From Limnohabitans sp. 103DPR2 (GTDB lineage Bacteria; Pseudomonadota; Gammaproteobacteria; Burkholderiales; Burkholderiaceae_C): a stretch of DNA of 64,000 bases. Position 1 is the stretch's first letter, and the number at the start of each line of letters is the position of its first letter. Below the pieces are notes generated by a model. The model was not told the DNA's origin. It saw only the letters and a list, made by a program, of their open reading frames with translations, and made no database searches. The position numbers were made by a program, and so were the translations under genes. Location of the stretch: positions 1,116,001 through 1,180,000 of the forward strand of contig NZ_CP011834.1 of NCBI RefSeq assembly GCF_001412575.1. Direction: 5' to 3'. Positions 1 to 64,000 of this stretch are shown piece by piece.

Positions 1-158
1 CCATTGATGCAACGAAGCAATGTGCTTTTGCCCGAACCACTTTTGCCAATGATGGCAATGACTTCACCCGCCTGCACTTGGAGGTCAATGCCTTTGAGGA
101 CTTCGTTGTCGCCAAAGCTTTTGCGCAGCCCTTGAATGGCGAGCAGGGGTTCATGCAT
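1..158 (-). CDS. Polar amino-acid ABC transporter ATPase (N-terminal part, truncated by window edge)
   Basis: Only the first ~52 residues lie in the window. They read [16 protein letters not shown] and continue to an intact Walker A motif [11 protein letters not shown], so this is a GlnQ/HisP-type ATPase that powers import of a polar amino acid at the inner membrane. It is the last gene of the minus-strand binding protein-permease-permease-ATPase operon. The start chosen at 158 overlaps the end of the upstream permease gene. A GTG two codons earlier (164) is also possible. The substrate cannot be read from this part. Confidence 0.85.
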
Positions 159-804
159 GTCCACGTTGGACCTTTCGTTCAAGATGTTTGGCAAAGTAAG
201 ACACGGGGTAGCACAGTGCGAAATACAACAAGGCCACGCAGCTGTAGACCAAGAAGGGTTTGAAGGTGGCGTTGGTGATCATGGTGCCCGCTTTGGTGAG
301 CTCAATGAAACCAATCACCGACGCCAAGGCGGTGCCTTTGATCACTTGAACCAAAAAGCCCACCGTGGGTGGAATGGCAATTTTGAAAGCCTGCGGCAAG
401 ATCACATAGCGCAATTGCTCCATAAAGCTCAAGGCCAAACTTTGGCTGGCTTCCCACTGTCCTTTGGGAATGGCTTCAACGCAGCCGCGCCAAATTTCTG
501 CCAAAAAGGCGCTACTGTACAAGGTGAGGGCAACACCGGCGGCCAACCACGGAGAAGTTTCGATGCCAATCAAGGCCATGCCAAAGTAAGCCAAAAACAA
601 TTGCATCAGCAAAGGTGTGCCTTGGAACAATTGAACGTAAACATTGACAAAGACCCTTGCCCATTTGAAATGCGACAAACGTGCAATCAAGAGCATCAAT
701 CCCATCAAGCCGCCACCTGCAAAAGCGATCAGTGACAAAACCACTGTCCAACGCAAAGCTAAAAGCAAGTTTCTGAAGATGTCCCAAAGAGAAAAATCAA
801 CCAT
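151..804 (-). CDS. Polar amino-acid ABC transporter permease (HisM/GlnP family)
   Basis: A 217-residue hydrophobic protein with the usual length and about five membrane segments of HisM/GlnP permeases. The EAA loop that contacts the ATPase is visible as [17 protein letters not shown], followed by [12 protein letters not shown]. It should form a heterodimeric channel with the permease encoded just upstream (817-1479). Its stop codon overlaps the ATPase start region and only 12 bases separate it from the other permease, so the four genes form one transcript. Specificity is not evident. Confidence 0.9.
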
Positions 805-816
805 GTCTTTTCCTCT

Positions 817-1479
817 TCAGCGACCAAAAAGAAAACGCGGGCCCAACCAATTGAGCAATCGGCGCAGTGCCACGGCTAGCGTCAAATAGGTGAGCGTGGC
901 AATGATGAAGGCTTCAAAGGCTCTGAAGTTGCGGCTTTGAATGAGGTTGGCCGCATGGCTCAATTCTTCTGTGGATATTTGACCGCACACCGCAGAGCCC
1001 AACATCACAATGATAATTTGACTTACCAAGGCAGGCCAGACCTTGCGCAGCGCAGGCGGCAACACCACGTGCGTGAAAATTTGGCCTGGCGTTAAGGCCA
1101 AACTCATGCCTGCTTCAATCTGCCCCTTGGGCGTGGCCTCAATGCCAGCGCGTATGATTTCAGTGGCATACGCGCTCAGGTTGATCACCATGGCAATGAT
1201 CGACGCGGTTTCTGGCGACAGTCGCAAGCCCATCGCGGGCAGGCCAAAGTAAACGAAGAACAACTGAACGATGAAGGGCGTGTTGCGAATGAGCTCCACA
1301 TATGTGCCAGCCAACACGCGCAGGGGCAGTGCCCCATGCACACGTGACCAAGCCAGCACGATGCCCAGTGCAAGACCGAGGAGGGTGGAAATGCTGGTGA
1401 GCCCGATGGTCCAGGCTACACCCTTCACCAACAGCGGCCATTCAATCAGGACGCTGATGAAATCCAGTTCAATGCGCAT
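817..1479 (-). CDS. Polar amino-acid ABC transporter permease (HisQ/GlnP family)
   Basis: A 220-residue integral membrane protein. It starts with a long hydrophobic segment and carries the EAA-loop signature GIEATPKGQIEAGMSLALT followed by VVLPPALRKVWP, typical of HAAT-family permeases. It pairs with the 151-804 permease. The binding-protein stop lies only 6 bases upstream of its start, consistent with translational coupling in a single operon. There is no degeneration in the conserved loop. Confidence 0.9.
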   Translation of the reverse strand: MRIELDFISVLIEWPLLVKGVAWTIGLTSISTLLGLALGIVLAWSRVHGALPLRVLAGTYVELIRNTPFIVQLFFVYFGLPAMGLRLSPETASIIAMVINLSAYATEIIRAGIEATPKGQIEAGMSLALTPGQIFTHVVLPPALRKVWPALVSQIIIVMLGSAVCGQISTEELSHAANLIQSRNFRAFEAFIIATLTYLTLAVALRRLLNWLGPRFLFGR

Positions 1480-1485
1480 GAAGCA

Positions 1486-2286
1486 TCAAAATGGCAGATC
1501 GCCAGCAGGGCGGCCCAACCACTTTTGCGACATCTTGTCGATGTCGCCAGCTTTGCGGCCTTGCGCAATGATCTCGTTCACTTTCAAGCGCAGCTTGTCT
1601 TCACCTTTGGCCACGCCAATGAAGTTGGGGGAGTCTTTGAGCAACAACTTGTACTCGGTGTTCAAGCCAGGATTCTTGGTCATGATGGTGCCGGCCACAG
1701 ATGCGCCTGTGGCAATGACTTGCACTTGGCCTGAAATGAAGGAAGAGATGGTGGCGTTGTTGTCTTCGAAACGTTTGACATCAACACCGGATGGAACCAC
1801 TTTGGCCAATTCTTGATCTTCCATGGCGCCACGTGTGACGCCCACTGATTTGCCCACCAAGTCGTTGAAGCTCTTGATGCTTAAGCTTTTAGAAGCAAAG
1901 ACGGCTTGGAAGAAAGGCGAGTAGGCCGCTGTGAAATCGATCACTTTTTCGCGATCTGGGTTCTTGCCCAAAGTGGAAATAACCAAGTCGGCTTTTTTGG
2001 TTTGCAGGTAAGGAATGCGGTTGGCACTGATCACGGGAATCAATTCAACTTTGACGCCCATTTTTTGGCCAATGTAGTTGGCCATGTCGATGTCCAAGCC
2101 TTGAGGTTGCAGGTCAATGCCCACAAAGCCGTAGGGCGGGTAGTCGGTGGGGATGGCAATCTTGATGACTTTGGCTTTGAGCACATCGTCTAATGCGGTT
2201 TGGGCTTGTGCTGTGGCACCGGTCAGGGCCAAGCCGGCCAACAGCGCAAGGGTGAGACGGCGCTTGGCCAAAAAGTTGAATTGCAT
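1486..2286 (-). CDS. Amino-acid ABC transporter periplasmic substrate-binding protein (family 3)
   Basis: A 266-residue family-3 solute-binding protein with a Sec signal peptide (MQFNFLAKRR, a hydrophobic stretch, then a cleavage site near AQAQT). The family signature appears early as IAIPTDYPPYGFVG, and the second lobe shows GKSVGVTRGAMEDQEL. The start at 2286 was chosen over longer in-frame options because GGAG lies about 8 bases upstream and the signal peptide begins there. First gene of the importer operon, so it is the best candidate for promoter-proximal high expression. The ligand is probably a polar or charged amino acid, which is inferred from family only. Confidence 0.9.
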   Translation of the reverse strand: MQFNFLAKRRLTLALLAGLALTGATAQAQTALDDVLKAKVIKIAIPTDYPPYGFVGIDLQPQGLDIDMANYIGQKMGVKVELIPVISANRIPYLQTKKADLVISTLGKNPDREKVIDFTAAYSPFFQAVFASKSLSIKSFNDLVGKSVGVTRGAMEDQELAKVVPSGVDVKRFEDNNATISSFISGQVQVIATGASVAGTIMTKNPGLNTEYKLLLKDSPNFIGVAKGEDKLRLKVNEIIAQGRKAGDIDKMSQKWLGRPAGDLPF

Positions 2287-2462
2287 GAAACATCTCCAAG
2301 TGAAGTAAAACTTAATTGGAGGAGGTTGCAAGACCTGTGCCGCCCAAAGAAGGTATTGAAGGGGCATTTTGAAAGGGCCATGCACCAAATTCAATCAGTC
2401 AAACCCTTAGATCGGATCTGGCTGCCCTTTTTTGGGGATTTGTTTGGATTTTTAAGCCGTGT

Positions 2463-2492
2463 TTGAGGATACCCAAAATCCCATGCTATAAT
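2463..2492 (+). promoter_or_regulatory. Sigma-70-type promoter of tRNA-Arg
   Basis: A perfect TATAAT -10 hexamer (2487-2492) stands 11 bases before the tRNA. A TTGAGG -35-like hexamer (2463-2468) is 18 bases upstream. The position fits a short 5' leader before the tRNA gene. Confidence 0.7.
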
Positions 2493-2502
2493 CTACAGCT
2501 TC

Positions 2503-2579
2503 GCGGCTGTAGCTCAGCTGGATAGAGTACTTGGCTACGAACCAAGGGGTCGTGGGTTCGATTCCTGCCAGCCGCACCA
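2503..2579 (+). tRNA. tRNA-Arg (anticodon ACG)
   Basis: A 77-base cloverleaf. The acceptor stem pairs GCGGCTG with CAGCCGC, the D-arm contains GCTCAGCTGGATAGAGT, the anticodon stem CTTGG/CCAAG encloses loop CTACGAA (anticodon ACG, read as ICG after deamination), the T-arm contains GGTTCGATTCC, and CCA is encoded. It decodes CGU/CGC/CGA arginine codons. Confidence 0.97.
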
Positions 2580-2597
2580 GAATTTCGATTCTAGAAC

Positions 2598-2635
2598 ACA
2601 GCTTAGAGGCTTACGCCCCTAGGCTGTTTTTCTTT
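2598..2635 (+). terminator. Rho-independent terminator after tRNA-Arg
   Basis: A 13-bp stem (ACAGCTTAGAGGC against GCCCCTAGGCTGT, with one mismatch and one wobble) with loop TTAC, followed by TTTTTCTTT. It ends the tRNA-Arg transcript before greB. Confidence 0.9.
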
Positions 2636-2682
2636 GTGCATCCCATTTTCACCTTTCATTTTCGTTTTCTTTTTCGAAAGCC

Positions 2683-3246
2683 ATGAGCAAAGCATTCACG
2701 CGCGAAACCGATGCGGATTCAGATGATGGGGAAGATCCCAGCCTGCCGCCATTGCCAGCCGGAAGCCGCAACTACATGACCCCCCAGGGGTATGCCACTT
2801 TGCGCGCAGAGTTGTTCAGCTTGCTAGACGAAGAGCGCCCCAAAATTGTCGACATCGTGCATTGGGCCGCCAGCAATGGTGACCGGTCCGAAAACGGCGA
2901 TTACCTTTATGGCAAAAAACGTTTGCGCGAGATTGATCGGCGCATCCGTTTTCTAACCAAGCGTCTGGAAATTGCCGAGGTCACCGATCCCAGTGCGCAC
3001 CATGGCAAAGACCAGGTGTTTTTCGGTGCCACTGTCACTTACGCCGAAGAGCGTGGCGACGAACGCACGGTCACCATCCTCGGCATCGACGAAGCTGACA
3101 GTCTCAAAGGCGAGGTGAGTTGGGTGTCCCCCATTGCGCGCACCTTGCTGAAGTCACGCACGGGCGATGTCTTGCAATTGGTCACCCCGCAAGGGGTGCG
3201 CGAAATTGAAGTGTTGGAAGTCGCGTATCCCAAGCCAAGTGCTTGA
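2683..3246 (+). CDS. greB: Transcription elongation factor GreB
   Basis: A 187-residue Gre factor. GreB stimulates RNA cleavage by backtracked RNA polymerase by inserting its coiled coil into the secondary channel. The coiled-coil tip carries the acidic catalytic pair in GDRSENGDY, followed by the GreB-typical LYGKKRLREIDRRIRFLTKRLE, which distinguishes it from GreA. The C-terminal FKBP-like domain (GATVTYAEE ... SWVSPIARTLL) is complete. It has an acidic N-terminal extension of about 25 residues (DADSDDGEDPS) compared with E. coli GreB. Monocistronic between the tRNA terminator and the convergent rsh gene. Confidence 0.95.
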   Translation: MSKAFTRETDADSDDGEDPSLPPLPAGSRNYMTPQGYATLRAELFSLLDEERPKIVDIVHWAASNGDRSENGDYLYGKKRLREIDRRIRFLTKRLEIAEVTDPSAHHGKDQVFFGATVTYAEERGDERTVTILGIDEADSLKGEVSWVSPIARTLLKSRTGDVLQLVTPQGVREIEVLEVAYPKPSA

Positions 3247-3260
3247 GTTCAAAAAATCAA

Positions 3261-3288
3261 GCCTCCCCCGAAAGTCAGAGGGTTTTTT
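3261..3288 (+). terminator. Possible weak terminator of greB
   Basis: A short CCTC/GAGG stem with a long loop followed by six T residues, placed just after the greB stop and at the end of the convergent rsh gene. The stem is weak. Confidence 0.4.
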
Positions 3289-5608
3289 ATGCGTCGGGTG
3301 CGCTTTGACCGCGAGCTCGGTGCGTGATGCGCTCAGCATTCAATACAGCAGGTGTGCGCTTCAAATTGCGCAGCACAGTTTCCAAATGGCTCAAGTCGCG
3401 CACTGAAATCACAAAAGTGTTTTCGGCTGCATCTTGCGCACTGGCTTGTCCCATTTCAACATGAATGATGTCGACCTCGGAGTTGGCCAATGTGCCTGCC
3501 ACCCGCGCCAATACACCCTTGGTGTTGACCACGGTGACGCTGATGCTGGTTTCGAAATTGCGCAAGGGCTCGTCTGACCACTCAACACCAATGAAGCGTT
3601 CGCTGTCTTTCTGTTGAAGTTTTTGGCCCACACTGCAATCGGCTGTGTGCACCGCCAAACCTTCACCGCGGCCCAGGTAGCCAATGATTTTGTCGCCAGG
3701 CAAGGGGTGGCAGCAGCGCGCATAAACCACCGAGGCGTTTTCGGTGCCGTCGAGCATGATGGCACCTTGAGACACGGTCTCGTGCGCCATGAAGCGCTCA
3801 CGCGTCATCAATAATGGATCGGGCTTTTCGCCCATTTCGGACAGCAAGGCCGCCATGCGTTTGGCCACAATGCTGGCAATGCGTTTGCCCAAGCCCACAT
3901 CGACCAACAAATCGCTGCGGTTTTTGTTGCCGGTGAAGCGCAACAATTTTTCCCACAAGCCTTGATAGCGAGACGGATCGTCTGGCATCTTCTCAATGCC
4001 TTCTGCACGCAAAGCTTGAGTGAGAAGTTTGAGACCCAAGTCCATGGACTCGCTGTTGGCCATGGTTTTAAGGTGATGGCGAATTCGTGAGCGCGCACGG
4101 CCAGTGCGCACAAAGCCAAGCCACGATGGATTGGGCGAGGACACAGGGGCCGTCATCACCTCAACGACGTCACCGTTTTTCAACTCAGTGCGCAAGGGCA
4201 CTTGTTGGTTGTTGATCTTGGCGGCGACCAAGTGGTCACCGATATTGCTGTGGATCATGTACGCAAAATCAACCACAGTGGCGCCACGCGGCAAGGACAT
4301 GATTTGGCTCTTGGGCGTGAACACGTAAACAGCATCTGGGAACAAGTCCACTTTGACGTGATCCCAAAACTCGGAGGCATCGCGTGTTTCTTTTTGGATG
4401 TCCAGCAGTGACTGCAGCCACTGCGTGCCCAAGCGTTCAGATGCACCGTCGTTAGAGCCTTTGTCTTTGTAGAGCCAATGCGCAGCAACACCCGATTCGG
4501 CCACCACGTTCATGGCTTCTGTGCGCATTTGAAATTCAACGTTGACACCCGAGGGGCCCACCAAGGTGGTGTGCAAAGACTGATAACCGTTGACTTTGCC
4601 AATGGCGATGTGATCTTTGAATCGGCCAGGCACGGGCTTGTACATTTGGTGCAAGATGCCCAAGGCAGTGTAGCAATCAATGACCGAAGGCACGATCAAG
4701 CGAAAGCCATAAATGTCGGTCACTTGTGCAAAGCTAAGGTGCTTGCCATCCATTTTTTTGTAAATGGAATACAGCGTTTTTTCTCGTCCTGAAATTTGAA
4801 CGTCCATGCCTGCTTGAGAAAACGTGGACTCGAGCTCGCCTTGAACTTTTTGAATCAGGTCGCGCCGGCGGTTGCGTGCTTTGGCAACGGCTTTGGCCAA
4901 GACGTTGTAGCGCCAAGGCATTGAGTACCGGAACGACAAATCTTGAAGTTCACGATAGGTTTGGTTCAGGCCCAAGCGGTGCGCAATCGGCGCATAAATT
5001 TCCAAAGTTTCAGAAGATATGCGACCCCACTTTTCGCGCGGCATGTCGGACATGGTGCGCATGTTGTGCGTGCGATCGGCCAGCTTGATGAGGATGACAC
5101 GGACATCGCGCGCCATGGCCAGCAGCATTTTTCGGAAGGACTCAGCCTGGTTTTCCTCGCGGGTGTTGAACTCCAGCTTGTCCAACTTGGTCAGCCCGTC
5201 CACCAATTCGGCCACGGAGGAACCAAATTTTTCAATCAGATCGGCTTTGGTGACGCCGCAGTCTTCCATCACGTCGTGCATCAGCGCTGCCATCAAGGCT
5301 TGCGCATCGAGTTTCCACTCGGTGCACTGCGTGGCCACTGCAATAGGGTGCGTGATGTAGGGCTCGCCGTTTTTGCGCAGTTGGCCTAAATGTGCTTCGT
5401 CGGCAAACCGATAGGCTTTTCGGACCAGTTCAATGTCGGCAGCTGACAGGTAGCCTAGCTGGGCCACCAAGGCTGCAAAACTTGCGGCCGCCGCGTTGGC
5501 TGCGCTGGCGGAGGGCATGCCCGCTTGAATGTTGTGTGCGTTGTCGCGCTTTCCGGGTATTGAAGTACTACCGGAACTGTTAAAAATAGAAGAAAAAGCT
5601 GCGCGCAT
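3287..5608 (-). CDS. spoT: Bifunctional (p)ppGpp synthetase/hydrolase (SpoT/Rsh)
   Basis: A 773-residue RelA/SpoT homologue that makes and degrades the alarmone (p)ppGpp in the cytoplasm. The N-terminal HD hydrolase domain keeps the metal-binding motif HDVMED (111-116). The synthetase domain has GRFKDH (about 328-333), the RXKD-type motif of bifunctional enzymes rather than the EXDD of RelA, and GYQSLHT (341-347). TGS (about 425-490) and a C-terminal ACT domain (about 690-765) follow. Both activities therefore look intact. The gene follows yicC-gmk-rpoZ on the same strand, the usual betaproteobacterial order, but a terminator-like hairpin separates it from rpoZ. The N-terminal ~35 residues before the conserved region are low complexity, so the exact start is uncertain. 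Confidence 0.95.
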   Translation of the reverse strand: MRAAFSSIFNSSGSTSIPGKRDNAHNIQAGMPSASAANAAAASFAALVAQLGYLSAADIELVRKAYRFADEAHLGQLRKNGEPYITHPIAVATQCTEWKLDAQALMAALMHDVMEDCGVTKADLIEKFGSSVAELVDGLTKLDKLEFNTREENQAESFRKMLLAMARDVRVILIKLADRTHNMRTMSDMPREKWGRISSETLEIYAPIAHRLGLNQTYRELQDLSFRYSMPWRYNVLAKAVAKARNRRRDLIQKVQGELESTFSQAGMDVQISGREKTLYSIYKKMDGKHLSFAQVTDIYGFRLIVPSVIDCYTALGILHQMYKPVPGRFKDHIAIGKVNGYQSLHTTLVGPSGVNVEFQMRTEAMNVVAESGVAAHWLYKDKGSNDGASERLGTQWLQSLLDIQKETRDASEFWDHVKVDLFPDAVYVFTPKSQIMSLPRGATVVDFAYMIHSNIGDHLVAAKINNQQVPLRTELKNGDVVEVMTAPVSSPNPSWLGFVRTGRARSRIRHHLKTMANSESMDLGLKLLTQALRAEGIEKMPDDPSRYQGLWEKLLRFTGNKNRSDLLVDVGLGKRIASIVAKRMAALLSEMGEKPDPLLMTRERFMAHETVSQGAIMLDGTENASVVYARCCHPLPGDKIIGYLGRGEGLAVHTADCSVGQKLQQKDSERFIGVEWSDEPLRNFETSISVTVVNTKGVLARVAGTLANSEVDIIHVEMGQASAQDAAENTFVISVRDLSHLETVLRNLKRTPAVLNAERITHRARGQSAPDA

Positions 5609-5685
5609 GGCTCAAATGTAACGCGAGAGGGCCGTCTTCAGAAAGCCTGAGGACTTGCCCTCACAAATTTGCGAATTTCAGGCGT

Positions 5686-5717
5686 GAAAAAGCCCCAGGT
5701 TTTGAAACTTTGGGGCT
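5686..5717 (-). terminator. Rho-independent terminator between rpoZ and spoT/rsh
   Basis: Read on the minus strand, AGCCCCA and TGGGGCT pair around a 13-base A/T-rich loop and are followed by five T residues. It lies after the rpoZ stop, so rpoZ-to-rsh readthrough is likely only partial. Confidence 0.75.
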
Positions 5718-5756
5718 GATGGTGCCAAACCAGAACGGTTTGGCTGGGTGTAGAAA

Positions 5757-5957
5757 TTAGTTTACTTTTTTGAGCATTTCCAAACCAACTTTGCCGGCTG
5801 CAATTTCGCGCAGGGCCGTGACGCCTGGCTTGTTTTTGCTCTCGACGCGGGGGGTGTGGCCTTGGCTCAGCATGCGAGCACGGTAAGTGGCCGCCAATAC
5901 CAATTGGAAACGGTTAGGGATCTGTTCCAAGCAATCTTCAACAGTGATGCGGGCCAT
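5757..5957 (-). CDS. rpoZ: RNA polymerase omega subunit
   Basis: A 66-residue protein beginning [20 protein letters not shown], the classic omega N-terminus. It then has ATYRARML and a short lysine-ending tail. Omega binds the beta-prime subunit and helps RNA polymerase assembly, and in other proteobacteria it forms part of a ppGpp site. It lies 20 bases downstream of gmk and upstream of the (p)ppGpp enzyme gene. Length is normal for betaproteobacteria. Confidence 0.97.
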
Positions 5958-5977
5958 GACGGTCTCCGGTAAGTAAT

Positions 5978-6598
5978 TCAGGTGATATGGAGGGATTCGA
6001 AAGTTTCGGCACGGGCCCGGCGCTGGGCAATGTACTTGAGGCGCTGGGCGTGCACGATGGCCTTGAGGTCAAACAGGGCGCGATCGAAAACTTCGTTGAT
6101 TATAACGAAATCAAATTCTTTGACCTGGGCCAGCTCAATGGCCGCATTTTGCAGGCGCAATTCGATGGTTTCCGTGCTGTCCTCGCCTCGGCGCTCCAGG
6201 CGGCTGCGCAATTCTTCCCAGCTGGGGGGCAGAATGAAGATGAGGATGGCATTGGCGTACATCTTTTGGATTTGGATGGCGCCTTGGTAGTCAATCTCCA
6301 AAATGACGTCGGAGCCTTGTGCCATGCGCTCTTCCAGCATTTTCTTGGAGGTGCCATAGCGGTGGCTGTGCACGTTGGCCCATTCCACAAAGGCGTCGGC
6401 GGCCACCATGGCATCAAACTCTTGCTGAGAGACAAAAAAGTACTCTCGGCCGTGCTTTTCTTGGCCTCTTGGCGCGCGGGTGGTGTGCGACACCGAGGGC
6501 AAGACGCGGGTGTCAAGCTCCATCAGGGCCTTGACCAGGCTGGACTTGCCCGCACCACTGGGGGCAGCTACGACGTAGAGGTTTCCAGGATATTCCAT
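5978..6598 (-). CDS. gmk: Guanylate kinase
   Basis: A 206-residue enzyme that phosphorylates GMP to GDP with ATP. The P-loop [10 protein letters not shown] lies near the N-terminus (about residues 11-20). GMP-binding residues follow in [20 protein letters not shown], and the lid region shows [17 protein letters not shown]. The start at 6598 ([10 protein letters not shown]) matches the family N-terminus. A longer in-frame reading would run into the upstream yicC gene and adds non-conserved sequence. No clear Shine-Dalgarno is visible, suggesting coupling to yicC, whose stop is 19 bases away. Confidence 0.95.
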
Positions 6599-6617
6599 GG
6601 CAAGGAGTGTAGTCAAC

Positions 6618-7535
6618 TTATTCGATGTTTTGCACCTGCTCACGCATTTGCTCAATCAAGACTTTCATGTCGACGGAGATTTTGGTGAGCTCGAGGGCCG
6701 CCGACTTGGAGCCCAAGGTGTTGGCTTCGCGGTGGAGTTCTTGGATGAGGAAATCAAGGCGTTTGCCAATGTCGCCGCCTTTTTTGACGAGGCGGCTGAT
6801 TTCGTCCAAGTGGGATGCCAGTCGGGTGAGCTCCTCGGCCACATCGATGCGAATGGCAAAAGCCGTGGCTTCCGTCAAAGCGCGGTCTTTGGCAACGTCG
6901 GACGACACATTGCCATCCGACAAAGCCATGGCCTCGTTCCAGCGGTCAATGAAACGCTGGCGCTGTTGCTCAACCAATTGTGGCAACAGGGGCGCTGCTT
7001 GTTCTGCCAGCGTGCGCAGTTGGCCAATGCGGTCTTGCAGCATCTCAGCCAAGCGGGCGCCTTCACGGGCGCGGGCATCTTTGAGGGCTTTGACCGCTTG
7101 TGTGGCCAAAGGCATGAGGTCGGCGTCTTGAAGACCCGCACCTGATTTTTCGTGCGAGGCCAACTTGATGACATCGGAAACACTCAGGTCGCGCGCTTTG
7201 GGCAGCCAGCTTTGAATTTTGTTTTGCAGACCCACCAGTTTTTGCAAGGTGCCAATGGAGGGGTCGGCCAGGTCATTGTCTTGGGTGCTGTGATAGACCG
7301 CACGCACTTCCACTTTGCCGCGCTTGATGTGTTGTGTGATGTGCTCACGCAAAGCCGGTTCGGTATGACGCAGCTCGTCGGGCAGTCGAAAGCTGAGGTC
7401 TAGAAAGCGGCTGTTCACGGAACGTATCTCAAGACCGAAACGCACAGCTGCCGTGGCCGCTGTGTCGGTGCCGCTCTCTGAAGCGGGCGTGCTGGATTGC
7501 ACGCTGGCGTATCCGGTCATACTGTAAACTGGCAT
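6618..7535 (-). CDS. yicC: YicC family endoribonuclease
   Basis: A 305-residue protein with the family opening SMTGYAS at residues 5-11 and the conserved C-terminal block [27 protein letters not shown], followed by [17 protein letters not shown]. YicC-like proteins have been described as RNA endonucleases acting on small RNAs in E. coli. That role is taken from the family, not seen here. It heads the yicC-gmk-rpoZ group. A shorter start at the internal Met6 would match the E. coli N-terminus. Confidence 0.92.
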
Positions 7536-7652
7536 GAATTCTTTCTAGGATGCGGCAGACAAAGGGCTGCGGTTCAGTCGGCGATTATCTCAAACTAATC
7601 TTGAATGTCGATCTAACGCGTTCATTCAAACATTCAACCAGCGATCACATCC

Positions 7653-8414
7653 ATGACCACTCTCAATTCTTCCAACTTTCAACGCGCCCATGATCGCAAG
7701 CAAGATCAATTGCGCAAGGTCCAAATCACGCGGGGCTACACCGTTCATGCCGAAGGCTCTGTGTTGATCGAATTTGGCGACACACGCGTGTTGTGCACGG
7801 CTTCGGTTGAAGAAAAAGTACCAGGTCACAAAAAAGGCAGTGGTGAAGGTTGGGTGACGGCTGAATACGGCATGTTGCCGCGCGCCACACACACACGCGG
7901 TGACCGCGAAGCAGCACGCGGTAAACAAAGTGGCCGCACACAAGAAATTCAACGCCTCATTGGCCGTTCCATGCGCGCCGTGTTTGATCTGAAAAAACTG
8001 GGTGAGCGCACCATCCATTTGGATTGCGATGTACTGCAAGCCGATGGCGGCACTCGCACAGCCAGTATCACGGGTGCGTTTGTGGCCGCCCAAGACGCCG
8101 TCGATTGGCTCATGCACCAAGGCAAGCTCACAGAGTCTCCCATCATTGATTCGGTCGCGGCCATTTCGGTGGGCTTGAAAGACGGCACACCTTTGCTGGA
8201 TTTGGATTACACCGAAGACTCATCATGCGATACCGACATGAACGTGGTCATGACCGGTGCTGGCAACTTTGTAGAAGTGCAGGGCACCGCCGAAGGTGTG
8301 GCCTTTACACGCAAAGAAATGGACAGCTTGTTGGCCCTGGCTGAGAAGGGCATTGCCGAGTTGGTGCAATTGCAAAAGCAATCACGTCAAACACACGTTC
8401 ACGCAGGCGCTTGA
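7653..8414 (+). CDS. rph: Ribonuclease PH
   Basis: A 253-residue phosphorolytic 3'-5' exoribonuclease that trims tRNA 3' ends and releases nucleoside diphosphates. The family signature [20 protein letters not shown] is near the N-terminus. The catalytic and phosphate-binding region [35 protein letters not shown] is intact, including the terminal [11 protein letters not shown] motif, so this is not a truncated rph as in E. coli K-12. It starts a plus-strand rph-rdgB-hemW run, with rdgB 4 bases downstream. Confidence 0.96.
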
Positions 8415-8418
8415 TGTC

Positions 8419-9021
8419 ATGAAAATGGTTTTGGCTTCCAACAACGCAGGCAAATTGAACGAACTGCAAAGCATGTTCAGCGTGCTGAATGTGCAGTTGG
8501 TGCGTCAGTCTGAGTTGAACATTTCGGAAGCGCCAGAGCCTTACAAAACCTTTGTTGAAAATGCCTTGACCAAAGCACGCCATGCCTCTGCACAAAGTGG
8601 TCTGCCGGCTGTGGCAGACGATGCAGGTTTGTGCATTGATGCATTTGGTGGCTTGCCAGGTGTAGACACCGCTTACTACTGCACGCAGTTTGGTTATGAG
8701 AAATCGGATGCCAACAACGTGCGCGCTGTAATTGAGCAAATGGCGCAGGTCGATAACCGCCGTGCAGCCATGGTGAGCACCCTGGTCGCACTGCGCAGTG
8801 CCGAAGATCCTGAGCCTTTGATTGCAGTGGGGCGGGTGGTGGTTGAGATTGCGCGCGAACCCGTCGGTACCAATGGCTTTGGCTTTGATCCTATTTTGTG
8901 GTTGCCAGAGTTTGGCCAAACGTTTGCACAGTTGCCTGAAGAAGTGAAGAATGCCAACAGCCATCGGGGCCGCTCGTCACAGGCCATGGTGGCATTGATG
9001 CGTGAACGCTGGGGCCTCTAA
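8419..9021 (+). CDS. rdgB: XTP/dITP diphosphatase (RdgB/HAM1)
   Basis: A 200-residue housecleaning pyrophosphatase that hydrolyses dITP, XTP and dXTP to the monophosphates. It begins MKMVLASNNAGKLNEL, the SxNxxK nucleotide-binding signature. ADDAGLCIDAFGGLPGVDTAYY gives the metal-binding acidic pair, and NGFGFDPILWLPEFGQTFAQL the purine-binding loop. The SHRGRS motif is at the C-terminus. The start at 8419 fits the family and lies 4 bases after the rph stop. A longer upstream reading overlaps rph in another frame and is not credible. Confidence 0.96.
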   Translation: MKMVLASNNAGKLNELQSMFSVLNVQLVRQSELNISEAPEPYKTFVENALTKARHASAQSGLPAVADDAGLCIDAFGGLPGVDTAYYCTQFGYEKSDANNVRAVIEQMAQVDNRRAAMVSTLVALRSAEDPEPLIAVGRVVVEIAREPVGTNGFGFDPILWLPEFGQTFAQLPEEVKNANSHRGRSSQAMVALMRERWGL

Positions 9022-9024
9022 AGC

Positions 9025-10230
9025 ATGAGCCATCCTTTTGATGTGGTGCATGCCATGCGGCCTGGCTTGTTGCAATTGCAGGCCTTGCCACCGCTCTCGC
9101 TGTATGTGCATCTGCCGTGGTGCATCAAGAAATGTCCGTATTGTGATTTCAATTCGCACGAGTGGCGCGACAACGCGCAGGGCATGCCAGAGCAACGCTA
9201 CATCGATGCGCTGCTGGCCGACTTAGAAGCCAGCTTGCCGCTGATTTGGGGCCGTCCTGTTCACAGCATCTTCATTGGCGGCGGCACACCCAGTTTGTTT
9301 GAGCCTGCCAGCATCGATCGATTGATCAGTGGTATTCGTGCGCGCTTGCCTTTGGAGGCCGAAGCAGAAATTACCATGGAGGCCAACCCTGGCACGTTTG
9401 AGAAAGATCGCTTTAAGGCGTTTCGTGCTGCAGGTGTGACGCGCTTGTCCATTGGTGTGCAAAGTTTCAACGACGCACATTTGAAAGCGCTGGGCCGTGT
9501 GCACAACAGCGATCAGGCCATGGCGGCTGTGGCCGAAGCACAGAGTGCCTTTGAAACTTTCAATCTGGATGTGATGTATGCACTGCCGGGACAAAGCTTG
9601 GCCGATTTGACGCAAGACATTCAAACCGCTTTGAGCTTCAAGCCGCCGCACATTTCCATCTACCACCTCACCATCGAACCTAACACGATGTTTGCCAAAC
9701 ATCCCCCGGTCTTACCTGAGGATGACGATGCTTACGCGATGATGGATTTGATCACCGACATGACGGGCGCAGCGGGCTTGCAGCGCTACGAAGTGTCGGC
9801 CTATGCCAAGCCAGGACACCGCTGCTGGCACAACCTGAACTACTGGCAGTTTGGGGATTACTTGGGCATTGGTGCTGGCGCGCACAGCAAGCTCAGTTTT
9901 GCGCACCGCGTGATGCGCTATGTGCGTTACCGTGAGCCGCAGTTGTACCTTGTGCAAGCCCTGCAAGGTGCGCCGGTGACACAGTACGCAGAAGTGGCTC
10001 GCGAAGAGTTACCGTTTGAATACATGCTCAATGCGCTGCGCTTGAAAGAGGGCTTTAGTTTGGCCGACTACATGGCACGCACGGGACTGGCCATGACGTC
10101 CATTCAACAAGGTTTGGCCAAGGCCGAAGCCAAGCAACTCATTGCCAGGGACTTGAATCGGGTTTGGCCCACAGAACGAGGCTTTGATTTTTTAAGCGAT
10201 CTGCAAGCTTTGTTTTTGGCAGATCGCTAG
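9025..10230 (+). CDS. hemW: Radical SAM heme chaperone HemW
   Basis: A 401-residue radical SAM protein. The cluster-binding cysteines are C33, C37 and C40 (CIKKCPYCDF), with the HemW-type CxxxCxxCxF pattern rather than the HemN CxxxCxxFCxC. IGGGTPSLFEP, EANPGTFE and GVQSFND follow in the expected order, and the C-terminal HemN_C domain (EYMLNALRLKEGFSLADY) is present. HemW proteins transfer heme to apo-proteins and are often misannotated as oxygen-independent coproporphyrinogen oxidase. Start is 3 bases after rdgB. Confidence 0.93.
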   Translation: MSHPFDVVHAMRPGLLQLQALPPLSLYVHLPWCIKKCPYCDFNSHEWRDNAQGMPEQRYIDALLADLEASLPLIWGRPVHSIFIGGGTPSLFEPASIDRLISGIRARLPLEAEAEITMEANPGTFEKDRFKAFRAAGVTRLSIGVQSFNDAHLKALGRVHNSDQAMAAVAEAQSAFETFNLDVMYALPGQSLADLTQDIQTALSFKPPHISIYHLTIEPNTMFAKHPPVLPEDDDAYAMMDLITDMTGAAGLQRYEVSAYAKPGHRCWHNLNYWQFGDYLGIGAGAHSKLSFAHRVMRYVRYREPQLYLVQALQGAPVTQYAEVAREELPFEYMLNALRLKEGFSLADYMARTGLAMTSIQQGLAKAEAKQLIARDLNRVWPTERGFDFLSDLQALFLADR

Positions 10231-10257
10231 ACAGTTCAGATGAACGGTGCAAATGAG

Positions 10258-10286
10258 CAGCGCCAATGTGCAGCACATCAGCGCTG
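10258..10286. terminator. Stem-loop between convergent hemW and the MarR-like gene
   Basis: CAGCGC/GCGCTG closes a hairpin with an inner ATGTG/CACAT stem. It lies between two convergent genes, but there is no good T tract on either side, so termination is only suggested. Confidence 0.35.
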
Positions 10287-10294
10287 AGTTTGAA

Positions 10295-10657
10295 TTAAGC
10301 AGTTGCCATGACTGAGTTCATCTTTTTGCCGAAGTCACCAAACATGGCGATGGTTTTTTCGGTGGGGATGAGGTACTTGGCGCGCTTGTCTTCAGGCTGA
10401 TTGAAAGTCATCAGCAAATCTTTTTGGCGCAAACGTGTGATGCGTTTGTGCAAAGTTGCAGGTGAACCCAAGTGCGCCAAGCCGATGGCTTCGCGAACCG
10501 TCATGGTTCTATTTTCAAACCAACGCAGTGCCACTTCTTCAAGCAAAGCTTTTTCGTTGGCGTCTAACTGCGGCGCGTCAGGCAATTGCTGAAGGCCACG
10601 CGCTAGCTGCAAAAATCGCAGATAGGCGTTGGCGGTTGTGGTGCTCTTCATGGTCAT
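10295..10657 (-). CDS. MarR-like winged-helix transcriptional regulator
   Basis: A 120-residue protein with a compact winged helix. Helix-turn-helix residues are seen in TVREAIGLAHLGSPATLHKRITRLRQKDLL (about 52-82), followed by a wing with EDKRAKYLIPTEK. It lacks an obvious ligand domain. It lies between hemW (convergent) and the minus-strand oxidoreductase gene, whose stop is about 65 bases away, so it could be the last gene of that transcript. Target genes are unknown. Confidence 0.7.
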   Translation of the reverse strand: MTMKSTTTANAYLRFLQLARGLQQLPDAPQLDANEKALLEEVALRWFENRTMTVREAIGLAHLGSPATLHKRITRLRQKDLLMTFNQPEDKRAKYLIPTEKTIAMFGDFGKKMNSVMATA

Positions 10658-10721
10658 ACTTTGATTCTAATCCTCGCATCTGAGAAATAGTAGCAAAGTG
10701 TCCATTCTTTGTGAATTAGAT

Positions 10722-13061
10722 TCATGCGCCGTTAAGTAATTCCCACAATCTAAAAGGAGTTAGCGGCATTTGTAGATTTTGTGATTTTTGTGAATTTCCA
10801 TTGCGTGCCAACGCATCTGCAATCGCATTCACCACGCAAGGTGTTGCACCAATGGTTCCCAATTCGCCAACCCCTTTGACGCCAAGCACGTTGTTGGTGC
10901 TGGGCACTGTTTGGTTGGTAAATGTATGGAACATTTGCGGCATGATGTCTGCACGCGGTGCGGCATAGTCCATCAAACTTCCAGTCACCAACTGACCACT
11001 TTCTGAGTCGTAGACCAAGCCTTCTAACAAGGCTTGTCCCATGCCTTGAACGGCGCCGCCATCCAATTGGCCTTCCACAATCATCGGGTTGACGATGCGG
11101 CCCACATCGTTCATGGAGGTGTAAGACACCACGAACGATTCGCCAGTGGCGGGGTTCACTTCAACTTCGCAAATGTGGCAGCCGTTGGGCCATGTGGGTC
11201 CGCTGGCGGTGGTGCTGGATTGCAACTCAATTCGGCCTTCGGGTTGGCGCTTCGCCAAATCGGCCAGGCTGATGTTCAAGTCGGTGCCCTTCACGCTGAA
11301 ACGGCCACTTTCATAGGCCAAATCGGCAGGCGATGCTTCTAGCGCTTGACCTGCCAAATCTCGCGCTTTGTCCAATGTTTTTTCTGCGCCGACACGCATC
11401 GCTGAACCGCCTGTGAACAGTGAGCGGGAGCCGGCACTTCCAAAGCCATTGGCGCGGTCTGTGTCGCCTAAGATGACGCGAACCTTCGAGATGTCGACAC
11501 CAAAAACATCCACCACCAATTGGGCCAAGGAGGTGGCGATGCCTTGACCCATGGCGTTGACTGCCGAGGCCACTTCAATGGTGCCGTCGGCCAAAATTTG
11601 CACTTGCACGTTTTCTTCCAAGGCATTGCCACCCGTCCACTCCAAGAAAGTGGCAATGCCCAAGCCGCGCCACAGGCCTTTGGCTTTGGAGGCCGCTTCG
11701 CGTTGTGCAAAGCCTGCCCAGTCGGCTTTTTCCATAGCCTGGTCCATGATCATTTCAAACGCACCGGTGTCATACACCTGACCCATGGGGTTCTTGTAGG
11801 GCATTTGCGATGGTTGAATGAAGTTGCGGCGGCGCAATTGCACGCGGTCAATGCCGCTGACGCGAGCGGCTTCGTCGATCAAACGCTCGATGTTGTAAAT
11901 AGCTTCAGGGCGACCTGCGCCACGGTAAGCGCCCGTACTGGCGGTGTTGGTCATCACGCCGGTGAAGTGGTAGTCGATGGTTTGAATGTCGTAGACGCTG
12001 CTCTGCACCCAAGGGCCGATCATCATTTGGATGGCCAAGCCGGTCATGGTGGGATAGGCCCCCACGTTGGCCAAAGTTTCAATGCGAAGACCTAAAATTT
12101 TGCCGTCCGCGGCCAATGCCAAGGCGGCTTGAGTTTGAATGTCACGGCCATGTGAGCTGCTGAGAAACTCTTCGCTGCGGTCGGCGATCCATTTGACGGG
12201 CCGTTGAAGCGAGTGGGCGCAATATGCGGTGACCACATCTTCGGCGTATGCGCCAGTTTTCATGCCAAAACCGCCACCGACATCGCCCACGATGACGCGA
12301 ATTTTTTCCTTGTCGATGCCAAGCAGGTCAGAAACTGTATTGCGAACGCCTGTTGGCATTTGGCTGCTCATGCGGATGTGCAAGCGGCCTTGGTCTGGGT
12401 AGGCCAAAACACTGCGAGGTTCGATGGACAGGGCTGCCACGCGTTGATTCACGATATTCAGGTGCACCACGTGGGCGGCTTGGTCAAAGGCCGCCTGGGT
12501 GGCTTGTGCGTCGCCATATCGGGTTTCGGCAACACGGTTGTCGGGTGCTTCTGTCAAAAGAGGCGCGGTGGGGGCCAACGCATCGCTCAGGGTGGTGACG
12601 CTTGGCAAGGCATCGAATTCAATCTCGATGACCTCGATGGCGTTGCGAGCTTGTTCTTCTGATGTTGCAACCACGGCCACAATGGGCTCGCCCACAAAAC
12701 GCACGGTCTGGGTGGCCAAAATATGACGGGTGGTTGACGAAAGTGGGCTGCCGTCTGCCCGCTTGAAATTCATGGGGCGAGCCAATGGTTTGATGCCAGC
12801 AGCCAACAGGTCTTGCCCGCTGTAAACCGCCAAAACGCCCGGCATGCCTTTTGCTGCTTGGGTGTCTAAACGGGTGATGTTGGCGTGGGGGTAGGGCGAG
12901 CGCAAAAAGACCAAATGGGATTGGTTGGGCAGGCTGACGTCGTTGGCATACACCCCGGCACCTAGCAGCAATTGCTGATCTTCAAGTCGTTGGACGGCCT
13001 TGCCGCTGCCAAAGCGGGCGATTTCTTGTTCTGAAGAGAGGTGGGGGGTGGGGTGGTTCAC
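10722..13061 (-). CDS. Molybdopterin-binding hydroxylase large subunit (CoxL/XDH superfamily), orphan
   Basis: A 779-residue protein of the xanthine oxidase/aerobic CO dehydrogenase large-subunit family. Molybdopterin-binding blocks are seen as VGGGFGMKTGAYAED (about 261-275) and AYRGAGRPE (378-386). A glycine-rich GVGELGTIGATP with the catalytic Glu is near the C-terminus. AYRGAGR is the 'form II' signature, and the AYXCSFR loop of true CO dehydrogenase is absent, so the substrate is probably an aldehyde or N-heterocycle. No FAD or 2Fe-2S subunit gene accompanies it, so partner subunits must be encoded elsewhere. No signal peptide is visible. Confidence 0.85.
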   Translation of the reverse strand: MNHPTPHLSSEQEIARFGSGKAVQRLEDQQLLLGAGVYANDVSLPNQSHLVFLRSPYPHANITRLDTQAAKGMPGVLAVYSGQDLLAAGIKPLARPMNFKRADGSPLSSTTRHILATQTVRFVGEPIVAVVATSEEQARNAIEVIEIEFDALPSVTTLSDALAPTAPLLTEAPDNRVAETRYGDAQATQAAFDQAAHVVHLNIVNQRVAALSIEPRSVLAYPDQGRLHIRMSSQMPTGVRNTVSDLLGIDKEKIRVIVGDVGGGFGMKTGAYAEDVVTAYCAHSLQRPVKWIADRSEEFLSSSHGRDIQTQAALALAADGKILGLRIETLANVGAYPTMTGLAIQMMIGPWVQSSVYDIQTIDYHFTGVMTNTASTGAYRGAGRPEAIYNIERLIDEAARVSGIDRVQLRRRNFIQPSQMPYKNPMGQVYDTGAFEMIMDQAMEKADWAGFAQREAASKAKGLWRGLGIATFLEWTGGNALEENVQVQILADGTIEVASAVNAMGQGIATSLAQLVVDVFGVDISKVRVILGDTDRANGFGSAGSRSLFTGGSAMRVGAEKTLDKARDLAGQALEASPADLAYESGRFSVKGTDLNISLADLAKRQPEGRIELQSSTTASGPTWPNGCHICEVEVNPATGESFVVSYTSMNDVGRIVNPMIVEGQLDGGAVQGMGQALLEGLVYDSESGQLVTGSLMDYAAPRADIMPQMFHTFTNQTVPSTNNVLGVKGVGELGTIGATPCVVNAIADALARNGNSQKSQNLQMPLTPFRLWELLNGA

Positions 13062-13197
13062 AAACAGGTACTCCTTGCGCTGCAGTGTAGCTTTGAAGCC
13101 GCACTTTTGCAGCTAGGGGAATTCAGGACATCGGCCAAGTTGCCCCAAGCCAAACTCTTGAGTAGGATGAAACCCAATCTATGAAGTGAGGTCCTGT

Positions 13198-13680
13198 ATG
13201 GACAATTTTTTGTTGTTGGTTTTGTGCGTGCTGTTCATCTTGCTCGCTGGTTTTTTGATTTTTTACTTTCAGACGCAACAAAACTTCAAAGAAATTACAG
13301 AAAAACTCGAGGAAATACAGCACCCCCATACCGGTCCCCGTTCTTCAGAGTCTCTCAAGCATGATCTGGCCGTTCAGCACGATGTGCTGGTGTTGTTGGA
13401 AGCTGAGATTTCGAAAAACAAACGAGAATCTTTGACCGAGGCAGAGTTGCAAAGCTTTGATGTGGCGCGCCACAAAATCAAAGCGTGCATTGCAGGCTTG
13501 AAGGCCAATGGCGATTGGATCGGATTACCCTACGAATATGAGTGGGTTGAAATGCTGGAACGCCTGCCCAACGTGTTGAGTTTGTATCGAAAGGCTGAGG
13601 CCGAAAAGCAGGCAAGGGAGTTGGCTGCGAATGCAGGAACCGACGCAGGCAACAACTCAGGCAACAACGCGGGCAGTTAA
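13198..13680 (+). CDS. Small membrane-anchored coiled-coil protein of unknown function
   Basis: A 160-residue protein with an N-terminal membrane helix (about residues 2-23, NFLLLVLCVLFILLAGFLIF) followed by an amphipathic, glutamate/lysine-rich region likely to form a coiled coil. It ends in an asparagine/glycine-rich tail (GTDAGNNSGNNAG). I do not recognise the family. Start 13198 has GAGG 6 bases upstream. A GTG four codons earlier is in frame. It precedes the ccm operon by about 80 bases on the same strand and may or may not belong to it. Confidence 0.6.
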   Translation: MDNFLLLVLCVLFILLAGFLIFYFQTQQNFKEITEKLEEIQHPHTGPRSSESLKHDLAVQHDVLVLLEAEISKNKRESLTEAELQSFDVARHKIKACIAGLKANGDWIGLPYEYEWVEMLERLPNVLSLYRKAEAEKQARELAANAGTDAGNNSGNNAGS

Positions 13681-13761
13681 AATCAAAGGCTTAGTCAATT
13701 GACCCTTTATTTTTGACCTGAATCAATTCTGAATGGTCTTGTTCTGCGATGATTCAGCCAC

Positions 13762-14376
13762 ATGCTCAGTGTTTCCAATCTTTCCTGCTCAAAGGGTGAC
13801 AAACGGCTGTTTTCAGGCGTTTCATTCACCCTCCAACCCGGCCAGTGGCTGCACCTCGAAGGTGACAATGGGGTTGGTAAAACCAGCCTGCTGCGTTTGG
13901 CATGCGGCCTGAGTGCCCTTGAAGAGGGCGAAATCTCTTGGAATCACCAGCCTGTGGTTCAAAATCCAGAGGCTTTTCGTGCCGATTTGGCTTATTTGGG
14001 TCACCAATTGGCCCTTAAAGAAGATCTGACCCCCATGGAAAACCTGCGCGCCGATGCGGCCGTCGCAGGCCGCCCCCTCAAGCCTGAGGATGCCTTGAAA
14101 GCCCTGGCGCAGTTGGGCTTGCGCGGCAGAGAGCATTTGCCTGTGCGGGTGTTGTCACAAGGTCAAAAAAGGCGTACGGCGCTGGCACGCTTGCTGGTCA
14201 GTTCTGCCAAGCTGTGGATCTTGGATGAACCTTTTGTGGCCTTGGACGCCGCTGCTCAGAACGCGTTGACGCAGGTCATCAACAGCCATTTGGCCCATCA
14301 GGGTCTGGTGTTATTCACCAGCCACCAGGCCGTGAGCTTGGGCGGCGTGGGCTTTAGCTACAGGTTGACGGCATGA
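13762..14376 (+). CDS. ccmA: Heme exporter ATP-binding protein CcmA
   Basis: A 204-residue ABC ATPase of cytochrome c maturation System I. Walker A is GDNGVGKTSLL, the signature is LSQGQKRRTALA and Walker B is LWILDEPFVALD. With CcmB, CcmC and CcmD it releases holo-CcmE from the membrane complex using ATP. It opens a complete ccmABCDEFGHI operon. Its stop overlaps the ccmB start (ATGA). Confidence 0.96.
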   Translation: MLSVSNLSCSKGDKRLFSGVSFTLQPGQWLHLEGDNGVGKTSLLRLACGLSALEEGEISWNHQPVVQNPEAFRADLAYLGHQLALKEDLTPMENLRADAAVAGRPLKPEDALKALAQLGLRGREHLPVRVLSQGQKRRTALARLLVSSAKLWILDEPFVALDAAAQNALTQVINSHLAHQGLVLFTSHQAVSLGGVGFSYRLTA

Positions 14377-15041
14377 GCGCCTTTGTTGCCATCGTTCGAC
14401 GCGATCTCACCTTGGCCCTTCGGCGCAAGAACGAAGTCATCACCTCCGTGTTTTTCTTTGTGGTGGTGGCCGCTTTGTTCCCACTGGGAATTGGTCCCGA
14501 AATGAACACTTTGCGCTTGGTGGCGCCTGGCATTTTGTGGGTGGGTGCGCTGTTGGCCAGCATGCTGTCTCTGGGGCGCATGTTTGCCGCCGACCATGCC
14601 GATGGCACGCTGGAGCAAATGGCCCTGTCGCCCAACAGTTTGTCGATGTTGGTGGCCGCTAAAATTTTGGCGCATTGGTTGCTGTCGGGACTGCCGCTGG
14701 TGCTGTTGGCGCCTGTTTTGGGTTTGCAATTTGACTTGTCGGCCAATGCCCTTTGGATTTTGACGCTCAGCTTGTTGTTGGGGACGCCCATTTTGTCGCT
14801 CATCGGAGCCATTGGCGCTGCGCTCACGCTGGGTGTTCGCGGTGGCGATGTGTTGTTGTCTCTGTTGGTCTTGCCTTTGTATGTGCCTGCCTTGGTATTT
14901 GGTGCAGGTGCTGTTCAAGCTGAGATCAGTGGTTTGGGTGCTTCAGCGCACTTGTCCATCTTGGCGGCCATGGCTCTAGTGGCCGCTGTGTTCTGCCCCT
15001 GGGCCAGCGCAGCATCACTTCGAATTGCACTTGAATCATAA
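14373..15041 (+). CDS. ccmB: Heme exporter membrane protein CcmB
   Basis: A 222-residue protein with about six membrane segments and the family opening FVAIVRRDLTLALRRKNE followed by FVVVAALFPLGIGPE. It is the membrane partner of CcmA in the CcmABCD complex. Start overlaps ccmA by four bases, showing translational coupling. Length is normal. Confidence 0.95.
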   Translation: MSAFVAIVRRDLTLALRRKNEVITSVFFFVVVAALFPLGIGPEMNTLRLVAPGILWVGALLASMLSLGRMFAADHADGTLEQMALSPNSLSMLVAAKILAHWLLSGLPLVLLAPVLGLQFDLSANALWILTLSLLLGTPILSLIGAIGAALTLGVRGGDVLLSLLVLPLYVPALVFGAGAVQAEISGLGASAHLSILAAMALVAAVFCPWASAASLRIALES

Positions 15042-15056
15042 GAATGGGTTAACCCA

Positions 15057-15818
15057 ATGATGCAAAAACTTTTTCATTACGCTTCGCCTCAAAACTTCTA
15101 TCCGCTAGCGGGAAAGTTGTGGCCAGTGTTTGCTTTGTTGGCCACGGGTTTAACGGTGTGGGGTTTGTGGCTGGGCATGTTTGTGGCGCCTACTGATTTT
15201 CAACAAGGTGAGGGCTATCGAATCATCTTTGTGCATGTGCCCGCGTCATGGATGTCCATGGTGATTTACTTGGCCATGGCTTTTTGGGCATTGTTGGGTT
15301 TGACTTTCAACACCCGCTTGTCCGGCATGATGGGCCGCGCACTCGCGCCCACAGGCGCCATCTTTGCATTTTTGTCGCTGTGGACTGGCGCGCTTTGGGG
15401 CAAACCCATGTGGGGTGCCTGGTGGGTTTGGGACGCTCGCTTGACGTCTGAGTTGATTTTGTTCTTTTTGTATCTGGGCTACATCGCCTTAACCAGTGCC
15501 ATTGACGATCCGCGCCGTGCAGACAAAGCAGGCGGTATCTTGGCTTTGGTAGGGGCTCTCAATGTGCCCGTGATTTATTTTTCTGTGAAGTGGTGGAATA
15601 CGCTTCATCAGGGTGCTTCTGTGTCACTGACCAAAGGCTCCAGCATGGCGCAAATCATGTTGGAAGCCATGTTGATCATGGGTGTTGCATTTTGGATGTA
15701 CGCCATTGCCATGGCTTTGTACCGTGTCCGAAGCATCATCTTGATTCGGGAGCGTCATGCGCAGTGGGTGGCCGATTTGCCTGAAGTCAAAGCCAAGGCC
15801 ATGGAGGCGCAATCATGA
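15057..15818 (+). CDS. ccmC: Heme-handling protein CcmC
   Basis: A 253-residue protein with six membrane segments. The tryptophan-rich WWD heme-binding loop is intact (WGAWWVWDARLTSE), and flanking histidines lie in FVHVPASWMS and NTLHQGAS. CcmC attaches heme to CcmE in the periplasm. It is 15 bases after ccmB and overlaps ccmD by four bases. Confidence 0.96.
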   Translation: MMQKLFHYASPQNFYPLAGKLWPVFALLATGLTVWGLWLGMFVAPTDFQQGEGYRIIFVHVPASWMSMVIYLAMAFWALLGLTFNTRLSGMMGRALAPTGAIFAFLSLWTGALWGKPMWGAWWVWDARLTSELILFFLYLGYIALTSAIDDPRRADKAGGILALVGALNVPVIYFSVKWWNTLHQGASVSLTKGSSMAQIMLEAMLIMGVAFWMYAIAMALYRVRSIILIRERHAQWVADLPEVKAKAMEAQS

Positions 15819-16009
15819 TTTGGAACAGTTGGTCAGACTTTTGGGCCATGGGTGGCTATGGCGTGTATGTCTGGGGAAGTTTTGGCGTGACCGCAGCGCT
15901 CATCCTCATTGAGATGTGGTGGGTTCAGCAGGCACGCGCCAAGGCGCTGTCGCAAGTGGCACAAGAGCTGGCTGCTGCACAAACGCAAGGAAAGGATTGG
16001 CAGAGATGA
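15815..16009 (+). CDS. ccmD: Heme exporter small subunit CcmD
   Basis: A 64-residue protein with one membrane helix and the CcmD-typical [16 protein letters not shown] near the N-terminus and a basic cytoplasmic tail. It stabilises the CcmC-CcmE interaction. It overlaps ccmC and ccmE by four bases each. Confidence 0.92.
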
Positions 16010-16452
16010 AACCGCGGCATCAACGATTTTTGCTCATCACTGCGGCTGTCGCAGCGTTGGCCATCGCAGGCATGTTTGTCTTGAATGCATTTCAAAGCAA
16101 TTTGGTGTTCTTCTTCACGCCAACCCAAGTGTCTCAAGGAGAGGCACCCCAAGGCCGAGCCTTTCGAGTGGGCGGCATGGTGAAGGAAGGCAGTTTGAAA
16201 AAAGATGGCGAAAACGTGCAGTTTGTGGTGACCGATTTTGCGCACGATGTGCCTGTGTCCTACAAAGGTTTGTTGCCCGATTTGTTCAAAGAAGGCAAGG
16301 GCGTCGTGGCGCAAGGTAAATTGTCGGACGACAAGCAATTCACGGCCTCTGAGGTCTTGGCCAAGCACGATGAGAACTACATGCCGCCTGAAGCCAAACA
16401 TGCTTTGGACAAAGCTGCAGCTGCGAAAGCAGCAGAATCCGTTAAACCCTGA
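16006..16452 (+). CDS. ccmE: Periplasmic heme chaperone CcmE
   Basis: A 148-residue membrane-anchored OB-fold protein. The N-terminal anchor follows MKPRHQRF. The heme-attaching histidine lies in [13 protein letters not shown], and the tail is alanine-rich. CcmE receives heme from CcmC and passes it to CcmF/H. Start 16006 was chosen because it overlaps the ccmD stop (ATGA). A longer upstream frame overlaps ccmD and lacks family similarity. Confidence 0.95.
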
Positions 16453-16517
16453 ATTTGAAGACTTCACATGAAGCTGTTCTTGTGAAGTCTTAGTGCACCC
16501 ATAGAAAAGAGTCTGGA

Positions 16518-18443
16518 ATGATTGTAGAAATTGGCCACTTTGCCTTGATCTTGGCAGCATGCGTGGCGCTGATTCAAGGTCTCTTGCCGTTGGCCGGAAC
16601 GGTCAACGACCATCAGCGTTGGCAAGCCTTGGCAAGGCCTGCTGCAGTCTTGCAGTTTTTGTTGATCGCATTTTCATTTGGTGTGTTGGCACACGGCGCA
16701 CTGACCGATGACTTTTCAATCAAGTACATTGCCGAGCACTCCAACTCCTTGCTGCCTTCGCAATATAAGTTTGCATCGGTCTGGGGTGGCCACGAAGGGT
16801 CTTTGCTGTTGTGGGTTTTGATGTTGGCAGGCTGGACGCTGGCTGTTGCATTGTTTTCTCGCAGCTTGCCCTTGGCGATGGTGGCACGCGTCATAGGCAT
16901 TTTGGGTTGGGTGTCGACCGGCTTTTTGATGTTCATCTTGACCACCTCCAGTCCATTTGAGCGTTTGCTGCCCGCCGCGCCAGATGGTCGTGATTTGAAC
17001 CCCTTGTTGCAAGACCCCGGTTTGGTCATTCACCCGCCGATGTTGTACATGGGCTATGTGGGCTTCTCGGTCGCATTTGCATTTGCCTTGTCCGCTTTGT
17101 TGTCCGGTCGCATGGATGCAGCATGGGCGCGTTGGTCACGTCCTTGGACGGTGGTGGCGTGGGTCTTCATGACAGCCGGCATTGCGCTGGGCTCCTGGTG
17201 GGCCTATTACGAGTTGGGTTGGGGCGGATGGTGGTTCTGGGACCCTGTTGAAAACGCCTCGCTCATGCCATGGTTGTTTGGCACTGCCCTCATTCACGCT
17301 TTGATGGTGACCGACAAGCGCGGTGGTTTCAAAGCTTGGTCGGTGCTGTTGGCCATTGGTGCATTTTCATTGTCATTGCTCGGCACATTTTTGGTTCGCT
17401 CCGGTGTGTTGACATCGGTTCACGCATTTGCCGCAGATCCTCGCCGCGGTGTGTTCATCTTGATCTTCCTGGCTTTGGTGGTGGGCATCTCACTCACGCT
17501 GTTTGCCTGGCGTGCACCCAAAGCGACATTGGGTGGCAAGATTGGTTTGGTATCGCGTGAGTCCATGCTGCTCACCAACAGTGTGTTGTTGGTGGTTGCC
17601 ACGGGCGCGGTCTTGTTGGGTACGGTTTACCCGCTCATCGTGGATGCTTTGAACTTGGGCAAGTTGTCGGTGGGCGCGCCATATTTCAATGCGGTGTTTG
17701 TGCCCTTGATGGTGCCCGTGGTGTTTCTGATGGTGCCAGGCGGCATTGCACACTGGCGTGAGGCTCGTTGGAAAACCTTGGGTCTTGCCATGCGCATTCC
17801 TGCGTTGGCAGCCGTGCTGGTCGCTGTCTTTATTTGGGGCTTTACTGAAAAAGGCAATTGGCTGAGTGCCATGGGCATGGCCTTGGCCACTTGGGTGTTT
17901 GTGGGCTTGATCCTGCAAATTGTGGAGCGCGTCAAAAAACCAGGCCGCATACCGCCCTCGTTCTGGGGCATGCATTTGGCACACTTGGGCATTGCGGTGG
18001 TGGTGGTGGGTGTCACCTTGGTCAAAGGCTACGAGGTGGAGCGTGATGTTCGCATGGGTTTGAACGACACCGTGACCATCGAGAACTACGACTTTGAATT
18101 GGTGGGCGTTTCCAATGTGGATGGCCCGAATTACAAAGCTATTCGCGGTGAAATCAAGGTTAGCAAAGACAATCAATTCCTGGAAGTGTTGCATCCCGAG
18201 AAGCGCAAGTATTTCTCATCAGCCATGCCCATGACCGAGGCGGCCATCGACTCCGGTTTGTTCCGCGACCTTTATGTGTCCTTGGGTGAATCGATTGAAG
18301 GCGACAAACCGCAGTGGAGCGTGCGGGTGTTTTACAAGCCCTTTGTGTCCTGGCTCTGGTACGGCGCCATCTTGATGGTCTTGGGTGGCTTGTTGGCCGT
18401 CAGTGATCGACGCTATCGCAAATCGGCTGACAGTTTGAGCTAA
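16518..18443 (+). CDS. ccmF: Cytochrome c heme lyase subunit CcmF
   Basis: A 641-residue polytopic membrane protein with the WWD domain GWGGWWFWDPVENASLMPWL at about residues 233-252. Other conserved blocks are YKFASVWGGHEGSLLLWV and the histidine-containing DPGLVIHPPMLYMGYVG. It reduces CcmE-bound heme and ligates it to apocytochrome c with CcmH. It has the full expected length, so there is no split ccmF. Confidence 0.97.
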   Translation: MIVEIGHFALILAACVALIQGLLPLAGTVNDHQRWQALARPAAVLQFLLIAFSFGVLAHGALTDDFSIKYIAEHSNSLLPSQYKFASVWGGHEGSLLLWVLMLAGWTLAVALFSRSLPLAMVARVIGILGWVSTGFLMFILTTSSPFERLLPAAPDGRDLNPLLQDPGLVIHPPMLYMGYVGFSVAFAFALSALLSGRMDAAWARWSRPWTVVAWVFMTAGIALGSWWAYYELGWGGWWFWDPVENASLMPWLFGTALIHALMVTDKRGGFKAWSVLLAIGAFSLSLLGTFLVRSGVLTSVHAFAADPRRGVFILIFLALVVGISLTLFAWRAPKATLGGKIGLVSRESMLLTNSVLLVVATGAVLLGTVYPLIVDALNLGKLSVGAPYFNAVFVPLMVPVVFLMVPGGIAHWREARWKTLGLAMRIPALAAVLVAVFIWGFTEKGNWLSAMGMALATWVFVGLILQIVERVKKPGRIPPSFWGMHLAHLGIAVVVVGVTLVKGYEVERDVRMGLNDTVTIENYDFELVGVSNVDGPNYKAIRGEIKVSKDNQFLEVLHPEKRKYFSSAMPMTEAAIDSGLFRDLYVSLGESIEGDKPQWSVRVFYKPFVSWLWYGAILMVLGGLLAVSDRRYRKSADSLS

Positions 18444-18461
18444 GCCGCCTGGAGGCATGTT

Positions 18462-19049
18462 GTGAAAAAGTTTTTAATTCCCTTGGTGCTCTTTTTTGGA
18501 TTGGTCGCCTTTCTGGCGGTTGGTCTGAACCGCGATCCGCGTGAAATTCCATCCCCCTTGGTCGGCAAGCCTGCGCCTGCTTTTGAGCTCTATACCTTGG
18601 ATGCCAACGCACCCAAATTTGGTCCGGCAGACATGAAGGGCAAAGTTTGGATGATGAATGTGTGGGCCACTTGGTGTGTGGCTTGCCGCGAAGAGCATCC
18701 TGTGTTGGTGGCGTTTTCCAAGGCCAATCAATTGCCCATCGTTGGCTTGAGCTACAAAGAAGTGCAAGCGCAAGACGAGCCTGCAGGTCGCAAATTCACG
18801 CCTGAAGAAAAACTCAAACTTGCACGTGAGCGCAGTCAGTTGTGGCTCAGCCGCCATGGCAATCCTTATGCATTGTCCGTCCTGGATTTGGATGGCCGTG
18901 TCGGCATTGACTATGGTGTCTACGGTGTGCCAGAGACTTATGTGATCGACAAAGAAGGCGTCATTCGTTACAAGCGCGTTGGCGTAGTCACACCGGATTT
19001 ACTGCAATCCACCATCATGCCCTTGGTGCAGAAATTGAATGCTTCCTAA
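18462..19049 (+). CDS. ccmG: Thiol:disulfide oxidoreductase CcmG/DsbE
   Basis: A 195-residue membrane-anchored thioredoxin-fold protein. It has an N-terminal helix, then the redox motif WCVAC (in VWATWCVACREEHP) and the cis-proline loop GVPETYVIDKEG. It reduces the CXXCH cysteines of apocytochrome c before heme attachment. The start is GTG at 18462, supported by GGAGG 6 bases upstream. Sits between ccmF and ccmH. Confidence 0.94.
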   Translation: MKKFLIPLVLFFGLVAFLAVGLNRDPREIPSPLVGKPAPAFELYTLDANAPKFGPADMKGKVWMMNVWATWCVACREEHPVLVAFSKANQLPIVGLSYKEVQAQDEPAGRKFTPEEKLKLARERSQLWLSRHGNPYALSVLDLDGRVGIDYGVYGVPETYVIDKEGVIRYKRVGVVTPDLLQSTIMPLVQKLNAS

Positions 19050-19055
19050 AGCATT

Positions 19056-19559
19056 GTGAAAGCTCTCATGACATTGAATGCCCCCTGTTTCAAGCTGTTG
19101 GCAGTCATGGCCTTTGCCATGGTCACTGCGTTTTCCGCTGTGCAAGCCAAAGAAGCCGCGCCCTTGGCAGAAGATCCACTGGTTGAAAAACGTTTGATTC
19201 ACATTTCTGAAGAGTTGCGTTGCCTGGTGTGTCAAAACGAGTCCTTGGCATCCTCACGTGCTGAGTTGGCCAACGATTTGCGCGAAGAGGTGAGGAAACT
19301 CATTCGGGACAACAAAAGCGATACGCAAATCAAAGAATATCTGGTGACGCGCTACGGTGACTTTGTCCTGTATCGCCCAGAAGTGAAACCCCTCACATGG
19401 GTCTTGTGGTTTGGCCCCTTTCTGCTATTGGTCCTCGGTGTTGTGGGCATGGCCCTTTACTTGCGTCAACGCCAAACGGAGAAGCCCCTTCAACAAGAAC
19501 TGAGCGAAGAAGATCGACGCAAGGTTCAAGAAATTCTGAAGTCTGGAGACGCATCATGA
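19056..19559 (+). CDS. ccmH: Cytochrome c maturation protein CcmH (CcmL)
   Basis: A 167-residue protein with a signal peptide, the active-site motif LRCLVCQNESLASS and a C-terminal membrane helix (TWVLWFGPFLLLVLGVVGMALYL). It reduces apocytochrome thiols together with CcmG and joins the heme lyase complex. The first codon could be GTG 19056 or ATG 19068. Its stop overlaps the ccmI start (ATGA). Confidence 0.93.
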   Translation: MKALMTLNAPCFKLLAVMAFAMVTAFSAVQAKEAAPLAEDPLVEKRLIHISEELRCLVCQNESLASSRAELANDLREEVRKLIRDNKSDTQIKEYLVTRYGDFVLYRPEVKPLTWVLWFGPFLLLVLGVVGMALYLRQRQTEKPLQQELSEEDRRKVQEILKSGDAS

Positions 19560-20839
19560 GTGCCAATGTGTTGTTTGTTGTGTTGGCGCTGGGCATGGTG
19601 TTGTGTGTGGCTGGCGTTTTGATGTGGGTCTTGCTGCGTCAACGTCCCGTGGTGACGCATGCCAGTCAGGCCAAAGCCAATGCAAAGGTGTACCGAGATC
19701 AAATTGCGGACCTTGACCGCGAGCATGAGAGTGGCCACATCAGCGATGCCGAGTGGCAACAGTCACGCGATGAATTAAGCATGCGCTTGTTGGAGGACAC
19801 TTCCGCACAAGACGATCCTGTCGCAAAACAAGAAAAGCCGGCCTTGTGGACTGCTGTGTTGGTGGCCGTGGCCTTGCCTTTGTCAGCGGTGGGCATGTAC
19901 ATGTGGGTAGGTGAGCCCGATGCACTCAATCCCATGGCCGTTCAATCCAACGACAAGGTTGATCCCACCCAATTGCTCCAAATGGCCGAAAGCTTGGCCC
20001 AAAAATTAAACGACAAGCCCGACAACCTTCAGGGTTGGGTGATGTTGGGCCGAACCTACCGCACTCTCGAGAAGTTTGATGCTTCTGTGCAAGCCTACGA
20101 CCGCGCTTTGAAGTTGTCTGCTGATGACGATTTGAAGCTCGAGCGCGTGGAAGTATTGGCCATGAAATCACAAGGCAACTTTGAAGGTGAGCCTTGGACT
20201 GTGATTCGTGATATTTTGCAACGCGACCCGCAAAACTATGGTGCCTTGTTGATGGCGGGAAGTGCCTCTTACTCGCACGAAAAATATGCCGATGCTTTGA
20301 AGTATTGGCAACAAGCCCGCAAGCCCTTGGCAGCCGACAACCCTGATGTGCCTGGCTTAGACGAGGCCATTGCCTCAGTGCAGAAAAAACTGGGCATGCC
20401 CGCTCAAGTTGCCAAGGGCCCTTCGGCTCAGATGAATGCCGCGCAGACGCCTGCCGCATCACCTTCTGCTAACACTTCCGGTGCCGCAAGCACTGGCTTG
20501 ACTGTGTCGGGTCAAGTTGCCATAGCGGAAGCACTCAAGGGCAAGGTGAAGCCTTCGGATGTGGTATTCATTTATGCCACACCAGCCAATGGTGAGCGCA
20601 TGCCTTTGGCCATCTTCAAAACCACAGTAGCCCAACTGCCTTTGGCATTCACATTAGACGATTCCACCGCCATGACACCCGAGCGAAAACTCTCGGGCGC
20701 TGGTGAAGTGTTGGTCAAGGTGCGTGTCTCTAAGTCGGGCAACGCCATGCCACAGTCGGGCGATTTGGCGGGTACTTTAGGTCCAGTGAAAGTGGGCTCT
20801 AAAGGCTTGAAGCTGGAAATCAAGGATCAGATTCCTTGA
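19556..20839 (+). CDS. ccmI: Cytochrome c maturation protein CcmI
   Basis: A 427-residue protein with two N-terminal membrane segments flanking a cytoplasmic loop with a heptad-like pattern. A periplasmic TPR region (LAQKLNDKPDNLQGWVMLGRTY and on) follows, then a proline/alanine linker and a C-terminal beta-rich domain (SGQVAIAEALKGKVKPSD). CcmI binds the C-terminus of apocytochrome c and presents it to CcmFH. The start at 19556 overlaps the ccmH stop. The reading frame is open upstream inside ccmH but lacks family similarity. An 8-bp stem-loop (20819-20840) covers the stop codon but lacks a T tract. Confidence 0.93.
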   Translation: MSANVLFVVLALGMVLCVAGVLMWVLLRQRPVVTHASQAKANAKVYRDQIADLDREHESGHISDAEWQQSRDELSMRLLEDTSAQDDPVAKQEKPALWTAVLVAVALPLSAVGMYMWVGEPDALNPMAVQSNDKVDPTQLLQMAESLAQKLNDKPDNLQGWVMLGRTYRTLEKFDASVQAYDRALKLSADDDLKLERVEVLAMKSQGNFEGEPWTVIRDILQRDPQNYGALLMAGSASYSHEKYADALKYWQQARKPLAADNPDVPGLDEAIASVQKKLGMPAQVAKGPSAQMNAAQTPAASPSANTSGAASTGLTVSGQVAIAEALKGKVKPSDVVFIYATPANGERMPLAIFKTTVAQLPLAFTLDDSTAMTPERKLSGAGEVLVKVRVSKSGNAMPQSGDLAGTLGPVKVGSKGLKLEIKDQIP

Positions 20840-20864
20840 TCTCCTGGATCAATGCCCTTGCACT

Positions 20865-21848
20865 TTATTCAATGGCGATCTTGGCATCGCGAATGACGCG
20901 CGACCACTTCTCGGTGTCCCGCTGAGTCCAGGCTTGCACTTCTTCGGGTGAGCCTGCTTGCAGTTCAGTGCCGGCAGCTTCAATTTTGGCCACCAAGGCG
21001 GGCGTTTTCAAAGCCTTGGTAAGGGCGCTGTTGATGGCATCGACCACAGGCTTGGAGGTGGCCAGTGGTGCGTACATGGCGTACCACGTGGTGTAGTCAA
21101 AGCCAGGCAATGCCGAACCAATGAGGGGCAAGGATTTGGTGGCGTTGGATTTGCTGGGTGCCGTGGCTGCCAACACTTTGACCAAGCCTTTGTCGGCCAA
21201 ACCTTGAAGAGAAGGCAAGCTGCTGAACATGGCGCTGACTTCGCCGGAAATCAAATCGTTCACGGCGCCTGCGCTGCCTTTATAGGGCACATGGATCACA
21301 TCCGTTTTGGAAAGTGCTTTGAACATTTCCATGCCCAAGTGCGCGGTGCCACCAGTGCCCGCCGATGCAAAACTCACTTTGCCTGGGTTGGCGCGCGCGT
21401 AGTCGATCAATTCGGGCATGTTTTTAACGGGCAGCTTGGCTGAGACCACCAACACGTGAGGGCCTGTAGAGATGGTCGACACAGGTTTGAGTTTGGCGAC
21501 CAAATCTGCGCCGCCTTTTTTGCTCAACATAGGTTGCAGCACCATGTTGCCAAACGCGGCCAACAGCAAGGTGTGTCCATCGGGTTCTGCACGTGTCACA
21601 ACGCCCAAGGCCGGCACGCCCATGCCGCCGCCTTGGTTTTCGACGGTGACGGGTTGTTTCAAATCTGCGGTGAGGACCAATGCCAACTCACGTGCAACCA
21701 CATCGGCTGGACCGCCAGCAGCGTAGGGCACTATCAACTTGATGGGTTTGGAGGGCCAAGAAGGCGCTGCGCTTTGCGCAAAGCTCAGCGGCAAGGTGGC
21801 GGCCAAGGCGAGCGCCACAGTGATTTGGTTCAGGTGTCGTTTCAGCAT
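20865..21848 (-). CDS. Bug-family tripartite tricarboxylate transporter binding protein
   Basis: A 327-residue periplasmic binding protein with a signal peptide ending near LSFAQSA and the family motifs WPSKPIKLIVPYAAGGPADVV, then VENQGGGMGVPA. The large Bug/TctC family, expanded in Burkholderiales, binds carboxylates and related small molecules. No TctA/TctB membrane genes are adjacent, the usual orphan situation. Start 21848 has AAGGAG 7 bases upstream. It converges with ccmI. Confidence 0.88.
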   Translation of the reverse strand: MLKRHLNQITVALALAATLPLSFAQSAAPSWPSKPIKLIVPYAAGGPADVVARELALVLTADLKQPVTVENQGGGMGVPALGVVTRAEPDGHTLLLAAFGNMVLQPMLSKKGGADLVAKLKPVSTISTGPHVLVVSAKLPVKNMPELIDYARANPGKVSFASAGTGGTAHLGMEMFKALSKTDVIHVPYKGSAGAVNDLISGEVSAMFSSLPSLQGLADKGLVKVLAATAPSKSNATKSLPLIGSALPGFDYTTWYAMYAPLATSKPVVDAINSALTKALKTPALVAKIEAAGTELQAGSPEEVQAWTQRDTEKWSRVIRDAKIAIE

Positions 21849-21892
21849 GTGTTTCTCCTTGAACTGCATTGTGCACAAATCGCACAGATACA

Positions 21893-21927
21893 AAAAAACC
21901 CTAAGCAAATCAATTGCTTAGGGTTTG
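21893..21927 (-). terminator. Rho-independent terminator after tRNA-Ser
   Basis: Read on the minus strand, AAACCCTAAGCAA and TTTGCTTAGGGTTT form a long stem around a 4-5 base loop. It is followed by further T residues, immediately 3' of the tRNA. Confidence 0.88.
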
Positions 21928-21931
21928 TAAC

Positions 21932-22019
21932 TGGCGGAAGCGGTGAGATTCGAACTCACGGACCCTTTCGAGCCGCCGGTTTTCAAGACCGGTGCAATCG
22001 ACCACTCTGCCACACTTCC
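21932..22019 (-). tRNA. tRNA-Ser (anticodon TGA)
   Basis: An 88-base class II tRNA. The acceptor GGAAGTG pairs with CGCTTCC, the D-arm contains GGCAGAGTGGTCGATTGC, the anticodon stem CCGGT/ACCGG encloses CTTGAAA (anticodon TGA), a variable arm GCGGCTCGAAAGGGTCCGT follows, and the T-arm contains GTTCGAATC. CCA is encoded. It reads UCA and related serine codons. Confidence 0.97.
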
Positions 22020-22110
22020 AGCGGGGGGAATTGTAACCTTGTTCTAGGCTCAAATTGGGGCGTTTCAGGCAGGAAGGGCGAAAATTAATGTTGATCTGAC
22101 CCCATTTAAA

Positions 22111-22764
22111 TTAAACGAGCATGCCTTGGGTTTCGATGTAAGCGATGACGTCGGCCAGGCCGGTTTGGGTTTTGAGGTTGGTCATGACGAAGGGTTTGAG
22201 GCCTTTGGCAGTGGTGCGCATGCGGGTGGTGTCGGCATGCATCACGTCGAGGTCGGCGCCGACGTAGGGGGCCAGGTCGGTTTTGTTGATGACGAAGAGG
22301 TCGCTCTTGGTAATACCAGGGCCGCCTTTGCGGGGGATTTTTTCGCCGGCGGCCACGTCAATCACGTAGATGGTGAGGTCGGACAGTTCGGGGCTGAATG
22401 TGGCGGCCAAGTTGTCGCCACCGCTTTCCACGAACACCACGTCGGCGTTCGGAAATTTTTTCAGCATGCGGTCGATGGCTTCAAGGTTGATGGACGCGTC
22501 TTCGCGAATGGCGGTGTGCGGGCAGCCGCCAGTTTCAACGCCCATGATGCGATCGGCATCCAGCGCGCCACTGACGGTGAGCAAGCGTTGGTCTTCTTTG
22601 GTGTAAATGTCGTTGGTGATGGCCACCAAGTCCCATTTTTGGCGCATGCTTTTGCAGAGCATTTCCAAGAGGGTGGTTTTGCCGGAACCCACGGGGCCAC
22701 CAATGCCCACGCGAAGCGGTGGCAGTTTTTTGGTGCGGTTGGGAATGTGGTGCAGTGCGGTCAT
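22111..22764 (-). CDS. ureG: Urease accessory GTPase UreG
   Basis: A 217-residue SIMIBI-class GTPase that couples GTP hydrolysis to nickel insertion into urease. The P-loop [13 protein letters not shown] is near the N-terminus. The invariant metal-binding Cys-Pro-His is in [17 protein letters not shown], and the guanine-specificity motif is [16 protein letters not shown]. The start at 22764 overlaps the ureF stop. It is the last gene of the minus-strand ureABCEFG operon. Confidence 0.97.
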
Positions 22765-23435
22765 GATCGAAAGAGTCTGGAGTATTGGGTTTCGTGTCTG
22801 GCCGACATCACGGCCAGCATGGGACAAAAAGCTTGGCGTTGGTCATCGCTTAAAGCGATGGCGTGTTGCACAGCATCGGGAATTTCTTGGGCCAGTCGGG
22901 CCAGTATTTTTTGGCCAGATACCTGGCCCAAGGGAACTGCTTTGAGTGCGGCTTGCGTCATGTTTTCGGCCCAGCCAAAGGCATAGGCTTGAAGCGCTTG
23001 ATCTAGCGGGGCATTGGCCAGCGACAAGGCCAAAGACATGGCCATGGGGTAGGTGGGGCGCATTTCGCTGCACAGCTTTAATGCGGTCTCTGTGGCTTTG
23101 TTTTGAATACGCAGCCAGTCCAACAGGGACCTGCCCATTTGCTCGGTTTGCAAACGCATTTCGTGCGTTTCGCGAGTGGTGTGAACCCACTGGCTTAAAT
23201 CTTTCAATCGATCGGTGTTCATGGCTTGCCAAGCGGGAATGGCTTGCGCCATCAGGGCCATGTCACCTCGGGCCTGCGACAGATGCAGTTGATCGGCCAG
23301 CCAATCTGCACAGGAGGCTTCGTCATGGACGTGCTCGTGATCGATGGCAGCTTCTAAGGCTTCAGAATAAGAGAAGCCGCCCACCGGCAAAGCAGGCGAA
23401 GCCAACCAAATGAGTTGGAGAAGTTCAGTGGCCAT
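22761..23435 (-). CDS. ureF: Urease accessory protein UreF
   Basis: A 224-residue all-helical protein with the typical opening [26 protein letters not shown]. UreF acts with UreD and UreG as the scaffold that delivers nickel to apo-urease. The start at 23435 is inside the ureE tail coding region (11-base overlap). Longer in-frame readings only translate the His-rich ureE end out of frame and are rejected. Confidence 0.95.
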
Positions 23436-23976
23436 GGTCGTGATGTGAATGGCCGTGAGCGTGGTCATGTCCATGACCGTGCGCTGCTTCGTCACTGTGG
23501 CTGTGACCTGACCCGCCATGATGCGAACCGTAAGCGCCGCCTTCGGGCTCAAATGCTTCTTCTACAGTGTTCACAATCAAATGCATGGCGCGAAGCATTT
23601 CTGCCAACACGTTGTCGGGTTCAATTTGGAGGTGATTGGGTTGAAGTTCAATGGGCACATGGCGATTGCCCAAGTGATAGGCCGCGCGTGTGAGATCAAA
23701 GGGAGAGCCATGTGCCGTGCAGGCCGTGATGCGCATCAAAGTTTGCGGCGCTGCTTCCACCTTGATCAAACTGCCATCGTCTGCCACCAACACATCACCG
23801 CCGCGCACCACATGGCCGCGTTGCAAAAACACCGACAGCACGCGACCCGTGGAGTCTTCTGTTTGAAAACGGCTCTTTTGTCGAACGTCCCAATCTAAAG
23901 ACACCGTTGGCGCGCGCTTGATCAGCGCCTGCGCCAAGCCTTGACCTTGTGCAATTACTTTTGAGCAGGTGAGCAT
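23425..23976 (-). CDS. ureE: Urease nickel metallochaperone UreE
   Basis: A 183-residue two-domain protein. The N-terminal domain begins [15 protein letters not shown], and the metal-binding domain carries [12 protein letters not shown], with its conserved nickel-binding His. The last ~30 residues are a His-rich tail alternating His with Gly, Asp and Ala ([20 protein letters not shown]), giving capacity for several nickel ions. UreE supplies nickel to UreG. It lies 19 bases after ureC. Confidence 0.96.
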
Positions 23977-23995
23977 GGAAAGACAGGGCGCCTGA

Positions 23996-25738
23996 TCAGA
24001 ACAAGAAGTAACGCTGCGTCATGGGCAAGCTCACGGCTGGGTCACACGTGAGCAACAAACCATCGGCGCGCACCGCATAGGTTTGCGCATCCACTTCCAT
24101 TTTGGGGGCGTAGTCGTTGTTAATCATGTGGCGCTTGCCCACACCGCGAATACCTTTCACGGCAGACAAGGTTTTTTGCAAACCATACTTTTGATCCACG
24201 CCAGCAGCAAGACCGGCCTGCGAAACGAAAGTGAGTGACCCGCGAGCCAACGCACCCCCATAGCTGCCAAACATGGGGCGGTAGTGCACAGGCTGAGGCG
24301 TTGGGATGGAGGCATTGGGGTCGCCCATGGCCGCCATGGCAATGAAGCCGCCTTTCAGAATGAGCGCAGGCTTGACGCCAAAGAATGCAGGTCTCCAGAC
24401 CACCAAATCGGCCCACTTGCCCACTTCAATGCTGCCCACTTCGTGGCTGATGCCGTGCGCAATGGCGGGGTTGATGCAAAGCTTGGCGATGTAGCGCTTG
24501 ACGCGCGAGTTGTCGTTGCGATCCGTGTCGCCCGGCAACTTGCCGCGCTGCATTTTCATTTTGTGAGCCGTTTGCCAGCAACGCAAAATCACCTCACCCA
24601 CGCGGCCCATGGCCTGGCTGTCGGAGCTGAACATGCTGATGGCACCCAAGTCATGCAAGATGTCTTCGGCAGCAATGGTTTCTTTGCGGATGCGGCTTTC
24701 GGCAAACGCCAAGTCCTCGGCAATGGACGGGTCCAAGTGATGGCAAACCATCAGCATGTCCACGTGTTCATCGAGGGTGTTGATGGTGTAGGGTCGCGTT
24801 GGGTTGGTAGAGGAAGGCAGCACATTGGCTTCGCCCACCACTTTCAAAATGTCGGGGGCATGACCGCCGCCTGCACCTTCAGTGTGGAAGGTGTGAATGG
24901 TGCGCCCTTTAAAGGCTGCCACGGTGTCTTCCACAAAACCAGATTCGTTCAGGGTGTCTGTGTGAATGGCAACCTGTGTGTCGGTTTCTTCGGCCACGTT
25001 CAAACAGTTGTCGATGGCGGCAGGTGTGGTGCCCCAGTCTTCGTGAAGTTTCAGGCCAATGGCGCCTGCATTGATTTGTTCATGCAGTGAGCCGGGCAAT
25101 GCCGCATTGCCTTTGCCGAGAAATCCCAAATTCATGGGAAAGGCATCAGCCGCTTGCATCATGCGCTCGATGTTCCATGCGCCGGGTGTGCAGGTTGTGG
25201 CAAAGGTGCCAGTGGCTGGGCCCGTGCCGCCACCGATCATGGTGGTGACGCCGCTGGCCAAGGCCTCTTCAATTTGCTGAGGGGCAATGAAGTGAATGTG
25301 CGTGTCGATACCGCCAGCCGTGACGATGTTGCCTTCGCAGCTGATGACCTCGGTGCCGGGGCCAATGATGATGTCAATGCCGGGTTGCGTATCGGGGTTG
25401 CCTGCTTTGCCAATGGCCACAATGCGGCCGCCTTTGAGACCAATGTCGGCCTTCACAATGCCCCAGTGATCGATGATCAAGGCATTGGTCATGACGGTGT
25501 CGACAGCGCCGCCCGCTTGCGGGCCTGTGCCCGTGCCATCGCGTGTTCGTTGTGATTGCGACATGCCGTCGCGGATGGTTTTGCCGCCGCCAAATTTGGC
25601 TTCTTCACCGTAACCGCCCGCCAACAAGGTGAAGTCTTTTTCAACTTCGATCAACAAGTCTGTGTCGGCCAAGCGAACTCGGTCACCCACGGTGGGGCCA
25701 AACATTTCTGCGTAAGCGCGTTTGCCAATGGTCGCCAT
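23996..25738 (-). CDS. ureC: Urease alpha subunit
   Basis: A 580-residue catalytic subunit that hydrolyses urea to ammonia and carbamate at a dinickel site. Nickel ligands are in [11 protein letters not shown]. The carbamylated lysine is in [12 protein letters not shown], the active-site flap His in MVCHHLDPS, and the metal-ligand/substrate region is [12 protein letters not shown]. The start at 25738 ([15 protein letters not shown]) has AAGGAA upstream and begins 2 bases after the ureB stop. All active-site motifs are intact. Confidence 0.98.
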
Positions 25739-25740
25739 GA

Positions 25741-26064
25741 TCAATTTCCTTTTGCGGCAGGCAATGCGCCGTTTACCAATGCTCTAAAGCCATAGACCTC
25801 GCGATGTCCGCTGTAGTCCACCAATTCAACCGTGCGTTGCTGGCCGGGTTCAAACCGGACCGCTGTACCTGCTGCAATGTTCAAGCGCATGCCTTGGGCG
25901 GCCGTGCGATCGAAGACCAAGGCACCATTGGTTTCAGCAAAGTGGTAGTGCGATCCCACTTGAATGGGGCGATCGCCACCGTTTTGCACCACCAGCGTGA
26001 GGGTTCTGCGGCCTGGATTGAGGGTGTGCACGCCGTCGTCTGTGATCAGTTCACCGGGAATCAT
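25741..26064 (-). CDS. ureB: Urease beta subunit
   Basis: A 107-residue beta subunit starting [19 protein letters not shown] and containing the conserved [12 protein letters not shown] block. It packs with UreA and UreC in the alpha-beta-gamma trimer. The start at 26064 is preferred over one six codons upstream because it matches the family and has AAGGA upstream. It lies 10 bases after ureA. Confidence 0.96.
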
Positions 26065-26074
26065 GGTGTCGTCC

Positions 26075-26377
26075 TTAAACAATGGGTTGATGCACCGTCA
26101 CCAGTTTGGTGCCGTCGGGGAAGGTGGCTTCCACCTGGATGTCGGGGATCATCTCGGCAATGCCGTCCATCACGTCTGCGCGGGTGAGCAGGGTGCGGCC
26201 CTCACTCATCAACTGCGCCACAGTTTTGCCATCGCGGGCGCCTTCCATGACGGCTGCGCTGATGTAGGCCACAGCTTCGGGGTAGTTGAGTTTGAGGCCA
26301 CGGGCTTTTCGCCTTTCAGCCAGAAGGCCGGCCGTGAATATCAGGAGTTTGTCTTTTTCGCGAGGTGTGAGTTCCAT
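26075..26377 (-). CDS. ureA: Urease gamma subunit
   Basis: A 100-residue gamma subunit: [40 protein letters not shown] at the start and [15 protein letters not shown] at the end, all standard. First gene of the ureABCEFG operon. Its start faces the divergent urtA promoter region, and a candidate sigma-54 promoter lies about 40-55 bases upstream. Confidence 0.97.
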
Positions 26378-26415
26378 GGTGCACTCTTAAGAAAATCAGA
26401 TTCAAGCTTAACTCA

Positions 26416-26431
26416 AGCAACTAGCATGCCC
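26416..26431 (-). promoter_or_regulatory. Candidate sigma-54 promoter for ureA
   Basis: On the minus strand the sequence GGGGCATGCTAGTTGC has GG and GC separated by exactly 10 bases, the sigma-54 -24/-12 geometry, although it matches the TGGCAC-N5-TTGCA consensus less well than the urtA one. Transcription would start near 26405, giving a ~28-base leader to ureA. Confidence 0.45.
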
Positions 26432-26454
26432 CAAGAAATTCTGAATCCAAGTCT

Positions 26455-26471
26455 TGCACCGCAACTGTGCG
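26455..26471. promoter_or_regulatory. NtrC-like binding site 1
   Basis: TGCACC-N5-TGTGCG matches 10 of 12 positions of the NtrC consensus TGCACC-N5-GGTGCA. It is centred about 165 bases upstream of the urtA -24 element. Confidence 0.5.
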
Positions 26472-26500
26472 AGTTGTTTTTGGTGCGATTTTGTTTGTGA

Positions 26501-26517
26501 TGCACAAAATTGGTTCA
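26501..26517. promoter_or_regulatory. NtrC-like binding site 2
   Basis: TGCACA-N5-GGTTCA matches 10 of 12 consensus positions. It is about 120 bases upstream of the urtA -24 element and 46 bases from site 1, a usual enhancer distance for sigma-54 activators. Confidence 0.5.
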
Positions 26518-26626
26518 TTCGGCCCGATGTCGCGTGCATGTCGCTGCATGACCTCTAGGCATTAAGTTTAAGAAATTTCACATGATTCATTTTTGTTCCC
26601 TCTGAAACCAAGGGAAAACCAATGGG

Positions 26627-26643
26627 TTGGCACAGCCCTTGCA
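26627..26643 (+). promoter_or_regulatory. Sigma-54 promoter of urtA
   Basis: TTGGCAC-N4-CTTGCA: TGGCAC and TTGCA are separated by 5 bases, with GG (26629-26630) and GC (26641-26642) exactly 10 bases apart. This is a near-perfect -24/-12 element. The predicted transcription start is near 26654, leaving a ~57-base leader. Confidence 0.8.
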
Positions 26644-26710
26644 GAAGGTGACACAGCGTTGCAGTTCTTCGCTTGTTTACCAACCTTCTTTTTCTGATTG
26701 GAGTGCTCTT

Positions 26711-27985
26711 ATGTTGAATCGTCGTGGCAATCTCAAAGCCTTGGCCCTGGCTTCTGCGCTTGTGGCTGGTGGCTTGTCTTTCTCAGTTCAGGCTCAAACC
26801 TCTAACACCATCAAAGTGGGCATCTTGCACAGCTTGTCTGGCACCATGGCCATTTCTGAAACCGTGTTGAAAGACACCGTGTTGATGGCCATCGATGAAA
26901 TCAACGCCAAAGGCGGTGTGTTGGGTAAGAAATTGGAACCCGTGGTGGTTGACCCTGCTTCTAACTGGCCTTTGTTTGCAGAAAAAACAAAGCAGCTCTT
27001 GGGTCAAGACAAAGTGTCCGTGATCTTTGGTTGCTGGACTTCTGTGTCACGTAAATCTGTGTTGCCCGTGGTTGAAGAAATGAACGGCTTGCTGTTCTAC
27101 CCCGTGCAGTACGAAGGTGAAGAGTTGTCAAAGAATGTGTTCTATACAGGCGCTGCACCCAACCAGCAAGCCATTCCAGCTGTTGACTATTTGATGAGCA
27201 AAGACGGCGGCGCTGCCAAGCGTTGGGTCTTGCTTGGCACTGACTATGTGTACCCCCGTACCACCAACAAAATTTTGCGCGCTTACTTGAAGAGCAAAGG
27301 CGTGAAAGAGTCTGACATCGACGAAAAATACACGCCCTTCGGTCACTCTGACTACCAAACCATCGTGGCTGATATCAAGAAATTCTCAGCTGGCGGTAAA
27401 ACAGCTGTGGTGTCCACCATCAACGGTGACTCCAACGTGCCTTTCTACAAAGAATTGGGCAATGCAGGCTTGAAGGCCAAAGACGTGCCTGTGGTTGCGT
27501 TCTCTGTGGGTGAAGAAGAACTGCGTGGTGTGGACACCAAGCCTTTGGTCGGTCACTTGGCTGCATGGAACTATTTCATGAGCATCAAGAACCCAGCCAA
27601 CGACGAGTTCACCAAAAAGTGGGCTGCATACGCCAAGGCTAAAAACATCGCTGGTCACAAAGACAAGCCTTTGACCAATGACCCGATGGAAGCCACCTAC
27701 ATTGGTATCAACATGTGGAAGCAAGCTGTTGAGAAGGCCAAGTCAACTGAAACAGACAAAGTGATTGCTGCCATGGCAGGTCAAACTTTCACAGCGCCAA
27801 GTGGCATCACATCCAAGATGGATGAGAAAAACCACCACTTGCACAAGTCTGTGTTCATTGGCGAAATCAAAGCCGACGGCCAGTTCAATGTGGTTTGGAA
27901 AACACCAGGTCCTGTGAAAGCCAAGCCATGGAGCCCCTACATTCCTGGCAACGACGTGAAGCCTGACGAACCTGTCAAGAAGTAA
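26711..27985 (+). CDS. urtA: Urea ABC transporter substrate-binding protein UrtA
   Basis: A 424-residue periplasmic binding protein of the HAAT/branched-chain type. The signal peptide ends near VQAQTS, and IKVGILHSLSGTMAISE then starts the mature protein. KLEPVVVDPASNWPLFAEKTKQLL, VIFGCWTSVSRKSVLPVVEE and LFYPVQYEGEELSKNVFYTGAAPNQQ are diagnostic of the UrtA/FmdD subgroup rather than LivJ. It binds urea (or short amides) for UrtBCDE. The start at 26711 is preferred because GGAG lies upstream and the signal peptide begins there. The upstream in-frame ATG would overlap the sigma-54 promoter. Confidence 0.95.
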   Translation: MLNRRGNLKALALASALVAGGLSFSVQAQTSNTIKVGILHSLSGTMAISETVLKDTVLMAIDEINAKGGVLGKKLEPVVVDPASNWPLFAEKTKQLLGQDKVSVIFGCWTSVSRKSVLPVVEEMNGLLFYPVQYEGEELSKNVFYTGAAPNQQAIPAVDYLMSKDGGAAKRWVLLGTDYVYPRTTNKILRAYLKSKGVKESDIDEKYTPFGHSDYQTIVADIKKFSAGGKTAVVSTINGDSNVPFYKELGNAGLKAKDVPVVAFSVGEEELRGVDTKPLVGHLAAWNYFMSIKNPANDEFTKKWAAYAKAKNIAGHKDKPLTNDPMEATYIGINMWKQAVEKAKSTETDKVIAAMAGQTFTAPSGITSKMDEKNHHLHKSVFIGEIKADGQFNVVWKTPGPVKAKPWSPYIPGNDVKPDEPVKK

Positions 27986-28002
27986 TTTTTGAAGCTCGTC
28001 CT

Positions 28003-28037
28003 AGAGGAAGGACGACGCCGTCCTTCCTCTTTTTTTT
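28003..28037 (+). terminator. Strong intrinsic terminator between urtA and urtB
   Basis: A perfect 12-bp stem (AGAGGAAGGACG with CGTCCTTCCTCT) with tetraloop ACGC, followed by eight T residues. It lies 18 bases after the urtA stop and 21 bases before urtB, so it should reduce transcription into the permease genes relative to urtA. Confidence 0.92.
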
Positions 28038-28057
28038 GAATTTCGCAAAGACGAAAC

Positions 28058-29668
28058 ATGATTCGATTTAGAACTTGGCCAGTGATTTTTATCCTGGTTT
28101 CATCTTTGGCAATGACCTTCATGGCCAGCCCCGTAAAGGCCATGAGCCTGGCAGAGATGAAAGGATTGGTTGACGGAGAGACCGATCAAAGAATTGAAAC
28201 CCTGAACAAAGTGGTGGCGCAGGGCGATGAGAACACCTTGGTGTTCCTGCAAGCGTTGGCTGACGATGCGGTCAAATTGGCAGGCGACAAAATTTGGATT
28301 GTGCGTGACAGCTTTGGCGCTGGCAAAGCACTTGATCCGCTCACAGGGCAAAAACAAGACTTGCCCGCCGATGCACAAGATGTGGTGAGCAACAACCGCT
28401 TTCGCGGCGAAATTGAAACGGCATTGGCTGCGCTGAAATTGTTCAGTGCAGACACCGCCATGCGTCAGCAGGCTATCAAGGCCTTGCTCAAAGAACCTGA
28501 TGCCAGCAAGTTGCCTATGCTGAACAAAGCCTTGGGACAAGAACAACACGCTGCCCTCAAAAACCTTTTGCAGCTGGCCAAAGCGGCAGCCCAATTGGGC
28601 GATGCCGACGCGGCCGTTCGCTTGGCCTCAGCGCAGCGATTGGCTGAGAGTCAAACACCTGACACGCAACTCCTGTTGAATCAGCGCTTGGCAGAAGAAA
28701 CCGATGCACAAGTGAAAGCACAGCTGCGCAAATCTCTCACAGCCATTGAGGCTGCCCTGAAAAATGGTGAACGCCTGGGTGCGCTTTTCACTGGCGCTAG
28801 CTTGGGATCTATATTGTTGCTGGTGGCTTTGGGCTTGGCCATCACCTATGGTTTGATGGGTGTGATCAACATGGCCCACGGCGAGCTGATGATGATTGGG
28901 GCCTACGCCACCTATGTGGTGCAAGTGCTTTTCCGTCAGTATTTGCCAGGTTACTTTGATGCCTACCTGTTACTGGCTGTGCCTTTGTCTTTCTTGGCAT
29001 CTGCTTTGGTGGGTGCATTTTTAGAGCGCACTGTTTTGCGTCATCTGTATGGCCGTCCTTTGGAGTCTCTATTGGCCACATGGGGCATCAGTTTGATTTT
29101 GATGCAGGCGGTCCGCTCTTTGTTCGGCGCACAAAACGTGGGTGTCGAAAACCCCGCTTGGATGAGTGGCGGCATTCAAGTCTTGTCCAATTTGACCTTG
29201 CCTTACAACCGCTTGGTGATCATTGCTTTTGCTGCGGCTGTGCTGCTGGCCATGTCTTTGGTGATTGGCAAAACACGTTTAGGTCTGTTTGTTCGCGGTG
29301 TCACGCAAAACCGTCCCATGGCGTCCTGCATGGGCGTGAACACGGCGCGCATAGACACGTATGCGTTTGCCTTGGGATCGGGTATTGCTGGCCTGGCGGG
29401 CTGTGCCCTCAGTCAAGTGGGCAATGTGGGGCCTGACTTAGGACAGAACTACATCGTCGATGCCTTCATGGTGGTTGTGTTGGGCGGTGTGGGTCAACTG
29501 GCTGGCACTGTGTATGCTGCCCTTGGTTTGGGCTTGGTCAACAAGCTCTTGGAAGGTGTGACAGGTGCCGTGTTGGCCAAAATTTGTGTCCTCGTGTTCA
29601 TCATCATCTTCATCCAAAAACGCCCGCAAGGTATTTTTGCCATGAAGGGTCGGAGTGCGGAGGCTTGA
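28058..29668 (+). CDS. urtB: Urea ABC transporter permease UrtB
   Basis: A 536-residue LivH-type permease with the long N-terminal extension typical of UrtB. A signal-anchor is followed by ~210 helical, alanine/leucine-rich residues with a HEAT-like look, then the permease core starts at LGSILLLVALGLAITYGLMGVINMAHGELMMIGAYATY (about 248). The C-terminus has VVVLGGVGQLAGTVYAALGLGLVNK and the basic QKRPQGIF. It forms the channel with UrtC. The start codon has only a weak Shine-Dalgarno. Confidence 0.93.
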   Translation: MIRFRTWPVIFILVSSLAMTFMASPVKAMSLAEMKGLVDGETDQRIETLNKVVAQGDENTLVFLQALADDAVKLAGDKIWIVRDSFGAGKALDPLTGQKQDLPADAQDVVSNNRFRGEIETALAALKLFSADTAMRQQAIKALLKEPDASKLPMLNKALGQEQHAALKNLLQLAKAAAQLGDADAAVRLASAQRLAESQTPDTQLLLNQRLAEETDAQVKAQLRKSLTAIEAALKNGERLGALFTGASLGSILLLVALGLAITYGLMGVINMAHGELMMIGAYATYVVQVLFRQYLPGYFDAYLLLAVPLSFLASALVGAFLERTVLRHLYGRPLESLLATWGISLILMQAVRSLFGAQNVGVENPAWMSGGIQVLSNLTLPYNRLVIIAFAAAVLLAMSLVIGKTRLGLFVRGVTQNRPMASCMGVNTARIDTYAFALGSGIAGLAGCALSQVGNVGPDLGQNYIVDAFMVVVLGGVGQLAGTVYAALGLGLVNKLLEGVTGAVLAKICVLVFIIIFIQKRPQGIFAMKGRSAEA

Positions 29669-29669
29669 G

Positions 29670-30788
29670 ATGACAAACTTGAATATTTCAAAAATGGAAT
29701 TGCCGGGTCGTGAACCTTTGTTCACGGGCAAAGGCTGGACAGCCTTCTGGGTGGCATTGTTGTTTGTTTGCCTGTGCGTTCCCTTGATGAACCTGGTGGT
29801 GCCACAAGGCCACTGGTTGCATTTCAGCGATTACGCCGTGAGCTTGGTTGGCAAAATCATGTGCTACGCCATTTGCGCTTTGGCCATGGATTTGATCTGG
29901 GGTTACACCGGTATTTTGTCTTTGGGCCACGGTTTGTTTTTCGCCATTGGCGGCTATGCCATGGGCATGTACCTCATGCGCCAGATTGGCACCGATGGCA
30001 ATTACAAAAGCAACTTGCCCGACTTCATGGTGTTCTTAGATTGGAAAGAGTTGCCGTGGCACTGGGCGCTGTCGGACAGCTTTGTGGCCACACTCTTGTT
30101 GATCGTCTTGGTGCCAGCGGTGGTGTCTGGCGTCTTTGGTTACTTTGCCTTCCGCTCCCGCATCAAGGGCGTGTACTTCTCCATCATCACGCAGGCCATG
30201 ACCTTTGCCGCCATGCTGTTGTTCTTCCGCAATGAAACCGGTTTTGGTGGCAACAATGGCTTTACCGATTTCAAACGGATTTTGGATTTGCCTTTGGCCA
30301 CACCCAACATGCGCATGATTTTGTTTGTGTTGACCGGCATCACCTTGCTGGGCTTTTTCTTGATGGCCCGGTGGCTCATTCGCAGCAAATTTGGACGCGT
30401 TTTGCAAGCCATTCGTGATGCGGAGTCCCGTGTCATGTTCTCTGGCTATTCACCCTTGCCCTACAAGCTCAGCATCTGGGTGATCTCTGCTGTCATGTGC
30501 GGTGTCGCGGGTGCCTTGTATGTGCCCCAAGTGGGCATCATCAATCCGGGTGAGATGAGCCCTGCCAATTCGATCGAAATTGCCGTGTGGGCTGCAGTGG
30601 GTGGCCGTGGCAGTCTGATTGGCCCTGTGGTGGGTGCGTTCTTGGTCAACGGTGCCAAAAGTTGGCTGACAGTCACTGCACCAGAGTTTTGGTTGTATTT
30701 CTTAGGCGCTCTGTTCATTGCCGTGACCTTGTTCTTACCACAGGGTGTGGTGGGCTTGGTGCAGCGATTGAAAGGAGGCCGTTCATGA
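29670..30788 (+). CDS. urtC: Urea ABC transporter permease UrtC
   Basis: A 372-residue LivM-type permease. Conserved blocks are YAICALAMDLIWGYTGILSLGHGLFFAIGGYAMG, YFAFRSRIKGVYFSIITQAMTFA and a C-terminal VWAAVGGRGSLIGPVVGAFLVN. The start at 29670 directly follows the urtB stop (TGAG ATG) and uses the GGAGG inside the urtB end. The stop overlaps the urtD start. Confidence 0.94.
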   Translation: MTNLNISKMELPGREPLFTGKGWTAFWVALLFVCLCVPLMNLVVPQGHWLHFSDYAVSLVGKIMCYAICALAMDLIWGYTGILSLGHGLFFAIGGYAMGMYLMRQIGTDGNYKSNLPDFMVFLDWKELPWHWALSDSFVATLLLIVLVPAVVSGVFGYFAFRSRIKGVYFSIITQAMTFAAMLLFFRNETGFGGNNGFTDFKRILDLPLATPNMRMILFVLTGITLLGFFLMARWLIRSKFGRVLQAIRDAESRVMFSGYSPLPYKLSIWVISAVMCGVAGALYVPQVGIINPGEMSPANSIEIAVWAAVGGRGSLIGPVVGAFLVNGAKSWLTVTAPEFWLYFLGALFIAVTLFLPQGVVGLVQRLKGGRS

Positions 30789-31663
30789 ACCCTGACCTCA
30801 TGAAACAAGGCGCGCAGCGTGCCGCTGCGCATGCCCCAGAAGCCTATTCTTCAACAGCCACTGAATCGGGCGGACGTGATGCCAGCTATGGCCGCATCCA
30901 CACGCCTGGCGAGGTAGATGTATCCCACGGCCGCATTTTGTATTTGGAAGACGTCAGCGTCAGCTTCGATGGTTTCAAAGCCATCAACAAATTGTCCTTG
31001 GACATTGCCCCTGGTGAGTTGCGCTGCATCATTGGCCCCAATGGCGCTGGCAAAACCACCATGATGGACATCATCACGGGTAAAACCCGTCCTGATGAAG
31101 GCCAAGTGTTCTTTGGCAGCACCATCGACTTGCTGCGCCACAACGAACCCGAGATTGCGCAGTTAGGCATTGGCCGCAAGTTTCAAAAGCCCACCGTGTT
31201 TGAGCAACTCAGCGTTTTCGAAAACTTGGAGCTGGCGCTCAAAACACCCAAGGGTGTGAAAGCGTCCATGTTCTTCAAGTTGGACTCGATGCAATCCGAC
31301 CGATTGGCGGAGGTCTTGCACACCATTCATTTGGCCGACAGTGTGTTGACGCAAGCGGGCAATCTAAGTCACGGTCAGAAACAATGGCTCGAGATTGGCA
31401 TGTTGCTGATGCAAGACCCCAAGCTCTTGTTGTTGGACGAACCCGTGGCCGGCATGACCGATCACGAAACCGAAAGAACAGCCGAGTTGTTCTTGACCTT
31501 GAAAGGCAAGCATTCTTTGATGGTGGTGGAGCACGACATGGGCTTTATCAAAACGATCTCTGACATCGTCACTGTGTTGTGCGATGGTTCTGTGCTGGCA
31601 CAAGGCACCCTGGACCAAGTGCAAGCGGACGAGCGTGTGATTGAAGTTTATTTGGGCCGTTGA
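30785..31663 (+). CDS. urtD: Urea ABC transporter ATPase UrtD
   Basis: A 292-residue LivG-type ATPase. After a ~55-residue non-conserved N-terminus come FDGFKAINKLSLDI, Walker A GPNGAGKTTMMD, the variant signature LSHGQKQWLEIGMLL and Walker B LLLLDEPVAGMTDHE. LSHGQKQWLEI is typical of UrtD. It overlaps urtC by four bases. Confidence 0.95.
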   Translation: MNPDLMKQGAQRAAAHAPEAYSSTATESGGRDASYGRIHTPGEVDVSHGRILYLEDVSVSFDGFKAINKLSLDIAPGELRCIIGPNGAGKTTMMDIITGKTRPDEGQVFFGSTIDLLRHNEPEIAQLGIGRKFQKPTVFEQLSVFENLELALKTPKGVKASMFFKLDSMQSDRLAEVLHTIHLADSVLTQAGNLSHGQKQWLEIGMLLMQDPKLLLLDEPVAGMTDHETERTAELFLTLKGKHSLMVVEHDMGFIKTISDIVTVLCDGSVLAQGTLDQVQADERVIEVYLGR

Positions 31664-31674
31664 GGCGAGGTGAT

Positions 31675-32382
31675 ATGAATTTAACGGTCAACAACATTCA
31701 GCAGTACTACGGTGGTTCGCACATCTTGCGCGATGTGAGTTTGGAAGCCAAGCAGGGCGAAGTGACAGTGCTATTAGGGCGCAATGGCGTTGGTAAAACC
31801 ACTTTGCTCAAGTCCTTGATGGGTGTGGTGCCCATCAAAAGTGGCGCGGTGGTTTTAGGTGGGCAAGACCTCACCAAGGCGACGCCCTACGAGCGCGCTC
31901 GTGCGGGTGTGGGGTATGTGCCGCAAGGTCGCGAGATCTTTGCACGGCTGACGGTTGAAGAAAACCTCATGATGGGTCTGGCCACTCAGCCTGGCGGCAC
32001 GCCCATTCCCGCGGAATTGTTTGAACTATTTCCTGTCTTGAAACAAATGCTGCACCGCCGTGGCGGTGACCTGTCGGGCGGACAGCAACAGCAGCTGGCC
32101 ATTGCACGCGCTTTGGCCGCCAAGCCCAAGTTGCTGATTTTGGATGAGCCCACAGAAGGCATTCAGCCCAGCATCATCAAGGACATTGGCCGAGTGATAC
32201 GAAAGCTGGCGGATGAAGGCATGCAAGGCCAACGCATGGCCGTGTTGCTGTGCGAGCAGTACTACGACTTTGCCGAAGAACTGGCCGATGCTTACTTGGT
32301 CATGGAACGCGGCGAAGTGATTGCCAAAGGCCCGGGCCATGAAATGCAGGCCAAGGGCATTCGACAGTTGGTGGCCATTTAA
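31675..32382 (+). CDS. urtE: Urea ABC transporter ATPase UrtE
   Basis: A 235-residue LivF-type ATPase with LTVNNIQQYYGGSHILRDVS, Walker A GRNGVGKTTLLKS, signature LSGGQQQQLAIARAL and Walker B LLILDEPTEGIQPSI (the UrtE-specific TEGIQPSI). Start 31675 follows GGCGAGGTGAT. Its TAA stop overlaps the stop of the convergent ureD gene (TTTAAA), so the two transcripts run into each other. Confidence 0.95.
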   Translation: MNLTVNNIQQYYGGSHILRDVSLEAKQGEVTVLLGRNGVGKTTLLKSLMGVVPIKSGAVVLGGQDLTKATPYERARAGVGYVPQGREIFARLTVEENLMMGLATQPGGTPIPAELFELFPVLKQMLHRRGGDLSGGQQQQLAIARALAAKPKLLILDEPTEGIQPSIIKDIGRVIRKLADEGMQGQRMAVLLCEQYYDFAEELADAYLVMERGEVIAKGPGHEMQAKGIRQLVAI

Positions 32383-33209
32383 ACGCTCCAAATTCTGGGC
32401 GGCACGCTGGGCAGTTTCCACAGGGTGTGGCGCCAAATTGCCCAGACTTGCTTCAGCAAATCCATGGTGGGTTCTACCAAAGGCGACATGACACGCAGCA
32501 CAATGACCTGCGGGTGAGCACAGGTGATGCCTGCCTGCAGTTTCAAGGGGTGAGCCTCTATCACCAGCCGTGCGGCCTCTAAGGCGCGTTCTGCGCGTTC
32601 AGCGGCAATGGGCGATCCACACGTAAAGACCAAGTTGGCCAAACATTTTTGTCCGGCCAAACCCAGTGGGCTGTTGAGCCATCGCGCATCGGTGCCTTGA
32701 ATGTCGCCACGTTCCAACCAAACCCCTGGAATTTCCAGGTGCTGTTGAAAATGGCCTTGCTTGAAAGCTTGGTCCGAGGTGGGCAGACCCAGTGCGGTCA
32801 CATCCCATGTGATTAATTCAGCGCCTGGCGCCAAGTTGAATACAGCTCGGTTGGTGCCTTCGCAGTCGTTGTAGGCAATGGCCTCTAAGGGCAACCATTC
32901 AAGCCGGGCTTGATCGGCAACATGGGCAACCACTTGTTGCAAGGCCGGATGGCCGCCTGATTTGTAAAACCGCGTGGCGCCTGGCGTACTGACCAAACCA
33001 TGGGCACCAGAAGCAACTGAGATTTGAATGTCAATGGTGTCGCCGCCAACCAAACCCCCGGGTGGGTGTACCAAGACGTTGTGGCAAATGGCGTCGCCTT
33101 CGGGGTAAAGGCTTTTGAGGATGCGCAGCGGACCCTGATGCGAATGTCTGGCAACGGTGCGCTGAGACTCGAGTGTGTAATCCAATTGGAGTTCAGCGCG
33201 CCATGCCAT
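32379..33209 (-). CDS. ureD: Urease accessory protein UreD (UreH)
   Basis: A 276-residue urease chaperone that binds apo-urease and recruits UreF and UreG for nickel loading. Family blocks are RTVARHSHQGPLRILKSLYPEGDAICHNVLVHPPGGLVGGDTI, GATRFYKSGG and the LEWLPLEAIAYNDCEGTNRAVFNL region. It is separated from ureABCEFG by the oppositely oriented urtABCDE block. It starts 12 bases after the ion-channel gene on the same strand, so it probably depends on that transcript. Confidence 0.93.
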   Translation of the reverse strand: MAWRAELQLDYTLESQRTVARHSHQGPLRILKSLYPEGDAICHNVLVHPPGGLVGGDTIDIQISVASGAHGLVSTPGATRFYKSGGHPALQQVVAHVADQARLEWLPLEAIAYNDCEGTNRAVFNLAPGAELITWDVTALGLPTSDQAFKQGHFQQHLEIPGVWLERGDIQGTDARWLNSPLGLAGQKCLANLVFTCGSPIAAERAERALEAARLVIEAHPLKLQAGITCAHPQVIVLRVMSPLVEPTMDLLKQVWAIWRHTLWKLPSVPPRIWSV

Positions 33210-33221
33210 ACATGCTTGTCT

Positions 33222-34847
33222 TCAGGTGGGTGGCGCTTCTTGACGGTTGATCAAGCGCCACAGTTGTTTATCGGAAGAGGTCAAGCGGTCAGGCTTGTCC
33301 AAGGTTTCGTTGAGTTGTTCTTGGTCGGCCAGCAAATTCAGTTGCCTGATTTGACCCAGCAGATATTTGAAGTGCTCAATGGTGTGTTCGGGATTCGATG
33401 CTATTTTATGCAAAGGCAAGATCGACACGTCGTCCATCAACTCACGCTCTTTTTTAGCTTTATCGACCAAGCGCCGCAAATCGTCATCGGTCAGGTGAAG
33501 GCGTTTGCTTTCTGTTTTGATAAAGTGTGCTTCATCATCGTCAATGACGCCGTCTGCCAGCATTTCGTAGATGGTGTTGACCAAGGCTTCGCGATCGGAT
33601 TTCAGTTGGTCGGCAAACGCTGCAGACAACAAGGCAGCAGGGATGGCAAAAATACCGATGCCAATCAAGGCCAAAACGATGGTCATGGCGCGACCAGCTG
33701 GTGTGATGGGGGAAATGTCACCATAACCCACCGATGCCAAAGTCACAACAGCCCAGTAAATAGATTGAGGAATGTTTTCAAACTTATCAGGCTGAGCCTC
33801 GTGTTCAAACAAATAACCTAAGCTGGCGGTCATCACCACCAGCAGCAACATGATGAAGGCTGAAGCTGCCATGACAGGCCATTCACGTGCAATCACTTTG
33901 GAGAGCGATTGCGTTGCACCTGTGTATCTCGTCAATTTGAGCAAGCGCAGCAAACGGAATACCCGCATGAAGCGCAAGTCAAACAAGTGATGCAAAAAGA
34001 CTTCTAGGAAGAAGGGGGCGATGGCCAACAGGTCAATGACAGAGGAGGTCGACTTGGCCAGCTTCAGTCGGCCAGTAATGGCTTTTTGATAGCCCGGTTC
34101 TTCCACACAACAATACAAGCGCAGGCAGTATTCGAGCGTGAAGACACTGACCGCAATGGCATCCAGAATCAGAAATTCAAGATTCAACAAATAGTGAATG
34201 CTTTGAACTGACTCCAACACCACAGCGATGACCGAAATCACCACCCAAATGACAATGAAGGTGTCGAACATGTGGTGAAGTTCGCCACCGTACTCGCTGG
34301 GGAAAACCAAGGCGTGTACTTTTTGGCGGAAGGTTCTGCCTTTGTTGATCGCGACAAATTCTTTCACAGCCGGAATCAAAACTCGGAAGAGTTTCAAAAT
34401 ACGCAGCAAACGCAAGAACCGTAAGAAGCGCAAATCAATCGAGATGAAGGCTTGCAAAAAGAAAGGCAAGATGGCAATCAGGTCAATCACCGCGAAGGGA
34501 CTGCTGACATATCGCAAGCGTGAGAAACGGTGTTTTTTAAATTCGTCGTCTTCTGGTGCTAAATAAAGTCGCAGGACGTATTCGATGGAAAAGATGATGA
34601 CGGAAGCCACATCGAAGTAATGAAACCAAATTTGATTGGGTTCATAAACGGCAGGCAGATGCTCGAACACCAATGCAAACAAGTTGGCTACGATCAGTAA
34701 GCCGATCCAATGCTCAATGGTCTTGTGATAGTTGCCCTCAATGTGAGGGTCTAAGAGCCATGCGTATAGCCATTTGCGGAATGGCAGGTCGCTCGAAATC
34801 TCTGCTTCGTGAGACAGCAGTTGGGCTTCAATGTTTTTGGTTGCCAT
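33222..34847 (-). CDS. Tandem voltage-sensor ion channel: two VSDs and one K+-type pore
   Basis: A 541-residue membrane protein with two complete voltage-sensor domains followed by one pore. VSD1: S1 ~44-62, S2 ~74-97, S3 ~117-135, S4 ~138-158 with positive charges at 140, 143, 146, 149, 152 and 155. VSD2: S1 ~192-213, S2 ~222-246, S3 ~268-287, S4 ~291-308 with charges at 292, 295, 298, 301, 304 and 307. Pore: S5 ~323-347, a K+ selectivity filter SVGYGD at 372-377 and S6 ~384-412. The ~130-residue cytoplasmic tail has an acidic ADGVIDDDE stretch (431-439) that resembles a TerB-like or Ca2+-loop segment. Known bacterial Kv channels have one VSD per pore, so this architecture is unusual. Function beyond a voltage-gated K+ channel is inference. 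Confidence 0.88.
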   Translation of the reverse strand: MATKNIEAQLLSHEAEISSDLPFRKWLYAWLLDPHIEGNYHKTIEHWIGLLIVANLFALVFEHLPAVYEPNQIWFHYFDVASVIIFSIEYVLRLYLAPEDDEFKKHRFSRLRYVSSPFAVIDLIAILPFFLQAFISIDLRFLRFLRLLRILKLFRVLIPAVKEFVAINKGRTFRQKVHALVFPSEYGGELHHMFDTFIVIWVVISVIAVVLESVQSIHYLLNLEFLILDAIAVSVFTLEYCLRLYCCVEEPGYQKAITGRLKLAKSTSSVIDLLAIAPFFLEVFLHHLFDLRFMRVFRLLRLLKLTRYTGATQSLSKVIAREWPVMAASAFIMLLLVVMTASLGYLFEHEAQPDKFENIPQSIYWAVVTLASVGYGDISPITPAGRAMTIVLALIGIGIFAIPAALLSAAFADQLKSDREALVNTIYEMLADGVIDDDEAHFIKTESKRLHLTDDDLRRLVDKAKKERELMDDVSILPLHKIASNPEHTIEHFKYLLGQIRQLNLLADQEQLNETLDKPDRLTSSDKQLWRLINRQEAPPT

Positions 34848-34858
34848 GTTGAAACCCC

Positions 34859-35428
34859 TTAAAACTCAAACTCATCAACTTTGATGGGATAGCCACCTTT
34901 GTCGCAAACTGTGACTTTCAGTGCGATTTTGGTATCGATGGCATCCATTTCGACCAATTGGGACGCAACAGTTGGGATGGCAGAACCCGGCGGTGTAGGC
35001 ACGATCTTTTCTAAGATGATGTTGCCAACGGTTGTTTTGTCTTTGGGGTCGCATTTGGCAATGAAGGTCAAGGGCTCGCCTGTAAAAGCGTTGGTCAAGC
35101 CTTTCAGTTCTTTGACATTCTCAAGGACGTCGTTGTAACAATCACCCCAACGTCTGCGTTCCATGGCGCTAGAGGCGCAACTTTCGATGGCAAAGTCTTC
35201 TTGCATGCGGGGTTCGCTGTTGTCCTTGAGCCATTTCACCCAAGCTTCGCCATTTTGTTTCGTGACTTCATTCTTGTTGCCTTCTTCATGGGACAACACA
35301 CCCACCCAGGCAACGCAAACCAAGGCGAAAGTTAGAAAAATCAGAAACAAAATGTCCCAAAAGTTCGGGTAACCCGAGACTGCGGGTGCCGGCTTGGCCT
35401 GATCTGTCGGCGCGTCTGTTTGGCTCAT
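34859..35428 (-). CDS. Membrane-anchored protein of unknown function, upstream of the channel
   Basis: A 189-residue protein with a short charged N-terminus, one membrane helix (about 24-46, FWDILFLIFLTFALVCVAWVGVL) and a ~140-residue soluble domain with several cysteines (CASS, GDCY, KCDP, TVCDK) that could form disulfides if periplasmic. I do not recognise a family. The start at 35428 has GGGAG 8 bases upstream. It ends 11 bases before the tandem-VSD channel gene, so the two are co-transcribed and it may be an accessory subunit. Confidence 0.65.
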   Translation of the reverse strand: MSQTDAPTDQAKPAPAVSGYPNFWDILFLIFLTFALVCVAWVGVLSHEEGNKNEVTKQNGEAWVKWLKDNSEPRMQEDFAIESCASSAMERRRWGDCYNDVLENVKELKGLTNAFTGEPLTFIAKCDPKDKTTVGNIILEKIVPTPPGSAIPTVASQLVEMDAIDTKIALKVTVCDKGGYPIKVDEFEF

Positions 35429-35565
35429 GAAAGAAACTCCCTGCTGCAAGGATGCGTTAAGACCAAGCCGAACTGGCTTGGCGATTTAACGGTGCATCGT
35501 AGGGAATCGGCTCGAAAGGTCAAGCCTTTAGAGCCGATCTGAAAATAAGGCCGAAAGCTTTGGCT

Positions 35566-36333
35566 TTATTCGTTGTGTGAGCCGCGGTGGGCCCATCCGG
35601 TGGTGTGCTTCTCAATGTAACTAAAAAGCTCGTACATCACCATGGCCATGGCGCCCACCACCACCAAACCCGAGAAGGCCAAGCCCATTTGCATGGCAGA
35701 ACCTGCTGAGATCAGTAGATACCCGATGCCTTCGTTGGCCGCTGTCATTTCGGAAACCGTGGTGCCCACAAAGGCCAATGTGATGGCCACCTTCAAGGAG
35801 CCATAGAAGTAAGGCATGGAGCGGGGCAGGCCTACTTTGACCAAGACGTCCCAACGTTTGGCGCCCAACACGCGGAGCACGTCTTCGAGTTCAGGCTCAA
35901 GAGTGGCCAAGCCGGTGGCGATGTTGACCATGATGGGGAAGAAGCTGATCAAGAAGGCTGTGAGGATGGCGGGACCAATGCCAATGCCAAACCAAACCAC
36001 CAAGATGGGCACGAAGGCTGCCTTGGGCAATGCATTGAAGGCGGTCATGAGCGGGTAGACCGCAGCATAGGCCAAACGCGAGCTGCCAATGACAAAGCCC
36101 AACAAGACGCCCACCACGATGGCAATGCCAAAGCCCGCCATGGTGACCCAATAGGTGCGCCATGCATGGGCGGCAATCACATCACGGAACTCGATGGTTT
36201 GCTGCGCAATGCGGTAGGGGCTGGGGAAAATGAATTCCGAGACGTTGAAGAAACTGCAGAGGCCTTGCCAAATGAGCAGCGTGAGCACCAACAAAATCCA
36301 AGGTGCAGATGTTTCGAGCGTTTTCTTGTTCAC
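35566..36333 (-). CDS. NitT/TauT-type ABC transporter permease
   Basis: A 255-residue permease of the SsuC/TauC family with about six membrane segments and the EAA-like loop LRVLGAKRWDVLVKVGLPRSMPYFYGSLKVAITLAFVGTTVSEM. Last gene of a binding protein-ATPase-permease operon transcribed away from the purine/allantoin genes. The gap to the ATPase gene is 11 bases. Substrate is discussed under the binding protein (37198-38232). Confidence 0.9.
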   Translation of the reverse strand: MNKKTLETSAPWILLVLTLLIWQGLCSFFNVSEFIFPSPYRIAQQTIEFRDVIAAHAWRTYWVTMAGFGIAIVVGVLLGFVIGSSRLAYAAVYPLMTAFNALPKAAFVPILVVWFGIGIGPAILTAFLISFFPIMVNIATGLATLEPELEDVLRVLGAKRWDVLVKVGLPRSMPYFYGSLKVAITLAFVGTTVSEMTAANEGIGYLLISAGSAMQMGLAFSGLVVVGAMAMVMYELFSYIEKHTTGWAHRGSHNE

Positions 36334-36344
36334 AAATCACCTGC

Positions 36345-37163
36345 TTATTGGTTGATGACCGCACCGGCTTTGCGAATGGCACCAATGTGGCCGCGCAAAT
36401 CGTGAACGATGCTGGTGAATTCAGGGGTGTACGTCACTTCTAAATCGCGTGGACGTGGCAAATCAATTTCTCGCTTGACCACAAAACGCCCTGGACTTTT
36501 GCTCATCACGTAAACGGTGTCAGCCAAGAAGACCGACTCGCGCAAATCGTGGGTGACCAAAATGACGTTGAATTTTTGTTCGGTCCACAGATCGCGCAAG
36601 ATGCACCACAGCTCTTCGCGTGTGAAGGCGTCGAGGGCGCCAAAGGGCTCGTCGAGCAGCAGCATCTTGGGCTCATGAATCAAAGCGCGGCAAATGCTGG
36701 CGCGTTGTTGCATGCCGCCCGACAGTTGCCAAGGAAACTTGTCTTCGTAACCCGCTAAGCCAACGGTTTGCAGCAACTTGCGAGCGCGCTCGACAAACTC
36801 TGGCTTGCGTTGTTTGAATTGCGAGCGATAAGGCTCCACAATTTCCAGAGGCAACAAGACGTTGTCGAGGGTGGTTCGCCAAGGCAACAAAGAAGGTGCC
36901 TGAAAAGCCATGCCGCTGATTTTCAAGGGGCCTGTGACGGGCTGGCCGTCCACCATGATTTGCCCCTTGCTGGGTTTTTTCAAACCCGTGGTGAGCTTCA
37001 TGAAGGTGGACTTGCCGCAGCCCGATGGACCCACAATGGCAATGAATTCGCCTTGTTTGACTTGCAAATTGATGTCTTCAACTGCAAAGTGATTTTGGGC
37101 CAACAACTCGTCGTTGTAGGCCAACCAAACATTTTGAAAATCAACGAAATTGGGAGTGCTCAA
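36345..37163 (-). CDS. NitT/TauT-type ABC transporter ATPase
   Basis: A 272-residue ATPase with Walker A GPSGCGKSTFMKL, Q-loop region GMAFQAPSLLPWRTTLDNVLLP (typical of TauB/SsuB/NrtD), signature LSGGMQQRASICRAL and Walker B MLLLDEPFGALD. Middle gene of the importer operon. Confidence 0.93.
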   Translation of the reverse strand: MSTPNFVDFQNVWLAYNDELLAQNHFAVEDINLQVKQGEFIAIVGPSGCGKSTFMKLTTGLKKPSKGQIMVDGQPVTGPLKISGMAFQAPSLLPWRTTLDNVLLPLEIVEPYRSQFKQRKPEFVERARKLLQTVGLAGYEDKFPWQLSGGMQQRASICRALIHEPKMLLLDEPFGALDAFTREELWCILRDLWTEQKFNVILVTHDLRESVFLADTVYVMSKSPGRFVVKREIDLPRPRDLEVTYTPEFTSIVHDLRGHIGAIRKAGAVINQ

Positions 37164-37197
37164 AACAGGCCGCCTTGTTCAATCAGGAAATCAGAAT

Positions 37198-38232
37198 TTA
37201 TTTCTTGGGCTTAGGCAAGATGTCGAGTTCTTTGGTGCTAGGCAAGAAAGAACCGTTCCAGACATCGTCTGGCTTGATGCGGGTTTTGGTATTGAAGGCA
37301 TCTGAAACTTGGGATGCCATCAAAGCCAAACGAGGGCCCTTGACTTGACCAAAGCCTTCTTCGCGCGCAGAGGGGCTGTTGATCACGGTGTCGATGGCCA
37401 ATTGCAAACGGCGAGTTTCCAATTCCACGTTGATGATGCCGTCACGTGCTTTGACATCCGCAATGGCGGCTGCAGGGTTGGCAATCACGTCTTTCGCACC
37501 TTTGGTGAAAGCAGACAGGAAGGCCTTCACAGCGGCTGGATTTTCTTTCATGATTTTGGGTGAGGCAATGATCACGTTGCCGTAGAGCTTCACGCCGAAA
37601 TCGGGGTATTGCATGACCACCACATCATCGGCCTTCACACCGCGTGCTTCAATGTTGAGCAAAGAGGTGAAGGTGAAGCCTGTGATGGCATCGACATCGC
37701 CGCGAACCAACATGGTTTCACGCAATGGGGGGTCCATGGCTGTCCATGCCACGTTGCCAATGTTGTTGGCTTTTTGGAAGATGGGGAATGCACGGCGTCC
37801 TGCATCAAACACAGGTGCGCCCAATTTCTTGCCAGCCAAATCGGCGGGTGTTTTGATGCCAGATTTTTTCAGCGCCATGACAGAAGCAGGCGTGTTGTTG
37901 TAGACCATCATGATGGCCACAGGCTTGTTGGGCACGTCGGGGTTGTTGGCGTGGAATTCCATCAGCGCGGCCAAGTCGGCAAAGCCAATGTCGTAGCTAC
38001 CAGAGGCCACACGTGTCACCGCACCGCCAGAACCGTTGCCTGCGTCAACTGTGACATCCAATTTCGCATCTTTGAAATAACCCTTGGCGACGGGTGTCAA
38101 GAAAAAGGCCGCAGGACCTTCGAAGCGCCAGTCCAATTGGAACTTGATGGGCGTTGTTTGAGCTTGGGCCAAGCCCAATGTGCAGGCAGCCAACAAGGCT
38201 GCAGTAGTTTTAAGCAAGAAACGTTTTTTCAT
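37198..38232 (-). CDS. NitT/TauT-type ABC transporter binding protein, probable ureide/purine ligand
   Basis: A 344-residue binding protein of the NMT1/THI5-like superfamily with a signal peptide ending near GLAQAQ. Blocks include IKFQLDWRFEGPAAFFLTPVAKGYFKDAKLDV, GSGGAVTRVASGSYDIGFAD and KPDDVWNGSFLPS. The start at 38232 has GGAG upstream. Its ligand cannot be read from sequence. The position downstream of the allantoin genes, and a GTATAC palindrome 91 bases upstream of its ATG, suggest a purine-derived ureide or related compound. Related proteins also bind pyrimidine precursors or sulfonates. Confidence 0.85.
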   Translation of the reverse strand: MKKRFLLKTTAALLAACTLGLAQAQTTPIKFQLDWRFEGPAAFFLTPVAKGYFKDAKLDVTVDAGNGSGGAVTRVASGSYDIGFADLAALMEFHANNPDVPNKPVAIMMVYNNTPASVMALKKSGIKTPADLAGKKLGAPVFDAGRRAFPIFQKANNIGNVAWTAMDPPLRETMLVRGDVDAITGFTFTSLLNIEARGVKADDVVVMQYPDFGVKLYGNVIIASPKIMKENPAAVKAFLSAFTKGAKDVIANPAAAIADVKARDGIINVELETRRLQLAIDTVINSPSAREEGFGQVKGPRLALMASQVSDAFNTKTRIKPDDVWNGSFLPSTKELDILPKPKK

Positions 38233-38322
38233 GAAAGCTCCAAAAGGGTATGACAAAAGATTGCAAAACAACAAGCAATATCAATGCCATTATGAGGGGG
38301 GTTCGAAGGGCGTTTGTGTTCC

Positions 38323-38338
38323 AAAATGTATACGATTT
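38323..38338. promoter_or_regulatory. GTATAC operator copy 3 (imperfect), upstream of the NitT-type importer
   Basis: AAAATGTA|TACGATTT, 12 of 16 positions identical to the perfect palindrome at 43083-43098. It lies in the 155-base gap between the M20 gene and the importer operon. Presumed GntR-type operator. Confidence 0.5.
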
Positions 38339-38387
38339 TTGACGTAGATCGGTTAAAAAGTTGTCGCAAACGCCCTAAGTTGGTTCT

Positions 38388-39662
38388 TCAGCCCTGAAGC
38401 AAGTCCAAAAGGGTGCGTGAGATCACTTTGGTTGCTTTGCGCAAATCTTCCAAATTCAGGCGCTCGTCGGCGCGTTTGGCGTGGGATTCCAGCACGGTTC
38501 GGGGGCCTGCACCGTAGATCACGCCAGGAATGCCTTTTTCCACGTACAAGCGCACGTCGGTGTAGAGGGGGGTACCCATGGCAGGAATGGGTTCGCCAAA
38601 GATGTCGCTTCCATGTTGTTGGATGGCCTGGACCAAAGGCGCATTGCCTGCCAGCGGCTTCATGGCGTGCGCCATGAGCAAGCGTTTGATGTCGATGCGG
38701 ACTTGCGCATCTTGAGCGCGGCCTTGGTTGAATTCCGTTACAGCTTGCGCAATCACATCGCGAATGTTGGCTTCCACCTCTTGAGGGTTTTCTTCTGGAA
38801 TCATGCGGCGGTCGAGTTTGAAGCTGACCGTGCCGGGCACCACATTGGTATTGGTGCCGCCTTCAATGCGGCCCACATTCAAGTAGGGGTGGTTGATGCC
38901 TTCAACTTTGGATGTGATTTGTTGGTAGCGTTTGTTTTGCGCGTAGAGCTTGTTCAGAATGTGAACCGCCGCTTGCAAAGCATCCACGCCTGTTTCCGGA
39001 ATGGCTGCGTGAGCCATCTTGCCGTGAACCGTCACTTCCATTTGCAAGCAGCCATTGTGGGCCGTGACCACTTGATAGCTGAACCCAGCCGCAATCATCA
39101 AATCAGGTTTTGTGACGCCCTTGTCTAGCAACCAACCCGGGCCTTTTTCACCACCAAATTCTTCGTCGTAAGTGAAGTGCAATTCCACATTGCCCTTGAG
39201 TGCCAACTGCTGTTGATCGCGCAAGGCTTCAACCGCGCGAAGTGCGTAGGTGAAGGTAGAGAAGTCGCATTTGCTGACCGCTGTGGCGCGGCCATACATG
39301 TGGCCATTTTCAATTTCAGCACCGTAGGGAGGATGGGTCCATCCTTCACCGGGAGGCACCACATCGCCGTGTGCATTCAGAGCAATGGTTTTGCCGCCTG
39401 CACCAAAGGGTCTGCGAACAATCAGATTGGTGAGTGAGGTTAAGCCGTAGGCTTTGACCTCTGCTTCAGGGACTGGAAATTGCTCAGCCACATAACCCAA
39501 GCTTTTCAAGAGTTCGGTGGTCTTGGCTGCATGCGGTGCATTGTTGCCAGGCGGTGTGTCTGTGGGCACTTGAACCAAGGCTTGCAGAAATTTCACTTGC
39601 TCATCAAAGTGGGCATCGATCCATTGATCGAGTTGAGCGTATTGTTGGGTGGAGGCAGTCAT
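38388..39662 (-). CDS. M20-family amidohydrolase/deacylase with non-standard metal motif
   Basis: A 424-residue M20/ArgE-DapE family hydrolase. The metal/catalytic motif LNAHGDVVPPGEGW and the general-base pair YDEEFGGEKG are present, as is the dimerisation domain start HNGCLQMEVTVHGKMAHAAIPETG. At the position of the usual metal-bridging Asp (GRGAADMKGG in classical members) it reads GRATAVSKCDF, with Asp three residues later. It lies 15 bases after the OHCU/allantoate amidohydrolase gene in the allantoin operon, so a ureide-related amide (for example ureidoglycine/ureidoglycolate) is a reasonable but unproven substrate. Confidence 0.8.
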   Translation of the reverse strand: MTASTQQYAQLDQWIDAHFDEQVKFLQALVQVPTDTPPGNNAPHAAKTTELLKSLGYVAEQFPVPEAEVKAYGLTSLTNLIVRRPFGAGGKTIALNAHGDVVPPGEGWTHPPYGAEIENGHMYGRATAVSKCDFSTFTYALRAVEALRDQQQLALKGNVELHFTYDEEFGGEKGPGWLLDKGVTKPDLMIAAGFSYQVVTAHNGCLQMEVTVHGKMAHAAIPETGVDALQAAVHILNKLYAQNKRYQQITSKVEGINHPYLNVGRIEGGTNTNVVPGTVSFKLDRRMIPEENPQEVEANIRDVIAQAVTEFNQGRAQDAQVRIDIKRLLMAHAMKPLAGNAPLVQAIQQHGSDIFGEPIPAMGTPLYTDVRLYVEKGIPGVIYGAGPRTVLESHAKRADERLNLEDLRKATKVISRTLLDLLQG

Positions 39663-39677
39663 GTGATTTTGAAAATG

Positions 39678-41441
39678 TTAAGCGAGGTGGTGCAGGACAT
39701 GGGCAAAGGCATCGATGCACAACTGCATGTCATCTGTGGTGGTGGATTCCAGAGGGTTGTGGCTGATGCCGCTGTTTTCGCCGCGCACGAACAACATGGC
39801 TTGGGGCATCACCTCATGCAACTTCATGGCGTCGTGGCCGGCACCGCTTGGCATCACAAACAAGGGCACGCCCAAGTCTTTCAGCGCATTCTCCCAACGC
39901 TTTTGCCATTCGGGTGCGCTAGGTGCGGCCGGGGCACGCAAGGTTGCTTCGCGTTTGCAGACCAAACCGCGACGTTCGCAAATGTCGTCCAAGGCTTGCA
40001 AGACATCGCGTTCAAGCGCGTCCCGTTGTGGGTCGGTGGGCGCGCGCATGTCCATCGAGAAAAGGCATTTGCCAGGCACCACGTTGATCGAGCCATTGGG
40101 CACTTGGAGTTGGCCAATCGTGGCAACCGAGTCACCATCTTGAGCGGCGCGCTTTTCCATGAACAGCGCCAGTTCAGCAACCGCTGCGGCCGCATCTCGG
40201 CGGCGGTCCATGGGGGTGGTGCCTGCATGGCTGGCAGTGCCTATCATTTCGCACAAATAGCGCACGCTGCCATTGATGGAGCTGACCACGCCCAAGGGCA
40301 AGTTCATCTCGTTCAGCACAGGGCCTTGCTCAATGTGAACTTCGATGAAGCCTAGGTAATCTGCTGGATTGCGTTGAATTTTGGGAATGTCGTGTTCATT
40401 CAAACCTGCTTGCTTCATGGCCTCTCGCATGGACACGCCATCGACGTCCATTTGGTCCAGCCAAGCGGGGTTGAATTGACCCACCAAGGCGCCCGAGCCC
40501 AAGAAGGTGGCCTTGTAGCGTTGGCCTTCTTCTTCTGCAAAGGCCACCACTTCAATGCCAAATTTCAGACGAGATTTTGTTGAAGCTAATTTCTTGACGC
40601 AGGCAATCGGCACATAAATGCCCAATCTGCCATCGTATTTGCCGCCGTTGCGCACGGTGTCGTAATGGCTGCCTGTGAGCAAGTACTTGGCGCCATCTTG
40701 TGCAGGGTGATAACGCCCCACCACGTTGCCCACTGCGTCCACATACACCTCATCAAAACCCGCAGATTTCATGGTGCTCTGAATGCTGGCGCTACAAGCC
40801 AGGTGGGCCTGGGTGAGGTAAGTCACGGTCAGTTGGCCGTTCTCTTTGAAACCTGGGTCGCTGTGCTGTGCCAATGCTTCGTGCCAGTCCCACACTTCAT
40901 CGCCTTGGTCAGGGTGACAGCCGGTTTTGTCGTTCAAGCGAATTTCAACAATGCGGTGAATGTTGCGCAAGCACTCGGCCAATTCAAAATCGGGATGGCC
41001 GTGCAGGCGTCGCTCAAAGCTTGCGATGATTTGATGTTTGTTCAAACCGACACCACGAGGGCCTCGCACCGCCAGAATGAAAGGCCAGCCAAATTTTTGC
41101 TTGTAGGCTGCATTCAGTGCGTGAATTTTTTCAAACTCTTCTGCGGTGCATTCCGTCAAGCCGGCCTTGGTTTGTTCGTTGGTAGATTCCGCAGTCAGTT
41201 CTTTGCGCACCATGGCCTTGCCAGCCAGTTCGGGGTGAGCGCGGATCAACCCAATTTGGGCTTCGCGACCGGCATCGCTGAGCACTTGCGCCATGCAATG
41301 TTTCAGATGAGCCCAAGAGGCGAAGGGTCGCATTTTGAGCGCGCCTTCAGCAATCCAGGGCGAGTGCTCGTACAAACCGTCAAGCAGTTGCAAAGCTTCT
41401 TCGTTGGAGGCTTTGTTGAGTTGTTCTAATTGAAGCGTCAT
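39678..41441 (-). CDS. Fused OHCU decarboxylase / allantoate amidohydrolase
   Basis: A 587-residue two-domain enzyme. Residues ~1-165 are an OHCU decarboxylase (UraD), seen in LDGLYEHSPWIAE, HLKHCMAQVL, LIRAHPELAGKA and CLRNIHRIVEIRLND. It converts OHCU to S-allantoin. From ~175 on it is an M20-type allantoate amidohydrolase/ureidoglycolase-like amidase, with LLTGSHYDTVRNGGKYDG, FAEEEGQRYKATFLGSGALVG, EVHIEQGPVLNE and GHDAMKLHEVMPQAMLFV. It thus joins two non-consecutive steps, with PuuE (next gene upstream) performing the step between. The start overlaps the puuE stop (ATGA). Confidence 0.9.
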   Translation of the reverse strand: MTLQLEQLNKASNEEALQLLDGLYEHSPWIAEGALKMRPFASWAHLKHCMAQVLSDAGREAQIGLIRAHPELAGKAMVRKELTAESTNEQTKAGLTECTAEEFEKIHALNAAYKQKFGWPFILAVRGPRGVGLNKHQIIASFERRLHGHPDFELAECLRNIHRIVEIRLNDKTGCHPDQGDEVWDWHEALAQHSDPGFKENGQLTVTYLTQAHLACSASIQSTMKSAGFDEVYVDAVGNVVGRYHPAQDGAKYLLTGSHYDTVRNGGKYDGRLGIYVPIACVKKLASTKSRLKFGIEVVAFAEEEGQRYKATFLGSGALVGQFNPAWLDQMDVDGVSMREAMKQAGLNEHDIPKIQRNPADYLGFIEVHIEQGPVLNEMNLPLGVVSSINGSVRYLCEMIGTASHAGTTPMDRRRDAAAAVAELALFMEKRAAQDGDSVATIGQLQVPNGSINVVPGKCLFSMDMRAPTDPQRDALERDVLQALDDICERRGLVCKREATLRAPAAPSAPEWQKRWENALKDLGVPLFVMPSGAGHDAMKLHEVMPQAMLFVRGENSGISHNPLESTTTDDMQLCIDAFAHVLHHLA

Positions 41442-42394
41442 GGTGTATAGGGGTGGGTTGTTTTCCAATGACGCGCAATGTCCAGGCGTCGGCATACCCA
41501 CACATGGTCATGGGCTTGAATGTGGTCCAAAAATCGTTGCAAAGCGGTGATGCGACCTGGGCGGCCCAAGAGCCTGCAATGCATGCCAATGCTCATCATC
41601 TTGGGGCGGTTCAAACCTTGAGGATCGCCTTCTTTGTAGAGCGCATCAAACGTGTCTTTCATGTACTGAAAGAAGGGGTCTGCATGTGAATAACCTTGGG
41701 GCAATGCAAAGCGCATGTCGTTGCAGTCCAAGGTGTAGGGCACGATCAATTGCGGTGCAACTTGGCCATCGCTTTTTTCAACCTTCATCCAAAAGGGCAG
41801 GTCGTCACCGTAGTAATCGCTGTCGTATTCAAAGCCGCCGTAGTCGGCTACCAAGCGTCGCGTGCGGGGGCTGTCGCGGCCGGTGTACCAACCCAGCGGA
41901 CGCTCTCCGCTGAGCTTTTGCAAAATGTCCATGGCCTCGGCCATGTGCGCACGTTCAGTGGCCTCGTCAATGTTTTGGTAGTGAATCCATTTCAAGCCAT
42001 GACAAGCAATGTCGTAGCCCAATTCTTGAAAAGCTGCCAACACGTCGGGGTGTTTTTGCAGCGCAGTGGCAACACCGAAAACCGTGAGAGGTAGTTTGCG
42101 TTTTTCAAATTCACGCAACAAGCGCCAGACACCGGCTCGCGAGCCGTATTCGTAAATGCCTTCCATGCTGATGTGGCGCTCTGGAAAACTGGCAGGGTTG
42201 AACATTTCTGACAAAAATTGTTCGGAGCCTGCATCGCCGTGCAACACAGAGTTTTCGCCACCTTCTTCGTAATTCAAAACGAACTGCACGGCAATGCGCG
42301 CTTGACCAGGCCACTGTGCGTGGGGTGGTGTGCGGCCGTAACCTTGAAGATCGCGCGGGTAGGGCGCCGTAGAGTCGTAAGCGGAATAGGTCAT
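41438..42394 (-). CDS. puuE: Allantoinase PuuE (polysaccharide-deacetylase fold)
   Basis: A 318-residue protein of the NodB-like fold. Family blocks are YPRDLQGYGRTPPHAQWPGQARIAVQFVLNYEEGGENS, RAGVWRLLREFEKRKLPLTVFGVATALQ, DIACHGLKWIHYQ and the TGRDSPRTRRLVADYGGFEYDSDYYGDDLPFW region. PuuE opens allantoin to allantoate without the metal site of classical allantoinase. It overlaps both the GntR regulator (upstream) and the fused enzyme (downstream) by four bases. Confidence 0.94.
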   Translation of the reverse strand: MTYSAYDSTAPYPRDLQGYGRTPPHAQWPGQARIAVQFVLNYEEGGENSVLHGDAGSEQFLSEMFNPASFPERHISMEGIYEYGSRAGVWRLLREFEKRKLPLTVFGVATALQKHPDVLAAFQELGYDIACHGLKWIHYQNIDEATERAHMAEAMDILQKLSGERPLGWYTGRDSPRTRRLVADYGGFEYDSDYYGDDLPFWMKVEKSDGQVAPQLIVPYTLDCNDMRFALPQGYSHADPFFQYMKDTFDALYKEGDPQGLNRPKMMSIGMHCRLLGRPGRITALQRFLDHIQAHDHVWVCRRLDIARHWKTTHPYTP

Positions 42395-43065
42395 GACAGG
42401 GCCAGCGAAATGTCGTGGGTGGGAATTTTTTTGTCGAAACTGAGGCTGTTCTCAACAAAAATCAAATGTTCTTCCATGAGCTTTGCAGACAGCTCCACAT
42501 CTTTTTTGGCCATGGCTTCCACTATGGCTTCGTGTTCGTGTGCGGAGTGCTGTGCGGCATTCAGCGTTTGGTACATCAGTGTGATCAGCGCACAGCGAGA
42601 AATGAGTTCGCCCAGAATTTGCGCCAACACATGGTTGCCCATGAGTTCGGCAATGCGCACGTGAAAATCGCCCAGCAATTCGGTGCGGCCGTGCACATCC
42701 TCTTGCGCCACAGCTTCTTTCTCTTGTTTGGTGTGGGCCTTCAGGGCGCGAATTTTGGCCGGCGTGATGTCGCGCACAAATTCGCGCGTCATTTGAATCT
42801 CCAGCATTCTGCGAACCGCAAACACTTGTTTGGCTTCGTCGGCGGACGGGGCGGCCACAAAAGCGCCGCGCGCTGGCTCCATGCGAATGAGGCGATTTTG
42901 GGACAGCTGGAACAGGGCTTGGCGCACCAAGGTTCGGGACACCCCAAAATGGGTGGCCAGTTTTTGCTCCGCCAATTTGGAGCCTGGCATCAGGCGATGC
43001 TCGACAATGGCTTTGGTCAGCGCACTGACAATGGCGTGGGTCGATGAGGTTTCCATGAAAGTCAT
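42391..43065 (-). CDS. GntR-family (FCD/FadR subgroup) regulator of purine/ureide genes
   Basis: A 224-residue regulator. The N-terminal winged helix has LMPGSKLAEQKLATHFGVSRTLVRQALFQLSQNRLI, and the C-terminal FCD ligand domain has FAVRRMLEIQMTREFV and the metal/ligand His residues in LGDFHVRIAELMGNHVLAQILGELISR. First gene of the gntR-puuE-uraD/allC-M20 operon, divergent from hiuH. A perfect 16-bp palindrome 18 bases upstream is the likely operator, so it is probably autoregulated by a pathway intermediate. Start could be 43065 or 43056. Confidence 0.9.
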   Translation of the reverse strand: MTFMETSSTHAIVSALTKAIVEHRLMPGSKLAEQKLATHFGVSRTLVRQALFQLSQNRLIRMEPARGAFVAAPSADEAKQVFAVRRMLEIQMTREFVRDITPAKIRALKAHTKQEKEAVAQEDVHGRTELLGDFHVRIAELMGNHVLAQILGELISRCALITLMYQTLNAAQHSAHEHEAIVEAMAKKDVELSAKLMEEHLIFVENSLSFDKKIPTHDISLALS

Positions 43066-43082
43066 GATAGCTTCAAAAGCCA

Positions 43083-43098
43083 AAAGTGTATACACTTT
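43083..43098. promoter_or_regulatory. GTATAC operator copy 1 (perfect palindrome) between gntR and hiuH
   Basis: AAAGTGTA|TACACTTT is a perfect 16-bp palindrome in the 62-base gap between divergent gntR and hiuH. The GntR/FCD family usually binds short A/T-flanked palindromes of this size. Confidence 0.75.
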
Positions 43099-43127
43099 CA
43101 GTCGACAAGTTTTAGGAAAGACACATC

Positions 43128-43481
43128 ATGGGTTTGAGTACACACGTTTTAGACACCATGCACGGCTGCCCCGCAGCAGGCATGCAGGTCAGCCTCTACA
43201 CCACCGAGGGCCAATTTGCCACCTTGGTCAAGACCTTTCACCTGAATGCCGATGGCCGCAATCCAGACGGGCCGCTGTACGACAACGCCAGTTTGCAAAA
43301 GGGCACCTACCGCTTGGTGTTTGACGTGGCCTCTTATTTCAAGGCCAAAGGTGTTCAGCTCCCTGAGCCGTCCTTTTTGAACCTGGTGACGCTCGATTTT
43401 GGGGTGGCCCATGTGGCTGAGCACTACCACGTGCCCCTTTTGGTCAGCCCTTGGAGTTACTCGACCTACCGCGGCTCTTAA
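43128..43481 (+). CDS. hiuH: 5-hydroxyisourate hydrolase
   Basis: A 117-residue transthyretin-like enzyme that hydrolyses 5-hydroxyisourate to OHCU. Active-site residues are in STHVLDTMHGCPA (His near N-terminus) and AEHYHVPLLVSPW. It ends with the diagnostic YSTYRGS tail. Divergent from the GntR operon. It is followed by xdhA after 91 bases on the same strand. Confidence 0.96.
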   Translation: MGLSTHVLDTMHGCPAAGMQVSLYTTEGQFATLVKTFHLNADGRNPDGPLYDNASLQKGTYRLVFDVASYFKAKGVQLPEPSFLNLVTLDFGVAHVAEHYHVPLLVSPWSYSTYRGS

Positions 43482-43572
43482 ATCGCAATTATTTCTGGTC
43501 GATTTCGCCCGAGAACGGGGTGAACTCCCTAAAATCAAACTTGTTTTGAATCAACCCCCAAACTTTTCCACC

Positions 43573-45048
43573 ATGAGCCAAGTGACCAACACTGTGCGTT
43601 TCGTGCTTGACGGCCAAATCGTCGAAGCCCAAGGCGTGCGCCGCACCACCACCGTCTTAGATTACCTGCGCGAACAATTGCATCGCACTGGCACCAAGGA
43701 GGGATGTGCAGAAGGTGATTGCGGCGCCTGTGTGGTGATGGTGGGTGATTTGAATGACAGCGGCAATGCGGTCAACTACAAAGCCGTTAACAGCTGCATC
43801 CAATTGCTGCCCTCCTTGGATGGCAAGTCCATCAAAACAGTGGAGAGCCTCAAAAAACCCGACGGCAGTTTGCATCCTGTGCAAAAAGCCATGGTCGATT
43901 GCCATGGCTCCCAATGCGGTTTCTGCACCCCAGGCATCGTGATGAGCTTGGTGAATTTGGTGCAAGTCAACCCTTCGCCCAAGCGTCAAGAAGTGAGCGA
44001 TGCGCTTAGCGGCAATTTGTGCCGTTGCACTGGCTATGCGCCCATTTTGGAAGCGGCTTCCAAAGCCTGTGGTAACAAGGCTGCATTGAAGCTAGACGAT
44101 TCAGCCGACCTGCCGTTGCTCAAAGAGATTCAACGTGCTTCCACGCCTACTTTGAGTTTGGAGGGCGACATCATTGTTCAGCCCGTGGTTCGCACACGCA
44201 AAGGCAATGAGTTTGTCTCACCTGCCACATTGGCCGAAGTGGCCGACTACTTGGTCAAACACCCTACCGCCACCTTGCTTGCAGGCAGCACCGAAGTGGG
44301 CTTACAAGTGAACAAACAATTCTCACGCCCAGATCACATCGTGTACTTGGGCAACGTGGCCGAACTCAAGCAGGTGAAAGACACGCCACAAGCTTGGCAC
44401 ATTGGTGCGGTGGTCTCGCTCACAGAAGTGGAGGGCTTGGTGGCCAAGGCTTACCCAGACTTTGCCGAAGTGCTGCGCCGTTTTGGCTCGCCCCCCATTC
44501 GCTCAACAGCCACCTTGGCAGGCAACATTGCCAATGGTTCACCCATTGGTGATTCCATGCCCTGCCTAATGGCCTTGGGCACCACGCTCACCTTGCGCCG
44601 TGGCGACAAAACTCGCACAGTGTCTTTGGACCAGTTCTACACTGGCCAAAAACAAACGGTTTTGCAAGCTGGCGAGTTCATTGAAGCTGTGGTTTTGCCC
44701 AAGCCTCAAGCCGGTCAAGTCTTCCGTGCCCACAAAGTCAGCAAGCGTTTTGAGCAAGACATCTCGGCCACTTGTGCTGCCATCACTTACACCTTGAAGG
44801 GTGGCAAGTTGAGCAACGTGAAGTTGGCCTACAACGGCTTGGCACCATCACCTTGCCGTGCGCCCAAGTTGGAAGCCGTGTTGGAAGGCAAAGCGCCTGC
44901 CGATGTGAAAGAGTCTGACTTGGATGCGGCCATTGCTGCCAGTTTTGTGGCACGCGATGGTTTGCGCGCTACCTGGGCTTACCGCTCATTGGTCGCCCGC
45001 AACTTGGTGATCGATTTCATTGAACAACAAACGACTGAGGTGGCTTAA
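43573..45048 (+). CDS. xdhA: Xanthine dehydrogenase small subunit (2Fe-2S and FAD)
   Basis: A 491-residue subunit. The plant-type 2Fe-2S domain has CAEGDCGACVV (about 47-57), the second cluster domain has CGFCTPG and CRCTGY, and the FAD domain has LLAGSTEVGLQVNK and STATLAGNIANGSPIGDSMP. Electrons pass from the Mo site in XdhB through the clusters to FAD and NAD+. Start 43573 has no clear Shine-Dalgarno. Longer in-frame readings overlap hiuH. Start of xdhB follows directly after the stop. Confidence 0.95.
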   Translation: MSQVTNTVRFVLDGQIVEAQGVRRTTTVLDYLREQLHRTGTKEGCAEGDCGACVVMVGDLNDSGNAVNYKAVNSCIQLLPSLDGKSIKTVESLKKPDGSLHPVQKAMVDCHGSQCGFCTPGIVMSLVNLVQVNPSPKRQEVSDALSGNLCRCTGYAPILEAASKACGNKAALKLDDSADLPLLKEIQRASTPTLSLEGDIIVQPVVRTRKGNEFVSPATLAEVADYLVKHPTATLLAGSTEVGLQVNKQFSRPDHIVYLGNVAELKQVKDTPQAWHIGAVVSLTEVEGLVAKAYPDFAEVLRRFGSPPIRSTATLAGNIANGSPIGDSMPCLMALGTTLTLRRGDKTRTVSLDQFYTGQKQTVLQAGEFIEAVVLPKPQAGQVFRAHKVSKRFEQDISATCAAITYTLKGGKLSNVKLAYNGLAPSPCRAPKLEAVLEGKAPADVKESDLDAAIAASFVARDGLRATWAYRSLVARNLVIDFIEQQTTEVA

Positions 45049-47403
45049 ATGAACGCGCCCATTTCTTTGCACAATTTATTGCCCGTGTCTGGTTTGCAAC
45101 AAGGCACCGATGTCATTCATGAGTCTGCGCATTTGCACGTGACGGGTGGTGCCACCTTTACCGATGACATGCCTGAATTGGCTGGCACCTTGTATGCCGC
45201 CATCATCAAATCACCGGTGGCCCATGGCGAATTGATTGGCGACGGCATTGACCGCGAAGCCATTTTGAAAGCGCATGGTGTGGTGGCTGTTTACACCGCC
45301 AAAGACATCCCTGGTGAAAACAATTGCGGCCCCATCATTCACGACGATCCTTTCCTGGCTGTAGGCAAAGTCGAGTTCATCGGACAAGCTGTCGCCGTGG
45401 TGGTCGCACGAGAAATGCTCTATGCCCGCGAAGCTGCGCACAACGCCAAAGTGTTGGTGAAAGAACTCAAGCCCATTTTGACCATTGACGAAGCCATGGC
45501 AGCGCAAAGTTTTGTCATGCCCGCCAAAGGCATCACGCGCGGCAATGCATCCGAAGCCATTGCCAAAGCACCTCGGAAAGTCAAGGGCAGCACCGAAACC
45601 GGTCAGCAAGAACAGTTTTACATGGAAGGCCAAATTACATACGCCGTGCCGCGTGAAGATGGTCAACTCACCTTGTACTGTTCTACGCAGCACCCTGATG
45701 GCAATCAGCGAGAAGCCGCATCGGCCTTGAACCTCAGCACCAACGACGTGGAAGTGATTTGCCGCCGCATGGGCGGTGGCTTTGGCGGCAAAGAGGGCAA
45801 TGCCAGCATTTTCAGCCAGAGTGCCGCCTTGGCCGCGTTCAAATTGCAGCGTCCTGTGAAGTTGCGCGTGAACCGCGACGACGACATGATGATCACGGGC
45901 AAGCGTCACGACTTCCGCATTGACTACGAAGTGGGTTATGACGACGAAGGCCGCATCTTGGGTGCTGACATCACCCTCATGTCACGCTGCGGATACAGCA
46001 CCGACTATTCTGGTCCTGTCAACGATCGTGCTTGCTTGCACATCGACAATTGCTACTACATTCCCAATTTGAAACTGATCAGCCACCGCTGCAAAACCAA
46101 CACGCAAAGCGCCACCGCTTTCCGTGGTTTCGGTGGTCCTCAGGGCATGTTTGGCATTGAGACTGTCATTGAGCAAATTGCCAATGACATCGGCAAAGAT
46201 CCTTTAGATGTGCGCTTGCTCAACATCTACAAAGACCCCGCAGTTTCGGGCAACCCTGCCACCATGGTGACGCAATACGGTCAGACCATTGCCGATTGGG
46301 TGGGCGACAAGGTGATTGACCAAGTGGCCACAGAAGCCAAGTACCGTGAACGCCGCGACAGCGTCAATGCGTTCAACAAAGTGAACAAGCGCCGCAAACG
46401 TGGCTTGGCTTTGGTGCCCTTGAAATTTGGCATCAGCTTCACGGCCACCATGTTGAACCAAGGCGGCGCCTTGCTCAACATCTACATGGACGGCTCGGTC
46501 AGCTGCAACCATGGCGGTACTGAAATGGGCCAGGGCCTCAACACCAAGATGGCGCAAGTGTGCGCCGATGGTTTGGGCATCGACATCAAATACGTGCGAG
46601 TCACTGGCACCGATACACAAAAGGTGCCCAACGCTTCTGCAACATCTGCTTCCAGCGGCGCAGACATCAATGGCGCAGCCATCATGAATGCCACGGCGCA
46701 AATGCGCGCGCGCTTGGCGCCAGTGGCCGCCAACATGTTGGGCTGCAAGGAATCCGATGTGAGCTTTGCCAACAGCATGGCACACGGTGGTGGCAAGTCT
46801 GTGGAGTGGACGGCTGTGGCCAAGCAAGCATGGTTAGACCGTGTCGGCTTGTCGGTCACTGGTTTTTACATGACGCCCGAAATCAAATACGACTTTGCAA
46901 CCCTCACAGGCCACGCGTTCTATTACTACTGCTACGGCGCCTCTGTCAGTGAAGTTGAAATTGACACCCGCACAGGTGAATATTGGATCAAAGCCGTGGA
47001 CATCGTGCACGACGCTGGCAAGAGCATCAACCCCGCCATCGACAAAGGCCAGATTGAAGGCGGCTACGTGCAAGGCATGGGCTGGCTTACCATGGAAGAG
47101 TGCATTTGGGACAAGAAGGGCAAGTTCCTGACGCATGGCCCCAGTACTTACAAAATCCCAGTGGCTGGCGACATTCCAGAGCACTTCAATGTGACCTTGT
47201 TTGACGGCAGCAATTTGAAGCCTACGCCTTTCAATTCGAAAGCTGTAGGTGAGCCACCCTTGATGCTGGCCTTGTCAACTTTCTTTGCCTTGCGTGATGC
47301 TGTGAGCGCCAGTGCCGACCACAAAACCGTGGTTCACATGAGCGCGCCTGCAACACCCGAGAAGATTTTGATGACTTGCGAGAAAGCCAAAGCGGCTGTT
47401 TAA
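45049..47403 (+). CDS. xdhB: Xanthine dehydrogenase large subunit (molybdopterin)
   Basis: A 784-residue catalytic subunit that oxidises hypoxanthine and xanthine to urate. Key blocks are CRRMGGGFGGKEGNASIF, the substrate Arg loop TAFRGFGGPQGMFGIE, NASATSASSGADINGAA, and the catalytic Glu in KAVGEPPLMLALSTFF near the C-terminus. Length and motifs match two-subunit bacterial XDH (Rhodobacter type). It begins directly at the xdhA stop. Confidence 0.97.
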   Translation: MNAPISLHNLLPVSGLQQGTDVIHESAHLHVTGGATFTDDMPELAGTLYAAIIKSPVAHGELIGDGIDREAILKAHGVVAVYTAKDIPGENNCGPIIHDDPFLAVGKVEFIGQAVAVVVAREMLYAREAAHNAKVLVKELKPILTIDEAMAAQSFVMPAKGITRGNASEAIAKAPRKVKGSTETGQQEQFYMEGQITYAVPREDGQLTLYCSTQHPDGNQREAASALNLSTNDVEVICRRMGGGFGGKEGNASIFSQSAALAAFKLQRPVKLRVNRDDDMMITGKRHDFRIDYEVGYDDEGRILGADITLMSRCGYSTDYSGPVNDRACLHIDNCYYIPNLKLISHRCKTNTQSATAFRGFGGPQGMFGIETVIEQIANDIGKDPLDVRLLNIYKDPAVSGNPATMVTQYGQTIADWVGDKVIDQVATEAKYRERRDSVNAFNKVNKRRKRGLALVPLKFGISFTATMLNQGGALLNIYMDGSVSCNHGGTEMGQGLNTKMAQVCADGLGIDIKYVRVTGTDTQKVPNASATSASSGADINGAAIMNATAQMRARLAPVAANMLGCKESDVSFANSMAHGGGKSVEWTAVAKQAWLDRVGLSVTGFYMTPEIKYDFATLTGHAFYYYCYGASVSEVEIDTRTGEYWIKAVDIVHDAGKSINPAIDKGQIEGGYVQGMGWLTMEECIWDKKGKFLTHGPSTYKIPVAGDIPEHFNVTLFDGSNLKPTPFNSKAVGEPPLMLALSTFFALRDAVSASADHKTVVHMSAPATPEKILMTCEKAKAAV

Positions 47404-47406
47404 ACC

Positions 47407-47446
47407 GTTTCAGTCTTGACCCTCTGTGAGCGTGTCAAGCTGAAAC
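47407..47446. terminator. Stem-loop between convergent xdhB and lipoprotein gene
   Basis: GTTTCAG and CTTGAC pair with GTCAAG and CTGAAAC (13 bp with one bulged base, 13-base loop). It starts three bases after the xdhB stop and covers the 3' end of the convergent gene. No strong T tract follows on either strand. Confidence 0.4.
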
Positions 47447-47925
47447 TTACCGCTTTTGTGCCAGAGCCAAACGTCTGAATAGACCACCTTGTTCAGGTGC
47501 GCCGGAACAGGGTAGGGGGCTGCTTGACGCACCGTCTTTTCAATTTCTTTCATGACCTCGGGGGCATGGCCTGGCGCTCTCACCCAATAGGTGCGCGTGA
47601 CTTGCCCTTGCTTGTCGACCTCGACGTCCAGTACACCGACGGCATAGAGCATGGGCGGCATGCGACCTTTGAAGATGCGTGCGCCATTGAGTTGGTAGAG
47701 ATGCTTGGCCGCATCAACGCGGTACTCATGGGCATTGCGCGCGTTGGAGGTGGGTAATTGTGGCTTGGCAGGCTCGATGGGCTTGATGACGACGGGGGCC
47801 GGTGGCGGTGCCGAATCTTGAGGCGGCGGTGGTGGGGTGCTGCAACCCACCAACCAAGCTGCAATGAATGCGCAGCCGAGGCCGCGGTAAAAAAGAGAAT
47901 GGCGTGCCGCTTCGGTGAATGTCAT
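47410..47925 (-). CDS. Lipoprotein with TonB C-terminal-like domain
   Basis: A 171-residue protein with a lipobox (AAWLVGC, cysteine at about residue 29) followed by a proline-rich stretch (STPPPPPQDSAPPPAP). The C-terminal domain resembles TonB-type energizer C-termini (VGVLDVEVDKQGQVTRTYWVRAPGHAPEV...VRQAAPYPVPAHL). It lacks the TonB membrane anchor and sits at the envelope as a lipoprotein. The start at 47925 gives the cleanest signal peptide. Longer in-frame readings are Cys-rich and unlike the family. Function unknown. It is convergent to xdhB. Confidence 0.6.
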   Translation of the reverse strand: MTFTEAARHSLFYRGLGCAFIAAWLVGCSTPPPPPQDSAPPPAPVVIKPIEPAKPQLPTSNARNAHEYRVDAAKHLYQLNGARIFKGRMPPMLYAVGVLDVEVDKQGQVTRTYWVRAPGHAPEVMKEIEKTVRQAAPYPVPAHLNKVVYSDVWLWHKSGKFQLDTLTEGQD

Positions 47926-47963
47926 TTGAAATTTGTCCCCTCTATCGCAATTGCCCATTCTGT

Positions 47964-47975
47964 CACTGTACAGTG
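47964..47975. promoter_or_regulatory. 12-bp palindrome between lipoprotein gene and xdhC
   Basis: CACTGTACAGTG is a perfect palindrome about 36 bases upstream of the xdhC start and 39 bases upstream of the divergent lipoprotein start. A regulatory role is only suggested by position. Confidence 0.3.
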
Positions 47976-48010
47976 TGGTTTGAACAGTCCCAAATTGAAA
48001 GTCGTTTCCC

Positions 48011-48829
48011 GTGCATTGGATTCCCGCGCTTCTTGAGAAATTGGCACATGCCCCTGCCGTGTGGATCACGGTCTTGCAAGCGCAAGGCTCTGTGCCACGC
48101 GGTGCAGGCACTGTCATGGCCGTTTTTGGAGATGATTTTTTGGGCACCATTGGCGGTGGTCATTTGGAGTTTGAAGCCATTGCAGAGGCTCGTCGATGCC
48201 TGCAAGCGTCCCATGCTCAGGGTCTGTTGCCGTTTGAAAAACGCTTTGCTTTAGGCCCCAGTTTGGGCCAATGCTGCGGCGGTGCTTTGGTCTTGAAGTT
48301 TGAAGGGGTGACAATCAAGGACGCTCCGCGTTTGCAAGCACTCATGCAAGCGCAAGCTGCTGAGCGATTTCGGCCACTGGCCTTGTTTGGTGGCGGACAC
48401 GTTGGCAAAGCACTGGTTCAGGTGCTGGCGCCATTGCCATTTCATGTTCGGTGGATCGACAGCCGCGATGAAATTTTTCCTGCGGATGTGCCAGGACAGG
48501 TGGTCTGTGAGCACTCCAATCCGGTGCAGGCTGCCGTGCCTGAATTGGCACCGCAAAGCCGTGTCTTGATCATGAGTTTCAGCCACGCCGAAGACTTGGA
48601 TGTGGTGGCCGCCTGTTTGCAGCGCCAGCGCCAGCACAAGGACTTGGCCTTCATTGGCCTCATTGGCAGCGCCACCAAATGGGCAACCTTCAAGCGCCGC
48701 TTGGTCGAGCGAGGCTTTACAGAAGAAGAGTGCCAGCAGGTCACTTGCCCCATCGGTGTACCCGGTATCACAGGCAAAGAACCTGAAGTGATTGCAGTGG
48801 CGGTGGCGGCACAGCTGTTGCAAGCCTGA
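48011..48829 (+). CDS. xdhC: Xanthine dehydrogenase accessory protein XdhC
   Basis: A 272-residue chaperone that inserts the sulfurated molybdenum cofactor into XdhB. The N-terminal CoxI/XdhC domain has VLQAQGSVPRGAGTVMAV and TIGGGHLEFEAI, CCGG appears in GQCCGGALVL, and the Rossmann-like C-terminal part has LFGGGHVGKALVQVLAPL and FIGLIGSATKWATFKRRL. The start is GTG at 48011. It precedes puuD by 40 bases. Confidence 0.93.
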   Translation: MHWIPALLEKLAHAPAVWITVLQAQGSVPRGAGTVMAVFGDDFLGTIGGGHLEFEAIAEARRCLQASHAQGLLPFEKRFALGPSLGQCCGGALVLKFEGVTIKDAPRLQALMQAQAAERFRPLALFGGGHVGKALVQVLAPLPFHVRWIDSRDEIFPADVPGQVVCEHSNPVQAAVPELAPQSRVLIMSFSHAEDLDVVAACLQRQRQHKDLAFIGLIGSATKWATFKRRLVERGFTEEECQQVTCPIGVPGITGKEPEVIAVAVAAQLLQA

Positions 48830-48830
48830 A

Positions 48831-48846
48831 AAATTGTATACACTTC
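48831..48846. promoter_or_regulatory. GTATAC operator copy 2, upstream of puuD
   Basis: AAATTGTA|TACACTTC matches the perfect palindrome at 43083-43098 in 14 of 16 positions. It lies 24 bases before the puuD ATG, a repressor position. Confidence 0.65.
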
Positions 48847-48869
48847 GGTAAACAATTTGGAAATTGAAC

Positions 48870-50090
48870 ATGGACGCCTATTTACTGGACTGGCTTAATT
48901 TGCTGTTGCGATGGGTGCATGTGATCACCGTGATCGCATGGATTGGGTCGTCGTTTTACTTCGTCTTCCTCGACAACAATCTGCTGAAACCCAACTCACC
49001 CGATTTGCTTGAAAAAGGCGTGGACGGTGCCATGTGGGCCGTGCATGGTGGCGGTTTTTACAACCCGCAGAAGTACATGGTGGCGCCCAAGAAAATTCAC
49101 ACCAAGTTGCATTGGTTTTATTGGGAAAGCTATTCGTCTTGGTTGTCTGGTTTTGCGCTTTTCACGGTTTTGTATTTGTGGAACGCCAGCACCTATTTGA
49201 TCGACAAGTCCCTGATGGACTGGTCGCCCGCCATGGCCATTTCAGCCGCGCTGGGTTTCTTGGTGGCGTTTTGGTTTGTTTACGACACGGTCTGCCGCCT
49301 GTTCGGTTTTAAAAAGAATGGTGAACTGATCGTTGCCGGCTTGATGCTTTGCGTGGTGGCCTTTGCATCGTGGTTGGCCTGTCAATTGTTTGCGGGACGC
49401 GCCGCCTTCTTGTTGGTGGGCGCCATGATTGCCACGGCCATGAGTGCCAATGTGTTTGTGTGGATCATTCCAGGTCAGCGCAAAGTGGTGGCCGCCATGA
49501 CCTCCGGCGAAAAATACGACGCCATGGCCTTGGCCATTCACGGCAAACGCGGCAAGCAGCGCAGTGTGCACAACACGTATTTCACGCTGCCCGTGATCTT
49601 TGCCATGTTGAGCAATCACTACAGCTTTTTGTACACGCACCCCCAGCGTTGGTTGATTTTGTTTGTGCTGATGTTTGCAGGCGCTTTGATTCGTCAGTTC
49701 TTCGTCCAGCGCCACGGCTACCATTTGGGCCGTGCCAAAAATCCATGGCCCTTTGCGGCAGTGGGTGTGGCTTTGATTGTGGCTGTGATCTTGGCCATGG
49801 CACCTTGGGGCTCGTCATCCAGCGCGCCTGCGAATGCGCAAGCCAAGCCCGCCACATTTGCCCAAGTCAAATCCGTCATTGATCAGCGATGCCTCAGCTG
49901 CCACGGCGCCCAAGTGCAAATGAAAAATGTGCGCTTAGATTCGCTTGAAGGCATTCAGTTGAACGCGCAAAACGTTTACCAACAGGTGAGCGTGACCAAG
50001 CAAATGCCGATGAACAATGCCACGGGCATCACGCAAGAAGAACGTGACACCATCGCGTCTTGGTACTTGGCTGGCGCCAAACTGGACTGA
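48870..50090 (+). CDS. puuD: Membrane urate oxidase PuuD with C-terminal cytochrome c domain
   Basis: A 406-residue protein with eight or so membrane helices starting with LLRWVHVITVIAWIGSSFYF. HGGGFYNPQKYMVAPKKIHTKLHWFYWESYSSWLSG is diagnostic of PuuD. A periplasmic cytochrome c domain at the end has the heme motif CLSCHG and Met ligand candidates in KQMPMNNATG. PuuD converts urate to 5-hydroxyisourate while passing electrons to the respiratory chain, and does not make H2O2 as soluble uricase does. Its heme c needs the Ccm system encoded at 13762-20839. The ATG at 48870 is preferred to an in-frame TTG two codons earlier. Confidence 0.94.
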   Translation: MDAYLLDWLNLLLRWVHVITVIAWIGSSFYFVFLDNNLLKPNSPDLLEKGVDGAMWAVHGGGFYNPQKYMVAPKKIHTKLHWFYWESYSSWLSGFALFTVLYLWNASTYLIDKSLMDWSPAMAISAALGFLVAFWFVYDTVCRLFGFKKNGELIVAGLMLCVVAFASWLACQLFAGRAAFLLVGAMIATAMSANVFVWIIPGQRKVVAAMTSGEKYDAMALAIHGKRGKQRSVHNTYFTLPVIFAMLSNHYSFLYTHPQRWLILFVLMFAGALIRQFFVQRHGYHLGRAKNPWPFAAVGVALIVAVILAMAPWGSSSSAPANAQAKPATFAQVKSVIDQRCLSCHGAQVQMKNVRLDSLEGIQLNAQNVYQQVSVTKQMPMNNATGITQEERDTIASWYLAGAKLD

Positions 50091-50127
50091 AGCGAAAGCT
50101 TGTACGAGAAAGCCTGGCAATTGCAGG

Positions 50128-51543
50128 TCAGTGACCTGCCGCCAATTGCACAGCAAATTGGTTGTGCCGCTCAATCACTCGACCTAATTCAACGCGCGTG
50201 AGTTGACCCTCGCTCACCACCACTTGGCCATTGACCACCGTGTAGGCGGCAGGCGCACTGGCACACAACATCAAACTGCCAATGGCATCATGGACGGCGC
50301 CTCCAGCAAAACTGAGGCTGCGCAAATCAAACAAGGCCATGTCGGCACAGTAACCCACCGTCAACTGCCCAATGTCCTTGCGGCCTAAGACCTCGGCGCC
50401 ACCGCGCGTGGCCAAGCGCAGTGCGTCGCGCGCCGTCATTTCCATGGGGGCGGTGTCGCAGCCAAAAATGGTTTTGCCTTCGGCATTGACTTGCGGGGCT
50501 TCAAGCGACTTGCGCAGTCTGGCCAACAACATGGCTTGTCGTGCTTCATTCACCATGTGCGCCGCATCGTTGCTGGCGCTACCGTCAACGCCTAAGCCCA
50601 CGGGTACGCCGGCTTCGATCATTTTGCGAATAGGGGCAATGCCGCTGGCCAAGCGCATGTTGCTGCATGGGCAGTGTGCAATACCGGTGCGCGTAGCGGC
50701 AAAGAGTGAGATGCCTTCGTCGTCGAGTTTGACGCAGTGGGCATGCCACACATCGTCGCCCAACCAACCGAGGTCTTCGGCATATTGCGTGGGTGTGCGA
50801 TTGAACTTCTCGAGGCTGTAGGCAATGTCATGGTCGTTTTCGGCCAAGTGCGTGTGCAGGCGAACGCCATAGTGGCGTGCCATCTCTGCCGACAATCGCA
50901 TGAGGTCTTGGCTGACGCTGAAAGGCGAGCAGGGTGCCACAGCGACTTGTGTCATGGCGCCATGTGAGGCATCGTGATAAGTTTCGATGAGGCGTTGCGT
51001 GTCTTTCAAGATGGCGTCTTCTTGTTCCACCACACGGTCGGGTGGCAGGCCGCCTTTGGATTGGCCCACACTCATGCTGCCGCGGGTGGCGACAAAACGC
51101 ATCCCAATTTCTTGGGCAGCGGCAATGCAATCGTCCAACTTCACGCCATTGGGGTAGATGTACAAATGATCACTGCTGGTGGTGCAACCCGACAGCAGCA
51201 ATTCGGCCATGGCAGTTTGCGTGCTGGCGTAAATCATCTCGGGCTGCAGACCTGCCCAAATGGGATACAAGCCTGTGAGCCAGCTGAACAACTCGGCGTT
51301 TTGGACCGCTGGAATGGCCCGCGTCAAACTTTGACACATGTGGTGGTGTGTGTTCACCATGCCGGGAATCACCACATGGTGCTGGGCATCGATCACTTTG
51401 TCAGCCGTTTGGGGCAAGCTGTCGGCAGGGCCAATCGCTTCGATGCAGTTGTCTCTGACAAAGAGGGAGGCGTTGCGAAGTTCATCGCCCGCGTCGTTGA
51501 GCGTGGCGATGGTGTGAGCGTTGTGGATGAGCAAGGTGGTCAT
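50128..51543 (-). CDS. 8-oxoguanine deaminase
   Basis: A 471-residue amidohydrolase of the ATZ/TRZ group. Metal and substrate motifs are IPGMVNTHHHMCQSLTRAIPAVQNAELFSWL, the zinc-ligand HTHLAEND, AHCVKLDDEG and GLGVDGSASNDAAHM. NTHHHMCQSLTRA with YPIWAGL is characteristic of 8-oxoguanine deaminases, which make urate directly and can also act on isocytosine. A guanine-deaminase role cannot be excluded. Divergent from the glycerate kinase gene, 59 bases apart. Confidence 0.85.
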   Translation of the reverse strand: MTTLLIHNAHTIATLNDAGDELRNASLFVRDNCIEAIGPADSLPQTADKVIDAQHHVVIPGMVNTHHHMCQSLTRAIPAVQNAELFSWLTGLYPIWAGLQPEMIYASTQTAMAELLLSGCTTSSDHLYIYPNGVKLDDCIAAAQEIGMRFVATRGSMSVGQSKGGLPPDRVVEQEDAILKDTQRLIETYHDASHGAMTQVAVAPCSPFSVSQDLMRLSAEMARHYGVRLHTHLAENDHDIAYSLEKFNRTPTQYAEDLGWLGDDVWHAHCVKLDDEGISLFAATRTGIAHCPCSNMRLASGIAPIRKMIEAGVPVGLGVDGSASNDAAHMVNEARQAMLLARLRKSLEAPQVNAEGKTIFGCDTAPMEMTARDALRLATRGGAEVLGRKDIGQLTVGYCADMALFDLRSLSFAGGAVHDAIGSLMLCASAPAAYTVVNGQVVVSEGQLTRVELGRVIERHNQFAVQLAAGH

Positions 51544-51602
51544 GGCAATGATTTTGCACGAAGAAATTGATCGGACTCAACTCAGACACTACACTCTGCT
51601 GC

Positions 51603-52946
51603 ATGAGTGATCCCATTTCAATTCACCCCGACATTGCGTCAAGTCCCCGCACTTTTTTGCGCCAATTGTTTGATGCCGCCGTGACCAGGGCGCTGCCTTT
51701 GGAAAACACGCCTGCGTTCTTGCCTGCTGCACCCAAAGGTCGTACCCTGGTTTTGGGCGCAGGCAAAGCGGCCGGTGCCATGGCCCATGCCGTCGAAGCC
51801 TTGTGGCCCCAAGATGCGCCTTTGTCGGGCATGGTGGTCACCCGTTACGGTCATTCCCCCCAACGCCCTGAAGGCGTGGCGCCCCGCTTGAAAGTGGTCG
51901 AAGCCTCACACCCCGTGCCCGATGCCGCAGGACTGGCTGCAGCCGAAGAAATTTTGGCGCTGACAAAAGGTTTGACGAAGGATGACTTGGTCTTGTTTTT
52001 GATCTCTGGCGGGGGCTCTGCTTTGCTCACTTTGCCGGCCGAAGGCTTAAGCCTGGCTGAAAAACAAAGCATCAATCAGGGGCTGTTGAAAAGCGGTGCC
52101 AACATTGGCGAAATGAACTGTGTCCGCAAACACTTGTCCCGCATCAAAGGGGGGCGTTTGGCTGCAGCCTGCGCACCTGCCAAGGTAGTCACCTTGGCCA
52201 TCAGCGATGTGCCAGGCGACGATCCTTCCGTGATTGCCAGTGGCCCCACGGTGCCCGATGTCACCACGTGTCAAGATGCCCTCGACATTTTGCAGCGCTA
52301 CAACATCGAGATTTCAGTTGCGGTGAAACAGGCTTTGGAAAGTGGTGCCTGGGAATCTCCCAAGCCAGGTGATGCCATGTTTGCCAACACCTCGGTTCAC
52401 CTCATTGCAACGCCTCAACAATCTTTGATGGCCGCCGCTGCCTTGGCAGAGTCCAAAGGTTTGCGGGCCTATGTGTTGAGCGACGAAATTGAAGGTGAAT
52501 CGCGTGAAGTGGGCAAAGTTCATGCAGCCTTGGCGCGCGCCAGTGCACATGGCAAAAGTCCCTTCGTCAAGCCCTGTGTCATTTTGAGCGGTGGCGAAAC
52601 CACTGTCACAGTTCGCAACAACGCCAGCAAAGGCGGGGCCAAGCCACGAGAAGGGCGCGGCGGACGCGCTGGCGAGTTTTGCATGGGTTTGGCACAGGGA
52701 CTGCAAGCGCAAGCTGGTGTGTGGGCTTTGGCTGCAGACACCGACGGCATTGACGGGGTTGAAGACAACGCTGGCGCCATGGTGACCCCAGACACCTTGC
52801 TTAGGGCGCAGCAGGCGGGCGTCAATTTGGACGAGCATTTGGGCTGCAACGACGCCTACGGTTATTTCCAGGCACTAAACGATTTGGTGTTTTCGGGGCC
52901 CACGCACACCAATGTGAACGACTTCCGCGCCATTTTGGTGTTGTGA
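51603..52946 (+). CDS. ttuD: Glycerate 2-kinase (MOFRL family)
   Basis: A 447-residue GckA/TtuD-type kinase. Signature blocks are LVLGAGKAAGAMAHAVE, VLFLISGGGSALLTLPAEGLS, MNCVRKHLSRIKGGRLA and the C-terminal MOFRL domain, with LAADTDGIDGVEDNAGAMV. It phosphorylates glycerate to 2-phosphoglycerate. In this context it would complete conversion of glyoxylate from ureidoglycolate into glycolysis. The other glycerate-pathway genes (gcl, glxR, hyi) are not in the window. Start 51603 follows the family. Confidence 0.92.
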   Translation: MSDPISIHPDIASSPRTFLRQLFDAAVTRALPLENTPAFLPAAPKGRTLVLGAGKAAGAMAHAVEALWPQDAPLSGMVVTRYGHSPQRPEGVAPRLKVVEASHPVPDAAGLAAAEEILALTKGLTKDDLVLFLISGGGSALLTLPAEGLSLAEKQSINQGLLKSGANIGEMNCVRKHLSRIKGGRLAAACAPAKVVTLAISDVPGDDPSVIASGPTVPDVTTCQDALDILQRYNIEISVAVKQALESGAWESPKPGDAMFANTSVHLIATPQQSLMAAAALAESKGLRAYVLSDEIEGESREVGKVHAALARASAHGKSPFVKPCVILSGGETTVTVRNNASKGGAKPREGRGGRAGEFCMGLAQGLQAQAGVWALAADTDGIDGVEDNAGAMVTPDTLLRAQQAGVNLDEHLGCNDAYGYFQALNDLVFSGPTHTNVNDFRAILVL

Positions 52947-52953
52947 CAAATGA

Positions 52954-52967
52954 TTGATGTGCGTCAA
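52954..52967. promoter_or_regulatory. FNR/Crp-type box upstream of the Crp/Fnr regulator gene
   Basis: TTGATGTGCGTCAA differs from the TTGAT-N4-ATCAA consensus at one base. Its centre is about 41 bases upstream of the chosen start of the regulator gene. It suggests autoregulation or control by another FNR-type protein. Confidence 0.6.
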
Positions 52968-53001
52968 CACGCCCGAGCCAAGGCTCTGGCAAATTCGGCG
53001 C

Positions 53002-53628
53002 ATGTTGAATCGCGTTCTCACCATCATCCCCACTCCGGCTGAAGACCTGCCAGTTGGCACGGTCTTGTTGCGACGGGGTCAAGCGGCCAGCAAGGCTTTG
53101 CATTTGCTCAGTGGCCGTGTTGCCTTCGGGGTGATTGAGAACGGTGAAATGGTGCATCAACTGGGCGTGGTGGAAGGTCCCTTTTGGCTGGAGGCTGCGG
53201 CTACTATGTTGGGACTGCCGCACGCTGTCGATGCGCTGGCCGAAAGTCCTGTGACCCTCCAGGCCATGCCTTTGGGGCAATTCAAAAGTTATTTGAAGAA
53301 CTTGCCCGAACCGGTGCACACCCTCATGCTGGATTTGGCCAAAGCCCAAAGGCAGCAGATCGAGGTGGCTGTGAGCCGTTTGGCCAAGGATGCCGATGCC
53401 CGTTTTGCCGAATGGCTGCTGCGGCACGCCGAACCTACCGATGCACAGGGCAGCATGGCGGTCATCTTGCGAGATCGCAAACGACTCATTGCCGCACAAC
53501 TGGGCATTGCCCCTGAAACTTTCTCACGGCTGCTCAAGCATTTGAGGGAGCGCAAGCTCATCAGTGGCGGCGGCAGGGTGCTGAACTTGCTCGATCCCAC
53601 AGGTTTGCAGTCCTTGGCAGGTATTTAA
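53002..53628 (+). CDS. Crp/Fnr-family transcriptional regulator, cysteine-free
   Basis: A 208-residue regulator. The cyclic-nucleotide-binding-like beta barrel (LLRRGQAASKALHLLSGRVAFGVIE) is followed by a dimerisation helix and a C-terminal helix-turn-helix with DRKRLIAAQLGIAPETFSRLLKHLRERKLI. The recognition helix SRLLKHLRE differs from E. coli Fnr. There is no cysteine, so it cannot hold the FNR 4Fe-4S cluster, and the cAMP-contacting residues are not obvious. The effector is unknown. Start 53002 was chosen because an FNR-like box occupies the alternative starts at 52954-52957. It lies between the glycerate kinase and the BMP-type importer. Confidence 0.82.
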   Translation: MLNRVLTIIPTPAEDLPVGTVLLRRGQAASKALHLLSGRVAFGVIENGEMVHQLGVVEGPFWLEAAATMLGLPHAVDALAESPVTLQAMPLGQFKSYLKNLPEPVHTLMLDLAKAQRQQIEVAVSRLAKDADARFAEWLLRHAEPTDAQGSMAVILRDRKRLIAAQLGIAPETFSRLLKHLRERKLISGGGRVLNLLDPTGLQSLAGI

Positions 53629-53659
53629 AAAGATTCACCCCAGTTGCTAGGGTTGGGGT

Positions 53660-53692
53660 CTCAAAGATCGATAGAATTTATCGAACTTTGAG
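53660..53692. promoter_or_regulatory. 33-bp palindrome just before the importer ATPase start
   Basis: CTCAAAG-A-TCGATA, spacer GAATT, TATCGA-A-CTTTGAG: 14-base arms with 13 of 14 pairs. It ends 6 bases before the ATG at 53699 and contains the putative ribosome-binding GAG. It could be a repressor operator or an RNA hairpin that hides the ribosome-binding site. Confidence 0.65.
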
Positions 53693-53698
53693 AATTCC

Positions 53699-55205
<1,507 letters not shown>

Positions 55206-55219
<14 letters not shown>

Positions 55220-56270
55220 GTTGCGTCCTCAGGACTCCAAGGTGTGGCGTTATGCCTCCCCTTTGTTGGCCTTGGCCATCACAGTGGCCTTGGGCATTGG
55301 TTTGTTCGTGCTGCTGGGCAAAGATCCCGTGCGTGGCCTGCAAATGTTTTTTTGGGAGCCCCTCAAGTCGGCCTATGCCTTGGGCGAATTGATGGTCAAA
55401 GCCACGCCCTTGTTGGTCATTGCTTTGGGCTTGGCAGTTTGTTATCGCTCCAATGTTTGGAACATTGGCGCTGAAGGCCAGTTTGTCATGGGCGCTGTGG
55501 CCGCTGGTGGTGTGGCCATGCTGGCCGACAAAGAAACAGGCCGTTGGATTGTGGTGGCCGTTGTTCTGGCAGGTGTTGCGGGCGGCATGTTTTGGGCCTC
55601 GATCACCGCTTGGCTCAAGGACAAGTTTCACGCCAACGAAATTTTGGTCAGCTTGATGCTGGTGTATGTGGCCGACATGGTGTTGGGTTACTTGGTCTAT
55701 GGTCCTTGGAAAGACCCCGCGGGTTACAACTTTCCGCAAACCAAAACCTTTGAAGCGGTCACCCAAATTCCTCGCCTGATGTCGGGCTCTCGCGTCAGTG
55801 TGGGCCTCATTTTGGCGCTGATCGGTGTGGCAGCCGTCTGGATCTTTTTGTTCAGAACGCGTGCAGGTTTTGCGCAGCAAGTGGGCGGGTTGGCGCCAGC
55901 CGCTGCACGCTATGCTGGCTTTTCTTCTCGCAGGGCGTTGTGGACCGCCTTGTTGGTATCGGGCGGTGCCGCCGGTTTGGCCGGTGCCCTTGAAGTAGCG
56001 GGCCCTTTAGGCCAATTAACGCCTTATGTGCCAGCAGGCTATGGCTTTGCCGCCATCATCGTGGCCTATGTGGGGCGCTTGCATCCTGTGGGCATGGTGT
56101 TTTCGGCAGTGCTCATGAGCATGTTCTACATTGGCGGTGAACTGGCGCAGTCGCGCATGGGATTGCCCAAGTCCATCACAGGCGTGTTCCAAGGCTTGTT
56201 GTTGTTCAGTCTGTTGGCGTGTGACACGCTGGTGGCCTATCGCCTGCGTTGGCAGAGCAGGAGGGTGTGA
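55206..56270 (+). CDS. BmpA-type ABC importer permease 1 (YufP-like)
   Basis: A 354-residue permease. The region GELMVKATPLLVIALGLAVCYRSNVWNIGAEGQFVMGA is typical of YufP/NupB-like permeases. The C-terminus has GYGFAAIIVAYVGRLHPVGMVFSAVLMSMFYIGGELAQSRMGLP. The start at 55206 lies inside the end of the ATPase gene. Its TGA stop shares bases with the next start (TGATG). Confidence 0.9.
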
Positions 56271-57190
56271 TGGAATCGTACGCATTGTTGGTGGCGGCCA
56301 CATTGAATGCAGGCACGGTCTTGGCCATTGCTGCCCTGGGTTTGCTGATCAACGAAAGAGCGGGGGTGGTCAACCTGGGTGCCGAGGGCATGATGTTGTG
56401 TGCGGCCATTGCAGGCTTTGCAACCGTGGTGCACACCGGAAGTGATTGGCTAGGTTTTTTGGCGGGCATGGGTGCGGGGGCTGTGTTGGCCGCTGTCTTT
56501 GGTGTCTTGGTGATTTACCTTAGCACCAACCAATACGCCACAGGCTTGGCGCTAAGTTTGTTTGGTGTGGGCTTTTCTGCGTTTGTGGGCATTGGCTATG
56601 TCCAAGAAAAGTTACCTCAGCGCCCCAGCTTTGAAATCCCATTTTTGGCGGACATTCCCCTCATGGGTTCTGCCTTCTTCAAGCAGCACCCCCTGGTCTA
56701 TGGCGTGATTGCTTTCGTCTTTGGGTTGATGTGGTTCTTCTACAAAACCCGCACAGGTTTGGTGCTCAGATCGGTGGGCGAATCCCCCGAATCGGCGCAT
56801 GCACTGGGCTATTCGGTGCGTCGCATTCGTTTTTATGCGGTGGTGGCTGGTGGCGCTTTGTGCGGTTTGTCAGGTGCCTACATCTCGATTGCCTATACGC
56901 CTCTTTGGGTTGAGGGCATGGTGGCCGGCAAGGGCTGGATTGCTTTGGCCTTGACCACCTTTGCAACCTGGCGACCGGCTCGGATTTTGCTTGGTGCTTA
57001 TTTGTTTGGTGGGGTCACCATGCTTCAGTTCCACTTGCAAGGTTTGGGCGTGCAAGTGCCCAGCCAGTGGCTGACGGCTTTGCCGTACATTGCCACCATT
57101 GTGGTGCTGGCGCTGATCTCACGAAATCCGGCTTGGATTCGCATCAACATGCCAGCTTCACTAGGCAAACCCTTCCATCCCGGTTCATAA
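56270..57190 (+). CDS. BmpA-type ABC importer permease 2 (YufQ-like)
   Basis: A 306-residue permease with LNAGTVLAIAALGLLINERAGVVNLGAEGMMLCAAIAGF, typical of YufQ/NupC-like permeases, and PSQWLTALPYIATIVVLALISRN at the C-terminus. It pairs with permease 1. It has a GGAGG site inside the end of the preceding gene. Confidence 0.91.
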   Translation: MESYALLVAATLNAGTVLAIAALGLLINERAGVVNLGAEGMMLCAAIAGFATVVHTGSDWLGFLAGMGAGAVLAAVFGVLVIYLSTNQYATGLALSLFGVGFSAFVGIGYVQEKLPQRPSFEIPFLADIPLMGSAFFKQHPLVYGVIAFVFGLMWFFYKTRTGLVLRSVGESPESAHALGYSVRRIRFYAVVAGGALCGLSGAYISIAYTPLWVEGMVAGKGWIALALTTFATWRPARILLGAYLFGGVTMLQFHLQGLGVQVPSQWLTALPYIATIVVLALISRNPAWIRINMPASLGKPFHPGS

Positions 57191-57233
57191 TGTTTTTTCT
57201 CGTGCAACCCTGTTCATCCATAAAGGAAATTTC

Positions 57234-58355
57234 ATGACAGTACTGAACAAGCGATCGGTTCTTAAAATCGCCGCGATCTCCCTCGTTGCAGCAGCTGCTT
57301 TGGTAGCTTGCGGCAAAAAAGAAGAGGCCAAGCCTGCCGCTGCAGCCAAGGCTGAACCCCTGAAAGTGGCGTTTGCCTACGTTGGCCCTGTGGGCGACGG
57401 TGGTTGGACATTTGCACACGACAACGCGCGCAAGGCCGTTGAAAAACAATTCGGCGACAAAATCGTCACCAGCTTTGTTGAGAAAGTGCCAGAAAGCGCT
57501 GACGCAGAGCGCGTCTTCCGCGACTTGGCCGGTCAAGGCAACAAACTCATTTTCGGTACCACTTTCGGTTACATGGAACCCATGTTGAAAGTCGCCGCAG
57601 ACAACAAAGAAATCAAGTTTGAACATGCCACCGGCTACAAAACTGCCGACAACATGCGCACCTACGACAGCCGCACCTACGAAGGTGCTTACATGGCTGG
57701 CGTGATTGCAGGCAAGATGACCAAGACCAACACCTTGGGCGTTGTGGCCTCTATCCCAATTCCTGAAGTGATTCGCAACATCAACTCCTTCACAATGGGT
57801 GCACAGTCAGTCAATCCCAAAGTGAAGACCAAAGTGGTGTGGGTGAACGACTGGTTCAATCCACCAAAAGAAACAGAAGCCGCAACCGCTTTGATCAACG
57901 GCGGCGCTGACGTGTTGATGCAAAACACCGATTCACCTGCTGTGTTGCAAACTGCCGAAAAAATGGGCAAGCGTGCTTTTGGTTGGGATTCCGACATGAC
58001 AGCCTACGGCCCCAAGGCTCACTTGGGTTCTGCGGTCATCAACTGGGCACCTTACTACATCAAGGCCGTGGGTGAAGCCCTTGAAGGCAAATGGGCTACT
58101 GGCCAAAGCTGGTGGGGCGTGAAAGAAGGCGCCATCGACATGGTGTCTGTGGCAGCCGACGTGCCTGAAGATGCCAAGAAGAAAGTGGAAGAAATCAAAG
58201 CCGGTCTGAAAGACGGCAGCTTCGCCATCTGGAAGGGTCCTATCGTGGGCCAGGACGGCAAAGAAGTGTTGGCCAAAGACGCTGTGGCTGACGACAAGTT
58301 CTTGGGCGGTATCAAGTTCTACGTCAAAGGCGTGGAAGGCAAAGTGCCAAACTGA
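57234..58355 (+). CDS. BMP-family lipoprotein binding protein of the purine importer
   Basis: A 373-residue lipoprotein with a lipobox near residue 25 (AAALVACGKK) and the BMP/PnrA fold: VAFAYVGPVGDGGWTFAHDNARKAVEKQFGD, FGTTFGYMEPMLKVAADN, AGVIAGKMTKTNTLGVVASIPIPEVIRNINSFTMGAQSVNP and GWDSDMTAYGPKAHLGSAVINWAPYY. BMP proteins bind nucleosides, and some family members bind nucleobases. The ligand is presumably a purine given the flanking catabolic genes. AAAGGA lies upstream and a strong terminator follows. Confidence 0.91.
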   Translation: MTVLNKRSVLKIAAISLVAAAALVACGKKEEAKPAAAAKAEPLKVAFAYVGPVGDGGWTFAHDNARKAVEKQFGDKIVTSFVEKVPESADAERVFRDLAGQGNKLIFGTTFGYMEPMLKVAADNKEIKFEHATGYKTADNMRTYDSRTYEGAYMAGVIAGKMTKTNTLGVVASIPIPEVIRNINSFTMGAQSVNPKVKTKVVWVNDWFNPPKETEAATALINGGADVLMQNTDSPAVLQTAEKMGKRAFGWDSDMTAYGPKAHLGSAVINWAPYYIKAVGEALEGKWATGQSWWGVKEGAIDMVSVAADVPEDAKKKVEEIKAGLKDGSFAIWKGPIVGQDGKEVLAKDAVADDKFLGGIKFYVKGVEGKVPN

Positions 58356-58372
58356 TCCAATCAGTCCTCAAC

Positions 58373-58408
58373 AAAAAAGCCGCGTTTCGCAAGAAGCGCG
58401 GCTTTTTT
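58373..58408 (+). terminator. Terminator after the BMP-type importer operon
   Basis: AAAAAAGCCGCG pairs with CGCGGCTTTTTT around a 12-base loop. The T run is continuous. It lies 18 bases after the lipoprotein stop. Confidence 0.88.
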
Positions 58409-58439
58409 CATGGTCTGCAGCCTTCAATTCTGATGAGCT

Positions 58440-58459
58440 CTTAAGAATGGCTTCAGATG
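58440..58459 (+). promoter_or_regulatory. Direct-repeat response-regulator box 1, upstream of shp
   Basis: CTTAAG-AATGG-CTTCAG, a PmrA/QseB-type repeat with an 11-base period, is part of a 20-base motif CTTAAG-N2-TGGCTTCA-N2-TG that recurs at 62121-62140. It ends about 20 bases before the shp start. Confidence 0.6.
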
Positions 58460-58480
58460 ACGTGGTCAACATCACGTCAT
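58457..58480. repeat. Inverted repeat at the shp start
   Basis: ATGACGTG and CACGTCAT are perfect 8-base inverted arms with an 8-base spacer. They overlap the shp ATG at 58479. They may be an operator or a start-blocking hairpin. Confidence 0.5.
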
Positions 58481-58895
58481 GACTTCATCACCTACCTTGT
58501 ATCTACGTCGCAGCTTATGGGCTGTTGTCGTTGCTGTGTTCTGGATCAGTTCAGCAATTGCAGGCGATACCAATCCTGATGCGCTCTTAACGCAGTATCA
58601 GCAAGCGGCTGGACAAAAGGCTGACCGCCTGCGTGGGCAACATTTTTTCAATGCCAAGTCGGTCAATGAATTGAGCTGTGCTTCTTGCCACGGCGCGTCG
58701 CCCTTGTTGCCTGGTCGACATGCCAGCACAGGCAAACCCATTTTGCCGTTGGCGCCCATGGTCAACGCTGAGCGATTATCTGATTCGGCCAAAGTTGAAA
58801 AGTGGTTCCGCAGAAACTGCAAGGACGTGCTGAGCCGAGAATGCACGCCGTTGGAAAAGGCAGATGTTGTGGCTTACCTGAAGGACTTGAAATGA
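58479..58895 (+). CDS. SHP-type cytochrome c (DUF1924)
   Basis: A 138-residue periplasmic monoheme cytochrome c with a signal peptide ending near SSAIAGD. The heme motif is CASCHG (in NELSCASCHGASPLLPGRH). The C-terminus has KWFRRNCKDVLSRECTPLEKADVVAYLKDL, typical of DUF1924/Sphaeroides heme protein, with two extra cysteines. SHP can bind oxygen and receives electrons from the diheme cytochrome encoded next in known systems. Overlaps dhc by four bases. The start lacks a clear ribosome-binding site. Confidence 0.88.
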   Translation: MTSSPTLYLRRSLWAVVVAVFWISSAIAGDTNPDALLTQYQQAAGQKADRLRGQHFFNAKSVNELSCASCHGASPLLPGRHASTGKPILPLAPMVNAERLSDSAKVEKWFRRNCKDVLSRECTPLEKADVVAYLKDLK

Positions 58896-59368
58896 CTTTT
58901 CACAATTGGACCCAGCGAGTCTGCCTTTGTGCCGCCTTGGTGTTTGGCGGGTTGCCTTTGGCCATGGCTGACAAACCCCTCATGCCCGCCTACGTGTTGC
59001 CAGCCTACAAAACTGAATGCGCATCTTGTCACATGGCTTATCCCCCAGCAATGCTGTCTAAACCGTCATGGCAACGCATCATGGGCGGTTTAGACAAGCA
59101 TTACGGCACCGATGCATCCTTAGACAAAGCAACAGAACGTCAAATTGGCGCTTGGCTGCAAGCGCAAGGCGGTACCTACAAGCGAGTTGAGGCTTCATCA
59201 CCCGGCGACAGGTTGACCACCACCACATGGTTTGAAAAGAAGCACCGCAAGATCGACAAAGCCGTTTGGACGCGCAAGTCAATCAATGGCAAAGCGCAAT
59301 GTCAAGCATGCCACCAAGGCGCAGACATGGGCGACTTTGAAGACGACCGTGTCCGCATTCCGCTTTGA
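58892..59368 (+). CDS. Diheme cytochrome c (DHC)
   Basis: A 158-residue periplasmic protein with a signal peptide ending near PLAMADK. Two heme motifs are seen: CASCHM (in YKTECASCHMAYPPAML) and CQACHQ (in KAQCQACHQGADMGDF). The KPSWQRIMGGLDKHYGTDASLD block is conserved in the DHC family, the electron donor to SHP. Start overlaps the shp stop (ATGA). It is followed 34 bases later by the cytochrome b gene. Confidence 0.9.
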   Translation: MTFHNWTQRVCLCAALVFGGLPLAMADKPLMPAYVLPAYKTECASCHMAYPPAMLSKPSWQRIMGGLDKHYGTDASLDKATERQIGAWLQAQGGTYKRVEASSPGDRLTTTTWFEKKHRKIDKAVWTRKSINGKAQCQACHQGADMGDFEDDRVRIPL

Positions 59369-59402
59369 ATGACCTCCCAATTTCTCAGAACAAGTAATCA
59401 CC

Positions 59403-60080
59403 ATGACTCATCACGCCTTGAATTCGTTGGCGCCATCTGCCAAGACCTGCACACCCAGTAGGCGCATTGTTGAAATGCCCATGCGTTTGTTTCATACCTT
59501 GATGGCACTCTCTTTTTTGGGGGCTTACCTCACGGCTGAAAGCGAGCGTTTCCGATTACTCCACGTGAGCTTGGGCTACACCTTGTTTGGCTTGGTTGTG
59601 TTTCGTTTGCTGTGGGGAATGTTCGGTCCCCGTCAATCTAGGCTCAGCGTTGCTTGGCGAAAGCTGGAAGCACTGAAGGAACTCAAAAATGACTTTCAGA
59701 ATTTGCCAGAGGCCGTGTTGAAGTGGAACGCCCAAACTTTTCGCAAGTGGTCTTCCCTTGTGTTAACGCTTGCCGCTTTCAGTACATTCCTGATTTCTAT
59801 TTTCATCACGCTTTCGGGTTATGCGATCTACAATGAAATCACTGGCGATTGGATGTCTGAAATCCACGAGTTTTTTGGCAATTTTTTACTAATGGCTGTA
59901 CTCTTGCACATCGCTTTGGTCATGCTCTTGGTGCTTTGCAAAAAATCACAAGGATTGCGCCCCATGTGGTCGGGCCGCCGCGAAGGCGCGGGTCCCGATG
60001 TGGCCCAAGGCAATCATGTGTGGGTGGCCGTCTTGCTTGGCATGGCAGTCGTGTCGTTCTTGTTTTTTCAATTGACCTGA
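59403..60080 (+). CDS. Cytochrome b561-family membrane protein
   Basis: A 225-residue protein with four membrane helices and well-placed heme-ligating histidines (RLFHTLMALSFLGAYLTAE, RLLHVSLGYTLFGLVVFRLLWGMFG, EIHEFFGNFLLMAVLLHIALVMLL). It should pass electrons from the quinone pool to DHC and SHP. Directly downstream of dhc and 14 bases before the response regulator gene. Confidence 0.88.
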   Translation: MTHHALNSLAPSAKTCTPSRRIVEMPMRLFHTLMALSFLGAYLTAESERFRLLHVSLGYTLFGLVVFRLLWGMFGPRQSRLSVAWRKLEALKELKNDFQNLPEAVLKWNAQTFRKWSSLVLTLAAFSTFLISIFITLSGYAIYNEITGDWMSEIHEFFGNFLLMAVLLHIALVMLLVLCKKSQGLRPMWSGRREGAGPDVAQGNHVWVAVLLGMAVVSFLFFQLT

Positions 60081-60094
60081 GGCAAATCCACACC

Positions 60095-60751
60095 ATGCGT
60101 GTATTGTTGGCAGAAGACGATGAAACACTGGGTTCAGGCCTCAAAACGGGCCTGGGGCAGCACGGCTTTCAGGTGGACTGGGTGCGTGATGGTGTGGCTG
60201 CCGAGCGAGAAATGATGACACAGGTGCACGAGGCGGTTATTTTGGACATGGGTATGCCGCGCCAAGATGGCTTGATGTGCCTCCAAAAAGTTCGTCAAAA
60301 GAAAATCAAAACACCCGTCCTGATCTTGACGGCGCAAGATGCGGTGTCTTATCGCATTGAAGCGCTGGACGCTGGCGCTGACGATTATTTGATCAAGCCT
60401 GTCGACTTGTTAGAGTTGGCTGCAAGATTGCGTGCATTGGTCAGACGTTCCCATGGTGAAATTCAAAGCACCATCAGTGTCAAGGATGTCCAACTCAATT
60501 CGACAGCGCGGGTCGTCAGTCTAAAGGGCCAGCCAGTTGATGTGTCCGCTCGAGAGTTTGACCTGTTGTTCACCTTCATGATGCACGCCGGTCATGTCTT
60601 AACCCGTGAGCAATTGGAAAAACACCTCTACAGTTGGGGCACCGAAGTTAGCAGCAATACGGTTGAGGTGCACATCTATCATTTGCGGCGCAAGTTGGGC
60701 AATGACCTCATTCAAACCATTCGTGGCGTGGGTTACGTCATGCCAAAATAG
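60095..60751 (+). CDS. OmpR-family response regulator (QseB/TctD-like)
   Basis: A 218-residue regulator. The receiver domain has the acidic pocket in AEDDETLG, the phosphorylated Asp in VILDMGMPRQDG (about residue 51), the Thr in ILTAQ and the Lys in YLIKPVD. The C-terminal winged helix has LEKHLYSWGTEVSSNTVEVHIYHLRRKLG. Start 60095 is followed by MRVLLAEDDE, the family standard. The frame is open upstream inside the cytochrome gene but is not conserved. The kinase gene follows 3 bases later. Likely targets are given under the direct-repeat boxes. Confidence 0.93.
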   Translation: MRVLLAEDDETLGSGLKTGLGQHGFQVDWVRDGVAAEREMMTQVHEAVILDMGMPRQDGLMCLQKVRQKKIKTPVLILTAQDAVSYRIEALDAGADDYLIKPVDLLELAARLRALVRRSHGEIQSTISVKDVQLNSTARVVSLKGQPVDVSAREFDLLFTFMMHAGHVLTREQLEKHLYSWGTEVSSNTVEVHIYHLRRKLGNDLIQTIRGVGYVMPK

Positions 60752-60754
60752 GTC

Positions 60755-62125
60755 ATGCACTCAACTGACATGCGTCCTTCGCTGCAATCTCGTCTCCTGG
60801 CATCTTTGTTGTTGGTCTCGGCTGCTGCATGGTTATTGGTCTTGGGCCTGACTTGGTATGAAACCGATCACGAACTCAATGAATTGCTCGATGCCCATCT
60901 GGCTCAAACAGCTTCTTTTCTCGTTGTTCAGTCGGGTGATGGCCACGAAAATGACAGGGACTTCACCACCAGTCCCACCCTGCACAAATACCAGCCTCGT
61001 GTGGCCTATCAAGTTTGGCATGAAGGTCAGCTTGTGGCGCGTTCGGAAAAAGCCCCCACAGCTCCTTTTCGACAAGCGGGCGAGAGTGGCCTCATTGATC
61101 GCAAGGTCGATGGCGAAGTCTGGCGAATTTTCAGTACGCAGGGGCAAGAAAAAGACGTGTGGATCCATGTTGCCGAGCTTGGCAAATACCGTCAAGATAT
61201 TTTGTATGCCGGCTTAGAAAGTGCCATCGTGCCCTTGCTCTTGGTCTTTCCCTTAATGGCTTTGTTCATCTGGTGGTCTATTCGCGTTTCGCTAGGCCCC
61301 CTTCGGCATTTGGGTCAAGAAATTAGCTTGCGCAAAGCTTCTTCCTTGCAAGCACTTGAAGAAAAAAAGGCGGTCAAAGAGGTCCAACCCTTGGTGCAAG
61401 CTTTGAACCAATTGTTCAAGCGGGTTGAGGTTCAAATGGCCAACGAACGTCAGTTCACTTCAGATGCAGCCCATGAATTGCGAACGCCTGTAGCTGCAAT
61501 TCGCATGCAAGCGCAAGTGGCCATGGGCGCTACAGAAGCAGACGCTCAAAAGCAAGCATTGCAAGCACTCATGGATGGCTGTGACCGTGCGACCCGACTC
61601 ATTTCACAACTGTTAGAGCTTTCTCGTTTAGATGCTGCAGAACGATATGAGGATTCGCTCAGTCTGCAGGCCGTCGATGCGATTGCACTAACACGCCAGC
61701 AATTGGCCGAGTCGGGACACGCTTGGATTGCCAAGCACCAAAGCTTGAATTTTGAAGCGCCAGATAAGTTATTACTGAATGTCAAACCCGAATGGTTGTC
61801 GATTGTGGTTCGCAACTTGGTTGACAATGCAAGCCGTTACAGCCCCGAGGGTGCCCAATTACAAGTCACTTGGCAGGACGGCCCCGAACCCATGCTGACG
61901 GTGGAAGACAGTGGCCCTGGCATGTCGGCGTCTGATCGCGTGCGGTTGGGTGATCGCTTTTTCAGAGTGCTTGGCACCGAGGCCACAGGCAGTGGCCTAG
62001 GCTGGTCGATTGTTCGCAGAATTGCACAATTGAACCGAATCAAAGTTCAATTGGGTACCAGTCCCAATTTTGGCGGATTGCAGGTGGTCATGGTTTGGCC
62101 CAAAGATTGCAAAGTTGTCTCTTAA
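60755..62125 (+). CDS. Sensor histidine kinase (QseC-like)
   Basis: A 456-residue kinase. N-terminal membrane helix (LLASLLLVSAAAWLLVLGLTW), a ~140-residue periplasmic domain, a second helix (LLLVFPLMALFIWWSI), HAMP, the H-box FTSDAAHELRTPVAAIRM (phosphorylated His) and the ATP-binding N/G boxes VVRNLVDNASRYS and VEDSGPGMSASDR. The periplasmic domain has no obvious heme or metal motif, so the signal is unknown. The alternate start is ATG 60770. Its stop lies inside box 2. Confidence 0.93.
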   Translation: MHSTDMRPSLQSRLLASLLLVSAAAWLLVLGLTWYETDHELNELLDAHLAQTASFLVVQSGDGHENDRDFTTSPTLHKYQPRVAYQVWHEGQLVARSEKAPTAPFRQAGESGLIDRKVDGEVWRIFSTQGQEKDVWIHVAELGKYRQDILYAGLESAIVPLLLVFPLMALFIWWSIRVSLGPLRHLGQEISLRKASSLQALEEKKAVKEVQPLVQALNQLFKRVEVQMANERQFTSDAAHELRTPVAAIRMQAQVAMGATEADAQKQALQALMDGCDRATRLISQLLELSRLDAAERYEDSLSLQAVDAIALTRQQLAESGHAWIAKHQSLNFEAPDKLLLNVKPEWLSIVVRNLVDNASRYSPEGAQLQVTWQDGPEPMLTVEDSGPGMSASDRVRLGDRFFRVLGTEATGSGLGWSIVRRIAQLNRIKVQLGTSPNFGGLQVVMVWPKDCKVVS

Positions 62126-62140
62126 GCTTGGCTTCATCTG
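62121..62140 (+). promoter_or_regulatory. Direct-repeat response-regulator box 2, upstream of the RTX gene
   Basis: CTTAAG-CTTGG-CTTCAT shares CTTAAG-N2-TGGCTTCA-N2-TG with box 1 (16 of 20 bases identical). It overlaps the kinase stop codon and lies 57 bases upstream of the RTX ATG. Confidence 0.6.
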
Positions 62141-62197
62141 GCCTCGTTAAATTTCAGTTCTCAGCAACGCAATTTCATTGCAATCAAAGGGAACAAT

Positions 62198-63025
62198 ATG
62201 AGCAACGACGCAAACAAGGGTTATCAATTTACAGTTGTCAACGGCGCAGTTACGGCCGTATACGAAATTAAAAACGGCCGCGCAAAATTTGAAAAAATAG
62301 ACCACGATGAAAGCTGGTCAGTCGATGGCAATAACATCGTTAAAACTGAAACAGAACATGGCCGTATTGAAACTACAATTTTCAGCGACATCGATGGTGA
62401 TGGTATTTTTGCCAAAATGTCCAAGACTTATGGCACTGCTGCTGTCACTTCTAATACAACAGTCAACTCATCCACTCATTCGACTTCAGGTTCCGACAGC
62501 GATGATCTGTGGCGTGGCAGCTCCTACGACGATCACTACGACGGTGGGCAAGGCAATGATCAATTGAGCGGCGGTAATGGCAACGATGATTTGAGGGGTG
62601 GTGCGGGTAACGATCGTTTGAATGGCGATCAAGGTGCAGACGTTTTGTATGGCGGAGACGGTGAGGATGTCTTGGTTGGCGGTGCTGGCTCTGACGATTT
62701 GTATGGTGGTTTGGGTAACGATACATTCAAGTATTCCAACGTGCTTGAGTCGGGTTTAACCAGTACCACTCGAGATCGTATTCATGATTTTTCGGCCGGC
62801 GACAAAATTGATTTGTCTGGCATCGATGCACGCTCTGGCAATTGGAGCAATGACGCATTTACCTATGTGGGCGCTGCGTCCAATGTGACATCTGCCAACG
62901 CAAACGGCGCACTCTGGTTTGAAAATGGCATTTTGTACGGTAGCACTGATCGTGACACAGCTGCTGAATTTCAAATTGAGTTGGTCGGCCTGATCCAACT
63001 CAGTATGACGGACTTGGTTTTGTAA
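62198..63025 (+). CDS. RTX-type calcium-binding protein, probable type I secreted
   Basis: A 275-residue protein without an N-terminal signal peptide. A ~110-residue N-terminal domain contains an EF-like acidic loop (DIDGDGIFAK). The centre (about 115-180) holds seven to eight RTX nonapeptide repeats of GGxGNDxL type. The C-terminal ~70 residues resemble the serralysin/RTX C-terminal domain and end in a hydrophobic LSMTDLVL, as expected for a type I secretion signal. No type I secretion genes lie in the window. The N-terminal domain is not recognised. Confidence 0.82.
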   Translation: MSNDANKGYQFTVVNGAVTAVYEIKNGRAKFEKIDHDESWSVDGNNIVKTETEHGRIETTIFSDIDGDGIFAKMSKTYGTAAVTSNTTVNSSTHSTSGSDSDDLWRGSSYDDHYDGGQGNDQLSGGNGNDDLRGGAGNDRLNGDQGADVLYGGDGEDVLVGGAGSDDLYGGLGNDTFKYSNVLESGLTSTTRDRIHDFSAGDKIDLSGIDARSGNWSNDAFTYVGAASNVTSANANGALWFENGILYGSTDRDTAAEFQIELVGLIQLSMTDLVL

Positions 63026-63042
63026 TGAAGCCTGGCTTTGCC

Positions 63043-63071
63043 AAAACCGCTGCTGTAGCAGCGGTTTTTTT
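63043..63071. terminator. Bidirectional terminator between RTX gene and M16 peptidase gene
   Basis: ACCGCTGCT and AGCAGCGGT form a near-perfect stem with a very short loop. It is followed by T residues in both directions between convergent genes. Confidence 0.85.
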
Positions 63072-63085
63072 GTTTAAAAACTGTT

Positions 63086-64000
63086 TTATTTGTTGCCTTG
63101 CTTGACAAAATCACCCGCATAAACATTCAAGAACTTGTTGGGCTCAAGGTGTTTGCGAATGGCCGAGTTGACCTCGTCCAAGGTGCTTGATTCGATGCGC
63201 GCATCGTTCTTTTCAACAAAGGCCATGGTGCGTTTAGCGGCAGTTTGCGCCACATGACCTGCTGCCAATGAAGCGTCTTGTGCGCGGCCAATTTTGCGTT
63301 CCTCTAGCCAAGCTTTTTTAGCATCGACCAGCTCTTCAGCCGTCACACCCTCTTTGGCAAATTGGGTCAATTCTTCTTGAACACTGCTTTTGAGTTTGCC
63401 CAAGTTTTGGGGGGCATAGATAGCGTAAAGCACCCACATCGCAGAGCGTTCAAACGCGCTGACACTGAGTTGGCTGGCGGCGCCGTAGCTGATGCCGTCT
63501 TTTTGTCGCAGACGGTCCATGAGTCGAGACTTGGTGCCACCGCCCAAAATTCGATTTGCTAATTGCAGGGGGATAAAGTCGGGGTCGGTGTCTTGCAACA
63601 ACAAGGGCAGGCCTGCAATGAAAAAAGCATTGGCTTTATCGGGTGCTTCAAGTTGGATGGTTTGCGCTTTGACGGGCTTAGGTAAGGCTTTTAAGCGGGT
63701 GTAGCTTTTGGCGCTTTTCCAATTGCCAAAGTATTGCTGGAGTTGGGCTTTGACGGCTTCGCTGTCAAAGTCGCCTACCAGCGCAAATTCGCTGTTGTTA
63801 GCGCCGTAAAACTGACTGTGAAATTGCTTCACTTGCGCCAGCTTTGCGGCTTTGAGTGCGGCAATGGATTCGTCCAAACTGCGTGTGGCACGGATGTCGC
63901 CTTGAGGATAGACCTCCAAGGCCAATGCCATGGCCAGTGAACCTTTGGCATTGGGTTGACTGCGTTGGCTTTCTAAGCTGGCCGTGCTTTCGTCCACCAA
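63086..64000 (-). CDS. M16 family zinc peptidase (C-terminal part, truncated by window edge)
   Basis: 304 residues continuing beyond the right edge. No start lies in the window, because the first codon visible is a plain Leu (TTG). The segment shows the C-terminal M16 features: FALVGDFDSEAVKAQLQQYFGNWKS, FFIAGLPLLLQDTDPDFIPLQLANRILGGGTKSRLMDRLRQKDGISYG. The catalytic HxxEH motif would be further upstream, outside the window, or in a partner subunit. Probably a periplasmic zinc protease of the PqqL/YmxG type. Confidence 0.85.
   Translation of the reverse strand: MVDESTASLESQRSQPNAKGSLAMALALEVYPQGDIRATRSLDESIAALKAAKLAQVKQFHSQFYGANNSEFALVGDFDSEAVKAQLQQYFGNWKSAKSYTRLKALPKPVKAQTIQLEAPDKANAFFIAGLPLLLQDTDPDFIPLQLANRILGGGTKSRLMDRLRQKDGISYGAASQLSVSAFERSAMWVLYAIYAPQNLGKLKSSVQEELTQFAKEGVTAEELVDAKKAWLEERKIGRAQDASLAAGHVAQTAAKRTMAFVEKNDARIESSTLDEVNSAIRKHLEPNKFLNVYAGDFVKQGNK

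Follow-up and report, generated by a model that had tools for sequence, protein, structure and literature searches.

The theory of voltage-gated potassium (Kv) channels rests on one sensor per pore subunit. In Kv channels, including Kv4 and KCNQ (Kv7), one voltage-sensor domain (VSD, segments S1-S4) with regularly spaced S4 charges is joined to one pore with a K+ filter of the TVGYGD type; in Shaker, the S4 charges follow the order R-R-R-R-K-R. Sodium channels of the NavAb type belong to the same superfamily and also consist of a single VSD and a pore, with a filter of the TLESW type. Two-pore channels (TPCs) carry two VSDs in one chain in the order VSD-pore-VSD-pore, each pore lying behind a VSD, while lone-VSD proteins such as Hv1 and VSP have no pore domain, and the lone VSD of Hv1 can conduct protons. 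The channel gene described here lies in a window (the whole stretch of DNA analysed, 64,000 nucleotides) of Limnohabitans sp. 103DPR2 and encodes two VSDs in series followed by one K+-type pore, laid out as follows.

33222..34847, minus strand: double-VSD channel gene, 541 aa from an ATG start (ORF, Pfam, homologues with equal length and domain order)
34374..34727, minus strand: VSD1 (S1-S4), residues 41-158 (profile alignment, PDB matches, predicted structure, superposition)
34374..34436, minus strand: S4a, residues 138-158, with R140, R143, R146, R149, K152 and R155 (homologue alignment)
34287..34373, minus strand: linker, residues 159-187, in which the S4a helix runs to 167 and a short helix (173-181) precedes VSD2 (predicted secondary structure)
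33918..34286, minus strand: VSD2 (S1-S4), residues 188-310 (PDB match, profile alignment, predicted structure, superposition)
33918..33980, minus strand: S4b, residues 290-310, with R292, R295, R298, R301, K304 and R307 (homologue alignment)
33603..33917, minus strand: pore domain (S4-S5 linker, S5, filter, S6), residues 311-415 (Ion_trans_2 at 333-410, PDB match; model confidence low at 349-382)
33717..33734, minus strand: selectivity filter SVGYGD, residues 372-377, S372 to D377 (sequence, homologues)
33225..33602, minus strand: cytosolic C-terminal region, residues 416-541, mostly helical (Pfam, model)

Pfam places Ion_trans (PF00520) at two stretches of the protein and Ion_trans_2 at one (E 9.8e-18); the chain thus resembles TPCs in holding two VSDs and differs from them in its single pore match, which lies behind both, while the presence of a pore separates it from lone-VSD proteins. 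The C-terminal region has TerB as its sole Pfam match, below threshold (E 0.088). VSD1 and VSD2 are 33% identical (41/124, E 6e-18, one-on-one BLASTP), and hhalign matches their family profiles across 113 columns with a probability of 99.9 (E 6e-33). Searched against PDB sequences, the whole channel finds KCNQ4 and other Kv channels on top, mostly via residues 191-416, with KCNQ4 aligned to VSD2 and the pore over residues 193-416 (E 1e-24) and with one stretch matched by each of the best 60 of 261 hits. The first-pass annotation had read the sequence as two tandem VSDs before a single K+-type pore, with six positive residues at every third position in both S4 helices (140-155 and 292-307) and an SVGYGD filter. 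Profile alignment, superposition and conserved homologues bear this out together with Pfam, and the separate search of the N-terminal part that it recommended is positive as well, residues 1-150 alone matching 31 PDB sequences of Kv4, KCNQ and one Nav VSD (E 3.8e-5 to 0.0035).

The regular S4 charge spacing, found twice, and the K+-type filter that the protein has in common with Kv, KCNQ and Kv4 channels are of the Kv kind, but two VSDs serve one pore, usually with a partner gene adjacent, and we therefore read the protein as a real Kv variant rather than an ordinary Kv channel. It very likely conducts K+ as a channel. The annotation knew of no characterised protein with this layout, and no description of a tandem-VSD single-pore channel emerged among the literature matches listed, which included a term search of one review (PMC13095418) and covered subscription journals and preprints thinly.

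The AlphaFold2 model of the channel (mean pLDDT 77) predicts four helices for each sensor, at residues 41-62, 72-99, 117-134 and 139-167 in VSD1 and at 188-212, 215-249, 267-285 and 291-306 in VSD2. In ten-residue blocks, pLDDT is 82-92 over VSD1 and 74-91 over VSD2, where the minimum (74-75) falls at S4b. The pore segment 349-382 stays below 50, and the pore assignment therefore rests on sequence and not on the model. Both predicted VSDs superpose on the solved VSDs of Kv4.2 and KCNQ1. The annotation had made its reading depend on an S1-S4 bundle at residues 44-158, and in the model, residues 19-158 fit a solved Kv VSD at 2.3 Å over 129 residues.

At least 4429 homologues are found at E ≤ 1e-10, and the best 120 of the 4429 are 539-546 aa long, with 81-100% identity and 99-100% query coverage. 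The double-VSD layout, whose existence is as good as certain, recurs in 103 ORFs, some genomes being counted twice via two collections, and 64 of these ORFs are below 90% identity. Eleven of the twelve S4 positions are R or K in 64/64 of the latter, and position 140 in 62/64, with H in the other two. The S1 Glu (62/212), S2 Glu and Arg (89 and 93/239 and 243), S3 Asp (122/272) and Phe236 of VSD2 are invariant in 51 aligned proteins, where Phe86 of VSD1 is at least 90% conserved; these acids, Arg and Phe resemble the charge-transfer-centre positions of Kv sensors. The filter reads TL[AG]SVGYGD in all 81 double-VSD ORFs of loci L047-L126. Measured against the 95%-identical L048, dN/dS is 0.060 for VSD1, 0.028 for VSD2, 0.014 for the pore and 0.038 for the whole gene, dS being saturated in many of the other comparisons; VSD1 is therefore under purifying selection. 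The gene is frame-broken at L042/L160 and at L104.

Among the sampled genomes, the layout is seen only in the order to which Limnohabitans belongs. Full-length double-VSD genes occur in 14/60 relatives (own genome included), 9/399 family genomes, 4/399 order genomes, 1/369 class genomes (the own genome) and 2/398 phylum genomes (the own genome and G1130, of the same order); these samples overlap, and in many genomes, three first-look candidates were scored. In the 369 class genomes, searched at an E limit of 1e-30, every match beyond the own genome began at residue 138 or later; in the 398 phylum genomes, at 1e-50, all matches other than those of the own genome and G1130 start no earlier than profile position 160. 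Of 208 places confirmed in named contigs, the best 80 come almost exclusively under the labels Limnohabitans, Comamonadaceae, other Burkholderiales or beta-proteobacteria; among these 80, L083 is assigned to Methylococcaceae and L104 to Alphaproteobacteria, labels that may reflect binning error or transfer. A contig labelled Oxalobacteraceae (CANFLV010000007.1) carries two double-VSD genes about 41 kb apart (L063 and L064), one of them with the partner gene beside it and the other not.

Several candidates for independent double-VSD proteins in other taxa were rejected: the longer ORFs L206-L210 have a single VSD each, L211 and L212 have none by family profiles, and the L149 match starts only at residue 189. 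Apparent triple-VSD proteins (tblastn matches of about 2 kb) proved to be matches spanning adjacent channel genes, with no ORF holding three VSDs. A plasmid search matched 85 records, none reaching 80% query coverage.

Relatives with a single VSD bear on where VSD1 came from. Searching the own genome with the whole channel returned one other relative, a 391-aa paralogue (L002, G000:C1:2713194-2714231) that is about 48% identical to the channel over residues 149-503 but lacks VSD1 and has a different gene upstream; a short stretch of the paralogue still aligns to the linker and the last part of S4a. In a VSD tree, the VSD1s of both double-VSD types form one clade (100/99), while the VSD2s form another (99/96) together with the single-VSD relatives L041 and L046, which are relatives of the paralogue, and L040. 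The tree represents the second double-VSD type by one protein (L043), leaves out the very long row L109_s5581, thins the double-VSD proteins from 20 to 11 and, from five chosen loci, takes in nine additional operon singles. VSD1 is weakly linked to the operon singles (80/52). Tandem internal duplication as the origin of VSD1 is compatible with the data (p-AU 0.42), and the tree does not distinguish it from acquisition from another channel. L040 is nested inside the main-type VSD2s and has therefore probably lost VSD1. The single-VSD relative at L159 in G333 (5162-6586) is the same protein as L040, 52% identical, placed among the VSD2s and devoid of VSD1; a barely matching nb-like frame lies upstream of it.

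The partner gene, nb, lies directly upstream of the channel gene.

34859..35428, minus strand: nb, a 189-aa single-pass membrane protein when read from its ATG (start in the ORF list: TTG at 35449)

It occupies this position in 88 of 100 testable cases and was undetected in the other 12. Among 54 chosen genomes, all 25 with an intact double-VSD gene have nb, and the 26 that lack nb gave no double-VSD match; in the own genome, the only nb match is the one next to the double-VSD gene. The predicted structure has a helix at 23-69 followed by a small alpha/beta domain, and four Cys (84, 97, 126 and 175) are near-invariant. No convincing Pfam match was obtained for 50 aligned members (best E 0.007, to Arch_flagellin, in one member), no PDB sequence matched below E 0.5, and PADLOC matched neither nb nor the channel. 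The confidently predicted structure resembles type IV pilins weakly, in a comparison that covered Foldseek-ranked chains and in which a missing fold match is no evidence of a new fold. On these data, nb appears to be an undescribed single-pass family with four Cys, and its pairing with the channel makes an auxiliary subunit its most likely role.

We think it probable that the gene product is a true subunit of a voltage-gated K+ channel and carries two complete VSDs in series, VSD2 being the pore-coupled sensor, VSD1 an extra sensor and nb an auxiliary protein. VSD2 would act as an ordinary Kv sensor whose S4b runs into the S4-S5 linker and pore, and VSD1 would be a second intact sensor in front of it, its S4a prolonged into a long helix that leads towards the first residues of VSD2. 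A tetramer would surround one K+ pore with eight sensors, and on depolarisation VSD2 would open that pore just as the sensor of another Kv channel does. The retained charges and counter-charges make it likely that VSD1 still moves with voltage, and it would shift VSD2 or the pore; its coupling to the pore is plausible, and its movement, transmitted through the S4a-linker helix or side contacts, would change the steepness or threshold of opening. Made from the adjacent upstream gene, nb would usually be attached to the channel.

The strongest competitor, which we nevertheless consider unlikely, is that VSD1 is a structural or docking module anchoring nb or another partner on a channel that works as a four-sensor Kv channel. 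It draws on gene neighbourhoods. An NMT1-type ABC transporter (35566-38274) and ureD flank nb and the channel gene in the window. Measured centre to centre, 31 of 74 testable loci have the same permease no more than 3.5 kb upstream and 17 of 74 have ureD no more than 3 kb downstream, with ureD further off in several loci carrying extra channel genes. Of six window neighbours tested, nb alone accompanies the double-VSD gene to other locations. Moreover, VSD1 has no pore or S4-S5 linker of its own and evolves faster than VSD2, and single-VSD relatives with the same C-terminal region and no VSD1 occur in genomes without nb at E 1e-3 (G317, G333 and G1035). However, a pure anchor would not need six S4 charges at exact three-residue spacing or the S1-S3 counter-charges, all of which are kept, and the double-VSD genes with no detected nb also speak against it.

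Some double-VSD loci contain further channel genes, which could mean that the double-VSD subunit mixes with downstream single-VSD subunits, so that sensor number and selectivity vary. In 19 of 59 cases with 2.1 kb or more of sequence beyond the double-VSD gene, exactly two genes for single-VSD channels come directly after it. Their filters, mostly TITSGYGN and then TIISGWGN (e.g. L098:9734-11610, among L047-L126), end in GYGN in 17/19 first genes and in GWGN in 19/19 second genes; compared with TLASVGYGD, they are one residue shorter, with N in place of D, and may alter selectivity or conduction. Such genes are absent downstream in the other 40, however, and the own genome offers the single-VSD paralogue as the only other relative; we regard such heteromers as improbable.

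Within a few kb of the first, G139, G242 and G380 carry a second, diverged double-VSD gene, 48-50% identical across a span of at most residues 22-516, and in G242 and G380 its start overlaps a sodium-channel-like gene by ATGA.

L158:10714-13187, plus strand: sodium-channel gene and diverged double-VSD gene, ATGA overlap
L157, around 6174-8578, minus strand: sodium-channel gene and diverged double-VSD gene, ATGA overlap

The filters of the two sodium-channel genes read TLESWSD and TLESWAD. The G380 copy, recognised by structure-database search, matches bacterial NavAb-type structures (best E 3e-72), and the G242 copy was recognised by likeness; none was detected immediately upstream of the corresponding diverged gene in G139 (L156) or at L109.

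Two further explanations fare worse. VSD1 might work alone on a K+ channel, perhaps as a path for protons or as a gating pore, by analogy with the established proton conduction of Hv1, but this is very doubtful, given that its invariant S1 acid, E62, sits in the same place as E212 of VSD2 and corresponds to a common Kv S1 Glu, that all six S4 positions of VSD1 carry R or K, and that no Hv1 is among the 31 PDB matches of residues 1-150 at E ≤ 0.01, itself no proof of absence. An assembly merger of two genes or a recent frame fusion, the artefact that the annotation had wanted checked in homologues, can be dismissed with hardly any reservation: some records do contain breaks, as at L042 and L104, where the gene is split over two frames, but the ORF is continuous with the same double-VSD order in 103 cases, including the one-contig genomes G000 (own), G139, G1130 and G1155, and dN/dS is low over VSD1 and the linker where calculable.

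What appears to be new here is a doubled sensor per putative K+ channel subunit in freshwater bacteria related to Limnohabitans, usually with the gene of a small membrane partner adjacent. With two intact sensors in series, it becomes possible to ask how a sensor that has no direct S4-S5 link is coupled, whether the gating charge can be twice as large and how one pore integrates two voltage inputs, and natural relatives without VSD1, namely the own-genome paralogue and L040, provide ready controls. More tentatively, these proteins may form a K+ channel family with eight working sensors per pore and, usually, its own undescribed single-pass auxiliary subunit, co-encoded in some freshwater Burkholderiales with odd-filter subunits and a NavAb-type sodium channel as a gene set for bacterial electrical excitability. 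Together with nb, the sodium-channel gene in ATGA overlap with the diverged copy would allow electrical signalling in bacteria to be tested on defined genes.
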